DNA of 49,438 bases from an uncultured Pseudomonadota bacterium (lineage in GTDB: Bacteria > Pseudomonadota > Gammaproteobacteria > Steroidobacterales > Steroidobacteraceae): NCBI GenBank assembly GCA_903839465.1, contig CAIMCI010000273.1, positions 1-49,438 on the forward strand, in the 5' to 3' direction. The notes under the pieces are model-generated. The model did no database searches, had not been told where the DNA came from, and saw nothing but the letters and a program-made list of their open reading frames with translations. This document shows positions 1 to 49,438 of the stretch, piece after piece (the stretch's first letter is position 1; each line of letters opens with the position of its first letter). The translations under genes were made by a program, and so were the position numbers.

Positions 1-178
1 CACCCGCCACTACGGCCGACCGGCCGACGGTGTGCACGCCGTCCAGTTTGAACTGGGGCAGCTCGCCTACCTCGATGAACCCGGCACCGTCTACAGCGAG
101 GCGCGTGCGGCCGATCTCAAGGCGCTGCTGCGGCGGCTCGTGGCGGTCCTGGTCGACTACCGGCCGGAGGAGCGCTGA
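1..178 (+). CDS. hutG: N-formylglutamate deformylase, C-terminal fragment
   Basis: This is the last 58 codons of a gene that begins before the window; the reading frame starts at base 2 and ends with TGA at 176-178. The segment RHYGRPADGVHAVQFELGQ followed by a helix-rich tail matches the C-terminal end of HutG-type N-formylglutamate amidohydrolases, which release glutamate and formate from N-formylglutamate in the five-step histidine degradation route. Its stop is one base before the ATG of hutD, which supports co-transcription and the hut assignment. The active-site part lies outside the window, so activity cannot be judged. The identification rests on this short conserved tail and the neighbour. 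Confidence 0.8.
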   Translation, partial: TRHYGRPADGVHAVQFELGQLAYLDEPGTVYSEARAADLKALLRRLVAVLVDYRPEER

Positions 179-179
179 C

Positions 180-749
180 ATGCAGCACGTTCCGGCGGCG
201 GCCTACGTCGCCATGCCCTGGAAGAACGGCAAGGGCGTCACCCTCGAGATCGCGCGCGCGCCGGCGGCGCCGGCCGCGTTCGACTGGCGCCTGAGCCTGG
301 CGAGCATCGACACCGACGGCCCGTTCTCGAGCTACGGCGGATACGAGCGTGTCGTCGTGCTGGTCGAAGGCGACGGCTTCGAGCTCGACTTCGGCGCCGG
401 TGACACGCGCACCCTGGTGGCGGCGGGGGATGCCGCCATTTTCGACGGCGGCGCGCCGGTCGACTGCCGGCTTCGCGGCAGGGCGTGCCGCGACCTCAGC
501 CTCATGGTGCGCCTGCCGGGAACGGTTACCGCGACGCGAGTGCTTGATCTCGTATCCTCCACCACGCTCGCCGGCGGCAGCAGCTCGCACCGGGCACTGT
601 TCGTGCTCGACGGCACGCTCGAGGCGGGCCTCGCGGTGCTCAACGCAGGCGACACGGTCCTGCTCGAGTCCATCGACACGGTGCTCACGCTGCGACCGGC
701 GGGCCCGGCGGCACGGGTGCTGCTGCTCGAGTGGCAGTTGCCCGACTAG
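180..749 (+). CDS. hutD: HutD/Ves family protein
   Basis: This 189-residue cupin-fold protein has the HutD/Ves signature near its N-terminus (MPWKNGKG, then EIA, residues about 12-25) and the later SxDxDGPFSSYGGYER stretch around residues 40-56. HutD is encoded in many histidine-utilisation operons and has been proposed to limit or tune hut expression; its biochemical role is not settled. The ATG at 180 is chosen because it follows the hutG stop by one base and gives the usual family length; an upstream in-frame ATG at 30 would overlap hutG. The family usually has WKNGGG, here WKNGKG. No signal peptide is visible, so it should be cytoplasmic. Confidence 0.85.
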   Translation: MQHVPAAAYVAMPWKNGKGVTLEIARAPAAPAAFDWRLSLASIDTDGPFSSYGGYERVVVLVEGDGFELDFGAGDTRTLVAAGDAAIFDGGAPVDCRLRGRACRDLSLMVRLPGTVTATRVLDLVSSTTLAGGSSSHRALFVLDGTLEAGLAVLNAGDTVLLESIDTVLTLRPAGPAARVLLLEWQLPD

Positions 750-861
750 AACGGGCCGATTGTTTCCTGGCGGCGAACGCCGGGTTGCCGGCGCCGGCCG
801 ACCTGCCGGCATCGGTACACTGCACGCATCGTTCAGCCAGAATCCGACCTGGGAGCACGCG

Positions 862-1560
<699 letters not shown>

Positions 1561-1594
1561 GCTGCGCCCGCGCCGGCGGCCGAAACGCCGGTAG

Positions 1595-1624
1595 ACCGGA
1601 CGGGTCGGATCCGACCCGTCCGGT
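1595..1624. terminator. 30-bp perfect palindrome between convergent genes
   Basis: The arms ACCGGACGGGTCGGA and TCCGACCCGTCCGGT are exact reverse complements and abut at a central GGATCC, so the strand can fold into a hairpin of about 13 pairs around a GATC loop. It sits between the stop of the pirin gene (1560) and the stop of mmsA (1634), the right place for a bidirectional terminator. There is no T-run on either side, so a canonical intrinsic terminator is not proven. Confidence 0.6.
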
Positions 1625-1633
1625 TCCGGGCGA

Positions 1634-3166
<1,533 letters not shown>

Positions 3167-3181
3167 GGTCGTGCGGATTCC

Positions 3182-4534
3182 TTAGACGGTGGCAGGCGTG
3201 GCGCGCAGGGCACGGCGGATGCCCTCGACCATGTCGGTGACCTGGGTTTCGGTGCTGATGAACGGCGGGGCCAGCGCAAGAATGTCGCCGCTGAAGCGGG
3301 GCATCTGTCCGTCGTTCAGGGCGTTCTCGAAGACCTTGATGGCCTTGAGTCCTGGCTGTCCGGCGTACGGGGCGAGCTCGATGGCCGAGGCGAGGCCGAT
3401 GTTGCGCACGTCGGTGACATGCGGTTCGCCCTGCAGCGAATGCACGGCCTTCTCGAGCACGGGCGCCAGCGCCGCGGCGCGTTCGATGAGCTTCTCGTCG
3501 CGCATCACGTCGAGGGTTGCGTGGGCAGCGGCTACCGCCAGCGGGTGTCCCGAGTAGGTATAGCCGTGGAAGAATTCGATCGCGTGGGCCGGCCCGCTCA
3601 TGAAGGCCTGCTGGATGTCCTCCCGGACGATGACGCCGCCGAGCGGTACAGTGGCGTTGTTGACCGCCTTCGCAAACGTGTTGAGGTCCGCCTCGACACC
3701 GAAGTAGCTGCCGGCAAACGGCGTGCCCAGGCGACCGAAGCCCGTGATGACCTCGTCAAATATCAGCAGGATGCCGTGCTTCGTGCAGATCTCGCGCAGG
3801 CGCTTGAGATAGCCCTTGGGCGGCACGATGACGCCGGTCGAGCCCTGCATCGGCTCGACGATGACGGCGGCGATGGTCGAGGCATCGTGCAGGGCGACGA
3901 TCCGCTCCAGATCCTCGGCGAGATGCGCGCCCCAGTCGGGCTCGCCCTTGCTGAAGGCCATCTGCGCCGGGTTCCAGGTGTGCGGCAGGTGATCGACGCC
4001 CGGGACCATCAGCGGCGCGAACATCTTGCGGTTGGCGACGATGCCGCCGACCGAGATGCCGCCGAGGCCCACGCCGTGATAACCGCGTTCGCGGCCGATG
4101 ATGCGGGTCCGCGCCGCGTCGCCGCGCAGGCGATGGTAGGCAACGGCGATCTTGAGGGCCGTGTCGACCGCCTCCGAGCCCGAGTTGACGAAGAACACGC
4201 TGTCGTTCGGGCGCCCGGCGAGCGCGGCGATCCGCGAGGCGAGCGCAAAGGCGGCCGGATGGCCCATCTGGAAGCTCGGGGAGAAGTCGAGCGTCTCGAC
4301 CTGCGTCTGCACGGCCTTGACGACCGTCGGGTGCGAGTGGCCGAGCGGCGAACACCACAGACCGGAAAGGCAATCGAACACGCGGCGACCGTCGGCCAGT
4401 TCGTAATAGGCGCCCTTGGCCTTCGTGATCAGGCGCGGCTTGGCCTTGAAGTAGCGGTTGTGCGTGAAGGGCATCCACCAGTTCCGCAGGTCGAGGTTCT
4501 GGCTGTCGGGGTGCAGGTCGGTGACGGCGTTCAT
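3182..4534 (-). CDS. bauA: Beta-alanine (omega-amino acid):pyruvate aminotransferase
   Basis: This 450-residue class-III PLP transaminase begins with the WWMPFTHNRYFKAKPRL block typical of Pseudomonas omega-amino-acid:pyruvate aminotransferases. FDEV contains the ring-nitrogen Asp260, and TFAKAVNNA contains the Schiff-base Lys289, nearly the same position as in the characterised P. putida enzyme. It should move the amino group of beta-alanine or similar omega-amines to pyruvate, producing malonate semialdehyde for the mmsA product 15 bases downstream. A GGAG sequence lies about five bases before the ATG. A divergent MocR regulator 118 bp away is the likely controller. Substrate preference (beta-alanine, GABA, putrescine products) is not fixed by sequence. 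Confidence 0.9.
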   Translation of the reverse strand: MNAVTDLHPDSQNLDLRNWWMPFTHNRYFKAKPRLITKAKGAYYELADGRRVFDCLSGLWCSPLGHSHPTVVKAVQTQVETLDFSPSFQMGHPAAFALASRIAALAGRPNDSVFFVNSGSEAVDTALKIAVAYHRLRGDAARTRIIGRERGYHGVGLGGISVGGIVANRKMFAPLMVPGVDHLPHTWNPAQMAFSKGEPDWGAHLAEDLERIVALHDASTIAAVIVEPMQGSTGVIVPPKGYLKRLREICTKHGILLIFDEVITGFGRLGTPFAGSYFGVEADLNTFAKAVNNATVPLGGVIVREDIQQAFMSGPAHAIEFFHGYTYSGHPLAVAAAHATLDVMRDEKLIERAAALAPVLEKAVHSLQGEPHVTDVRNIGLASAIELAPYAGQPGLKAIKVFENALNDGQMPRFSGDILALAPPFISTETQVTDMVEGIRRALRATPATV

Positions 4535-4619
4535 GGGCGCTCCGCGGATGACGGGTGAATGTGCCTACCCTGCGCCCGACCGTTGCTGGACGCCAGTCAC
4601 GGCGAGCGCAAATACCCGC

Positions 4620-4647
4620 TATACTGTATTGGTCCTATACGCTATAC
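4620..4647. promoter_or_regulatory. Triple TATAC repeat, candidate MocR operator
   Basis: In the 118-bp divergent region between bauA and the MocR gene, TATAC occurs at 4620-4624, 4636-4640 and 4643-4647, and the first copy is part of the palindrome ATACTGTAT (4621-4629). MocR regulators such as GabR, PdxR and TauR bind pairs of direct repeats in exactly this kind of divergent promoter. This AT-rich block stands out from the surrounding GC-rich DNA. The repeats are seen; the binding is inferred. Confidence 0.5.
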
Positions 4648-4652
4648 GGATT

Positions 4653-6032
4653 ATGTTAAATAAAGCGCCGGACCGATCACTGCTGAACCGGCTGGCGCAG
4701 GAGCTGCGCGCGGACATCGACGCGCGACGGCTGCCGGCGGGAACGCGGCTTCCGTCGGTCCGCATGCTGGCGCGCGCCCGGGGTGTGAGTGCCTTCACGG
4801 CCGCTGCCGTCTACGAGCGGCTGGTGGCGCTTGGCGAGGTCGAGGCGCGCCGCGGCAGCGGCTATTTCGTCGCCGGGAGGGTGGCGGCCATCCGGCCACC
4901 CCGCGGGCGCGAGGTTCCGTCCGATTCGCTGTGGGAAAGTCGCGACGATCCGCAGGCATCGATGATCCGGGTCGATGCGGGCTGTGGCTGGCTGCCGCTC
5001 GACTGGCTGTCGCACGAGGCCATTCGCGCCGCCCTGCGCGCTGCGGCGCGCAGTCCGGTGCTGGGCCTCGGCTACGGCAGTCCGCAGGGCCTCGCGGCGC
5101 TTCGCGAGCAGTTTGCGATGGGTCTGCGGGCGCGCGGCCTGCTGGTCGACGCCGAACGCGTCCTGACAACGCAGGGAGCGAGCCAGGCGCTCGACCTCAT
5201 CGTCCGCGAACTGCTCGAGCCGGGCGACACGGTGATGGTCGAGGATCCGGCGTACCCGCCCCTGCTCGACATGCTGCGCGCGCGCCGCGTCAATCTCGTC
5301 GGCGTTCCGCGCACAGCGGACGGTCCGGATGCCGACGCCCTCGCACGCGCCGTACGCCGGCGGGCGCCCAAGCTCTTCTTCACCAACACGACCCTGCAGA
5401 ACCCGACCGGTACGACAACCACGCTGCCCGTGGCGCACCGGCTGCTCGAGCTTGCCGAGCTCTACGACTTCCTCATCGTCGAGGACGACATCTACGCGGA
5501 GCTTGCGCCGACAGCGACGGCGAGCCTGGCGGTCCTTGACCAGTGTCGCCGCGTGCTCCTCGTGCACAGCGTGTCGAAGACGATCGCTCCGGACCTGCGC
5601 GTCGGCTACGTGGTCGCCCCGCCAGCCGTGCACAAGCGCCTCGTCCGCGCCAAGGCCCGGGCTGCGCTGTCCTCCAGTGCCGTCGTCGAGCAGGTCGTCC
5701 TCGACATCCTGACGCGCGGGCATTACCGCCGCCATCTGGAGACGCTGCGTCGTCGCCTCGGTGACGCACAGCTGGCCGTGCAGGCCGCCTTCGCCCAGCG
5801 ACAGGTCGAGATTGCGTTCCGACCTGGCGGTGGCATGTTCCTCTGGGCAAGGCTGCCGGGGAGCATCCCGGGCGGCAAGCTGTGGCGCCTGGCCGCCGAG
5901 CATGGCGTGCTGCTGGCGCCCGGCGAGCTCTTCCAGGTCAGCGGCCGCGCGACGCCGTTCTGGCGGTTCAACGTGGCCCATGCCGACGCGGCCGAGCTGT
6001 ATGATTTTGTCGGCCGGCTGGCCCCGTCCTGA
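4653..6032 (+). CDS. MocR-type (GntR-HTH plus aminotransferase) transcription regulator
   Basis: This 459-residue protein has an N-terminal GntR winged helix (about residues 8-78, with LPSVRMLARARGVS and VYERLVALGEVEARRGSGYFV) followed by a class-I aminotransferase fold (about 105-455). NPTG sits at 250-253, EDDIY at 277-281, and VSKT contains the PLP-binding Lys309. Such MocR proteins use PLP or a PLP-substrate adduct as effector rather than transaminating. Start ATG 4653 gives the standard N-terminus; an open frame extends upstream but crosses the promoter. Its divergent position makes the bauA-mmsA pair the obvious target. The thioesterase and permease genes follow on its strand. The effector is unknown; beta-alanine is a reasonable guess. 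Confidence 0.9.
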   Translation: MLNKAPDRSLLNRLAQELRADIDARRLPAGTRLPSVRMLARARGVSAFTAAAVYERLVALGEVEARRGSGYFVAGRVAAIRPPRGREVPSDSLWESRDDPQASMIRVDAGCGWLPLDWLSHEAIRAALRAAARSPVLGLGYGSPQGLAALREQFAMGLRARGLLVDAERVLTTQGASQALDLIVRELLEPGDTVMVEDPAYPPLLDMLRARRVNLVGVPRTADGPDADALARAVRRRAPKLFFTNTTLQNPTGTTTTLPVAHRLLELAELYDFLIVEDDIYAELAPTATASLAVLDQCRRVLLVHSVSKTIAPDLRVGYVVAPPAVHKRLVRAKARAALSSSAVVEQVVLDILTRGHYRRHLETLRRRLGDAQLAVQAAFAQRQVEIAFRPGGGMFLWARLPGSIPGGKLWRLAAEHGVLLAPGELFQVSGRATPFWRFNVAHADAAELYDFVGRLAPS

Positions 6033-6054
6033 GTACGCGCGCGGAGTGTCTGTC

Positions 6055-6552
6055 TTGAGCGAGCCGTCCTTTCGCCTGCCCGAGCCCCATGTCATGGGCC
6101 ACCGCGTCATGGCCGACGAGATCGATGCGTACAACCACGTCAACAATGCCGTGTACGTGCGCTGGCTCGACCGGGCGGCGTGGCAACACTCCGCGCGCCT
6201 CGGCATCTCGATCGATCACTGCACGGCCCTCCGCCGTGGCATGGCCGTGCGGCACACGCGGCTCGATTACCTCGCCGCTGCCATGCTCGGCGACCAGCTG
6301 TTGATCGCGACGTGGATCTACGACAGCGACGGGCGCCTGCGCTGCTCGCGGCGCTTCGAGATCCTTCGCGCTGCCGATGGCGAACGCGTTCTGGAAGCGG
6401 AAGTCGACTACTTCTGCCTTAACCTCGACAGCGGACGGCCGGCCCGCTACCCGGCGGAGTTCACCAGCGCCTACCAGCCGCCGCCCGCCGTCGCGCAGGC
6501 CTACGCCGAGCTGCCTGATGCGGCGCGCCAATTGGGGCGCTGGCCGCGCTGA
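6055..6552 (+). CDS. Acyl-CoA thioesterase, hotdog fold (4HBT type)
   Basis: This protein of about 165 residues carries the hotdog motif DAYNHVNNAVYVRWLDRA near its N-terminus, matching the 4-hydroxybenzoyl-CoA thioesterase/FatA-like group where the Asp/Asn-His region is catalytic. It should hydrolyse acyl-CoA or acyl-ACP thioesters in the cytoplasm. The start is uncertain. TTG 6055 is preferred because GGAG (6043-6046) lies eight bases before it; GTG 6046 is an in-frame alternative that would consume that site. The gene starts only 22 bases after the MocR stop and probably shares its transcript. It may clear CoA esters made by the neighbouring CoA-dependent MmsA, but that is inference. Confidence 0.78.
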   Translation: MSEPSFRLPEPHVMGHRVMADEIDAYNHVNNAVYVRWLDRAAWQHSARLGISIDHCTALRRGMAVRHTRLDYLAAAMLGDQLLIATWIYDSDGRLRCSRRFEILRAADGERVLEAEVDYFCLNLDSGRPARYPAEFTSAYQPPPAVAQAYAELPDAARQLGRWPR

Positions 6553-6643
6553 GCGGAGGGCCGACCGGCACCCCCGGATACGACGGCCGACCGTGGTACA
6601 TTTTGCCCCGGAACCGACCGGTTCCACAGCCAAGGACCCCGCG

Positions 6644-8023
6644 ATGCAACCGACGATGACGGCGGATCCGACGACGAGTCCGCAATTGAGTCAGGCGCTG
6701 CAGGCGCGCCACATCTCCATGATTTCCATCGGCGGCATGATCGGCGCGGGGCTGTTCGTCGGCAGCAGCGCCGCTATCATCGCGACCGGGCCGGCCATTG
6801 TCCTCAGTTTCCTGCTGGCCGGCGGCCTGATCGTGCTCGTGATGCGCATGCTCGCGGAGATGGCGGTGACACTGCCTGGAATCCGCTCCTTCACGGAGTT
6901 CACGCGTGCCGGGCTCGGCGACGGCGCGGGCTTCGTGGTTGGCTGGCTGTACTGGTATTTCTGGATCATCGTCGTGCCGGTCGAGGCGATTGCCGGGGCC
7001 CGGATCATCAACGAGTGGCTGCCGCAGTTCGCGCAGTGGCAGATCGGTGCGGCGCTGATGGCGGTGATGACGGCCGTCAACCTGATGTCGGCGCGCTCCT
7101 ACGGCGAGTTCGAGTTCTGGTTCGCCTCGATCAAGGTCGCGGCGATCCTCGTCTTCATCCTCCTCGGCGCGTCCTATGTGCTCGGCTACAGCTCGCCATC
7201 GGGGCCCACCTGGGCGAATCTGACCGGGCACGGCGGTTTCATGCCCTTCGGGCCGAAGTCGGTGCTCGCCGGCGTGATTACCGTGTTCTTCTCGCTGACC
7301 GGTGCCGAGATAACGATGATAGCCGCGGCGGAATCGGCACAGCCCAGCCGCGCGGTCGCGCAGATGGGCAATGCGGTCATCGGCCGCATCCTCATCTTCT
7401 ACGTCGTGTCGATTTTCCTGATCGTCGCCGCCGTACCCTGGACGCTGGTCAGGTCCGGCGAGTCGCCGTTCGCGCTCGTCCTGACGCAGATGAACTTCGC
7501 GTGGGTGGGTCTTGCGATGAAGGTCATCATCCTGACCGCCGTTCTCTCGTGCCTCAACTCCGCGTTCTACGTCTGCTCAAGAGTGATGTTCATGCTTGCC
7601 GCGCACCGTGACGCGCCGCAGGCGCTGGTCGTCCTCAACGCGCGCGGCGTACCGGTTCGTTCCGTCCTGCTCGGGACCGTGGCCGGCCTGCTCGGGATAT
7701 TTGCCCAGCAACTCTCGCCGGACAGGGTATTCGCGTTCCTCGTCAACGCCTCGGGCGCCCTGATCGTCTTCATCTATATGGCGATAGCGCTGTCGCAGAT
7801 CCGCCTGCGGCAGCGGCGCGAGCGGACCGGAGGCCCCGCGCCACCGATCCTGATGTGGGGCTTTCCGCTTCTGAGCTACCTCGCGATCGGTGCGTTGCTG
7901 GCGGTACTCGCCGCGATGGCCCTGACCGATGCCCACGAAGCCGAGTTCTGGATCAGCCTGCTGACGCTCGGTACGGCCATAGGCGCCTATTTCCTGGTCT
8001 CGAGGCTGCGCGCGCCGGGCTAG
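6644..8023 (+). CDS. APC-family amino acid permease (GABA/beta-alanine permease-like)
   Basis: This 459-residue integral membrane protein has about twelve hydrophobic segments. The first carries the APC substrate-backbone motif GGMIGAGLFVGSS (residues about 27-39), where the Gly-rich unwound helix binds the amino-acid carboxylate. It resembles the AAT group (GabP, CycA, AroP) in length and layout. Placed 91 bases after the thioesterase in the omega-amino-acid locus, it is probably the importer for the transaminase substrate, as BauD is in the Pseudomonas bau cluster. Substrate assignment is by context only. Confidence 0.85.
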   Translation: MQPTMTADPTTSPQLSQALQARHISMISIGGMIGAGLFVGSSAAIIATGPAIVLSFLLAGGLIVLVMRMLAEMAVTLPGIRSFTEFTRAGLGDGAGFVVGWLYWYFWIIVVPVEAIAGARIINEWLPQFAQWQIGAALMAVMTAVNLMSARSYGEFEFWFASIKVAAILVFILLGASYVLGYSSPSGPTWANLTGHGGFMPFGPKSVLAGVITVFFSLTGAEITMIAAAESAQPSRAVAQMGNAVIGRILIFYVVSIFLIVAAVPWTLVRSGESPFALVLTQMNFAWVGLAMKVIILTAVLSCLNSAFYVCSRVMFMLAAHRDAPQALVVLNARGVPVRSVLLGTVAGLLGIFAQQLSPDRVFAFLVNASGALIVFIYMAIALSQIRLRQRRERTGGPAPPILMWGFPLLSYLAIGALLAVLAAMALTDAHEAEFWISLLTLGTAIGAYFLVSRLRAPG

Positions 8024-8038
8024 CAGCGGGCCCGGGAC

Positions 8039-8057
8039 GGCCGCGGGTGCCGCGGCC
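8039..8057 (+). terminator. Short GC hairpin after the permease gene
   Basis: GGCCGCGG (8039-8046) and CCGCGGCC (8050-8057) form an eight-pair stem with loop GTG, 15 bases after the permease stop. It may end the mocR-thioesterase-permease transcript. There is no T-tract. Confidence 0.4.
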
Positions 8058-8124
8058 CGTCGTGGTATCCTATGCGGCCTAGACAATGCTGCGAATAGCG
8101 GCCAAAGCACGGCAGAACGGGTTC

Positions 8125-8847
8125 ATGGGACGTATTTTTGAAACGCGCAAACACGTGATGTTTGCCCGCTGGGACCGCATGGCGAAGCAGTTCGCGCGGG
8201 TCAGCAAGGAAATTGCCATCGCGGTGCGCGGCGGCGGCGCGGATCCTGGCAGCAACCCGGCGCTGCGGCGGGCCGTACAGAACGCCCGCGCGGTCAACAT
8301 GCCGAAGGACAAGGTCGAGGCCGCCATCAAGCGTGCCCTCGGCAAGGACACGGCCAATTACCAGGAAGTGCTCTACGAGGGCTATGCGCCGCACGGCGTC
8401 GCTGTCATCGTCGATGCCGCGACCGACAACCCGGTGCGCACGGTGTCGAACCTGCGCCATATCTTCTCGAAGTACGGCGGCAACCTCGGTACGGCGGGCA
8501 GCGTCAGCTTCCAGTTCAAGGCGATGGGCGTCTTCCGCCTGAACCCGGCCGGCATCAATGCCGAGGACCTCGAACTCGACATGATCGACCACGGCCTTGA
8601 CGACATGGGTGAGAGCGTCGGGGAAAAAGGCGAGCCCCAGCTGGTGCTGCGCTGCGCGTTCGGTGATTTCGGCGTCATGCAGAAGGCACTCGAGGATCGC
8701 GGTATCGCGCCGGTCTCCGCCGGCCGCGAGTACGTGTGCCTGACGCCGACCGAGCTGGCCGAGGAGCAGGCGACCGAAGCGCTGACACTCATCGACAAGC
8801 TCGAGCAGGACGACGACGTCCAGCACGTGTTCCACAATCTGGTCTGA
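8125..8847 (+). CDS. YebC/PmpR family protein, YeeN/TACO1-like subgroup
   Basis: This 240-residue protein starts [10 protein letters not shown] rather than the MAGHSKW of classical YebC, which places it in the YeeN-like subgroup of the same three-domain family. Conserved blocks include [23 protein letters not shown] (about residues 36-58), [13 protein letters not shown], and the C-terminal [19 protein letters not shown]. Family members include transcription regulators (PmpR), and the mitochondrial TACO1 and bacterial YebC proteins help ribosomes through difficult sequences. ATG 8125 fits the subgroup N-terminus; an in-frame ATG at 8086 would add 13 residues. It does not belong to an obvious operon. 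The ruvC context of classical yebC is absent. Confidence 0.88.
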
Positions 8848-8881
8848 ACGGCGCTGCGGGCAGGACGGGGAGGGCGGACGG

Positions 8882-9067
8882 ATGGGCAGATACGGTGGAA
8901 TCGGCGGGCTGATCCTGCTGGCGCTCGACGTCTGGGCGATTCTGCACATCTTCCAGAGCCGGGAGAGCAACGGCGCGAAGGTCGGCTGGACGGTCCTCGT
9001 CCTGGCGCTGCCGATGGTCGGGGCAATCGTCTGGTACTTCTTCGGGCCGCGCTCCAGCGAGACGTGA
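8882..9067 (+). CDS. Small membrane protein with PLDc_N-type domain
   Basis: This 61-residue protein has two hydrophobic helices (about residues 8-22 and 36-53) ending in WYFFGPR. That matches the phospholipase D-nuclease N-terminal domain found at the start of cardiolipin synthases and also as stand-alone small inner-membrane proteins. No catalytic HKD motif is present, so no lipase activity is expected. It lies 34 bases after the yeeN-like gene and 43 before the next gene, so it may be in the same transcript. Function of stand-alone copies is unknown. Confidence 0.7.
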   Translation: MGRYGGIGGLILLALDVWAILHIFQSRESNGAKVGWTVLVLALPMVGAIVWYFFGPRSSET

Positions 9068-9110
9068 CCGGGCGGACTCTCGCTGTGGATCGGGCGGTCG
9101 GTCGTCAGTC

Positions 9111-9542
9111 ATGATGCCGCGCTGGGTCCTGTACGCCGGGCTTTCGGCGCTGTTTGCCGGACTCACGCCGGTACTCGCGAAGCTCGGGCTCGGCGGCGTC
9201 AATGCCGATCTTGCGACCCTGGTTCGGACCGTGTTCGTCGTGGCCTTTCTGTTCGTCTGGCACGCAATCCTGCACGGCGTTCCCCGCCTGACGACGCTCG
9301 GCGCCCGAGCCTGGCTTTTCCTCGCCCTTTCTGCAGCCGCGACGGCCGGTTCCTGGGTCTACTACTACCGCGCCCTGCAGTCCGGACCGGTCGCCGGCGT
9401 CTCGGCCATCGACCGGGCGAGCCTGCTCGTCGCCGTGTGCCTCGCCGCCCTGCTGCTCGGTGAGCGGCTGACCGTGCGCGCCGTGGCCGGAGCGCTCCTC
9501 ATCACGGCCGGCGTGCTGGTGATGACTTTGAGGGGTCGCTAG
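9111..9542 (+). CDS. EamA-family half-size membrane transporter
   Basis: This 143-residue protein consists of one EamA (DMT superfamily) repeat with about five membrane helices. It opens with GLSALFAGLTPVLAKLG and has the C-terminal GERLTVRAVAGALLITAGVLV signature. Normal EamA transporters have two tandem repeats and about 300 residues, whereas this type (COG2510-like) is naturally single-repeat and probably works as a dimer. No substrate can be named. The tandem ATG ATG leaves the start uncertain by one codon. Confidence 0.75.
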   Translation: MMPRWVLYAGLSALFAGLTPVLAKLGLGGVNADLATLVRTVFVVAFLFVWHAILHGVPRLTTLGARAWLFLALSAAATAGSWVYYYRALQSGPVAGVSAIDRASLLVAVCLAALLLGERLTVRAVAGALLITAGVLVMTLRGR

Positions 9543-9606
9543 GCGCGGCCGCCGCCGGGCCCACCGGTACGGTCGTCGGGATTCACGTGATCGACGGAGC
9601 CTTGCC

Positions 9607-10191
9607 ATGACGCCTGCCAGCTGCCGTGTCGCCATCATCTACCATTCCGAGGCCGGCTCTACCGCGCAGCTCGCGCGGGAGATCGCCGTTGGCGCGTCGG
9701 CCGAGCCTGCGGTGGAGGTCGCCAGCCATCGGATCCTCGGCAGCGACATCGTCGATGGCCGGCTGCGCGATGAGGCCGGTCTCGAACTCGCGGACCGCGC
9801 GCAGGTCGTGCTGTTCGGGTCGCCGACCTACATGGGCGGGCCGTCCGCCCAGTTCAAGGCCTTTGCCGATGCGTCGAGCGAGCGCTGGTCCGCGCGGCGC
9901 TGGGTCGACAAACTGGCCGGCGGCTTTACCATCGGCGCGAGCCTCAACGGCGACCAGCTCAACACACTGCTGTACTTCAGCGTCCTCGCAGGCCAGCACG
10001 GCATGCTGTGGGCCGGCCTTGACGTCACCGGCGGGACGGGGAGTTCCGCCCTCAACCGGCTCGGTACGCAACTCGGGCTCGCCGCGTACACGGAAACCTC
10101 GGAGGCCGACGCGGCGGATCTCGCCACGGCACGTTACTTCGGCGCGCGGATGGCCCGGCTCGGCCGGACACTGCTCGGCGCTTCGCGATGA
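9607..10191 (+). CDS. Flavodoxin-like NAD(P)H:quinone oxidoreductase family protein
   Basis: This 194-residue protein has a flavodoxin fold. IIYHSEAGSTAQLAREIA (residues about 9-26) is the FMN phosphate-binding loop, GSPTYMGGPSAQFKAF is the second FMN loop, and GGTGSSALN follows near residue 145. It belongs to the WrbA/NAD(P)H-dependent FMN reductase group and probably carries out two-electron reduction of quinones or flavin. Its stop overlaps the start of the next gene by four bases (ATGA), so the two are translationally coupled. The physiological acceptor is unknown. Confidence 0.8.
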   Translation: MTPASCRVAIIYHSEAGSTAQLAREIAVGASAEPAVEVASHRILGSDIVDGRLRDEAGLELADRAQVVLFGSPTYMGGPSAQFKAFADASSERWSARRWVDKLAGGFTIGASLNGDQLNTLLYFSVLAGQHGMLWAGLDVTGGTGSSALNRLGTQLGLAAYTETSEADAADLATARYFGARMARLGRTLLGASR

Positions 10192-10763
10192 CCGGTCGGG
10201 CGAGACTCCGGGTGGCCGGCGTCGTTCTGTTGCTCGCGGCCCAAAGCGGCGGTGCCGCGCCGGGCGGCGACACGCCGTCCCGGGTCGTGCGCCGGTTCTA
10301 CGAGTGGACGCTGCGCAACGGCGAGCAGGTACGGCGGCTCGAGCCCCGGGTGTCGTGGGATCCCGAGAACCGCAGGCTCGCGCTGGACACGACGACGCTG
10401 CCGGAGTTTGTCGCCGCCTTCATGGACTCGGGGCTGTTTGCGCCCGAGTTCACGACGATCCTGTCCGGCTACTACCGCAATCACGGCGAGGTCATCGCCG
10501 CGACCCCGCCGGACCTGCTGGACGCCTACGCCATGCACGGCCGCGACATCCTCCTTGAAACGGAAGACATGGACATCTTCTTCTGTGCGCAGGAAATGCA
10601 GTACACCACGGCCTTCATCCGGCGCATGACGCTGCTCACCGTGCACGCGGATGCCGATCGGACCGACGTCCGCTCGACGTCGACCTACGGCTGGAAAACG
10701 GACTTCACGTTGCGTCGGGTCGACGGTCGCTGGCTGATAGCCGGCTACTGCGTATTCCGCTAG
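10188..10763 (+). CDS. Exported protein of unknown function
   Basis: This 191-residue protein starts with a short signal peptide (positively charged RARLR, hydrophobic VAGVVLLLAAQSGGAA) and then a mature domain opening with SRVVRRFYEWTLRNGEQV. That layout resembles small periplasmic DUF3828/NTF2-like proteins, including the closing strands DFTLRRVDGRWLIAGYC. The similarity is a visual impression, not a database hit. It overlaps the flavodoxin gene by four bases and so is probably co-expressed with it. Two cysteines are present in the mature part (FFCAQE and GYCVF), which could form a disulfide. No catalytic motif is seen. Confidence 0.65.
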   Translation: MTGRARLRVAGVVLLLAAQSGGAAPGGDTPSRVVRRFYEWTLRNGEQVRRLEPRVSWDPENRRLALDTTTLPEFVAAFMDSGLFAPEFTTILSGYYRNHGEVIAATPPDLLDAYAMHGRDILLETEDMDIFFCAQEMQYTTAFIRRMTLLTVHADADRTDVRSTSTYGWKTDFTLRRVDGRWLIAGYCVFR

Positions 10764-10769
10764 CAGCGC

Positions 10770-11582
10770 TCAGGTTCCGCAGCTGCGCGTAAGGGGCAGG
10801 GCGGAGGTCGTCTGCCACTCGGCGTCCGTTGTCGTCCGCACCGTCGCCGGCGGGAAGTCGATGGTGACGTTCATTTCCCGGCCTTGTTCGTCACGCAGGT
10901 TCGATACCCCCTGATAGCGGCGCAGCGCATGCCCGTTGCTGGCGTACCAGACGTCGATGGCAGGGGCGATCAGGCCCAGCAGCCCGCCCAGCGCGACCTG
11001 GAAATGCTCGCGCTCCTCGCCCGCGACGGCGGTGCGCTCCACGCGCCGTGCCTTCAGGGAGTGGATCGAGCCACTGCCCAGCAGCGCTATACGGAAGGAG
11101 ATCTCCTGACCGGACACCAGTGCGTCCCACTGGCGTAGCAGCAGTTCGTTGAAGCCGGCGTCGGCGACGAGCCCGGGCTCGGAGTTGAAGCGGTGGACGC
11201 GGGGCGGCTTACCGCCCGGCCCCGTCGTCGTGATGACATGGCCGCCATCGGCGCGCGTCACGGTCGTCCGCGTGCCGGCCCTGGCGTCGGTGATATCGAG
11301 GTCGGGAATGAGCGGCTCGACATACTGCAGATCCTTGCGGGCGAAGGGTCGGCCATCGTCGCAGGTGTAGAAAACGGTGCGGGCGACGACGCGGGCATCG
11401 ACGCGGCGCACGAAATGGAGTTCGCGGTAGAGGATCCTGCCGTTGCCTGCCGAGCGGGCAATGCCCTCGAAGCGCGTGAGCGGTTCGGGCACGCTGGCCG
11501 CGGCAGGGGCGCTGCACGGCACCATCATGGCCATCGCGGCGCAGACGTACGAGCTTCGGGACAACCAACCTCGACGCGACAC
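10770..11582 (-). CDS. Exported protein of unknown function
   Basis: This 270-residue protein is predicted from GTG 11582, which is preceded at seven bases by a perfect AGGAGG; later in-frame ATGs lack such a site. The start gives a clean signal peptide: basic SRRGW, hydrophobic CAAMAMMV, and an AAA cleavage region near residue 28. The mature part is rich in alternating polar/hydrophobic strands (for example ILYRELHFVRR, VVARTVFYTCDD, HVITTTGPGG) and suggests a beta-rich periplasmic protein. I do not recognise a family. It converges on the preceding gene (6-bp gap) and diverges from the DUF3313 gene. Confidence 0.65.
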   Translation of the reverse strand: MSRRGWLSRSSYVCAAMAMMVPCSAPAAASVPEPLTRFEGIARSAGNGRILYRELHFVRRVDARVVARTVFYTCDDGRPFARKDLQYVEPLIPDLDITDARAGTRTTVTRADGGHVITTTGPGGKPPRVHRFNSEPGLVADAGFNELLLRQWDALVSGQEISFRIALLGSGSIHSLKARRVERTAVAGEEREHFQVALGGLLGLIAPAIDVWYASNGHALRRYQGVSNLRDEQGREMNVTIDFPPATVRTTTDAEWQTTSALPLTRSCGT

Positions 11583-11626
11583 AGAAGGCCTCCTCAACCG
11601 CACAACGGGCAGCAGGTAGTTCGCAC

Positions 11627-11692
11627 TGGCGATCCGGGTGGATTCAGCAGTCGCTGCTAGGCGGGTCCGCGTCCGGTATATTGGCGATCCGG
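11627..11692. repeat. 11-bp direct repeat in a divergent promoter region
   Basis: TGGCGATCCGG occurs at 11627-11637 and again at 11682-11692, exactly 55 bp apart, in the 137-bp space between two divergent genes for exported proteins. Both copies are on the same strand. It could be a pair of regulator sites; no known operator is recognised. Confidence 0.45.
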
Positions 11693-11719
11693 ACCGCCAC
11701 CACTCAACCGGAGGAAGCC

Positions 11720-12478
11720 ATGAAACGGAACTTTCTGCAGCGCGCACTGGTCGCCTGTGCAACGGCTGTCTGTATCGCCGGCAGCCCGCTGCTCGGCACG
11801 TCGCTGGCGCACGGCGCGAGTCCGCCCGACACGTGGGATCACCTCGTCAGGGTGAAGTCGAAGAGGCTCTCGGCTGTCTACCTCCTGCCGGGCGCCGATT
11901 TTCGTGGTTATACCAAGATCATGCTGGATCCGGCCCAGGTGGCGTTTCGCAAGAACTGGGTCCGTGACTACAACTCGTCGGTGCGCGACCTGTCGCGCCA
12001 GATCAGCGACGAGGACGCCGTCAAGCTCGCCGACAACATGCGCGCCGGTGCCATGAAGATGTACACGGAGGTGTTCCAGAAGGCCGGCTACGAGATCACG
12101 ACGGCGGCCGGGCCGGAGGTGCTGCGTATCGCCCCGAACATCCTCGACCTCTACATGACGGCACCCGAGCCGATGACGGCGGGCCGTACCCGTACCTACA
12201 CGGTCGACGCCGGCGAGGCGACCCTCGCCCTCGAGGTGCACGATTCCCTGACCGGAGCGCTGCTCGGTCGGGCCGTCGACCGGCGGACGGCGGGCTCGGG
12301 GGGCAGCTACCTCAGCCGCGCGAGCGACATCCAGAACATGGCGGACTTCGAGCGCCTCTACCGGCAATGGGCCGAGACGAGCGTCAAGGGCCTCGAGGAG
12401 CTGAAGGCCCGGTCACCCCTGGTGGTGAATGCCGGCGCCAAGGGCCCCGCGACGCTGGAGAAACCGGCCAAGCCCTAG
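11720..12478 (+). CDS. DUF3313-type exported protein
   Basis: This 252-residue protein has a signal peptide (KRNFLQRALVACATAVCIAG, cleavage near AHGA) and the DUF3313 layout: AVYLLPGADFRGYTKIMLDPAQVAFRK near the start of the mature domain, a middle DEDAVKLADNMR helix, and LEVHDSLTGALLGRAVDRR in the C-terminal half. DUF3313 proteins are periplasmic or lipid-anchored envelope proteins of unknown function; this copy shows no lipobox cysteine at the cleavage site. GGAGGAAG directly before the ATG fixes the start. It converges on the FadR-type regulator gene with an 8-bp gap. Confidence 0.75.
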   Translation: MKRNFLQRALVACATAVCIAGSPLLGTSLAHGASPPDTWDHLVRVKSKRLSAVYLLPGADFRGYTKIMLDPAQVAFRKNWVRDYNSSVRDLSRQISDEDAVKLADNMRAGAMKMYTEVFQKAGYEITTAAGPEVLRIAPNILDLYMTAPEPMTAGRTRTYTVDAGEATLALEVHDSLTGALLGRAVDRRTAGSGGSYLSRASDIQNMADFERLYRQWAETSVKGLEELKARSPLVVNAGAKGPATLEKPAKP

Positions 12479-12486
12479 CGCGGTGC

Positions 12487-13263
12487 TTACCGCTCGCCGT
12501 GGATGGAGACCCGGTAGTCGAGGTCGATGTCGGCAAGCACAAAGCCGCGGCGGAAGTCGCGGATGTGCCTCTCCATCCACAGCCGCGCGAGTGGCGCGTC
12601 GCCGGCACGGATCGCGCGGGCGATGTGCTCCTGGGCGTCCTGAACGCGTTGGCGCGCCTGTGGAATCCGGTCGAGCAGCAGCGCCAGCGATGAAATGAGC
12701 ACCTGCAGGGCCGGTGCCTGGGCGAGGGCCAGCACCGGGTTCTGGGCCGCATCGGCGATGGCGCTGAAGAACGCCGCAATGCCCGCCATCGCCAGCGCCG
12801 GGTCGTCGCGCTCGCGCGCAAAGCGGGCCACGGCCGCGTCGATGCGCTCCATGTCGGGTGCCGAGCGGCGTTCGGCGGCGGCGTGTGCCGCCGGCGGCTC
12901 GAGGACCATCAGGGCTTCCCAGACCTGCGCGACCGTCACGTCGCTGAGCACGAGCGCCTGGCTGACGCGATCGGCGAGCGCGTCGCCGCCGGGTGCCGCG
13001 ACGACCATGCGCTTGGTGCCCCGGGCGCGGGCGATGAGGCCGCCGCTCTCCAGCTCGCGCAGCGCCTCGCGTACCGTCGAGCGGTTGACGCCGAACTGCT
13101 GCGCAAGGACGAGCTCCGACGGCAGCGCGGTGCCACGTTCCAGGGTCCGGTCGATGATGCGCGCGGAGATGGCGCTCGCGACCTTGCGGTAGGTGGGTTC
13201 GGCGCGGACCGGCGCAAAGACGGCGTCAGACACGGCGTCAGGTACCGAGGTCGAAGAGTTCAC
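12487..13263 (-). CDS. FadR-subfamily GntR transcription regulator
   Basis: This 258-residue regulator has an N-terminal winged helix (about residues 24-92; [42 protein letters not shown]) and a C-terminal all-helical FCD ligand domain (about 105-245). In most FCD domains a DxxFH block and two later histidines bind metal; here the middle block reads [15 protein letters not shown], so the Asp and the His are lost, while [10 protein letters not shown] and ERHIRDF remain. It may therefore sense its ligand without metal. The gene overlaps the 3' end of ivd by 26 bp on the same strand, so it is co-transcribed with ivd. A FadR-type palindrome lies in the ivd-mccB promoter. Confidence 0.88.
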
Positions 13264-14413
13264 GGCCGATCAGCATGCGGCGGATTTCCTGGGTGCCGGC
13301 ACCGATTTCGTACAGCTTGGCGTCGCGCAGCAGCCGGCCGGCCGGGTAGTCGTTGATGTACCCGTTGCCCCCGAGCGCCTGGATGGCCTCCAGGGCGACG
13401 CGCGTCGCCCGCTCGGCGGCGTGCAGGATGCAGCCGGCCGCATCGCGGCGCGTTACCGAGCCCACATCGCAGGCGCGGGCGCAGGCGTAGACGTAGGCGC
13501 GACTGGCGGAGAGGTCGGTGTACATGTCGGCAAGCTTGCCCTGCATCAGTTCGAACGTGCCGATGGCGCGGCCGAACTGCTTGCGCTCGCGCACGTAGGG
13601 CAATACCAGGTCCATCGCCGCGGCCATGATGCCGAGCGGTCCGCCCGCCAGCACGACGCGTTCGTAGTTCAGGCCGCTCATGAGGACCGCGACGCCGCCG
13701 TTCAGCGCCCCGAGCACGTTGCGGGCAGGCACCACGCAGTCATCGAACACGAGTTCCCCGGTGCTCGAACCGCGCATGCCGAGCTTGTCGAGTTTCTGTG
13801 CCACCGAGAAGCCCGGCGTACCTCGCTCGACGATGAAGGCTGTAATGCCGCGCGGGCCCGCGCCGGGGTCCGTCTTGCCGTAGACGATCACGAGGTCGGC
13901 ATCCGGCCCGTTGGTGATCCACATCTTGCGGCCGTTGAGCACGAACGTGTCGCCGCGCGCCTCGGCGCGAAGCTGCATGCCGACGACGTCGGAGCCGGCC
14001 CCCGGCTCCGACATGGCCAGCGCGCCGACGTGCTCGCCCGAGATCAGGGGCGGCAGGTACGCCTGGCGCTGCGCGGCGTTGCCATTCAGGCGCAGCTGGT
14101 TCACGCAGAGGTTGGAGTGGGCCCCGTAGGACAGGCCCACGGAGCCGGAGGCCCTTGATATTTCCTCCACGGCGATCACGTGCGCGAGGTAACCCATGCC
14201 GGTGCCGCCGTCGGCCTCGGGTACGGTGATGCCGAGCAGTCCCTGGGCGCCGAGGACCGGCCACAGATCGCGGGGAAAGGTGTCGGTGCGGTCGATCTCG
14301 GCGGCCCGCGGCGCGATCAGGTCCTGCGCGAGGCGCCGGACGTGCTCGCGCAGGCCGTCCACATCCTCGCCCAGGCCAAAGTCGAGAGTCGCGTCACTGA
14401 GCACGGCGGCCAT
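13238..14413 (-). CDS. ivd: Isovaleryl-CoA dehydrogenase
   Basis: This 391-residue FAD flavoprotein oxidises isovaleryl-CoA to 3-methylcrotonyl-CoA, the third step of leucine breakdown. The diagnostic feature is [12 protein letters not shown], where Glu251 is the catalytic base at the position special to isovaleryl-CoA dehydrogenases; the usual acyl-CoA dehydrogenase base near the C-terminus is replaced by Gly in [20 protein letters not shown] and WITNG are the standard substrate and FAD contacts. ATG 14413 gives the family length; the longer open frame runs into mccB. It is divergent from mccB across 67 bp and overlaps the downstream regulator gene. Confidence 0.95.
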
Positions 14414-14444
14414 GGGCTTTTCACTCCGATGATCTGATGGTAGG

Positions 14445-14457
14445 ATTGTCGGACAAT
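14445..14457. promoter_or_regulatory. FadR-family operator-like palindrome
   Basis: ATTGTC-G-GACAAT is a perfect 13-bp inverted repeat matching the TNGTNNNACNA pattern of FadR-subfamily GntR operators. It lies in the 67-bp divergent space between ivd (start 14413) and mccB (start 14481), so one site could repress both. The FadR-type regulator encoded at the end of the ivd transcript is the natural candidate to bind it. Confidence 0.65.
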
Positions 14458-14480
14458 TTACTACGCGAGGCAACCACGCC

Positions 14481-16082
14481 GTGCGCCTACCGACTGCCGT
14501 CGATACGAGAAGCGCCGAGTTCGCGGCGAATAAGGCGGCAATGGGGGCGCTGGCCGGTGACTTGGCGGCCCAATTGACGAAGATCGCGGCCGGTGGTTCG
14601 CCCCAGGCCGTGGCCAAGCACCGCGAGCGCGGGCGCCTGCTCGCCCGCGAGCGCATCGACCGGCTGCTGGATCCGGGAGCGCCGTTTCTCGAACTGTCGG
14701 CGCTGGCCGCGCACGGCCTCTACGGGGGCGAGGTGCCTGCCGCCGGCATTGTCACCGGCGTGGGCACGGTCGCGGGCCGGCCGTGCGTGATCGTTGCCAA
14801 CGACCCGACCGTAAAGGGCGGGACCTACTACCCCCTGACCGTCAAGAAGCACCTGCGCGCCCAGGAAGTCGCGGCCCAGAACCGCCTGCCGTGCGTCTAC
14901 CTCGTCGAGAGTGGCGGCGCGTTCCTGCCCGCCCAGGACGAGGTGTTTCCGGACCGCGATCACTTCGGCCGCATCTTCTACAACCAGGCGAACCTGTCGG
15001 CCGCCGGCATAGCCCAGATCGCGGTCGTGCACGGTTCCTGCACCGCGGGCGGCGCCTACGTGCCGGCGATGTCCGACGAAAACGTCATCGTCCGCAAGCA
15101 GGGGATGGTCTTCCTGGGGGGTCCGCCACTCGTCAAGGCGGCGACCGGCGAGGTCATCGACGCCGAGTCGCTCGGTGGCGCCGACGTCCACTGCCGCGAG
15201 TCGGGCGTCTGCGATCACTACGCCGAGGACGACGCCGACGCGCTCCGGATTGCGCGGCGCATCGTCTCTCGCCTGCGGCCGGCCCTCCCGCATGCCCCGC
15301 CGCGCGCGGCCCGCGAACCGTCCTACGACCCGGCCGAGCTCTACGGCATCGTTCCGTCCAGCCTGCGCCAGCCGTACGACGCGCGCGAAGTGATCGCCCG
15401 TCTCGTCGACGGTTCCGACTTCGACGAGTTCAAGGCGCTCTACGGCACGACGCTCGTCTGCGGCTTCGCGCACCTCGCCGGCTATCCGGTCGGGATCCTG
15501 GCCAACAACGGCATCCTCTTCTCGCAGAGCGCCCAGAAGGGCGCCCACTTCATCGAGCTGTGTGCCCGCGAAGGCATCCCGCTGCTCTTCCTGCAGAACA
15601 TCACCGGCTTCATGGTCGGCCGCTCCGCCGAGGCCGGCGGCATCGCCAAGGACGGCGCGAAGCTCGTGACCGCGGTCGCCTGCGCCCGGGTGCCGAAGCT
15701 CACGGTCGTCATCGGTGGCAGCTACGGCGCCGGCAACTACGCGATGTGCGGTCGGGCGTACGCACCGCGCTTCCTGTTCCAGTGGCCGAACGCGCGGACC
15801 TCGGTCATGGGCGGCGAGCAGGCCGCCCACGTGCTCTCGACCATCCGGGCCGACGCGCTCGCCGCCCAGGGCAAGCCGTGGAGCGACGCGGAGCGGACGA
15901 GCTTCATGGCGCCCGTGCTCGAGCAGTACGAGCGTCAGGGCCACCCGTACTACGCCTCGGCGCGGCTCTGGGACGACGGTGTCATCGATCCGCTCGACAC
16001 CCGGCGCGTGCTCGCCCTCGCGCTCGCCGCCTGCCACTGTGCCCCCGCCGAGGACACGCGCTTCGGCGTGTTCAGGATGTAG
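14481..16082 (+). CDS. mccB: Methylcrotonoyl-CoA carboxylase, beta (carboxyltransferase) subunit
   Basis: This 533-residue acetyl-CoA-carboxyltransferase fold protein has N-terminal [19 protein letters not shown] (about residues 48-66) and the MCC-specific [25 protein letters not shown]. The oxyanion-hole glycine stretches are [17 protein letters not shown] and the later [14 protein letters not shown]. It carboxylates 3-methylcrotonyl-CoA to 3-methylglutaconyl-CoA using carboxybiotin from the alpha subunit, whose gene begins 3 bases after this stop. GTG at 14481 is the likely start; no strong Shine-Dalgarno sequence is seen, only GAGG eleven bases upstream. The order mccB-mccA matches liuB-liuD except that no hydratase gene lies between. 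Confidence 0.95.
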
Positions 16083-16085
16083 GTC

Positions 16086-18071
16086 GTGATCAACACACTC
16101 CTCGTTGCCAACCGCGGTGAAATCGCCTGCCGCATCCTGCGCACCGCCCGCGCGCTCGGTCTGCGCACGGTGGCGGTCTATTCGGACGCCGACGCCGGCG
16201 CGCGCCACGTCCGCCTCGCCGATACCGCGGTGCGCATCGGGCCGGCACCGCCGCGCGACAGTTACCTGAGCAGCGATGCGCTCATCGCCGCCGCCCGCCT
16301 CACCGGGGCCGATGCGATTCATCCGGGTTACGGCTTCCTGTCCGAGAACGCGCCGTTCGCCGCCGCCTGCGCCGCGGCGGGCATCGCCTTCGTCGGTCCG
16401 CCGGCCGCCGTGATCGCCTCGATGGGCTCGAAGTCGGCCGCCAAGGAAGCGATGCACCGCGCCGGCGTGCCGGTACTGCCGGGCTATCACGGCACCGAGC
16501 AGTCGCTCGAGCGGCTGGAGGCGGAGGCGCGGCGCATGGGTTACCCGCTGATCGTCAAACCGAGCGGCGGCGGCGGTGGCAAGGGCATGCAGATCGTCAC
16601 GGCAGACACGGGCCTGCGCGAAGCGCTCGAAGGGGCACGGCGCATCGCCGAGCGCTCCTTCGGCGATACGACCCTGTTGCTGGAGCGCTACCTGCCCCGA
16701 CCGCGCCATGTCGAGGTGCAGATCCTCGCCGACGCGCACGGCACGGTTCTCCATCTGTACGACCGCGATTGTTCGGTGCAGCGGCGCCACCAGAAGCTGC
16801 TCGAGGAAGCGCCGGCTCCTGACATTCCGCCACCGGCCCGGGCCCGCCTGCACGCCGCGGCCGTCACCGTGGCGCGGAGCATCGGTTACGTCAACGCCGG
16901 CACCGTCGAGTTCCTGTACGCCGACGGCGAGTTCTATTTCATGGAAATGAACACACGGCTGCAGGTCGAGCATCCCGTCACCGAGGCGGTGACGGGCCTC
17001 GATCTCGTCGAATGGCAACTGCGCATTGCCGCGGGCGAGAAGCTCGACTTCGCCCAGGACGACGTCCGTGTATCCGGTTCGGCGATCGAGGCACGGGTCT
17101 GCGCCGAGGACCCGGCGCAGGAGTTCACGCCAAGCGCCGGCCTGTTGCGACGCCTGGACTGGCCGGGCCCGACGGCCGGCGTGCGCACCGATGCGGGCTT
17201 CGAGTCCGGCGACCGCGTGCCGTCGGACTACGACTCCCTGCTGGGCAAGGTCATTGCCCATGCGCCGACCCGCCGCGCGGCCGTCGCGCGGCTGGCCGGC
17301 GCGCTCGATCAGATGCGCGTCGTGGGCGTGGCCTGCAACGCCGGGTGGCTCGTGCAGTGCCTGCGGACCCCGACCTTCACCGGCGGTGCCGTGACGACGC
17401 GCTTTCTCGAGGACGAGGCGTCGGCGCTCACGGCCCCCGCGGCCGGCAGCGCCGGCTGGCGCCTGGCCGCGGCGGTCGCCGCGCTCGTCTCGACCCGGGC
17501 GCACGGCAACGTATCCACCGCCTGGCAGGTGGCGGATGGATTCCGGATCGGGCGGGCGGCCCGCTTTGCCGTGCGCGGCCTTCTCAACGGGTTGCCGCTT
17601 GCTGCGACCGTCGCCGCCGCGCCGGACGGCTGGGATGTCAGCGTCGAGGGCGACCCGCAGCACCTCACCTGGCAGCCACGGGACGACCGTCGGGGCTTCG
17701 TCACCCTCGATGGCGTCACCCACGCGGTGGAATTCGATCGCCAGGACGACGGTTTCGAGCTCTGGATCGACAACGTCCACTCGGCGTTCGCGGCAGAGAC
17801 GGCCAGCACGGGGCGCGGGGCGCTCGCGCTCGCCGACGAACTGACGGCCCGCCTGCCCGGCACGGTGTCACGCGTTCTCGTCGCGATCGGCGAGGTCGTG
17901 GCGCAGGGCCAGCCGCTGCTCGTCGTCGAGGCGATGAAGATGGAGCACACGATCCGTGCGCCCCACGCCGGAACCGTGGTCAGGCTGGCGGTCAGCGCCG
18001 GGGACCGGGTAACCGAGGGCCTGCGCCTTGCCGACCTGAGCGAACCCTCGGCCGACGCCGTTACTCGATAA
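16086..18071 (+). CDS. mccA: Methylcrotonoyl-CoA carboxylase, alpha (biotin carboxylase/BCCP) subunit
   Basis: This 661-residue subunit has biotin carboxylase at about residues 1-445 (VANRGEIACRI; the ATP loop KPSGGGGGKGMQ; FYFMEMNTRLQVEHPVTE), a BT linker domain, and a C-terminal biotinyl domain (about 590-655). Its EAMKMEHT carries the biotinylated Lys618. With MccB it forms the leucine-pathway carboxylase rather than acetyl- or propionyl-CoA carboxylase, judged by the partner and the ivd neighbour. GTG 16086 starts three bases after the mccB stop, so translation is coupled. The family usual length is about 660. Confidence 0.95.
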   Translation: MINTLLVANRGEIACRILRTARALGLRTVAVYSDADAGARHVRLADTAVRIGPAPPRDSYLSSDALIAAARLTGADAIHPGYGFLSENAPFAAACAAAGIAFVGPPAAVIASMGSKSAAKEAMHRAGVPVLPGYHGTEQSLERLEAEARRMGYPLIVKPSGGGGGKGMQIVTADTGLREALEGARRIAERSFGDTTLLLERYLPRPRHVEVQILADAHGTVLHLYDRDCSVQRRHQKLLEEAPAPDIPPPARARLHAAAVTVARSIGYVNAGTVEFLYADGEFYFMEMNTRLQVEHPVTEAVTGLDLVEWQLRIAAGEKLDFAQDDVRVSGSAIEARVCAEDPAQEFTPSAGLLRRLDWPGPTAGVRTDAGFESGDRVPSDYDSLLGKVIAHAPTRRAAVARLAGALDQMRVVGVACNAGWLVQCLRTPTFTGGAVTTRFLEDEASALTAPAAGSAGWRLAAAVAALVSTRAHGNVSTAWQVADGFRIGRAARFAVRGLLNGLPLAATVAAAPDGWDVSVEGDPQHLTWQPRDDRRGFVTLDGVTHAVEFDRQDDGFELWIDNVHSAFAAETASTGRGALALADELTARLPGTVSRVLVAIGEVVAQGQPLLVVEAMKMEHTIRAPHAGTVVRLAVSAGDRVTEGLRLADLSEPSADAVTR

Positions 18072-18149
18072 ACGCCGCGCATTCGGCCCTCGCCGCCCGC
18101 GGCGCGGCGCGCGACAGTGGACTTAGGCTTCAGCGCCTGGGGACCCGCC

Positions 18150-18701
18150 GTGCATGCCCGAGCCCACCGCCGACCGGCCGAACGAGCGGCCGCCAACAGC
18201 CGCGCTTCGCACTACGCGATTCTGCTCATCGGCGGCCACTGCGAGCGCTGCGGCTGCGCGGCGGAGGCGGCCAGCTTCTGGTTGCCGCCGGGTCACGAGC
18301 AACGGCCGGCCGAGGCGCACGAGCCGGACTGGGAGCGGGTGGCGACCGCGGTCGTGCTCCACGGCGTAAGCTGGATCGATCCGGCCACGCGCGAGCGCCT
18401 TGCCGCGAGCCTGCCGACGCTGAAACCGGCCGCGCACCCGCCCGGGCTCCGGCGGCGGTCCTGGCTCAACCACTGCGAGCACTGCGCGGCACCGGTCCCG
18501 GGCCTCGACGATCCGGATACCCGCGCGACGGTCGGCATCGCGCTGACCGGGCGGCTGGCGGCGCCCGTGCTGCTCGTCACGAGCGGTCAGCCCATCTCGC
18601 TTCGGGCACACGCCTGGACCTATGGCGATCTGGCGGACGCGGCAACGGCACGTCTCGACGGCGCGGTTCCGGGCGGGTTCGCGCACGGCGCCTCACCCTG
18701 A
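18150..18701 (+). CDS. Unknown protein with two CxxC pairs (zinc-ribbon-like)
   Basis: This protein of about 183 residues is not recognised. It opens, after an arginine-rich leader, with HYAILLIGGHCERCGCAAEAA and later has HCEHCAAPVPGLDD, so two CxxC knuckles about 70 residues apart could bind one zinc ion. GTG 18150 is preferred because GGGGA lies six bases upstream; an in-frame GTG at 18117 would add 11 residues. It follows mccA by 78 bases on the same strand and may be read through from the leucine operon. A short lipid-free, soluble cytoplasmic protein is suggested. Confidence 0.55.
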   Translation: MHARAHRRPAERAAANSRASHYAILLIGGHCERCGCAAEAASFWLPPGHEQRPAEAHEPDWERVATAVVLHGVSWIDPATRERLAASLPTLKPAAHPPGLRRRSWLNHCEHCAAPVPGLDDPDTRATVGIALTGRLAAPVLLVTSGQPISLRAHAWTYGDLADAATARLDGAVPGGFAHGASP

Positions 18702-18897
18702 AGCCGCCGGCCGGCCCCAAAATGGCGCCTGGGGCACGGAGCAGGATGGCCGTCGTCTGATTGAGCAGGCCCGAAAGTCCGCGCCCAGCGGCGATACGCG
18801 TCCGGCGCTGCGACGCACCAAGAGTGACCTTGGTCTCGACAGGCGCTCCATGGGAGGGCATTGCCGTGACCCGTTTCGCGCGGCGCCGCTACCTGCC

Positions 18898-18927
18898 TAT
18901 ACTTGTCGCGGCATTTTTTGCCGACAA
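18898..18927 (+). promoter_or_regulatory. Candidate -10 box and leader hairpin for the TonB-dependent receptor
   Basis: TATACT at 18898-18903 is a good -10 box, though no convincing -35 is visible. It runs into an imperfect hairpin, TTGTC-gc-GGCA / TGCC-GACAA around a T-rich loop (18903-18927). This sits 15 bases before the GGGGGAG ribosome-binding site of the receptor gene. The hairpin could influence message stability or translation. The rest of the 251-bp gap from 18702 shows nothing recognisable. Confidence 0.35.
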
Positions 18928-18952
18928 CCAACGACGTTCCCGGGGGAGTGCA

Positions 18953-21451
18953 GTGAAACCAGCCGCCAGCTCATCGAGTTATTGCGCCGCGCGCCTGACG
19001 CCGCTCGTCATAGCCGTATCGTCCGTACTTGCCGCGAGCCTGTCGGCCGAGGCCCAGCAGGCGGCGACCTCCGGCAATCTCGGCCTCGAAGAGATCATCG
19101 TCACGTCACAGAAGCGATCCGAGAACCTGCAGTCGGTGCCGATCAGCATCCAGGCGATCGATGCCAAGAAGCTGACGGACCTGCAGGTAGCGAGCTTCCA
19201 GGACTACGTCCGTTACCTGCCAAGCCTGACAGCCCAGTTTTCCGGTCCGGGTCAGTCCCAGCTGTACATGCGCGGCATCACCAACGGTGGCGACGGCGTC
19301 CGGTCCGGCCCCTCGCCGATGGTCGGCGTCTACCTTGACGAACTGCCCGTGACGACCATCTCCAACAACCTCGACATCCATGTCTATGACATGGCGCGCG
19401 TCGAGGCATTGGCGGGTCCCCAGGGGACGCTCTTCGGCGCGAGTTCACTCGCCGGCACGCTACGCATGATCACGAACAAGCCGGAGATCGGCAGGTTCTC
19501 TGGCAGTGTTGACGTGACCGGTCTCTACCAGACCTCGAGCAACGATTCCGGTGGCAAGCTCGAGGGCTACGTCAACCTGCCTGTCAACGACCAGATGGCG
19601 ATCCGCCTCGTCGGCTGGGCGGAACACGATCCTGGTTACATCAACGTCGTACGCGGGTCGCAGCAGTATTTTCCGACCTCCGGCATCGCCCGCGACAACG
19701 CGCGGCTCGTCGAGCGGGCATCCAACACGACCGACACGGCCGGTGGTCGCGCTGCGCTCAAGTTCAAGCTGAATGACAGCTGGACGATTACGCCGACGCT
19801 GATGGCCCAGAACCAGAAGGCCTATGGCCAGTACGCGTATACGCCGTTTGCCGTCACCACTCAGCCAACCTACGGCGACGGAACTACCGGGGCACCAATG
19901 ACTCTTGGTGGTACCGGCGATCTCAACACGTCGCGGTATTTCCCGGAGATCCACGAAGACAACTGGGTCGCCGGCACGCTGGTCGTCGAGGGCAAGATAG
20001 GCGATTTCGACCTCACCTATTCGGGTGGTTACGTCAAGCGCAACGTCCACGACCTGGTCGATTATTCGGACTATTCGCTCTTCTATGATGTGCACTACGC
20101 CGGTACGCCGGGTTACTACGGCAGCAATTTTGTCGACGCCAAAGGCAAGCTGCTGAATCCGGCCCAGTACGAATACGGTCGCAATCATCTAACCAAGCAG
20201 ACTAACGAAATCCGCCTTGCGACGCCTACTACCTGGCGGCTGCATGGCGTGGTCGGGCTCTTCACGCAGCGCCAGGGCGACGAGCTGCGCTACGGCTATC
20301 AAGTAGCTGGCATCGCGCCCAGCGTCCATGTCGATGGTCAGCCGGATTCCCTCTGGTACGAGCTCGCGTTTCGAACGGACCGTGACACGGCCGCGTTCAC
20401 CGATTGGACGTATGAAGTAACTCCAAAGCTCGCGATCACGGGCGGCATACGCTACTTCCACTACGACAACACGGTCAACGGCTACTTCGGTTTCGGCCTC
20501 AATTACCCGACCCCCGCGTACGGCGGACCGTACGCCGGCGAGAACATTTGCACGACGCCAATCAATGCGACCAGCCCGGACCTGCCCTGCCAGAACCTCG
20601 ATTACCGTGCGACCAAGTCCAGCGAGACTCACCGGGTCAACGTCACCTACAAGTTCGACGACGACAAAATGATGTACGGCACCTGGTCGACGGGCTTCAG
20701 GCCCGGCGGCATCAATCGCATCCCGAGCACGGCAAAGCGCCCGATCGGGCCCTACGAGCCCGACTACCTCACGAACTACGAGGTCGGCGCCAAGACGTCA
20801 TGGTTCGACAACCGGTTGCGTATCAACGGTGCGGTGTTCTACGAGGAGTGGAAGGACGCTCAGTTCGGCTACTCGGGCCCGCAGGGCGTGCAGATCTTCG
20901 TCAACGCCGGCAAGGCCAAGAGCCAGGGCATCGAAGGCGAGGTTCACTGGCGGGCGTCGCACGGGCTGACGCTGACGACCTCGTTCACGCTGACCGACGC
21001 GACGCTCGGTACCGATGTCTGCAAGCGCAACGATCTGCCGTGCTCGGCGAGCAACGATCCGGCCGGCTCGGATCCCCTGCTCGCCCCGAAGGGAACCCGC
21101 CTGCCGGTATCCTCGAAGTTCAAGGGCAACGCGATTGCCCGCTATGAATGGACCGCAGACAACGTTAGCTGGCACTGGCAGCTTGCGGGGGTGTACCAGA
21201 CCGACTCGTACTCCTCGCTGCGTACCAACGAGCGGCAGATCATCGGCCAGCTTCCCGCGTTCGGCACGCTTGATGGCGCGCTTGGCGGAGACTGGGGCAG
21301 CTGGACTGCCGAGTTCTACGTGCAGAATGTTTTCGACCGGCGGGGTGACATCAACCGGTACACGACGTGCGTACCGTCCATCTGCCGGCTCGTCGACGTG
21401 GTTCCGACCAGGCCGCGTCTGCTGGGCCTCGACATCGGCTACAAGTTCTAG
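18953..21451 (+). CDS. TonB-dependent outer-membrane receptor
   Basis: This 832-residue receptor has a signal peptide (basic start, hydrophobic LTPLVIAVSSVLAASLS, cleavage after AEA), then LEEIIVTSQKR, the TonB-box/plug entry, a plug domain (about residues 48-165: NLQSVPISIQAID, RVEALAGPQGTLFGASSLAGTLRMIT), and a beta-barrel. The barrel ends in the aromatic strand GLDIGYKF. It resembles the large IacR/CirA-like family common in Sphingomonads and many Gammaproteobacteria, used for siderophores, sugars or hydrophobic compounds. GTG 18953 is preceded by GGGGGAG. Codon choice is noticeably less GC-biased than in its neighbours. Substrate is not predictable; no TonB/ExbBD or regulator gene is adjacent. 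Confidence 0.92.
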   Translation: MKPAASSSSYCAARLTPLVIAVSSVLAASLSAEAQQAATSGNLGLEEIIVTSQKRSENLQSVPISIQAIDAKKLTDLQVASFQDYVRYLPSLTAQFSGPGQSQLYMRGITNGGDGVRSGPSPMVGVYLDELPVTTISNNLDIHVYDMARVEALAGPQGTLFGASSLAGTLRMITNKPEIGRFSGSVDVTGLYQTSSNDSGGKLEGYVNLPVNDQMAIRLVGWAEHDPGYINVVRGSQQYFPTSGIARDNARLVERASNTTDTAGGRAALKFKLNDSWTITPTLMAQNQKAYGQYAYTPFAVTTQPTYGDGTTGAPMTLGGTGDLNTSRYFPEIHEDNWVAGTLVVEGKIGDFDLTYSGGYVKRNVHDLVDYSDYSLFYDVHYAGTPGYYGSNFVDAKGKLLNPAQYEYGRNHLTKQTNEIRLATPTTWRLHGVVGLFTQRQGDELRYGYQVAGIAPSVHVDGQPDSLWYELAFRTDRDTAAFTDWTYEVTPKLAITGGIRYFHYDNTVNGYFGFGLNYPTPAYGGPYAGENICTTPINATSPDLPCQNLDYRATKSSETHRVNVTYKFDDDKMMYGTWSTGFRPGGINRIPSTAKRPIGPYEPDYLTNYEVGAKTSWFDNRLRINGAVFYEEWKDAQFGYSGPQGVQIFVNAGKAKSQGIEGEVHWRASHGLTLTTSFTLTDATLGTDVCKRNDLPCSASNDPAGSDPLLAPKGTRLPVSSKFKGNAIARYEWTADNVSWHWQLAGVYQTDSYSSLRTNERQIIGQLPAFGTLDGALGGDWGSWTAEFYVQNVFDRRGDINRYTTCVPSICRLVDVVPTRPRLLGLDIGYKF

Positions 21452-21528
21452 CGGCGGATTCGGTCACGTGCCGGACGGCGTACCGATTCACCTCGGTGCG
21501 CCGGCCGGCCGCCTTCACGCGGCCCTGT

Positions 21529-23124
21529 TCAGGCCGACCGGTACGCGGGCGCGCGGCGGGCGCGGGTCGCGCGCTCGTAGGCGTGACCGACGTGCAGCAG
21601 CAACCCGTCGCGCTGGCGTGGCGCGACGAAGATGACGCCGACCGGCAGGTCGCGGATGAAGCCCGCCGGCACGGTCAGGCTCGGGTAGCCGGCGATCGCG
21701 GCGGCCGAACCGATGGCCGGCCAGCCACCGCTGTTCTCGTAGTGATCGCCCCACACCGGTTCGATCAGTTCCGCCGGGCCGTTGCCCGGCGCCATCAGCA
21801 CGTCGACCTTGAACTGGCTGAAAAGGGCCGCCAGACCGTCGCGGTCGGCGGCGCGGTCGAGCGCGGCACGGGCCTTGAGGTAGTCGGGTGAGCGCAGGTC
21901 GCCCTTGGTCTGGGCCTGTTCGAACAGGTCCTGGCCGAAGATCGGCATTTCCTCGGCGGCGTGGCGGCGATTGAACTCGATCAGGTCGGCGAGCGTGCTG
22001 ACGCCCACCTTGCCGCGGACCCGCCCGAGGTAGGCGTTGATCGCGTCCTTGAACTCCCACAGGAGGACGCCGAATTCGTCGTCCGCGACGCTGGCGAGCG
22101 GCTTCGGTTCCCTGACCTCGACGACGATCGCCCCTTCGGCCTTGAGGACCCGCTGCCAGTCCTCCCAGGCCCTGACGACCTCGAGGTGCGCCGAGGCGGG
22201 TGGCGCCACGACACCGATCCTGAGGCCCCTGACCCTGAACTCCTCCAGGCTCGCCGGGGTCGCCGGCCGGTCGAGCGGCCGCTCGGCAATGGCACCGAGC
22301 AGCAGCGCCGCATCGGTGACCGAGCGCGTCATCGGTCCGGCCGTGTCCTGGCGCGGACTGATCGGCACGACGCCCACCCCGCTGACGAGGCCGAGCGTCG
22401 GCTTCATGCCGACGAGGCCGCAGATCGAGGCGGGCGCCAGCACGGAACCGTCGGTTTCGGTGCCGATCGCACCGGCACAGAGGCTCGCCGCGGCCGCGGC
22501 GGCCGGTCCGGCACTCGACCCCGACGGGTTGCGGCGGACATCGTAGGGGTTGCGCGTCTGGCCGCCCACACCGCTCCAGCCACTGACCGAGTGCACGGAG
22601 CGGAAATTGGCCCACTCGCTCATGTTGGCCTTGCCGAGGACGACGGCACCGGCGGCGCGCAGGCGGGCGGCGAGCGGTGCATCGGCATCGTGGCGTGCGG
22701 TGGCGAGCGCCAGCGAGCCGGCCGTGGTCGGCAGCGGGTCGAGCGTCTCGATGTTGTCCATGACGAGGACCGGCAGGCCGTGCAGCGGGCCGCGCACCCG
22801 GCCGGCGCGCCGCTCCTCGTCGAGCGCCCTGGCGATGGCAAGCGCGTTCGGGTTGGTGGCGATCACCGAGCGCAGGGTGGGGCCCGCCCGGTCGACGCTG
22901 TCGATGCGGGCGAGGTAGGCGAGCGTCAGTGACGCCGAGGACGCCGTACCTGCCGCCAGGGCCGCGGCAAGCTCGGCGAAGCTCTTCTCCACGACGTCGA
23001 TCGACGCCGCCAGGCGGGTCTCGTCCGCCGAAGGAGGCGGGATGTCGCTCGCAGCGGTCGCACCCGCGAGCCCGAGCGTGAGAGATGCAACGCCGGTGTG
23101 GCCGAGAAATTCGCGTCGTTTCAT
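21529..23124 (-). CDS. Tat-exported amidase-signature protein with Lys-to-Met substitution
   Basis: This 531-residue protein begins MKRREFLGHTG, a twin-arginine signal, so it is likely exported folded. It matches peptide-amidase-like members of the amidase signature family: GPLHGLPVLV, PTTAGSLAL, NMSEWANFRS, GGQTRNPY and QDTAGPM. The Ser-cisSer-Lys triad is normally Lys in a KDNI motif, a Ser in GSSxG, and Ser in GTETDGS. Here Ser203 and Ser227 are present but the lysine position reads MDNIE with Met122 (codon at 22761-22759). Either the enzyme is inactive, or it works differently, or the base is an error. The gene converges on the TonB-dependent receptor and diverges from the acyl-CoA dehydrogenase gene. 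Confidence 0.9.
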   Translation of the reverse strand: MKRREFLGHTGVASLTLGLAGATAASDIPPPSADETRLAASIDVVEKSFAELAAALAAGTASSASLTLAYLARIDSVDRAGPTLRSVIATNPNALAIARALDEERRAGRVRGPLHGLPVLVMDNIETLDPLPTTAGSLALATARHDADAPLAARLRAAGAVVLGKANMSEWANFRSVHSVSGWSGVGGQTRNPYDVRRNPSGSSAGPAAAAAASLCAGAIGTETDGSVLAPASICGLVGMKPTLGLVSGVGVVPISPRQDTAGPMTRSVTDAALLLGAIAERPLDRPATPASLEEFRVRGLRIGVVAPPASAHLEVVRAWEDWQRVLKAEGAIVVEVREPKPLASVADDEFGVLLWEFKDAINAYLGRVRGKVGVSTLADLIEFNRRHAAEEMPIFGQDLFEQAQTKGDLRSPDYLKARAALDRAADRDGLAALFSQFKVDVLMAPGNGPAELIEPVWGDHYENSGGWPAIGSAAAIAGYPSLTVPAGFIRDLPVGVIFVAPRQRDGLLLHVGHAYERATRARRAPAYRSA

Positions 23125-23203
23125 GCCTGGGGTTCCGCGGTCGCCTGAGTGGGCCGATAATGGCACGGCACGCGAAGTGCGCCAACGCATTGCCGGAGAG
23201 CCG

Positions 23204-24337
23204 ATGGTCCTGACCGAGCAGCAAAGGCAGGTGCGCGACGCGGCGGCGGAGTACGTACGTCGCGCCATCGCGCCCCGCACCCGGGAATTCGAGGCGGCGG
23301 GGGCGATTCCGGCGGACGTGCTCGCCGAAATGGGCGCACTCGGCTTCCTCGGCATGACGGTCGCCGCGGAGCACGGCGGCGCGGGCCTCGACTACGTCAG
23401 TTACGCGCTCGCGCTCATCGAGATCGCGGCCGGCGACGGCGGACTGTCGACGCTGATGAGCGTCAATAACGCACCGGTCTGCGCGATCCTCGAGTCGACG
23501 GCCAGTCCGGCCCAGCAGGCGCGATACCTCCGGGCACTCGCCGGCGGGACGATGATCGGCGCCTTCGCCCTGACCGAACCGCAGGCCGGATCCGATGCCT
23601 CGGCATTGCGCACGACCGCCCGCCGTGACGGTGACGGCTACGTGCTCAACGGCACCAAGCAGTTCATCACCTCGGCGCGGACGGCCTCGGTCACGATCGT
23701 GTTCGCGGTGACCGATCCGGCGGCCGGCAAGCGCGGCATCTCGGCCTTCCTGGTGCCGAGGGGAACGGCCGGACTGAAGCTGGCGCGGCTCGAGGACAAG
23801 CTGGGGCAGGCCTCGTCCGATACCGGCCAGCTGCTGTTCGAGGACTGCCGGATACCGGCCGATCACCTGCTCGGCGGCGAGGGCGACGGCTACCGGATCG
23901 CCTTGGCGAACCTCGAGAGCGGCCGGATCGGCCTTGCGGCGCAGAGCATCGGCATGGCGCGCGCCGCGCTCGATGCAGCGATCGCGTACGCACGCGAGCG
24001 GGAAGTGTTCGGCAAGGTGCTCTTCGAGCAGCAGGCCGTCGCCTTCAGGCTCGCGGACCTCGCGGCCCGCCTCGAGGCGGCAACGCAGCTGACGCTGCAC
24101 GCGGCGGCGCTCAAAGACGCCGGCGAGCGCTGCCTGAAGGAAGCGAGCATGGCCAAGCTCATCGCCTCGGAGACCGCCGAAGCCGTCTGCAGCGGGGCGT
24201 TACAGACGTTCGGCGGCTACGGCTATGTCCGAGATTTCATCGTCGAGAAACTGTATCGCGACGTGCGCGTCTGCCAGATCTACGAGGGCACGTCCGACGT
24301 CCAGCGGCTGGTAATCGCCCGCGAGCTGCGCGGCTGA
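23204..24337 (+). CDS. Acyl-CoA dehydrogenase (short/medium-chain type)
   Basis: This 377-residue flavoprotein carries all the family blocks: LTEPQAGSD (substrate/FAD contacts), FITSART, and the C-terminal FGGYGYVRDF and QIYEGTSDVQR, in which Glu361 is the usual catalytic base of butyryl/short-chain acyl-CoA dehydrogenases. It dehydrogenates an acyl-CoA to the trans-2-enoyl-CoA, passing electrons to ETF. The glutamate position distinguishes it from the isovaleryl-CoA dehydrogenase elsewhere in this window. GGAGAG lies before ATG 23204. It could act on isobutyryl- or 2-methylbutyryl-CoA made by the bkd complex, but chain specificity is not readable here. Confidence 0.93.
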   Translation: MVLTEQQRQVRDAAAEYVRRAIAPRTREFEAAGAIPADVLAEMGALGFLGMTVAAEHGGAGLDYVSYALALIEIAAGDGGLSTLMSVNNAPVCAILESTASPAQQARYLRALAGGTMIGAFALTEPQAGSDASALRTTARRDGDGYVLNGTKQFITSARTASVTIVFAVTDPAAGKRGISAFLVPRGTAGLKLARLEDKLGQASSDTGQLLFEDCRIPADHLLGGEGDGYRIALANLESGRIGLAAQSIGMARAALDAAIAYAREREVFGKVLFEQQAVAFRLADLAARLEAATQLTLHAAALKDAGERCLKEASMAKLIASETAEAVCSGALQTFGGYGYVRDFIVEKLYRDVRVCQIYEGTSDVQRLVIARELRG

Positions 24338-24409
24338 ATGCTCCGGCTTGAAGCGCCGATGCGTGCGGCGCAAGCTCGGCGAATCGGAACACGAAAGGAG
24401 CGAGCGCGG

Positions 24410-25168
24410 ATGCGGCGACCGGCTTGGGCTTGGTATCTTTTCGCTCTGCTCGCGGTCGTGCCGGGCGCCGCCCTGGCCGCCGACGTGCTCGCCGGCAGGG
24501 CGGTCCTGCCGGAGCGGGCCTCGCTTCCGGCCGGCAGCCAGTTCGAGGTCGCCTTCGTCGATCTGGCCGCGCTCGACGAGGACGAGCGGGTCCTCGGCAG
24601 CCTGCGCGTCGACAACCCGGTGCTGCCGCTGCATTTCACGGTGCCGTTTGACCGCTCGCGGCTGACGCCGGCGCACCGCTACGTCCTGCGCGCCGTCGTG
24701 CACGAGAACGGCGTGCTGGTCTACGCCGGCGAGAAGCCGGTGGCCGCACGCGGCCCCTTCGCCCCGCTGACCGTGGCACTGGCCGCAGCGGAGGCGCCGC
24801 CGCCGGCGACGGCGGCCGCGCCCGTGCTCCTCGTGCGCAGCGAGTGGCGCGCGGTGGAGCTCGACGGCGAGAAGCTCAAGGACGGTGAATCGGCGCCCAC
24901 ACTCGCCTTTGCCGAGGACGGGCGCGTCAGCGGCTTTGCCGGCTGCAATCGCCTGATGGGTCATTACGAGCTCGCCGAGCCGGCACTGAAAGTGAGCGCG
25001 GTCGGCCTGACGCGCATGGCCTGCCCGGCACCGGCGATGACCCTCGAAGGCCGCTTCGTCGCCGCGCTCGCCGCGGTCACCGCGGTCCGGTCCGCCACCG
25101 AGCAGCTGGAATTGCGCGACGCAGCCGGTACCGTCCGGCTTCGGCTCGAGGCGCGCCACGCTCACTAG
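24410..25168 (+). CDS. YbaY-META two-domain envelope protein
   Basis: This 252-residue exported protein has a signal peptide (RRPAWAWYLFALLAVVPGAALA) and then a YbaY-like domain (about residues 27-125: VLAGRAVLPERASLPAGSQFEVAFVDL and YVLRAVVHENGVLVY). An Ala/Pro linker leads to a META/HslJ domain (about 142-245) with GFAGCNRLMGHYE and LTRMACP, whose two cysteines are typical of META. Such pairs are found in periplasmic or outer-membrane-linked proteins connected with stress or novobiocin resistance (HslJ); the activity is unknown. AAAGGAG before ATG 24410 fixes the start; the frame opens at 24338, directly after the acyl-CoA dehydrogenase stop. No lipobox cysteine is visible. Confidence 0.8.
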   Translation: MRRPAWAWYLFALLAVVPGAALAADVLAGRAVLPERASLPAGSQFEVAFVDLAALDEDERVLGSLRVDNPVLPLHFTVPFDRSRLTPAHRYVLRAVVHENGVLVYAGEKPVAARGPFAPLTVALAAAEAPPPATAAAPVLLVRSEWRAVELDGEKLKDGESAPTLAFAEDGRVSGFAGCNRLMGHYELAEPALKVSAVGLTRMACPAPAMTLEGRFVAALAAVTAVRSATEQLELRDAAGTVRLRLEARHAH

Positions 25169-25284
25169 GCGCGTGCTGCGGCGCGGCTAATGCGTTGCAG
25201 CAAGCGCCCCGCACGGCGAATGGCAAACACGCCGCCGGCATAGGGCACAATGCACGGGCGTTCCCTGGAGCTTGGAGTACTGCG

Positions 25285-26031
25285 ATGACCGTGACACGAC
25301 GCGTGGCCTACGTGACCGGAGGAATGGGTGGTATCGGAACCTCCCTGTGCAAGCGCCTGGCGCAGGCGGGACACATTGTCGTGGCCGGCTGCGGCCCGGG
25401 TTCGTCGCGTCGCGAGCGCTGGATCGCCGAGATGCGCGCCCAGGGCTTCGACGTCCACGCCTCCGAAGGCAACGTCGCCGACTGGGATTCGACCAAGGCG
25501 GCGTTCGACCGTGTACGCGCCGAGATCGGCGAGGTCGACGTGCTCGTCAACAACGCCGGCATCACCCGCGATGGCGTCTTCCGCAAGATGACGCAGGAAC
25601 AGTGGCGCAGCGTGATCGACACCAACCTGAACAGCCTGTTCAACGTCACCAAGCAGGTCATCGACGGCATGCTGGACAGGGGCTGGGGCCGCGTCATCAA
25701 CATCTCGTCCGTCAACGGCCAGAAGGGGCAGTTCGGGCAGACCAACTACTCGACGGCCAAGGCGGGCATCCACGGTTTCACGATGTCCCTTGCCCAGGAA
25801 GTGGCGTCGAAAGGCGTCACGGTCAATACGGTATCGCCCGGCTATGTCGGCACCGACATGGTGAAGGCCGTGAAGCCGGAAGTGCTCGACAAGATCGTCG
25901 CGACCATACCGGTGCGCCGGCTCGGCACGCCCGAGGAAATCGCCTCGATCGTCGCCTGGCTTGCCTCCGACGAGGGCGCCTATGCGACCGGTGGCGACTT
26001 CTCGCTGAACGGCGGCCTGCACATGCACTGA
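25285..26031 (+). CDS. phbB: Acetoacetyl-CoA reductase
   Basis: This 248-residue short-chain dehydrogenase matches PhbB/PhaB throughout: VTGGMGGIGTSLCKRLA (NADPH loop), NNAGITRD, the catalytic Ser-Tyr-Lys in INISSVNGQKGQFGQTNYSTAKAG, and the terminal LNGGLHMH. It reduces acetoacetyl-CoA to (R)-3-hydroxybutyryl-CoA for polyhydroxybutyrate synthesis. No thiolase or PHB synthase gene is adjacent, so the gene is a lone copy. GGAG sequences precede ATG 25285; an in-frame extension to 25195 is unlikely. Ketogenic flux from leucine would supply its substrate. Confidence 0.92.
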   Translation: MTVTRRVAYVTGGMGGIGTSLCKRLAQAGHIVVAGCGPGSSRRERWIAEMRAQGFDVHASEGNVADWDSTKAAFDRVRAEIGEVDVLVNNAGITRDGVFRKMTQEQWRSVIDTNLNSLFNVTKQVIDGMLDRGWGRVINISSVNGQKGQFGQTNYSTAKAGIHGFTMSLAQEVASKGVTVNTVSPGYVGTDMVKAVKPEVLDKIVATIPVRRLGTPEEIASIVAWLASDEGAYATGGDFSLNGGLHMH

Positions 26032-26248
26032 GCCCCGGGTCTCCCCCGGGCCCGGGTGCGCGCCTGTCGGCGGCCGGCGATGGGCAGCCGGGGTCCCCTG
26101 CGGCGTTCGCGACGCGGTTGGCGACTCACAAGGCCGGCGCGCGCCGCGCGCGACCGGCGCGACCCGTCCGAGCGGCCGGCCGCTACCCTGTGTCAAAATG
26201 CGCGCGACAGCGTGTCTCCCCCAGTCCTTAAGGATCCCGACTACCGTC

Positions 26249-27781
26249 ATGCGCACCCACCGATGGCTTTCCTTCCTGCCGGCGCCTGCCCGCCTGGCCG
26301 CACTGCTGGCATGCGCGACCCTGGCGGCACCGGGCGCCGGTGCGGCCACCGATCCGCTCGAGAATGGCGTGGTCAAGGTCTTCACCACCATGCGCCTGCC
26401 CGACCCGCACAAGCCGTGGGCAAAGCAGGCGCCATCCGAGGTCACGGGCTCGGGTGTCGTCATCGAGGGCAACCGGATCCTGACCAACGCCCATGTCGTC
26501 CTCTACGCGAGCCAGGTGCAGATCCAGGCCAACCAGGCCGGCGACAAGCTGAGCGCATCGGTCGTGGCGATTGCCCCGGGCATCGATCTGGCCGTGCTCA
26601 AGGTGGACGATCCCGCGTTCTTCAAGACGCATCCGCCGGTTCCGCGGGCGAGCCGGCTGCCGGAGATCAAGGATGCGGTGCTGGCCTACGGCTATCCGAC
26701 CGGGGGTTCGGCGCTGTCGATCACCAAGGGCATCGTCTCGCGCATCGAATTCGTCAGCTACGGCTACCCGACCTCGGGACTGCGCATCCAGATCGACGCG
26801 GCGATCAATCCGGGCAACAGCGGTGGCCCGGCCATTGCCGACTCGCAGATGATCGGCCTCGCGTTCAGCCACCTCGGCGAAGCGCAGAACATCGGCTACA
26901 TCATTCCCAACGAAGAGATCGAGCTCTTCCTCAAGGACGTCGCCGACGGTCGCTACGACGGCAAGCCGGGACTGCGGGCGGAGCTGCAGACACTGGAGAA
27001 TCCAGCGCTGCGCGACTTCCTGCACCTCGACAAGAGCGTCTCCGGTATCGTCGTGCGCCGTGACTACCGCATGGACCAGCCGGGCGGCCTCAAGCAGTGG
27101 GACGTCATCACCCGCATCGCCGATACCCCGGTCGATGACCAGGGCATGATCAAGCTCGGCGACAACCTGCGCGTCAGCTTCCTCTACCTCGTGCAGACGG
27201 TCGCCCGGGACGACAAGGTGCCACTGACCGTCGTGCGCTCCGGCAAGACGCTGAGCCTGCAGGTGCCGGCGGCGAAGGATGCGCCGCTCCTGATACCCGA
27301 CACCAAGGGCGCCTACCCGCCGTACTTCATCTACGGCCCGCTGGTGTTCTCGGCCGCCAACAGCACCTTCGCCGCGTCGATGACCGGCAACGCGCAGGTT
27401 GCGGCACTCCTGTCGTTCCTCGGCAGTCCGCTCGTGACCCGGCGCGGTGATGCGCCTGGCGTCGACCGGCAGGAACTGGTCGTGGTCACCTCGCCGTTCT
27501 TTCCGCACAAGGTCGCCAAGGGCTACGGCAACCCCGGCGGCTCGGTCGTCTATTCCGTCAACGGCACCCGCATCCGCAGCCTGAAGCACCTGGTCGAGAC
27601 GCTGCGTGACCTGAAGGACGAGTACGTGGTTTTCGAGTTCGAGCACCGCGAGAGCGAGGTGCTGGTCTTTCCGCGCAAGGAACTCGTGGCCTCGACTGAG
27701 GAGATCCTGACGGATAACGGCGTGCGCGCCCAGGCATCCCCGGAGCTCCTTTCCGTCTGGAACGGGACGCCGGCGAAGTAG
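26249..27781 (+). CDS. Periplasmic Deg-like trypsin-family serine protease
   Basis: This 510-residue S1 protease has a signal peptide (about residues 1-33) and the HtrA/Deg catalytic triad: His82 in LTNAHVV, Asp113 in GIDLAVLK, Ser191 in NPGNSGGP. A PDZ-like domain follows (about 235-335; SGIVVRRDYRMDQPGGLKQWDVITRIADTPV), then a long C-terminal part (about 336-505) resembling the second PDZ-like region of plant/cyanobacterial-type Deg proteases rather than E. coli DegP. It should degrade or process misfolded envelope proteins. ATG 26249 is chosen for the signal peptide; an ATG at 26198 would add 17 residues. The 217-bp region upstream is very GC-rich and shows no clear promoter. Confidence 0.87.
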   Translation: MRTHRWLSFLPAPARLAALLACATLAAPGAGAATDPLENGVVKVFTTMRLPDPHKPWAKQAPSEVTGSGVVIEGNRILTNAHVVLYASQVQIQANQAGDKLSASVVAIAPGIDLAVLKVDDPAFFKTHPPVPRASRLPEIKDAVLAYGYPTGGSALSITKGIVSRIEFVSYGYPTSGLRIQIDAAINPGNSGGPAIADSQMIGLAFSHLGEAQNIGYIIPNEEIELFLKDVADGRYDGKPGLRAELQTLENPALRDFLHLDKSVSGIVVRRDYRMDQPGGLKQWDVITRIADTPVDDQGMIKLGDNLRVSFLYLVQTVARDDKVPLTVVRSGKTLSLQVPAAKDAPLLIPDTKGAYPPYFIYGPLVFSAANSTFAASMTGNAQVAALLSFLGSPLVTRRGDAPGVDRQELVVVTSPFFPHKVAKGYGNPGGSVVYSVNGTRIRSLKHLVETLRDLKDEYVVFEFEHRESEVLVFPRKELVASTEEILTDNGVRAQASPELLSVWNGTPAK

Positions 27782-27794
27782 TGGCCCTCGCCGG

Positions 27795-29219
27795 TCAGGC
27801 GCCGGCGCTCGCGAGGGCGCGCATCGCGGCCCACAGGGCGCCGACGTGCGCACGCTCGGTCGTCTCCGCGCCGATCGAGACGCGTACCATCCACTGCCCG
27901 GCGACCTTCGCCGGCGTCACGTAGGCGCAGCCAGAGGCATTGAGGCGGGCGGCCCAGTCCTGGGTGTGGCGATCCAGTGCCTCGCCGGCGAGCCCCTGCG
28001 GCTCGTGCCGAACACAGACGGTCTGCAGCGAGACCGGCGCGACGAGCCGCCAATCGGGGGTCGCCGCCACCTCGGCGGCAAGCCAGCGGGCATTGTCTAG
28101 GTCGCGGCGCAGCCGCGCGCGCAGCGCCTCGGCGCCCTCGATACGGAGCAGGTACCAGAGCTTCAGCGCGCGGAACCGCCGGCCGAGCGGTATGCCCCAG
28201 TCACGGTAGTTGATCACCTCGGCGTCGACCGCGCTGCGCAGGTAGCTTGGATTCGTCGACATGACCCGCACCAGGTGCTGCGGGTCGCGCACGTAGTAGA
28301 GCGAGCAGTCAAAGACGGCTCCCAGCCACTTGTGGGCGTTGACGATGATCGAGTCGGCCCTTTCGATTCCGTCCCAGTGGTGGCGCAGTTCCGGCAGCAG
28401 CATGCCCGATCCCGCCATCGCCGAATCAACGTGCAGCCACAGCCCTTCGCGGGCGGTGATGGCAGCGATGGCGGCGAGCGGGTCCATGGCCGTCGTCGCG
28501 GTCGTGCCGGTCGTCGCGACGACCGCGCACGGCGTCAGGCCGGCCGCCCGGTCACGGGCAATCGCGGCGTCCAGCGCCACGGGATCCAGCGCGAAGGCGC
28601 CATCCGTCGGCACCGCCCGGACATGGTCGCGGCCGAAGCCGGCGAGCACCGCCGCCTTCTCGACCGAGCTGTGGGCATGCTCCGACACGTACACGGTGAG
28701 CGCGGACGTGACCGACTGCAGTCCGCCGTGCGCGCCGCTGTAGCCCGTGGTGCGCTCACGGGCGCACAGGAGTGCTACGAGCGATGCGGTCGATGCGGTG
28801 TCCTGGATCACGCCCGAGAACGCGTCGCCTAGCCCCAGCAGCTGGCGCATCCAGTCGACGACCGCGGTTTCGAGCTCGGTCAGCGCCGGCGCCGACTGCC
28901 AGCTCAGGCCGAGGGTACCGAGGCCGGAGCTGAGGAGGTCACCGAGCACGCTCGACAGCGTGGCATTGGCGGGGAAGTAACCGAAGAAGGACGGGTGCTG
29001 CCAGTGCGTGATGCCGGGCATCAGGAGCGCCGTGACGTCGCTGAGCACCGCGGCTGCCGGTTCGCCGTGCTCCGGGGCACTCGGCGGCAGGCGCGCGGCG
29101 ATGGCGCCCGGCCGGACGGTCGCCTGGACCGGCAGCGTCCCGCGCGCCAGCTCCTCGCGGTAGTCGGCGATCGCCTCGATGAGGGCGTGGCCGGCGCGAC
29201 GAAAGTCCTCGGGAGTCAT
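27795..29219 (-). CDS. PLP-dependent aromatic/valine-type amino acid decarboxylase
   Basis: This 474-residue group-II decarboxylase shows HPSFFGYFPANATLSSVLGD and TELETAVVDWM near the N-terminus, the PLP-stacking His in HAHSSVEKAA (about residue 183), Asp265 in HVDSAMAGSG, and the Schiff-base Lys297 in NAHKWLG. It belongs to the aromatic L-amino-acid decarboxylase family. The usual HVDAAYAGSA has become HVDSAMAGSG, so the substrate may differ from DOPA or tryptophan. It is the last gene of the minus-strand bkd-ilvE-ltaE run, 28 bases after ltaE. A branched-chain or aromatic amino acid is likely; the sequence does not choose. It converges on the protease gene. Confidence 0.87.
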   Translation of the reverse strand: MTPEDFRRAGHALIEAIADYREELARGTLPVQATVRPGAIAARLPPSAPEHGEPAAAVLSDVTALLMPGITHWQHPSFFGYFPANATLSSVLGDLLSSGLGTLGLSWQSAPALTELETAVVDWMRQLLGLGDAFSGVIQDTASTASLVALLCARERTTGYSGAHGGLQSVTSALTVYVSEHAHSSVEKAAVLAGFGRDHVRAVPTDGAFALDPVALDAAIARDRAAGLTPCAVVATTGTTATTAMDPLAAIAAITAREGLWLHVDSAMAGSGMLLPELRHHWDGIERADSIIVNAHKWLGAVFDCSLYYVRDPQHLVRVMSTNPSYLRSAVDAEVINYRDWGIPLGRRFRALKLWYLLRIEGAEALRARLRRDLDNARWLAAEVAATPDWRLVAPVSLQTVCVRHEPQGLAGEALDRHTQDWAARLNASGCAYVTPAKVAGQWMVRVSIGAETTERAHVGALWAAMRALASAGA

Positions 29220-29247
29220 GCAGCGCTCCTTCGCTTGCCGGTTGGGT

Positions 29248-30309
29248 TCAGGGCCCCTCGGCGTGCAGCCGGGCCGCTGCGAGCAGGCCCTGCACGTCCT
29301 CGTCCTTCAGGTCGAAGGAGGTGACGAGGCGGATCACGACCCCGTCGTGGCCGGGCGGCGCCGGCCAGCGGTAGAACTCGAAGCCGTCACGCTCGAGACC
29401 CTCGATCACCGGCAGCGGCAGGCTGATGAACACTTCGTTCGCCTGGGTCGGTGCGGCGAGGCGCGCGCCCGGTATCCGGGCCAGCTCGCGGGACAGGGTC
29501 AGTGCCAGCGCGTTGGCGTGACGGGCATGCCGGAGCCACAGGTCACCCTCGAGATAGGCAACGAGCTGCGCGCTCAGATAACGCATCTTCGACCACAGGT
29601 GACCGGCGCGCTTGCGTCGCGACTCGAACTCGCGCGCGAGGCGCGTGTCGAAGAACACGACGACCTCGGCGGCCATGGCCCCGTTCTTGGTCGCACCGAA
29701 GGACAGGATGTCGATGCCCGAGCGCCAGGTGCAGTCGGCGGGCGAGGCGTTCAGGTGGACGACGGCATTGGCGAAGCGCGCCCCGTCCATGTGGACCGGC
29801 AGGCCCGCCGCGTGCGCGGCCGTGGTGATCGTGCGCAGCTCGTCGAGGCCGTAGACGGTGCCCCATTCGGTGGCCTGGGTCAGGCTGACCGCCGCCGGTA
29901 CGACGTGATGGACGCCCATCGAGGCCGCGAAGGCCACCCGTTCGGTGACGTCGCTCGCCGTGATCTTGCCGCCCGCGCCCGGTATGCCAAGGAGCTTCGC
30001 GCCGGCCGTGTAGAACTCCGGTGCGCCGCACTCATCGGTGACGATGTGCGCGGTCTCGTGGCAGAGCACGGCGCCGAACGGCGGCGTGACGCAGGCAAGC
30101 GCCAGTGCATTCGCCGCCGTCCCGGTCGTGACCGGGTAGGCCAGGACGTCGTGCTCGAAGAGGCGGTTGAGCTGCTCGCCGAGCTGCCTCGTGTACTCGT
30201 CGTCACCGTAGGAGTGGACGGGCCCGTGGCTCGCGGCGGCAAGCGCGGCCAGTATCTGCGGCGCCATTGGCGTCACGTTGTCGCTGCCGAAGTTCTTGCG
30301 GAGGGTCAT
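29248..30309 (-). CDS. ltaE: Low-specificity L-threonine aldolase
   Basis: This 353-residue PLP enzyme has KNFGSDNVTPMAP at the N-terminus, the active-site HxxxH pair in CHETAHI (His85), Asp175 in VHMDGARFANA, and the Schiff-base Lys208 in SFGATKNGAM. It cleaves L-threonine or L-allo-threonine (and beta-hydroxy amino acids) to glycine and an aldehyde. Length fits the family (about 340). It lies between ilvE (81-base gap) and the decarboxylase (28-base gap), apparently in one transcript. A role supplying glycine or consuming beta-hydroxy branched amino acids is inferred only from context. Confidence 0.92.
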   Translation of the reverse strand: MTLRKNFGSDNVTPMAPQILAALAAASHGPVHSYGDDEYTRQLGEQLNRLFEHDVLAYPVTTGTAANALALACVTPPFGAVLCHETAHIVTDECGAPEFYTAGAKLLGIPGAGGKITASDVTERVAFAASMGVHHVVPAAVSLTQATEWGTVYGLDELRTITTAAHAAGLPVHMDGARFANAVVHLNASPADCTWRSGIDILSFGATKNGAMAAEVVVFFDTRLAREFESRRKRAGHLWSKMRYLSAQLVAYLEGDLWLRHARHANALALTLSRELARIPGARLAAPTQANEVFISLPLPVIEGLERDGFEFYRWPAPPGHDGVVIRLVTSFDLKDEDVQGLLAAARLHAEGP

Positions 30310-30355
30310 GGTTCGCTTCGCTGTCTCGGTCGATGGGGGAGGGATGGAACGGGGC

Positions 30356-30372
30356 GCGGGCCGCCGGCCCGC
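30356..30372 (-). terminator. GC hairpin between ilvE and ltaE
   Basis: GCGGGCC (30356-30362) and GGCCCGC (30366-30372) form a seven-pair stem with a three-base loop, 19 bases after the ilvE stop. It may partly terminate the bkd-ilvE transcript or stabilise its end before ltaE. No T-run follows. Confidence 0.35.
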
Positions 30373-30390
30373 ACCCGTTGCGGGCCGCCG

Positions 30391-31431
30391 TCAGACGCGG
30401 CTGAGCCAGCCGTGCCGGTCGGCGCTCTCACCGCGCTGGATGGCGACGAGGGCGGATCGCAGCCGGCGCGTCTCGGGGCCCACGTCACCGCCGCCGACCG
30501 GATACTCCTGCCCGTCGTGGATCAGGGTACCGACGCCGGTCAGCACCGCCGCGGTGCCGGACAGCGCGGCCTCGCCGGTGCGCGCCCAGTCGAGCATCTC
30601 CCGCACCGTGAACACCCGTTCTTCGACGGTGTAGCCGAGATCGGCGGCCAGCGTCAGCAGCGAATCGCGCGTGACGCCGTGCAGGAACGACGGGTCGAGG
30701 CTGCGGGTGAGGATGCGGCCCTCGCGCAGCAGCAGGAAATTGGCCGCGCCCGTCTCCTGGACCGAGCCGCCGGGGCAGAACAGCACCTGATCGGCGCCGT
30801 GGCGGGTCCGGGCGTCGAGTGTCGGCTTCATCGCCGCGGCATAGTTGCCGCCGGTCTTGACCATGCCGAGATGGGAGGCCGTGCGGCTGTTCTGGTCGTC
30901 GACGAAGATGCGCAGCGGCTTCATGCCGCCCGCGAAGTAGTCCCAGACCGGACTCGCCAGCACGAGCAGGGTGGCCTCGCCGGAGGGCGTCGCGGCGGCG
31001 CCGATGTTGGCCAAAGTCCCCATCAGGAGCGGTCGCAGGTACAGCGCGCCCGGGGCCTCCGGTACTTCGCCTGCAACCGCCCGGCACACCTCGCGCACCA
31101 GCCGGTCTAGAGTGCCTGCGTCCGGTTCCGGCAGGACGAGATGGCGCGCGCTCTGGCGCATCCGCGCGATGTGCTTGTCGAGGCGAAAGACGTTGATCGA
31201 GCCGTCGGTCCAGCGGTAGGCCTTCAGGCCCTCGAAGCAGGTGCTCGAATAGTGCAGGACGTGCGCCGCCGGGCTGAGCGTGATCGGCGCGGTCGCTTCG
31301 ACCGCAGCCGGCCCCCACTGGCCATCGGCAAAACGCACCACGCCCATGCGGCTGGCGAGGACGGTACCGAAGGCGGGGCGCGATTCGGCGGCGGGCGGCG
31401 GGGCAGGCGGGGTGGCGGGTTGCGCGGTCAT
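30391..31431 (-). CDS. ilvE: Branched-chain amino acid aminotransferase
   Basis: This 346-residue fold-type-IV PLP transaminase contains STCFEGLKAYR, YLRPLLMGT, the catalytic Lys192 in MVKTGGNYAAAM, and QETGAANFLLL with the PLP-ring Glu. It is the longer, eukaryote-like/BCAT type rather than the 309-residue E. coli type. It converts leucine, isoleucine and valine to their 2-keto acids, which are the substrates of the BkdAB complex encoded just upstream. An N-terminal Ala/Pro-rich tail of about 18 residues is extra; ATG 31431 is used although the frame opens at 31494. The gap to bkdB is 81 bases, so co-transcription is probable. Confidence 0.93.
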   Translation of the reverse strand: MTAQPATPPAPPPAAESRPAFGTVLASRMGVVRFADGQWGPAAVEATAPITLSPAAHVLHYSSTCFEGLKAYRWTDGSINVFRLDKHIARMRQSARHLVLPEPDAGTLDRLVREVCRAVAGEVPEAPGALYLRPLLMGTLANIGAAATPSGEATLLVLASPVWDYFAGGMKPLRIFVDDQNSRTASHLGMVKTGGNYAAAMKPTLDARTRHGADQVLFCPGGSVQETGAANFLLLREGRILTRSLDPSFLHGVTRDSLLTLAADLGYTVEERVFTVREMLDWARTGEAALSGTAAVLTGVGTLIHDGQEYPVGGGDVGPETRRLRSALVAIQRGESADRHGWLSRV

Positions 31432-31512
31432 GGCGTGATCTTCCGGGAACTGTCGGAGGGATCGGCGCCGTGCAGCCGGTCGCATACCCGGCACCTGAGA
31501 GCCTCTACCTTA

Positions 31513-32748
31513 CTACGGCATGAAGATTCGTGCCGGGTGTTCGAGCCGTTCCTTCAGTGCCTGGATCATGGCCGCGGCGTCATAGCCGTCGACGAAGCGG
31601 TGATCGAAGGACGAGGACAGGTTCATGATCCGGCGGATCGCGATGGCACCCTGGTGGACCACCGGCCGCTCGACGGCCTTGTTGACACCGACGATGGCGA
31701 CCTCCGGCATGTTGATCACCGGCGTCGAGGCGATGCCGCCGAGCCGGCCGAGGCTCGTGACCGTGATCGTCGAGCCGGACAGCTCGTGGCGCTGCGCCGT
31801 GTTGCGGCGCGCGGCATCGGCCACGCGGCGGATCTCGGTCGCGACGCCTTCGAGTGACAGCCGTTCGGCGTTGCGCACCACCGGAACCTTCAGCCCGTCC
31901 GGCGTCTGCGTCGCGACGCCGACGTGCACGGCGCGGTGGCGGACGATCACGCCGCGCTGGGCGTCGTAGAGGGCGTTGCACTGCGGGAACTCGCGCAGCA
32001 CCTGCACGAGGCCGAGGACCAGGAACGGCAGGTAGCTGAACGAGGGCACGCCCTTGGGCTGTCGCTCGTTCAGGTGGGCGCGCAGCGCCTCGAGCTCGGT
32101 GACGTCGATTTCCTCGACATACGAGAAGTGCGGAATGCTGCGCTTGGCTTCGGTCATCCGCTCGGCGATGACCCGCCGCACGCCGATGATCTTGATCTCG
32201 GTGGTGTCGGCGGCATCGACCGCCGTGCCCGCCGTCGCCGGTCGCGCGGCGGGGCGCGCCGCCCGGGCCGCCTCGACGTCCTCGCGCGTGATCCGTCCAC
32301 CGGGACCGGTACCGGGCAGGGACGTAAGCTCAAGGCCGGCTTCGCGCGCCCGCCGGCGCGTGGCGGGCGAGGCCTGGATCCGCCCGGCGCTGGCGGTCGG
32401 CGCCGGATCGGCAGCGACGGCCGGTGCCGGGCTGACGGGCGCGGCGGCCGCCACCGCCGGTGGCGGGTTTGACGCCGCCGGCGATTCGCCGCCGGGGCTC
32501 GCCGCCCCGTCGAGTTCGAACACGGCCAGTTCGGAGCCTACCGCGAGCGAATCGCCGGGCTCGCCGCTGACCGACACCAGGCGACCCGTCGCCGGCGCGT
32601 GCACCTCGACGACCGCCTTGTCGGTTGCCAGCTCGACAAACGGCGAGTCCTCCTTGACGAAGTCGCCGGCTTTCACGTGCCAGGCGACCACCTCGGCGGC
32701 CACCGTGCCTTCACCGAGGTCCGGAACCCTGAAGACGTAGCGGCTCAC
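31513..32748 (-). CDS. bkdB: Branched-chain 2-oxo acid dehydrogenase, E2 (dihydrolipoamide acyltransferase)
   Basis: This 411-residue E2 has one lipoyl domain (residues 1-78, Lys44 in ATDKAVVE), an Ala/Pro linker, a peripheral-subunit-binding domain (about residues 133-170; ATRRRAREAGL and GPGGRITREDVE), and a catalytic domain ending in FDHRFVDGYDAA with the HxxxDG motif. It transfers the acyl group from lipoamide to CoA, giving isovaleryl-, isobutyryl- or 2-methylbutyryl-CoA. GTG 32748 overlaps the E1-beta stop by four bases. A single lipoyl domain is usual for the branched-chain E2. No E3 (lpd) gene follows; ilvE does instead. Confidence 0.93.
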   Translation of the reverse strand: MSRYVFRVPDLGEGTVAAEVVAWHVKAGDFVKEDSPFVELATDKAVVEVHAPATGRLVSVSGEPGDSLAVGSELAVFELDGAASPGGESPAASNPPPAVAAAAPVSPAPAVAADPAPTASAGRIQASPATRRRAREAGLELTSLPGTGPGGRITREDVEAARAARPAARPATAGTAVDAADTTEIKIIGVRRVIAERMTEAKRSIPHFSYVEEIDVTELEALRAHLNERQPKGVPSFSYLPFLVLGLVQVLREFPQCNALYDAQRGVIVRHRAVHVGVATQTPDGLKVPVVRNAERLSLEGVATEIRRVADAARRNTAQRHELSGSTITVTSLGRLGGIASTPVINMPEVAIVGVNKAVERPVVHQGAIAIRRIMNLSSSFDHRFVDGYDAAAMIQALKERLEHPARIFMP

Positions 32749-33761
32749 GAGGCCTCCATGACCGATTTCAGCGCCGCGATGATCCGCGCGGGACCGGGGA
32801 AGTACTCCCACTCAAACGCATGCGGGTACGGCGTGTCCCAGCCGGCGACGCGCAGGATCGGTGCCTCGAGATGCCAGAAGCAGTCCTGCTGGATCTGCGC
32901 CACGAGCTCGCCGCCGAAGCCGCCGAAGCCGGTGGCCTCGTGCACGACGATGCAGCGGCCGGTCTTGCGCACCGAGCTGGCGATGGTGTGGATGTCGAGT
33001 GGCACGATCGAGCGTACATCGACGATTTCAGCCTCTATCCCCGCGGTGCGCGCCGCGGCCTGGGCCACGTGGACCATGGTGCCGTAGGTCACGATGGTGA
33101 CCTGGCTGCCTTCCTGCGCGACCTCGGCGTAGCCGATCGGCACTTTGTAATAGCCGTCCGGAACCTCGCCCTTGGGATGGTTGTTCCAGGGCTGGGCGGG
33201 CTGGTCCGGCTCGCCGTAGAAGGGCCCGTTGTAGAGGCGCTTCGGCTCGAGGAAGACGACCGGGTCGTCATCCTCGATCGCCGAGATCAGCAGACCCTTG
33301 GCGTCGTAGGGATTCGACGGCATCACCACCTTGAGGCCGCAGACGTGCGCGAACACGGCCTCCGGGCTCTGCGAATGGGTCTGGCCGCCGCGGATGCCAC
33401 CGCCACACGGCGTGCGGATGGTGACCGGTGCGTAGAACTCGCCGGCGCTGCGATAGCGCAGCCGGGCGAGCTCGCTGACGATCTGGTCATAGGCCGGGTA
33501 GATATAGTCCGCGAACTGGATCTCGGCGACCGGGCGCAGGCCGTGCACGCCCATGCCGATCGCGGTCGCCACGATGCCGCCCTCGGCGATCGGCGAGTCG
33601 AGCACGCGGTGTTCGCCGTACTTGCGCTGCAGGCCCTCGGTCACGCGAAAGACACCGCCGAAGTAGCCGACGTCCTCGCCCATCAGCACGACCGCCGGAT
33701 CGCGCGCCATCATCGTGTCGAGCGCCGAGTTCAGCGCCTGGAGCATGTTCATGATCGCCAT
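32745..33761 (-). CDS. bkdA2: Branched-chain 2-oxo acid dehydrogenase, E1 beta subunit
   Basis: This 338-residue transketolase-like C-terminal subunit shows MGEDVGYFGGVFRVTEGL, PIAEGGIVATAIGMG and EIQFADYIYPAYDQI, all characteristic of BCKDH/PDH E1-beta. It forms an alpha2-beta2 thiamine-diphosphate enzyme with the subunit encoded three bases upstream. The Glu in MGED activates the cofactor. Its TGA overlaps the E2 GTG start, which argues for tight translational coupling and stoichiometry. Confidence 0.95.
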   Translation of the reverse strand: MAIMNMLQALNSALDTMMARDPAVVLMGEDVGYFGGVFRVTEGLQRKYGEHRVLDSPIAEGGIVATAIGMGVHGLRPVAEIQFADYIYPAYDQIVSELARLRYRSAGEFYAPVTIRTPCGGGIRGGQTHSQSPEAVFAHVCGLKVVMPSNPYDAKGLLISAIEDDDPVVFLEPKRLYNGPFYGEPDQPAQPWNNHPKGEVPDGYYKVPIGYAEVAQEGSQVTIVTYGTMVHVAQAAARTAGIEAEIVDVRSIVPLDIHTIASSVRKTGRCIVVHEATGFGGFGGELVAQIQQDCFWHLEAPILRVAGWDTPYPHAFEWEYFPGPARIIAALKSVMEAS

Positions 33762-33764
33762 GGT

Positions 33765-35000
33765 TCAGCCCCGGAGTGCGCGCAGCTGCGCCTGCTGGAT
33801 CTTCAGGTGCTCGGGCATGTCCTTGAACACGTCCTCGAACATCGTGCCCGACTCCAGGCGCGGCCCGTCGGTCATGGTCCCGTAGGTGATCGCCTCCTTC
33901 CACGAGTCGGTCACGTGCGCCTCGAGTTCCTCGGCGAGCTGCGCGTGCCGCTCCTCGGTCCATTCGCCGAGGCGGATCAGGTGCTGCTTCAGGCGCTCGA
34001 TGGGATCGCCCAGCGGCCAGCGCTCGTAGTCGTCCTTTGGCCGGTAGCGGGACGGATCGTCGCTGGTCGAATGGGCTCCGCCGCGGTAGGTCACGAGCTC
34101 GATGAGCGTCGGACCGAAGCCGTTGCGGGCGCGTTCCGCGGCCCAGGTCGTCACGGCGTAGGTGGCCAGGAAATCGTTGCCGTCGACACGGATGCCGGGC
34201 ACGCCGTAGCCGTTGCCGCGCGCGGCGAACGAGCGCTGCTCGCCGCCGGCGAAACCCTGGAAGGTCGAGATGGCCCACTGGTTGTTGGTCACGTTGAGGA
34301 TCACCGGCGCCTGGTAGACGGCGGCGAACAGCAGCGCGTAGTGGAAGTCGGCCTCGGCGGTGCTGCCCTCGCCGAGCCAGCTCGCCGCCAGGCGGTCCTC
34401 GCCCTTGATCGCAGCCGCCATGGCCCAGCCGACGGCCTGCGGAAACTGGGTGGCGAGATTGCCGGACTGGGAGAAGAGGTTGCCCTCCTTCCAGTGGTAC
34501 AGGACCGGCAGCTGCCGACCCTTGCACATGTCGCGGGTATTGGACAGCACCTGGCACATCAGCACCACCAGCGGCCGGCCGCGGGTGATCTGCAGGCCCT
34601 GGTTGCGGTAGGCGGGAAACAGCATGTCGCTCGGCCGCAGCGCCATGCACTGCGCCACCGAGACCGCTTCCTCGCCATAGGCGCGCATGTAGAACGAGAT
34701 CTTGCCCTGGCGCTGCATCCGCTGCATGCGGTTGTCGTACAGGCGCGTCAGCAGCATGTGGCGCAGGCCGATCTGCAGCTCGCCGGCGTCGAGGTGCGGA
34801 TGCCAGGGGCCTACCGCGCGGTGATCCTCGTCGAGCACGCGGACCATCGAGTTGGCGAGGTCGGCGATATCGGCTGCCGGCGCGTTGATGTCGGGTCGGG
34901 CCACGGCCCCGGCAGGGGAAATCTGCACGTAGCTGAAGTCCGGGGTTTCACCCGGACGGGCATGGGCCTTCGGCACGTGCAGGCGGGACTTCGGCGTCAT
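33765..35000 (-). CDS. bkdA1: Branched-chain 2-oxo acid dehydrogenase, E1 alpha subunit
   Basis: This 411-residue subunit carries the thiamine-diphosphate motif beginning GEGSTAEADFH and ending NNQWAIS, plus LVTYRGGAHSTSDDPSRYRP, the loop that is phosphorylated in animal BCKDH. The first 60 residues form the extra N-terminal arm of the Pseudomonas BkdA1 type. It decarboxylates the 2-keto acids and reductively acylates the E2 lipoyl group. ATG 35000 overlaps the stop of the small ACT-like gene (ATGA), so its translation depends on that leader gene. Confidence 0.95.
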   Translation of the reverse strand: MTPKSRLHVPKAHARPGETPDFSYVQISPAGAVARPDINAPAADIADLANSMVRVLDEDHRAVGPWHPHLDAGELQIGLRHMLLTRLYDNRMQRMQRQGKISFYMRAYGEEAVSVAQCMALRPSDMLFPAYRNQGLQITRGRPLVVLMCQVLSNTRDMCKGRQLPVLYHWKEGNLFSQSGNLATQFPQAVGWAMAAAIKGEDRLAASWLGEGSTAEADFHYALLFAAVYQAPVILNVTNNQWAISTFQGFAGGEQRSFAARGNGYGVPGIRVDGNDFLATYAVTTWAAERARNGFGPTLIELVTYRGGAHSTSDDPSRYRPKDDYERWPLGDPIERLKQHLIRLGEWTEERHAQLAEELEAHVTDSWKEAITYGTMTDGPRLESGTMFEDVFKDMPEHLKIQQAQLRALRG

Positions 35001-35335
35001 GGCAGCTCCTCTCCGGGGACATTGTCGCGCAGCGCGCGGGCGGCGCCCACCTCGGCGACCGTTACGCTGGCGATGCCCGGCTGCAGCCGGAGTGCCGCCG
35101 CGAGGCCCGCGATCTCGGTGCTGCTGCCGACGATCTCGGCGGCGATGACGCGGCCGTGTTCCGGGCCGCCGGCGACGTCGGAGGCGAGGAGCCGCAGGCT
35201 GCGCGCCGCGAGAGCGGCGCGCAGCAGTCCCTCGGCATCGCCGGTCGTGGAGCGGACCAGCAGGAGGCTGGCGACGGTTGACGGGGGTGCCGGGGGGACG
35301 GTCGGCATCGGATCCAGGGAGAGCACGGTGGCCAT
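34997..35335 (-). CDS. Small ACT-like protein heading the bkd operon
   Basis: This 112-residue protein reads as a single beta-alpha-beta-beta-alpha-beta ACT fold: strand VASLLLVRST, helix GLLRAALAARSL, strand RLLASDVAGG, strand GRVIAAEIVG, helix TEIAGLAAALRLQPGI, strand ASVTVAEV. ACT modules, such as IlvN in acetolactate synthase, bind amino acids and regulate enzymes. It is the first gene of the operon, on the divergent promoter with the Lrp regulator, and its TGA overlaps the ATG of bkdA1. A role as branched-chain amino-acid-responsive regulatory subunit or antiactivator of BCKDH is an inference. The fold assignment comes from pattern reading, so a search should confirm it. ATG 35335 is the likely start. 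Confidence 0.65.
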   Translation of the reverse strand: MATVLSLDPMPTVPPAPPSTVASLLLVRSTTGDAEGLLRAALAARSLRLLASDVAGGPEHGRVIAAEIVGSSTEIAGLAAALRLQPGIASVTVAEVGAARALRDNVPGEELP

Positions 35336-35440
35336 CGGGCGGAAGTCTCCGATCGTCGCAAACGGGGGACCGGCAGGCCGGCCCCCGCGGGTCGTTGAAT
35401 GCCCGCAAGGGTAGCCCAGTCCGCCCGCAAAGGTGACCCA

Positions 35441-35506
35441 AAGTATTTGCATATACGAAAATTATTAGATAAGTTTTATACTGAATGCGCTTGAGAAGAT
35501 ATTTCT
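35441..35506. promoter_or_regulatory. AT-rich divergent promoter/operator region of bkd and bkdR
   Basis: This stretch is sharply AT-rich against the surrounding GC-rich DNA. It contains ACGAAAATTATTAGA, which matches the Lrp consensus YAGHAWATTWTDCTR at 11 of 15 positions, and TATACT (35477-35482) as a possible -10 for bkdR. It is the expected place for BkdR binding to control the bkd operon and its own gene. Confidence 0.5.
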
Positions 35507-35968
35507 ATGCCGATTGATCGCACGGACAGGCAAATTCTTGCTGCATTGCAAAAAGATGGCTCGCTGTCGACCGCCGATATCGCGCAGAAAGTGGGTCTGT
35601 CCCAGTCGCCGTGCTGGCGACGGATCAACCAGATGGAGAGCGACGGCGTCATCGAGCGCCGCGTGGCGCTCCTGTCACGGGCCCGTCTCGGGCTCGACGT
35701 ACTGGTGCTGGTGCAGGTGAAGCTCGCCAGTCACGGCTGGCAGTCGCTGCCCAAGTTCAAGCAGGAAGTGGTCAGCTTCCCGGAAGTCATGCAGTGCTTC
35801 CTGATGATGGGCGACGTCGACTTCATGCTGCTCGTCGCGACCCGAACCATCAACGACTACAACGATTTCGTGCAGAAGCGGCTGTCGCAGATCCCGGGCG
35901 TCGAGTCGATCAATTCGCGGATCGTGCTCGAGGAAACCAAGAACACGACCGAGCTGCCGCTGGACTAG
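35507..35968 (+). CDS. bkdR: Lrp/AsnC-family regulator, BkdR type
   Basis: This 153-residue protein has an AsnC helix-turn-helix (RTDRQILAALQKDGSLSTADIAQKVGLSQSPCWRRINQMESDGVI, residues about 4-50) and a RAM ligand domain (about 65-145; SFPEVMQCFLMMGDVDFMLLVATRTINDYNDF). Divergent placement from bkdA1 matches Pseudomonas BkdR, which activates branched-chain keto acid dehydrogenase in response to branched-chain amino acids. The ATG at 35507 has weak Shine-Dalgarno sequence nearby (GAGAAGA about twelve bases upstream). Its stop overlaps that of the convergent GGDEF gene on the opposite strand. Confidence 0.9.
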   Translation: MPIDRTDRQILAALQKDGSLSTADIAQKVGLSQSPCWRRINQMESDGVIERRVALLSRARLGLDVLVLVQVKLASHGWQSLPKFKQEVVSFPEVMQCFLMMGDVDFMLLVATRTINDYNDFVQKRLSQIPGVESINSRIVLEETKNTTELPLD

Positions 35969-36963
35969 ACGGACCAGCCGGTCTCGGACGGCTCCTCGCC
36001 GGTCACGCGATTGCGCCCCGCGCGCTTGCTGACGTACATGCGCATGTCCGCCTGGGCGAGGATCTGCTCGGTGCTGATGGCCGCTGCCGGCCACGCGGTC
36101 TGCGCGGTCGCGACCCCGAAGCTCGCCGTCGCGCTCAGCGGGCCGCTCGCCGTCGGGATGACGCGCTCGGCGAGCGCCGCGCGCAGGCGTTCGGCGACGA
36201 TCAGCGCGCCCTTGTGATCGGTACCGGGCAGGACGATCAGGAATTCCTCGCCGCCGACCCGGGCGATCCAGTCAATGTTGGGCCTAACGCCGCTCTTGAG
36301 GGTAGCGGCGACGACTTTCAGCACGTCGTCGCCGGTCTGGTGGCCGCGCTCATCGTTGATGCGCTTGAAGAGGTCGACGTCCAGCAGCGCTATCGAGGTC
36401 GGCGTGCCGAAACGATGGGCACGTTCGAGCTCGCGCGGCATCTCGGCCATGAAGTGGCGGCGGTTATAGACGTCGGTCAGGGCGTCCATGATGGCAAGCC
36501 GCAGGGCCTGGTCGTTCGCGGCACGGAGCTTGCGTTCGAGGTCGACGATGCGCTGCCCGGTCTTCAGCCGGGCGAGCAGTTCCGCCTCGTCGATGGGCTT
36601 CGTGACGTAGTCGTCCGCGCCGGCCTCGAGCCCGGCCAGGATGTGGCTGCGGCTCGAGCGGGCCGTGAGGAGGACGGTGTAGACGTAGCCTGCGTAGGTG
36701 GCGCCACGGATATGCCGGCACAGGGCCGGGCCATCGACCTCGGGCATTTCCCAGTCAGTGAGGACGATGGGGATATGGCGCTCGGTCAGCGCGTCGAGGG
36801 CCTGCCGGCCGTCGCGCACCACGGTGACCGTGTAGCCGGCCCGCTGCAGCAGGCGCCGGACGACGAGGCTCGCGACGTCGTCGTCGTCTGCCAGCAGCAC
36901 CTCGCACGGGGCCGCGCCGGCCTCCGCGACCGGGACGTGGGCTGCCGTTCCCGCCGTATCCAT
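35965..36963 (-). CDS. REC-GGDEF response-regulator diguanylate cyclase
   Basis: This 332-residue protein has a receiver domain (about residues 20-135; acidic cluster DDDD, phospho-acceptor Asp70 in LTDWEMP, Thr100, Lys122) and a GGDEF domain (about 155-315) with DVYNRRHF, DVDLFKRINDERGH and the active GGEEF at 237-241. It should make cyclic-di-GMP when phosphorylated, like WspR/PleD. The allosteric I-site (RxxD before GGEEF) reads PNID, so product inhibition may be lost. No histidine kinase is adjacent. ATG 36963 is chosen over the longer frame to 37083. The final codon overlaps the lrp gene stop through a shared CTAG. Confidence 0.9.
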   Translation of the reverse strand: MDTAGTAAHVPVAEAGAAPCEVLLADDDDVASLVVRRLLQRAGYTVTVVRDGRQALDALTERHIPIVLTDWEMPEVDGPALCRHIRGATYAGYVYTVLLTARSSRSHILAGLEAGADDYVTKPIDEAELLARLKTGQRIVDLERKLRAANDQALRLAIMDALTDVYNRRHFMAEMPRELERAHRFGTPTSIALLDVDLFKRINDERGHQTGDDVLKVVAATLKSGVRPNIDWIARVGGEEFLIVLPGTDHKGALIVAERLRAALAERVIPTASGPLSATASFGVATAQTAWPAAAISTEQILAQADMRMYVSKRAGRNRVTGEEPSETGWSV

Positions 36964-37169
36964 CGACGCTGTCCTTGCCGCTCTGACGGTAGATCTAGCG
37001 GCCTGAACGCGCTGTTCTTGAGGGTCGGGGTGGCGGGCGGCGGGCGTGTGGACGCCGCCGGCGACCGCGGCGGAAGCGGCCATGACCGACGGGCGTGGAT
37101 GTCTTATGTTCAGCCGGGCACCGGGTGGTCGCGCCGGCCGCAGAGCCCGGGCCAGCGGGCGCCGCGGGA

Positions 37170-38279
37170 TCAGCCGGCCGAGGCCGCCCGGCGCGGGAAC
37201 GGTGCCCAGTCGCCGCGCGCGGAATCAAATAGCTTGCAGGTCCGCACGACGCGCAGGTACTCGCGGAAACTGAAGCGGATGTTCGGGCAGTTGCCGAACA
37301 GGGTTTCCAGTTCGCGCTGCGCCGCACGCAGGTGGTAGAGCGGAATGCTGGCGTCCAGGTGGTGTGCCGGATGCTCCATGATGTAGTGGAGCAACGCGTT
37401 GAACGCCTTCGGCAGTCGCAGGTGGATCGTCGCCGACACCTGCGCCCGGGCGCGCGTCCAGGCGCGCTTGTCGGCGAACCACCGGATGTCCGGGTGCGTG
37501 TGGTGCAGGTAGATGACGAGGCCCATCGTCCAGTTCCAGAGCACGAAAGGCAGGACGAAGCCGAAGCCGAACACGGCCCAGAGGCTCAGGCCCTGATGCA
37601 GGCCGACCAGGCCGAGGGTGGCAAGCCAGGCGGCCGCAAACACCGTCACCAGCAGTGAATCGGCCGTGAACTCGAAGCGCTCGGCGACGAGGTAGCGCTT
37701 GGCCGGAAAGTACAGACGGGTCCACCAGATCTCGACGCCGTAGTAGAGGCCCGGGCCGATGGCGCTGCGGTAGATCCGCTCCATGCGCTGGCGGGCGGGG
37801 CTCAGCTTGGCGTAGCTCTCCGGGTCGTGCGGCTCCCAGACAAAGTCACGGCCACGCAGGTTGTTGAACCCGTGGTGGACCACGTTGTGACCGACCCGCC
37901 ACAGCGAGAACGGCGTCAGCGAGGCGAGGAAGGCGATGCGGCCGATCAGGCGGTTGAGCCACGGCTTGTCGGTGTAGGCGCCGTGGCAGGCGTCATGGCC
38001 GATCACGAACAGGCGCGTGATGGCGATCCAGGTCAGCAGGCCGCCGACGATGATCGAGCCGAACCCGAGACCGGACAGGACGAGGGCCTGACCGGCGGCG
38101 AACAGTCCGACGTCGATGGCGAGCAGCACGACGGCGAGACCGTTGCGGGTCGCCTGGAAGCGGGACAGCCGGTCGCGCAGTGCGAACACGGACAGTTCCA
38201 AGGCCGCGCCGGACGCGTTCGCGCCCGCGGCCTGATCCGAACCGATCGCCGAATCCACGTCCTTCATCATCGCACTCAT
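37170..38279 (-). CDS. Membrane fatty acid desaturase (Delta-12/omega-6-like)
   Basis: This 369-residue membrane di-iron desaturase has the three histidine boxes: HDACH (95-99), HNVVHH (131-136) and HPAHH in the C-terminal part. Hydrophobic segments at about residues 45-90, 110-130 and 200-250 anchor it in the inner membrane. The spacing and WRVGHNVVHHGFNN next to RDFVWEPHDPESY resemble acyl-lipid Delta-12 desaturases rather than alkane hydroxylases. It introduces a double bond into membrane lipid acyl chains using O2 and ferredoxin electrons; regiospecificity is not proven. ATG 38279 is used; the frame extends to 38606. The 206-bp gap downstream towards the GGDEF gene holds nothing recognisable. 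Confidence 0.82.
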   Translation of the reverse strand: MSAMMKDVDSAIGSDQAAGANASGAALELSVFALRDRLSRFQATRNGLAVVLLAIDVGLFAAGQALVLSGLGFGSIIVGGLLTWIAITRLFVIGHDACHGAYTDKPWLNRLIGRIAFLASLTPFSLWRVGHNVVHHGFNNLRGRDFVWEPHDPESYAKLSPARQRMERIYRSAIGPGLYYGVEIWWTRLYFPAKRYLVAERFEFTADSLLVTVFAAAWLATLGLVGLHQGLSLWAVFGFGFVLPFVLWNWTMGLVIYLHHTHPDIRWFADKRAWTRARAQVSATIHLRLPKAFNALLHYIMEHPAHHLDASIPLYHLRAAQRELETLFGNCPNIRFSFREYLRVVRTCKLFDSARGDWAPFPRRAASAG

Positions 38280-38431
38280 TAGTAAGGTGCCTCGTCTGTA
38301 GGGGGCGCAGGGCCCACTGGGTGCCGGCGCCGGCCGACGCCGGACCGCGTACATCCACCAGTATCCTACATCGGCCCGTGGATTTCTCGGCTTTTGAACC
38401 CTTAAGCCTTGATTTTGAAGGTGAATACCGA

Positions 38432-38443
38432 CGCCAATTGGCG
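38432..38443. promoter_or_regulatory. 12-bp palindrome in the desaturase-antiporter divergent region
   Basis: CGCCAATTGGCG is a perfect palindrome in the 289-bp space between the desaturase (start 38279) and the antiporter (start 38569). It lies in a locally AT-rich patch, with GATTTTG repeated at 38411-38417 and 38443-38449. A possible -10 for the antiporter is TATGAT at 38516-38521. The palindrome is a candidate operator; no regulator gene is adjacent. Confidence 0.4.
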
Positions 38444-38568
38444 ATTTTGTGCAGTACGGCTCAAAGCCCGCGACCGGTCTCGCGCGACTCCCCGTGCAGA
38501 TCCGGTGTCTGTCGTTATGATCACGGGTCCGCCCCGGAGGCGGCGGCCGTCGCACTGGGGAACTCACC

Positions 38569-39849
38569 ATGTCGAAGTTGGATGCAATCGCCACCCTGCT
38601 GGTCATGGCCGCGGTCTCTGGCTGGCTGAACCACCGCTACCTGAAATTGCCGATGGCCATCGGGGTGATGGTGCTGTCGCTGCTCGGAACCATCGTCCTG
38701 ACGGTGGCAGGGTCGTTCTATCTCGGGCCGGTGAATTCGGCGCGCGTGGCCCTCGAGGCATTCGTCCGTTCGATCGACCTGCACAGCGTCGTCATGGAAG
38801 GCATGCTCTCGCTCCTCCTGTTCGCAGGAGCCCTGCACGTCGACGTCCGGCTGCTCACCAGCTACCGCCGGCAGATCCTCGGTCTTGCCGTGCTCGGCAC
38901 GCTCGCCTCGACCTTCATCGTCGGCTACGCCAGTTCCTTCGTCCTCAATTCGCTCGGGCTTGAACTGCCGTTTATCTACTGCCTGGCGTTCGGCGCACTG
39001 ATCTCACCGACCGATCCGATCGCGGTGCTCGGCGTGCTGAAGGCGGCCAAAGTGCCGAAGGCCATCGAGACGGCGATCGCCGGCGAATCGCTGTTCAACG
39101 ACGGCGTCGCGGTCGTCGTCATGACGCTGCTGCTCGGTGTGATCGACCAGGGGCAGCATCCGTCGACCCGCGACGTCCTGTCCCTGTTCGGCCAGGAAGC
39201 GCTCGGGGGCGTCGCCTTCGGTGCCGTGCTCGGCGTCGTCTGCTACCAGATGCTGCGCTCGATCGACGATTACCAGGTGGAAGTGCTGATTACGCTGGCG
39301 ACCGTGATGGGCGGGTATGCGCTCGCCCATTCGCTGCACGTGTCGGGCCCGCTGGCGATGGTGGTCTGCGGTCTCATCGTCGGCGAGTACGGCCGCTCCT
39401 CGGCGATGTCCGACACGACGCGTAAGCATCTCGATACCTTCTGGGAACTCCTGGACACGGTGCTGAACGCCGTGCTGTTCCTTCTGATCGGCGTCGAGAT
39501 CGTCGTCCTGCAATTCGCGCCGCCGATCGGCATTGCCGGCGCTCTCGCCATCGTGATCACGCTCGGCGCGCGCCTGCTGACCGTGGGCCTGCCGGTGGCG
39601 CTGCTGCCCGGTTGGTTCCGCCTGCCGAAGGGATCGGCGAAGGTGCTGACCTGGTGCGGCGTCCGTGGCGGCGTGTCGGTCGCGCTCGCGTTGTCGCTGC
39701 CACCCGGGCCCCAGGCCGAGACGGTGGTGGTCCTGACCTACATCGTGGTCGTGTTTTCCATCATCGTTCAGGGGCTCACGGTGTCCCGCGTGGCGCGCAT
39801 GGCGCTCGGCGACGGGGCCGCGTCCGAACCGGCGGGCGGTGCGCACTGA
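38569..39849 (+). CDS. Sodium/proton antiporter, CPA1 (NhaP-like)
   Basis: This 426-residue protein has about twelve hydrophobic helices. The family core is GALISPTDPIAVLGVLK and AGESLFNDGVAVVV, in which the Asn-Asp pair (Asp178) is the ion-binding site of CPA1 exchangers. Late motif WCGVRGGVSVALALSLP is also typical. It exchanges Na+ or K+ for H+ across the inner membrane, controlling pH and salt. GGGGAA before ATG 38569 is a plausible ribosome-binding site. No cytosolic NTD-type regulatory tail (such as TrkA) follows. Confidence 0.92.
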   Translation: MSKLDAIATLLVMAAVSGWLNHRYLKLPMAIGVMVLSLLGTIVLTVAGSFYLGPVNSARVALEAFVRSIDLHSVVMEGMLSLLLFAGALHVDVRLLTSYRRQILGLAVLGTLASTFIVGYASSFVLNSLGLELPFIYCLAFGALISPTDPIAVLGVLKAAKVPKAIETAIAGESLFNDGVAVVVMTLLLGVIDQGQHPSTRDVLSLFGQEALGGVAFGAVLGVVCYQMLRSIDDYQVEVLITLATVMGGYALAHSLHVSGPLAMVVCGLIVGEYGRSSAMSDTTRKHLDTFWELLDTVLNAVLFLLIGVEIVVLQFAPPIGIAGALAIVITLGARLLTVGLPVALLPGWFRLPKGSAKVLTWCGVRGGVSVALALSLPPGPQAETVVVLTYIVVVFSIIVQGLTVSRVARMALGDGAASEPAGGAH

Positions 39850-39917
39850 GCGTCTGACGACGCCAAGTTCGCAATTCGCGGGGCGTACAGGACTTGTCAA
39901 GGGCGGGGTAGCTACTG

Positions 39918-39933
39918 TACCGTCTGGACGGTA
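39918..39933. promoter_or_regulatory. TetR-type operator directly before the tetR start codon
   Basis: TACCGTC-TG-GACGGTA is a perfect seven-base inverted repeat with a two-base centre, ending on the A of the tetR ATG at 39933. The operator position in the ribosome-binding region suggests tight autorepression of the whole efflux operon, perhaps with a leaderless or near-leaderless message. No GGAG-type site fits between it and the ATG. Confidence 0.7.
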
Positions 39934-40529
39934 TGAATGGACCCGTCACTTCCGAAGCCGCCTCCTGCCCTACCTCGGCGGATCGCCTGCTCGACGCCGC
40001 GGAACGTCTGGTCGTGGCCCGCGGCGCCTCGCACCTGACGCTGGACGCGGTCGCCCAGGAAGCCGGCGTCAGCAAGGGCGGCCTGCTCTACCACTTCCCG
40101 TCCAAGGCCGCCCTGCTCGAGGGCATGGTGCGCCGCCATATCAGCGATCTTGAGGAACGCGCCGACCGCTACGCGGCCGAGGCCGCCGGGGCCACCGGGG
40201 CACCACCGAGCCCCGCCTGCAAGGTCGCCGGCCGGCTGCGGGCGCTCCTCGACAAGGGCGAGACCCATCGCGAAATGGGGGCGGCGATGCTGGCCGCGGC
40301 GGCGGGCAATCCGGCCCTGATGGACCCCTGCCGGGAAAGCTACCGGCAGGTCGTGGACGAAATGGCGAAGTGCCCGCAGTCCTTTGAGCGCGCGGCCGTC
40401 CTGCACCTGGCCGTCGACGGACTGCTGATGAGCGACCTGCTCAATCTGTCGCCGTTCACGGCCGAAGAACGCCGGCGCGTCGTCGAACACATGTTGAATC
40501 AAGTACGCGAGTGGAGCGGCCAGCGATGA
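39933..40529 (+). CDS. TetR-family repressor of an RND efflux operon
   Basis: This 198-residue regulator has a TetR N-terminal HTH (residues about 15-62; ADRLLDAAERLVVARGASHLTLDAVAQEAGVSKGGLLYHFPSKAALL) and a helical ligand domain with CxLxxDGLLMSDLL-like C-terminal helices. It is the first gene of the pump operon and its stop overlaps the start of the outer-membrane component by four bases (ATGA). A 16-bp palindrome ends at its own start codon. The usual role would be to repress the pump until a toxic compound binds; the ligand is unknown. Confidence 0.9.
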   Translation: MNGPVTSEAASCPTSADRLLDAAERLVVARGASHLTLDAVAQEAGVSKGGLLYHFPSKAALLEGMVRRHISDLEERADRYAAEAAGATGAPPSPACKVAGRLRALLDKGETHREMGAAMLAAAAGNPALMDPCRESYRQVVDEMAKCPQSFERAAVLHLAVDGLLMSDLLNLSPFTAEERRRVVEHMLNQVREWSGQR

Positions 40530-42025
40530 ATCACCTACGACCGCACCGCCAGATCCTGTCGGCGGCGCTCCTCGGCATGCTCGCTCTGGCCGGCTGCGCG
40601 GTTGGCCCTGACTGGAAGCCCCAGGCGGCACCGAAGGGCCAGGCCTACACGCCGACGCCCGTGCCGGAACGCACCGTCGAGGCACCGGGGCTCGCCGGTG
40701 CCGCGCAGACGTTCAGCCCGATGCTGACGCTGCCGGCCGACTGGTGGGCGCTGTTCCACTCGACGCCGCTGGACGCGCTGGTCCGCCAGGGCCTCGAGCG
40801 CAACCCGAGCGTACGGGCGGCGAGAGCGACGCTCGCCTCCTACCAGGCGAGTCTCGACGCCCAGACGGCGTCGCTCTTCTTTCCCGCGGTCGACGCCCAC
40901 CTCAGCGCTACGCGCCAGCGGGTGTCGGGTGCCGAGACGGGTTTCGCCAACGCAGCGCCGACGACCTACAACCTCTTCAACGCCTCGGTCGGTGTCTCCT
41001 ACCGGCCCGACGTGTTCGGCGGCAACCGCCGCTCCGTCGAGGCTTCGCGGGCGATCGTCGACTACGGACGCTACGAGCTTGAGGCCGCGAGCCTGTCGCT
41101 GACGTCCAATCTCGTGACGACGGCCATCGCCGAGGCGTCCTATCGCGGCCAGCTCGACGCCGTACGGGACATCGTCAAAAGCCAGAAGGAAACACTGGCC
41201 GTCGTCGAGCGCCAGTTCGCCGCCGGCGCCTCCTCCAAGGCCGACGTGCTCGCGCAGCGCACCCAGGTCGCCGCCTCGGAAGGGCAGCTGCCGCCGCTCG
41301 AAAAGGCCCTGGCCCAGACCCGTCACCACCTGGCCGTGCTGGCGGGCGATGCGCCGAGTCGCGCGGACCTGCCGGAGTTCACCCTGGCGGACTTCCAACT
41401 GCCGACCGAGGTGCCGCTCAGCCTGCCGTCGGAGCTCGTCCACAACCGCCCGGACATCGCCGCCTCGGAGGCCGCGCTGCACGAGGCGGGCGCCCTGGTC
41501 GGCGTCGCCACCGCCAACCTCTACCCGCAGATCACGCTGACCGGCACGGCGGGCTATGCCGGATCGACGCTGTCGGACCTGTTCACGTCACCCAACGGCA
41601 TCTGGTCGCTCGGCGGCGCGCTGACCCAGCCGATCTTCCACGCCGGCGAGCTGCGTGCCCGGCGGCGCCAGGCCGAGGCCCAGTACGAGGTCGCGCGCGA
41701 CAACTACGAGGGCACGGTGCTGGAGGCGTTCCGCCAGGTCGCCGATACGCTGCGCGCCATCGAATGGGACGCCAAGGCGCTGGCCGCTGCCGCCGCCGCT
41801 GATCAGCTGGCGCTGGAAAGCCTGGAGCTGACGCGGCGCCAGTACGCGGCGGGTGGCATCAGCTACCTGACACTGCTCAATGCCCAGCGGCAGTACGCCG
41901 AGACCCTGAAGAACCACGTCCAGGCGCAGGCGCTGCGCTACGCCGACACCGCAGCACTCTATGTCGCGCTGGGAGGCGGCTGGTGGAATCGCTCCGCCGC
42001 CCCCTCGCCGGTCGCCGCCAACTGA
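40526..42025 (+). CDS. RND efflux outer-membrane lipoprotein, NodT/OprM type
   Basis: This 499-residue OMF protein has a lipoprotein signal (LLGMLALAGC, lipidated Cys at about residue 25), the WW-containing DWWALFHSTPLDALVRQGL typical of NodT, and two OEP coiled-coil repeats with LVTTAIAEASYRGQ and the later GALTQPIFHAGELRARRRQAEAQ. It forms the trimeric outer-membrane channel of the pump. ATG 40526 overlaps the tetR stop; GTG 40511 is an alternative. The outer-membrane gene comes before the adaptor, unlike the common adaptor-pump-OMF order. Confidence 0.93.
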   Translation: MNHLRPHRQILSAALLGMLALAGCAVGPDWKPQAAPKGQAYTPTPVPERTVEAPGLAGAAQTFSPMLTLPADWWALFHSTPLDALVRQGLERNPSVRAARATLASYQASLDAQTASLFFPAVDAHLSATRQRVSGAETGFANAAPTTYNLFNASVGVSYRPDVFGGNRRSVEASRAIVDYGRYELEAASLSLTSNLVTTAIAEASYRGQLDAVRDIVKSQKETLAVVERQFAAGASSKADVLAQRTQVAASEGQLPPLEKALAQTRHHLAVLAGDAPSRADLPEFTLADFQLPTEVPLSLPSELVHNRPDIAASEAALHEAGALVGVATANLYPQITLTGTAGYAGSTLSDLFTSPNGIWSLGGALTQPIFHAGELRARRRQAEAQYEVARDNYEGTVLEAFRQVADTLRAIEWDAKALAAAAAADQLALESLELTRRQYAAGGISYLTLLNAQRQYAETLKNHVQAQALRYADTAALYVALGGGWWNRSAAPSPVAAN

Positions 42026-42044
42026 CTTTCCACGGACCAAACCT

Positions 42045-43190
42045 ATGAGCAACACCAACCCGAACAGCCTGTTGACCCGGCGAATCATCATCGTTCTGGT
42101 CAGCGTCGCCGTAGGCGGTACGCTGTATTACCTCGGCACCAGTGCGCTGCACGCGTATTTCGCCAAGAAGTTCTCGCCCGGGGCACCGCCGCCGGCGGCG
42201 GTGACGGCCGCCAAGGCCGAACTGATCGCCTGGCAGCCGGAAATCTCGGCGGTCGGTACGCTGCGGGCGGTACGCGGCGTCGATATCGCACCCGAGCTCG
42301 CCGGTGCGGTCCGCGAGGTGCGCTTCGCCTCTGGCCAGGAGGTCAAGGCCGGTGAGGTCCTGGTCGAGCTCAACATCGATGCCGACGTCGCCCAGCAGAA
42401 CGCACTGGAAGCCGCCGCCGATCTCGCGGCCATCACGGTCAAGCGCGACACCGTGCAGTTCGAGGCGCAGGCGATCAGCCAGGCCCAGCTCGACGCTTCG
42501 CAGGCGGACCTGAAGAACAAGCGGGCGCTCGCCGCCGCGCAGCGGGCGGTCGTCGCCAAGAAGGTGCTGCGCGCGCCGTTCGCCGGTCGCGTGGGCATCC
42601 GCACGGTCAATCCCGGCCAGTACGTCAATGCCGGCGACAAGATCGTGACGCTGCAGGCCATCGACCCGATCCTGGTCGACCTGACGGTGCCGCAGCAGAT
42701 CGCGCCGCAGATTGCCGTCGGCCAGGCGCTGCGCCTGGAGACGGACGCTTTCCCCGACAAGCCGTTCACCGGCAAGGTGACGGCCATCGCGCCGAAGGTC
42801 GACCCCAACACGCGCAACGTGCAGGTCGAGGCCTCGGTCGGCAATTCCGCCCGCACCCTGCTGCCCGGCATGTTCGCCCGGGTCTACATCGGGTCCGGCA
42901 GCAGCGCCGAGCAGGTGACCGTGCCGCAGACCGCCATCACCTACAGCGCCTACGGCGCGACCGCCTACGTGCTCGACTCGAGCGCGGCCGACAAGCCACC
43001 GGTGGCGCGCCAGGTGTTCGTCACCCTCGGACCGACGCGCGGCGACCAGGTCGCCGTCAAGAGCGGCATCAAGGCCGGCGACATGGTCGTCACCAGCGGC
43101 CAGCTGAAGATCAAGAGCGGCAGTGCCGTCAAGATCGACAACTCGGTGACGCTGAAGAACGATCCGCATCCCACGCCGCAAGAGCACTGA
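42045..43190 (+). CDS. RND efflux periplasmic adaptor (membrane fusion protein)
   Basis: This 381-residue adaptor has an N-terminal membrane anchor (IIIVLVSVAVGGTLYYL, residues about 14-30) rather than a lipobox. Its lipoyl half-motifs are PELAGAVREVRFASGQEVKAGEVLVELN and VLRAPFAGRVGIRTVNPGQYV, with a hairpin in between, and a beta-barrel and membrane-proximal domain reach to residue 381. It links the inner-membrane pump encoded 10 bases downstream to the outer-membrane channel. It resembles the MexH/MdtA-like group. Confidence 0.93.
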   Translation: MSNTNPNSLLTRRIIIVLVSVAVGGTLYYLGTSALHAYFAKKFSPGAPPPAAVTAAKAELIAWQPEISAVGTLRAVRGVDIAPELAGAVREVRFASGQEVKAGEVLVELNIDADVAQQNALEAAADLAAITVKRDTVQFEAQAISQAQLDASQADLKNKRALAAAQRAVVAKKVLRAPFAGRVGIRTVNPGQYVNAGDKIVTLQAIDPILVDLTVPQQIAPQIAVGQALRLETDAFPDKPFTGKVTAIAPKVDPNTRNVQVEASVGNSARTLLPGMFARVYIGSGSSAEQVTVPQTAITYSAYGATAYVLDSSAADKPPVARQVFVTLGPTRGDQVAVKSGIKAGDMVVTSGQLKIKSGSAVKIDNSVTLKNDPHPTPQEH

Positions 43191-43200
43191 GTAAGCGCCC

Positions 43201-46200
43201 ATGAAGTTCACCGACGTCTTCATCGAGCGGCCCGTACTCGCCACGGTCGTCAGCATGCTGCTGCTGGTGCTCGGCCTCAGGGCCGTGTTCGACCTGCCGG
43301 TCAGCCAGTATCCCGAGACCGAGAACGCGGTCGTCACGATCTCCACGGCCTACTACGGCGCGGACGCGAACACGATCGCCGGCTTCATCACCCAGCCGCT
43401 CGAAGGCGCGATCTCCCAGGCGCAGGGCATTGACTACCTGTCGAGCTCGAGTTCCGCGGGTGTGTCGACGATCACGGCGACGCTGCGCCTCAACTATGAC
43501 TCGAACCGGGCGCTGACCGAGATCAACACCAAGGTAGCCTCGGTCCGCAACCAGCTGCCGCCCCAGGCGCAGCAGCCGGTCCTGACGGTGCAGGTCGGCC
43601 AGACGACGGACGCGATGTACCTCGGCTTCGTCAGCGACTCGCTGCCGAACAACGCGCTCACGGATTACCTCGAGCGGGTCGTCAAGCCGAAGCTCGACGC
43701 TCTGCCGGGCGTGCAGACCGCGGAGGTGATCGGTGGTCGCAAGTTCGCGCTCCGGGCCTGGCTCGATCCCGAGCGCATGGCGGCGCACGGCGTCGCCGCG
43801 GACGATGTCTACAACGCGATCGCGACCAACAACTACCTCGCCGCCGTCGGCACGACCAAGGGCCAGATGGTCAGCGTCGACCTGACGGCCGCCACCGACA
43901 TGCACTCGGTCGCGGACTTCCGGCAGTTGATCGTGCGCCAGCAGAACGGCGCGATCGTCAGGCTCGCGGACGTCGCCAACGTCGAGCTCGGCTCCGAGGG
44001 CTACGACTACTCGGTGGCCTTCGACGGCAAGCGGTCGGTCTTCATCGGCATCAAGGTCGCACCGAAGGCGAACCTGCTCAACGTCGCCAAGTCCGTGCGC
44101 GACGCCTTCCCGGAGATCGCCAGCCAGTTCCCGTCGGGCGTACGAGGCGAGATTGCCTACGACTCGACGATATTCGTCAACGGCTCGATCAAGGAAGTGC
44201 TGAAGACGCTGGTCGAGGCGCTGCTGATCGTCACGGTCGTGATCTTCCTCTTCCTCGGCGACCCGCGCGCCGTGCTGATCCCGGTCGTCGCGATTCCGCT
44301 GTCGCTGATCGGCTCGTTCTTCATCATGCTGATGCTCGGCTACTCCATTAACCTCCTGACGCTCTTGGCGCTGGTGCTGGCGATCGGGCTCGTTGTCGAC
44401 GACGCGATCATCGTCGTCGAGAACTTCGACCGGCATCTGAAGGAAGGCATGGAGCCGCGGCCGGCGGCGATCACCGCCGCGCGCGAGCTCGGCGGCCCGA
44501 TCATCGCGATGACCGTGGTCCTCGTCGCCGTCTACGTCCCGATCGGCTTCCAGGGCGGACTGACCGGAGCCCTGTTCACGCAGTTCGCGTTCACGCTGGC
44601 CGCGGCGGTCACGGTCTCCGGCATCGTCGCGCTCACGCTGTCGCCCGTCATGTGCGCCGTGGTCTTTCGCGGCGAGCACAAGGAGAGCCGGCTCGCGGCC
44701 CGCATTGATCGGACGTTCGAGGGCCTGCGCGCCTCCTATCAACGGACCCTGCACAGCGGGCTTGAGACCTGGCCCGCGCTCGTCCTCCTCGGCGGGCTGC
44801 TCCTGATCGGCACGGTGCTGCTCTTCGTCAACTCGCGATCCGAGCTCGCGCCCGACGAGGACCAGGGCTTCGTGCTCAGCCAGATCACCGGCCCGCCGAC
44901 CGCGACATCGGACCAGATGCTCGTCTACGCCGACCAGCTGCAGGCGATCGCGGCATCCACGCCGGAATACAACGGTTCCTTCCAGATCAACGGCGTGCCG
45001 ACGATCTCGCAGGCCTTCGGCGGCATCCGCCTCAAGCCGTGGGACCAGCGGCACCGCGACGCCAAGACGATCCAGCAGGAGCTGCAGAACAAGTGGAACG
45101 GCATCGCCGGTGCGCGCGTGGCGGCGTTCAATTTCCCGTCCCTGCCGGGCTCGAACGGCCTGCCGCTGCAGTTCGTGATCACGACCACGGAGCCCTTCGA
45201 GAACCTCAACGAGGTCGCCAACGAGGTCATGGCCCGGGCTCTGAAGAGCGGGCTCTTCTACTTCCTCGATTCCGACCTCAAGGTCGACAAGCCGCAGGTC
45301 ACCCTCGAAGTCGACCGCGAGAAGGCCGCCTTCCTCGGCTTCACGGCGCAGGGCGTCGGCAACGCGCTCGGCAGCGCCCTCGGTGGCGGCTACGTCAACT
45401 ACTTTGCGGTCGACGGGCGCTCCTACAAGGTGATTCCGCAGGTCCTGCAGAAGGACCGCCTCAATCCCTCGCAGGTGCTCGACTATTACCTGCGCACCCC
45501 GGACGGCTCGCTGGTGACGGCGGGTACCGTCGCCCACCTGACGACGAAGACCGTGCCGCGCGCGATCAACCGCTTCCAGCAGCTCAATTCGGCGACGATC
45601 GCGGGCGTTTCGCCGGCCTCCCAGGGCGAGGCGCTGGCCTTCCTGCAGAAGGCCCTGAAGGACGTGGCGCCCGCCGGCTACAACGCCGACTACTCCGGGC
45701 AGAGCCGGCAGTACGTGCGGGGATCGGGCGGCTTCGTCTTCACGCTGCTGTTCGCAGTCGTCATCGTCTTCCTGGTGCTCGCGGCGCAGTTCGAGAGCTT
45801 CCGCGATCCGATCGTCATCCTGGTCGCCGTGCCCATGGCGCTCTTCGGGGCGCTCCTCTTCATCTACCTCGGCATCGTCTCCATCAACATCTATACCCAG
45901 GTGGGCCTGGTGACGCTGATGGGCCTGATCAGCAAGCACGGCATTCTCATCGTCCAGTTCGCCAACGACCTGCAGCGCGCCGGGGAGAGCAAGCTCGAGG
46001 CGATCACGCACGCCGCGGCCGTCCGGTTGCGGCCGATCCTGATGACGACGGCGGCGATGGTGCTCGGCGTACTGCCGCTCGTCATCGCCTCCGGTGCCGG
46101 TGCCGCCGGCCGCCAGGCGATGGGCATCGTGCTCTTCACCGGCCTGTCGATCGGCACGCTCTTTACGCTCTTCATCGTGCCGGCCGTCTATCTCCTCATC

Positions 46201-46266
46201 GGCGCCGATCACGCGCACGACGTGTCGCACAAGCCGCTGGAGCCGGTGGCGGCCGGCGTCGAGTAG
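43201..46266 (+). CDS. RND multidrug efflux permease (HAE-1, MexI/MdtB-like)
   Basis: This 1021-residue inner-membrane pump has the duplicated twelve-helix RND layout with two large periplasmic loops. The proton relay is visible: Asp400-Asp401 in GLVVDDAIIVVEN on helix 4 and Lys912 in ISKHGILIVQF on helix 10. The N-terminus FTDVFIERPVLATVVSMLL and the QPLEGAISQAQGIDYLSSSS stretch resemble MexI/MexW-like HAE-1 pumps rather than heavy-metal CusA. It uses proton-motive force to export amphiphilic compounds. The stop is followed after 3 bases by the GTG of an aminotransferase gene, which extends the operon. Confidence 0.95.
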   Translation: MKFTDVFIERPVLATVVSMLLLVLGLRAVFDLPVSQYPETENAVVTISTAYYGADANTIAGFITQPLEGAISQAQGIDYLSSSSSAGVSTITATLRLNYDSNRALTEINTKVASVRNQLPPQAQQPVLTVQVGQTTDAMYLGFVSDSLPNNALTDYLERVVKPKLDALPGVQTAEVIGGRKFALRAWLDPERMAAHGVAADDVYNAIATNNYLAAVGTTKGQMVSVDLTAATDMHSVADFRQLIVRQQNGAIVRLADVANVELGSEGYDYSVAFDGKRSVFIGIKVAPKANLLNVAKSVRDAFPEIASQFPSGVRGEIAYDSTIFVNGSIKEVLKTLVEALLIVTVVIFLFLGDPRAVLIPVVAIPLSLIGSFFIMLMLGYSINLLTLLALVLAIGLVVDDAIIVVENFDRHLKEGMEPRPAAITAARELGGPIIAMTVVLVAVYVPIGFQGGLTGALFTQFAFTLAAAVTVSGIVALTLSPVMCAVVFRGEHKESRLAARIDRTFEGLRASYQRTLHSGLETWPALVLLGGLLLIGTVLLFVNSRSELAPDEDQGFVLSQITGPPTATSDQMLVYADQLQAIAASTPEYNGSFQINGVPTISQAFGGIRLKPWDQRHRDAKTIQQELQNKWNGIAGARVAAFNFPSLPGSNGLPLQFVITTTEPFENLNEVANEVMARALKSGLFYFLDSDLKVDKPQVTLEVDREKAAFLGFTAQGVGNALGSALGGGYVNYFAVDGRSYKVIPQVLQKDRLNPSQVLDYYLRTPDGSLVTAGTVAHLTTKTVPRAINRFQQLNSATIAGVSPASQGEALAFLQKALKDVAPAGYNADYSGQSRQYVRGSGGFVFTLLFAVVIVFLVLAAQFESFRDPIVILVAVPMALFGALLFIYLGIVSINIYTQVGLVTLMGLISKHGILIVQFANDLQRAGESKLEAITHAAAVRLRPILMTTAAMVLGVLPLVIASGAGAAGRQAMGIVLFTGLSIGTLFTLFIVPAVYLLIGADHAHDVSHKPLEPVAAGVE

Positions 46267-46269
46267 GTC

Positions 46270-47442
46270 GTGGGCCCGGGCAGCGTCGCGGGCCGGCCGC
46301 TGGCGCTGCGCGGGGCGCCGGTCACGCCGTTTCTGACGGCCGAGATCGCCCGCCGCTGTGCGGCACGGCGGGCGGCGGGTCTGCCCGTGATCGGCATGCA
46401 TTTCGGGCAGCCGAGCGACGGCCCGGGTGCCGCGTCCCTCGCCGCGGTCCGCCGTTCACTCGACGGCCCGGATCCGGGCTACTGGGAGTCCCGGCCCCTG
46501 CGCGCGCGGCTCGCCCGCCATTACCGCGAACGCTACGGGGTGACGATCGCCGAGGAGCGGATCCTCTTGACGGCGGGCGCCAGCGCCGGCCTCGTCGGCG
46601 TGTTCGCCACCGCCTTCGCGCCGGGCGACCGGGTCGCTATCGTCTGTCCCGGGTACCCCGCCTACCGCTCGGCGCTGCGCGCGATGCATCTTATCCCCGA
46701 GGAACTGCGAGTCGAGGCGGCGGCCGGCTACCACCTCGATGCCGGACGGCTGGCTGCGTGTAATCCCGCCCCGCAGGGCCTGCTGCTCGCGAGCCCGGCC
46801 AATCCGACCGGGACCGTGACGGGCAGTCCGGCGCTTCAGGCGCTCCTTTCCGTCTGTCGCGAGCGCTCGATCCGGTTCATTTCGGACGAGATCTACCACG
46901 GCCTCGGCTACGCGGCCGACGAGCATTCGGCGCTCGAGTACGACGACGACGTGTTCGTCGTCGGCAGTTTCTCGAAGTTCTTCCGGATGCCCGGCTGGCG
47001 GCTGGGCTGGCTCATCGTGCCGCAGGGCATAGCCTCGACCGTGCACGATTGCCTGATCAACCTGTTCCTGACGCCGCCGACGCCCACCCAGCACGCGGCG
47101 CTGGCGGCACTCGAAGCGCCGGGTGAATTCCTGCCGTCGATCGAGCGCTACGCCCGCAACCGGGCGCGGTTGCTCTCGGGACTGCGCGCGCTCGGCGTGA
47201 CGGCCCACGAGCCGGACGGTGCGTTCTATGTCTATGCGGATTTCAGCCGCTACACGCGCGACAGCCTCCGCTTCTGCCTGCGCGCGGTCGACGAGACCGG
47301 TGTCGGCATGGCGCCGGGCGTGGACTTCGACCCACAGGGTGGAGCGAGCTTCGTCCGGCTGTGTTTCGCGATCGGCGAGGAGGCCGTCAACGCCGCCCTC
47401 GACCGGCTGGCCGGCTGGCTGCCGGGGTATCGGGACGACTGA
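46270..47442 (+). CDS. Class-I PLP aminotransferase attached to the efflux operon
   Basis: This 390-residue fold-type-I aminotransferase has SPANPTGT (about 175-182), SDEIYHGL with Asp206, and the Schiff-base Lys236 in SFSKFFRMPGWRLGW. It resembles the aspartate/LL-diaminopimelate-aminotransferase-like group (for example Dat/YbdL-like and cysteine-conjugate-lyase-like enzymes). The substrate cannot be read from sequence. GTG 46270 lies three bases after the RND pump stop, so it is probably co-transcribed with the pump. No signal peptide is present; it is cytoplasmic. Its link to efflux is unexplained. Confidence 0.88.
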   Translation: MGPGSVAGRPLALRGAPVTPFLTAEIARRCAARRAAGLPVIGMHFGQPSDGPGAASLAAVRRSLDGPDPGYWESRPLRARLARHYRERYGVTIAEERILLTAGASAGLVGVFATAFAPGDRVAIVCPGYPAYRSALRAMHLIPEELRVEAAAGYHLDAGRLAACNPAPQGLLLASPANPTGTVTGSPALQALLSVCRERSIRFISDEIYHGLGYAADEHSALEYDDDVFVVGSFSKFFRMPGWRLGWLIVPQGIASTVHDCLINLFLTPPTPTQHAALAALEAPGEFLPSIERYARNRARLLSGLRALGVTAHEPDGAFYVYADFSRYTRDSLRFCLRAVDETGVGMAPGVDFDPQGGASFVRLCFAIGEEAVNAALDRLAGWLPGYRDD

Positions 47443-47456
47443 CCTCGGCCGTCGCC

Positions 47457-48218
47457 CTAGCGCAGCCAGTGGATCTCCCAGGCGGTCGTGTTGCCGATCA
47501 CGCACTGAGCGAGCGCCACGGGAATCTCCGCGGCGTCGGGGGCCGTCATCCGTCGTCCGGCCATGAGCTCCGCGGTGTCCTGCGGGAACAGGGGCCGGCG
47601 ATCGGGGTCGCCGAGGCCGTCCGGCACCAGCGGCAGGTTGGTCGCGAGGTCGTAGCGGTCGGTCGCGCCCACGGCGTGCAGGATCTCGTGCGCAATGACG
47701 ACGTCGTTGCTGCCGGCCATGCGCGGGGTCGCGAAGGCATGGACGACGCCGATGCGGCCACGCTGCAGGCCGAGCGAATGGGGCAACAGCGGCAGGCGCC
47801 GGTCGTCGTGGAAGATCACGAAGACGCGTATCGCGCCGTCGCCGGCATGGCTCATTCGCCAGGCATATAGGCGAAGCTTCAGGCTCCACCAGACGACCGC
47901 CAGTCCGCTCGACGCCTGCGGCGGGCTCGGCGGCAGCGCCGAGGCACCGGGGTAGACCCGGATCAGGACGGGCTGGACTGCCGCGACGCTGTAGCGTCGC
48001 GCCTCAGCGGCGAAAAAGCGCTCGATGTCGGCGAAATCCGCGGCGCCGAGGCGACTAATATAGGCGGCGGTCGAGGCGCTGGCGTCGCCGGCCAGCGGGT
48101 AGATGGCGACCACGGCCGGCTGCTCCCAGGTCCAGAGACGCCGGCGCGTCAGCCACTCGTTGCTCGAGACCGACGCGAAGACGAGCAGCAGCGCGGCGAC
48201 GCGAATCCATTTCCACAT
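47457..48218 (-). CDS. Membrane-anchored metzincin-like metalloprotease, unknown
   Basis: This 253-residue protein has an N-terminal hydrophobic anchor (VAALLLVFASVS, residues about 7-18) and then an extracytoplasmic domain. VVIAHEILHAVGATD contains the zinc motif HExxHxxGxxD (His177, Glu178, His181, Asp187), and ELMAG (Met219) may be the Met-turn of metzincins. I do not know a named family. ATG 48218 gives a compact anchor; the open frame extends to 48338. The gene converges on the aminotransferase and diverges from tag, so it stands alone. The peptide substrate is unknown; envelope protein processing is a guess. Confidence 0.7.
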   Translation of the reverse strand: MWKWIRVAALLLVFASVSSNEWLTRRRLWTWEQPAVVAIYPLAGDASASTAAYISRLGAADFADIERFFAAEARRYSVAAVQPVLIRVYPGASALPPSPPQASSGLAVVWWSLKLRLYAWRMSHAGDGAIRVFVIFHDDRRLPLLPHSLGLQRGRIGVVHAFATPRMAGSNDVVIAHEILHAVGATDRYDLATNLPLVPDGLGDPDRRPLFPQDTAELMAGRRMTAPDAAEIPVALAQCVIGNTTAWEIHWLR

Positions 48219-48279
48219 GACGGGCAGGGGCTCCTGGCAACCCGTCGAGCATGCCTCAACCGGCGGTGAGGAACAGCCA

Positions 48280-48867
48280 GTGAAAGCCAAAACTGCGACG
48301 CACGTGGACGATGGCAAGGTCCGCTGCAGCTGGTGCACGCGGGATCCCCTCTACATCCGCTACCACGACCGCGAGTGGGGCGTGCCGTTGAAGGACCCGC
48401 GGGCACTGTTCGAGCTCCTGTGCCTGGAAGGGGCGCAGGCGGGCTTGAGCTGGTGGACGATCCTCTCGAAGCGCGACAACTACCGGCGCGCCTTCCACGG
48501 CTTCGAGCCGGCAAGGATGGCCGCCATGGGCGGCCGGGACGTCAATCGCCTGCTCGGCGATGCGGGAATCGTCCGTCATCGGCAGAAGATCGAAGCCGCG
48601 ATCGGCAACGCCCGGGCCTACCTCGCGCTCGAGGCCGCCGGCGAGAATTTCAGTCGTTTCCTCTGGGCGTTCGCGCCGGCTGAGCGGGTGCCGCCGAAGA
48701 CCGGCCGGACCACCGCGCCGGAAAGCGAGGCCATGAGCCGGGCGCTCAAGAAGGCGGGCTTTCGCTTCGTCGGTGCGACGACCTGCTATGCCTTCATGCA
48801 GGCGGCGGGCATGGTCGATGACCATGCCGAGGACTGCTTTCGCCGCACGCGGCGCCGGACGGGATGA
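48280..48867 (+). CDS. tag: DNA-3-methyladenine glycosylase I
   Basis: This 195-residue glycosylase has the Tag signature RCSWCTRDPLYIRYHDREWGVPL, LFELLCLEGAQAGLSWWTIL, and the C-terminal DDHAEDCF. The N-terminal Cys and His with the C-terminal His and Cys form the Tag zinc snap. It removes 3-methyladenine from alkylated DNA in base-excision repair. GTG 48280 is preferred because GAGGAA lies about eight bases upstream; an open frame reaches 48103. It is divergent from the metalloprotease-like gene across 61 bp and converges on the TonB-dependent receptor. Confidence 0.93.
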   Translation: MKAKTATHVDDGKVRCSWCTRDPLYIRYHDREWGVPLKDPRALFELLCLEGAQAGLSWWTILSKRDNYRRAFHGFEPARMAAMGGRDVNRLLGDAGIVRHRQKIEAAIGNARAYLALEAAGENFSRFLWAFAPAERVPPKTGRTTAPESEAMSRALKKAGFRFVGATTCYAFMQAAGMVDDHAEDCFRRTRRRTG

Positions 48868-48888
48868 CCGCCCGGCGCCGGCTCGCGG

Positions 48889-49438
48889 TCAGCGGTACGT
48901 GAACGACAGGCCGAAGGTGCGCGGCCGGAAGCCGAACTGTCGCTGCAGGCGCGAAGTGCCGTTCGCATTGAACGTCGTGCCCGGATCGATGGTCCAGTTG
49001 TAGTTCGTGATCGTCTTCGTGTCGAGCAGGTTGTCGACGAAGAGCGCGAGCTGCATCCGACCGAAGCCCATGCCGGTCCTGAGCGAAGCGAAGTTCGTCG
49101 ACGACACGGTGTAGTTGGCCGAGTCGTACTGCTGGGTGCCCGGATCCTGTCCGGGCGAGGACCACTTCGCCTTGCCCTGGTACTCGTCATCCAGGCGCAC
49201 AAAGGATTCGCGATCGGCGATCGTGAAGCGGTACTCGACGCCTACCGAGGCGGTGACCGGCGAGCCCGGCTGGCCGCTCTGGCCGGTGATGGCGTCACCC
49301 GAGGCCACGATCGGCGTCGTCTCGAACGGCGTCAGGCGCGAGTCCTTGGTGTAGCGGGCACTCGTGTAGCCACCGGAGATCTGCGTCGTGATGGCATCGG
49401 TGACCGCCCACTCGATCTGCACGTCGCCGCCCTTGGCG
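48889..49438 (-). CDS. TonB-dependent receptor, C-terminal fragment
   Basis: The last 183 codons of a gene that continues beyond the window. The frame is open to the end of the window. Alternating beta-strands such as DVQIEWAVTDAITTQISGGY, QLALFVDNLLDTKTITNYNWT and the final aromatic FGLSFTYR are typical of the outer-membrane beta-barrel of TonB-dependent receptors. The N-terminal plug is not in the window. It is a different protein from the full receptor elsewhere in this window. Confidence 0.85.
   Translation of the reverse strand, partial: AKGGDVQIEWAVTDAITTQISGGYTSARYTKDSRLTPFETTPIVASGDAITGQSGQPGSPVTASVGVEYRFTIADRESFVRLDDEYQGKAKWSSPGQDPGTQQYDSANYTVSSTNFASLRTGMGFGRMQLALFVDNLLDTKTITNYNWTIDPGTTFNANGTSRLQRQFGFRPRTFGLSFTYR

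Follow-up and report, generated by a model that had tools for sequence, protein, structure and literature searches.

The lrp-bkd locus and its first cistron

Genes for the E1 alpha, E1 beta and E2 components follow one another in that order on the minus strand of the window (the whole 49,438-nucleotide stretch of DNA that was analysed) and constitute a branched-chain 2-oxoacid dehydrogenase operon, the substrate specificity being predicted. Ahead of bkdA1 lies a small open reading frame that begins with the ATG at 35335-35333 and ends with the TGA at 34999-34997, its stop codon overlapping the start codon of bkdA1 (35000-34998) as ATGA. We refer to this gene as ACT-like, a label for the predicted fold only, because its product is matched by none of the ACT models of Pfam or NCBIfam. 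The locus was compared with 74 E1-alpha loci, 73 of them at 55-91% identity and one (L082) at 37%. One of these, L011 (record CAITAM010000327.1, from genome G002 of the same genus), encodes a homologue of 116 amino acids at the same place and with the same ATGA overlap. The features are:

30391..31494, minus strand: branched-chain aminotransferase, ilvE type II, start provisional (TIGR01123 and NF009897 above cut-offs; PF01063)
31513..32811, minus strand: bkdB, E2 acyltransferase, start codon provisional (PF00198, PF00364, PF02817)
32745..33761, minus strand: bkdA2, E1 beta subunit, 338 aa (PF02779, PF02780)
33765..35000, minus strand: bkdA1, E1 alpha subunit, 411 aa (PF00676, PF12573; 91% identity with L011)
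34997..35335, minus strand: ACT-like gene, 112 aa, at the head of the operon (open frame, overlap, codon usage, homologue and predicted fold)
35397..35450, minus strand: stretch of the intergenic region between the ACT-like gene and lrp, well aligned with L011, limits set by eye (alignment)
35507..35968, plus strand: divergent Lrp/AsnC-type regulator, 153 aa (PF01037, PF13412, PF13404; 93% identity with L011)

The first-pass annotation had described the 112-residue frame with its overlapping stop and a divergent Lrp-type regulator, and both are borne out. It had also given a typical bkd gene order with lpdV after E2, which does not hold here, as the operon has no lpdV and the gene for the ilvE-type branched-chain aminotransferase comes after E2 instead. 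An ilvE-type homologue likewise lies downstream in at least nine of the 74 loci, about 3.5 kb past the bkdA1 start (L012, L013, L015, L018, L027, L035, L036, L040 and L041), the flanks of many loci being too short to show one. A longer, 151-residue version of the ACT-like protein starting at the ATG at 35452 was rejected, since in L011 no possible start codon (ATG, GTG or TTG) occurs in this frame ahead of position 1573. Opposite bkdA2, bkdA1 and the ACT-like gene, the plus strand holds an open frame of 864 codons (32820-35414), with an 866-residue counterpart in L011; such long antisense frames most likely just reflect GC-rich codon usage.

Upstream of the ACT-like gene, the block at 35397-35450 is conserved with L011 far more strongly than the gene itself, in a comparison where the identity of the open reading frame comes from a protein-made alignment and is slightly favourable; conservation does not extend to the part of the leader nearest the gene. 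The block is probably promoter or Lrp operator DNA; it contains no match to the sigma-70 consensus, and no Rfam family and no promoter or terminator consensus was found.

A coding, narrowly distributed and fast-diverging gene ahead of bkdA1

The ACT-like frame is a real gene. Its codon-usage score, from a model built on nine of the window's genes, is +0.41 bits per codon (z 7.8 against shuffles), with the other five frames at or below 0.014, and the L011 homologue scores +0.26 (z 6.5); the 171 nt that separate the ACT-like gene from lrp score negatively in all six frames. The length of the frame by itself is weak evidence of coding, since 26% of composition-matched shuffles stay open over the same distance. 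The similarity of the two proteins exceeds a neutral null, the observed score being reached by three of 1000 neutral copies at the same nucleotide divergence, and hydropathy at the changed sites is no better than its null (core r 0.25; null 0.13, sd 0.13). It is thus very improbable that the frame opened by chance in GC-rich DNA: the ease with which shuffles stay open and the low conservation of the protein would fit such an origin, but codon usage is gene-like in two species, L011 keeps the frame, the length and the overlap, and a fold is confidently predicted from either sequence.

Conservation of the gene is very narrow and restricted to the genus, with two examples. A six-frame profile search and a scan of the region before bkdA1 found it in L011 and in none of the other 73 loci, in keeping with the earlier view that such a subunit is not usual in bkd operons; the expectation that the gene would stand before bkdA1 in relatives is accordingly borne out by L011 and by none of the rest. 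The scan covered all 74 loci, with at least 400 nt of upstream sequence in 73 of them, and its codon score is not sharp, giving only 0.11 for L011 itself and 0.07 (L013) and 0.02 (L035) for frames antisense to lrp. Frames with an ATGA-like overlap in L025, L026, L031, L037, L049 and L055 were discarded for negative codon scores or for not being the best frame. Three genomes of the genus were compared, and the third (G001) has neither a match nor a close BkdA1 (best 28% identity).

Wider searches, in samples of family, order and class genomes that overlap, gave the same picture. With a profile built from the two sequences, E-values below 0.001 among 217 family genomes were obtained only in the window's own genome and that of L011; five more family matches (E 0.0012-0.0099) are partial, lie within long frames or contain stops. 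The same two genomes were the only ones matched among 396 of the order, while three of 369 class genomes matched, namely the genome of the window and a pair from a single distant genus, where the match is to an MgtC C-terminal domain. Viral contigs held no ACT-like match, nor did plasmids when the L011 homologue was the query. A single-sequence search of 150 family genomes had returned G037 (7.9e-4, partial) and G131, G039 and G045 (each above 0.005), all rejected because the two-row profile gave 0.018 or worse. Weak matches at four places in the window's own genome (E 0.011-1.2) were also set aside, the best being rescored at 3.6 bits.

The spacing of the flanking genes suggests how this distribution arose. 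Nineteen of the 74 loci, L011 among them, have a divergent lrp beside bkdA1. The start-to-start gap is 506 nt in the window and 512 nt in L011; of the 18 other loci of this arrangement, 17 have gaps of 110-293 nt, the lrp starts of relatives being extrapolated from the match. On these gaps, the simplest reading is that about 340 nt were gained in this genus; loss in all other lineages is less likely. The slot before bkdA1 holds different genes in different lineages. At L055 the lrp-bkdA1 gap is 1341 nt and contains a gene of the Glu/Leu/Phe/Val dehydrogenase family, and a gene of this family also precedes bkdA1 in L065, L068 and L069; the gene at this position in L063 and L072 looks similar to that dehydrogenase by sequence, and in L036 it encodes a class-V aminotransferase.

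The ACT-like gene changes fast amid conserved neighbours. Between the window and L011 its product is 33% identical, against 91% for BkdA1, 91% for BkdA2 and 93% for Lrp, and of two further orthologues a neighbouring GGDEF-domain protein reaches 77% (233/303) and IlvH 87% (142/163). By the NG86 method its dN is 0.718 and its dS 1.04, compared with dN 0.043-0.055 and dS 0.60-0.72 for bkdA1, bkdA2 and lrp, so that at amino-acid sites it has changed about 14 times faster than bkdA1 (dN 0.050). Such a rate argues against a subunit that is obligate and tightly packed, and less so against a loose or fast-adapting regulator. It could also mean that function is weak, and a foreign copy may conceivably have replaced the gene in one of the species.

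Predicted fold and family membership

From the two-row alignment, AlphaFold places strands at residues 20-29, 48-57, 61-71 and 88-97 and helices at 34-44 and 72-83, and ten-residue block means for the window protein are 83-93 over residues 21-90. Modelled by itself, the L011 homologue shows the same order of elements (best model 75.8; others 67.2, 54.4, 48.6 and 47.1). Some 19-22 residues precede the fold at low confidence in both proteins. The beta-alpha-beta-beta-alpha-beta arrangement of the first-pass annotation thus agrees with the prediction, and the attribution to the ACT family finds no counterpart among Pfam and NCBIfam profiles.

The best solved match in Foldseek for both models is the NikR C-terminal domain (E 1.6e-5; homologue 1.6e-4), closely followed by the MgtC C-terminal domain (7qa5, 2lqj) and by PGDH and Rel-type ACT domains. 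VIA-align, in which rows within 1 Z of each other count as tied, gives Z of about 12-13 for the AHAS small subunit (6wo1_B, 12.8 and 12.2 in the two models), homoserine dehydrogenase, NikR and PGDH (2p9e_B, Z 12.6, rmsd 2.0, 75 aligned), with Rel-type 3ibw_B at 11.5 (rmsd 1.8, 75 aligned). Both proteins are therefore predicted to be ACT-like in fold. Ribosomal protein S6, which is not an ACT protein, scores 11-12, within about 1 Z of the ACT matches, and the fold by itself consequently fixes neither family nor role.

Sequence profiles lend the ACT assignment no support. Neither protein matched an ACT family in Pfam at E up to 10, a range in which HMMER filters drop most weak matches, or in NCBIfam, and the window protein matched no Pfam family at all. 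NapD (0.062) and NikR_C (0.19) for the homologue in Pfam, and ATP synthase C (0.061) and a nickel regulator (0.21) in NCBIfam, were taken as noise; NapD and NikR share one general fold, which is also of the ACT-like type. A sequence search of the PDB gave no significant match, the unrelated chains at E of 1.1 or more being treated likewise. Against profiles of NikR, the IlvH N-terminal domain and the Lrp C-terminal domain, the window protein scores like shuffled sequences. The IlvH profile gives 1.7 and -0.2 bits for the two proteins, scores that 43 and 272 of 1000 shuffles equal, and the hhalign probability is 0.2. The homologue does better with the NikR profile, where four of 1000 shuffles score as well, and with the Lrp profile (23 of 1000).

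Among known systems, the protein resembles the AHAS small subunits IlvN, IlvH and IlvM in predicted fold (6wo1_B, 2f1f_B and 2pc6_A) and as a small protein encoded in a branched-chain amino acid operon, but matches no AHAS profile and adjoins a catabolic dehydrogenase. PGDH and Rel ACT domains share the predicted fold, whereas identity to them is 8-12%, the ACT-like protein stands alone and their turn glycine is not in both of its members. The NikR C-terminal domain is the closest structural match, yet neither protein has a Pfam match to the NikR N-terminal DNA-binding domain or a NikR-type metal site (no Cys in either; one His in the window protein, two in the homologue), and the genome encodes a separate full NikR (L142).

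The MgtC C-terminal ACT-like domain is both a structural match and the sole distant sequence match in the class sample. The two matches (G793 and G698, of one genus; E 3.2e-5 and 7.6e-5) are the only distant ones below E 0.001. For this domain hhalign gives 91%, and in the shuffle comparison none of 1000 shuffles of the homologue and four of the window protein do as well; a profile of the first match with one other gives 60% (0 and 8 of 1000). Without the first match the profile falls to 1.1% (211 and 475 of 1000), four other MgtC C-terminal domains score nothing above shuffles, and the ACT-like protein, unlike MgtC, has no membrane part. An origin from MgtC was not adopted, and we treat the likeness as a match selected from many genomes and not as a sign of ancestry. 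The C-terminal domains of the MgtC proteins of that distant genus (L107, 1510-2199, minus strand; L108) do resemble the homologue beyond shuffles.

Possible roles at the head of the operon

The reading that we favour, though its probability falls a little short of even, is that the gene encodes a recently gained accessory or regulatory protein of ACT fold, probably dimeric and co-translated, that would tune branched-chain amino acid catabolism. According to this model, a small ACT-like protein was gained between lrp and bkdA1 in this genus and would be made in step with E1 alpha, the overlapping stop and start codons suggesting translational coupling. The protein would be a small ACT-type accessory factor, probably a dimer, and could act on the complex or on expression of the operon, with an effector or partner other than the branched-chain amino acid site that is classical for AHAS small subunits. 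The coding signal in two species, the shared position and ATGA overlap of the L011 homologue, the gain in the genus and the position as first cistron of a branched-chain catabolic operon argue for this accessory role; the missing ACT sequence match, the restriction to two examples, the fast divergence and the near-tie with S6 argue against it.

Should the protein prove to act on the complex or the operon, a single genus would have equipped a conserved catabolic operon with an ACT-like regulator; should it do little, the locus would illustrate how a folded orphan protein can be carried along by an operon. In both cases it is a compact test case, and the general picture of branched-chain amino acid catabolism stays as it was. 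A literature search of open-licence PMC papers returned no description of an ACT subunit of a bkd operon; small ACT-like proteins encoded in amino-acid operons are a known kind.

Of the alternatives, it is unlikely, if still deserving of weight, that the cistron serves mainly the translation of bkdA1, by coupling or as a leader, with a product of little function. Retention of the ATGA overlap in both species beside a fast-changing protein is what such a device would leave, but the protein similarity is above the neutral null, both sequences are predicted to fold, and 17 of the 18 relatives with divergent lrp have no room for such a cistron.

The proposal of the first-pass annotation, that the protein, as a regulatory subunit, takes leucine, isoleucine or valine as ligand and acts directly on E1, in the way of IlvN and IlvH on acetolactate synthase, is rather unlikely. 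It draws on the predicted fold, for which AHAS small subunits rank near the top of the structural comparisons, and on the overlap with bkdA1. ACT domains bind their amino acid at the subunit interface. According to PMC3173338, the turn between beta1 and alpha1 has a nearly invariant glycine that coincides with the serine site of PGDH. The window protein has a glycine here (G32, in TTGD) and the corresponding loop of the homologue, SRSER, does not. At the AHAS valine site, whose effector residues we take to be N11, G14 and N29, the corresponding stretches, placed by alignment ranges only (2pc6_A and 2f1f_B), lack Asn in both proteins; all three residues are present in the IlvH of this genome, an ordinary one encoded at another place (L092). 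Because the glycine is missing from the homologue and asparagine from these stretches, classical branched-chain sensing is unsupported. Together with the lack of an ACT or AHAS profile match, the 33% identity beside a 91% identical BkdA1 and the 73 loci that do without the gene, this leaves direct control by leucine, isoleucine or valine through the ACT-like protein unsupported by the sequences, though not refuted, and the original interpretation as a whole partly supported.

A bolder variant, to which we attach a decidedly low probability, is that a stand-alone ACT-like subunit was recently recruited for direct allosteric control of the branched-chain 2-oxoacid dehydrogenase complex in this genus only, with a fast-changing effector site.

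Slighter still is the chance that the protein works together with the divergent Lrp-type regulator, as a module that binds an effector and would pair with the Lrp C-terminal domain. Neither protein matches PF01037, the Lrp ligand domain, and against an Lrp C-terminal domain profile the window protein obtains no score and the homologue one that 23 of 1000 shuffles equal (hhalign probability 2.1). Lrp does not occur among the structural matches, to which we give no weight as an exclusion. Such a pairing would suit the position of the gene beside lrp, and the same genome does encode a stand-alone protein of 109 residues that consists of an Lrp/AsnC ligand domain (PF01037) without the DNA-binding part (L105, 1438-1767, contig 15).
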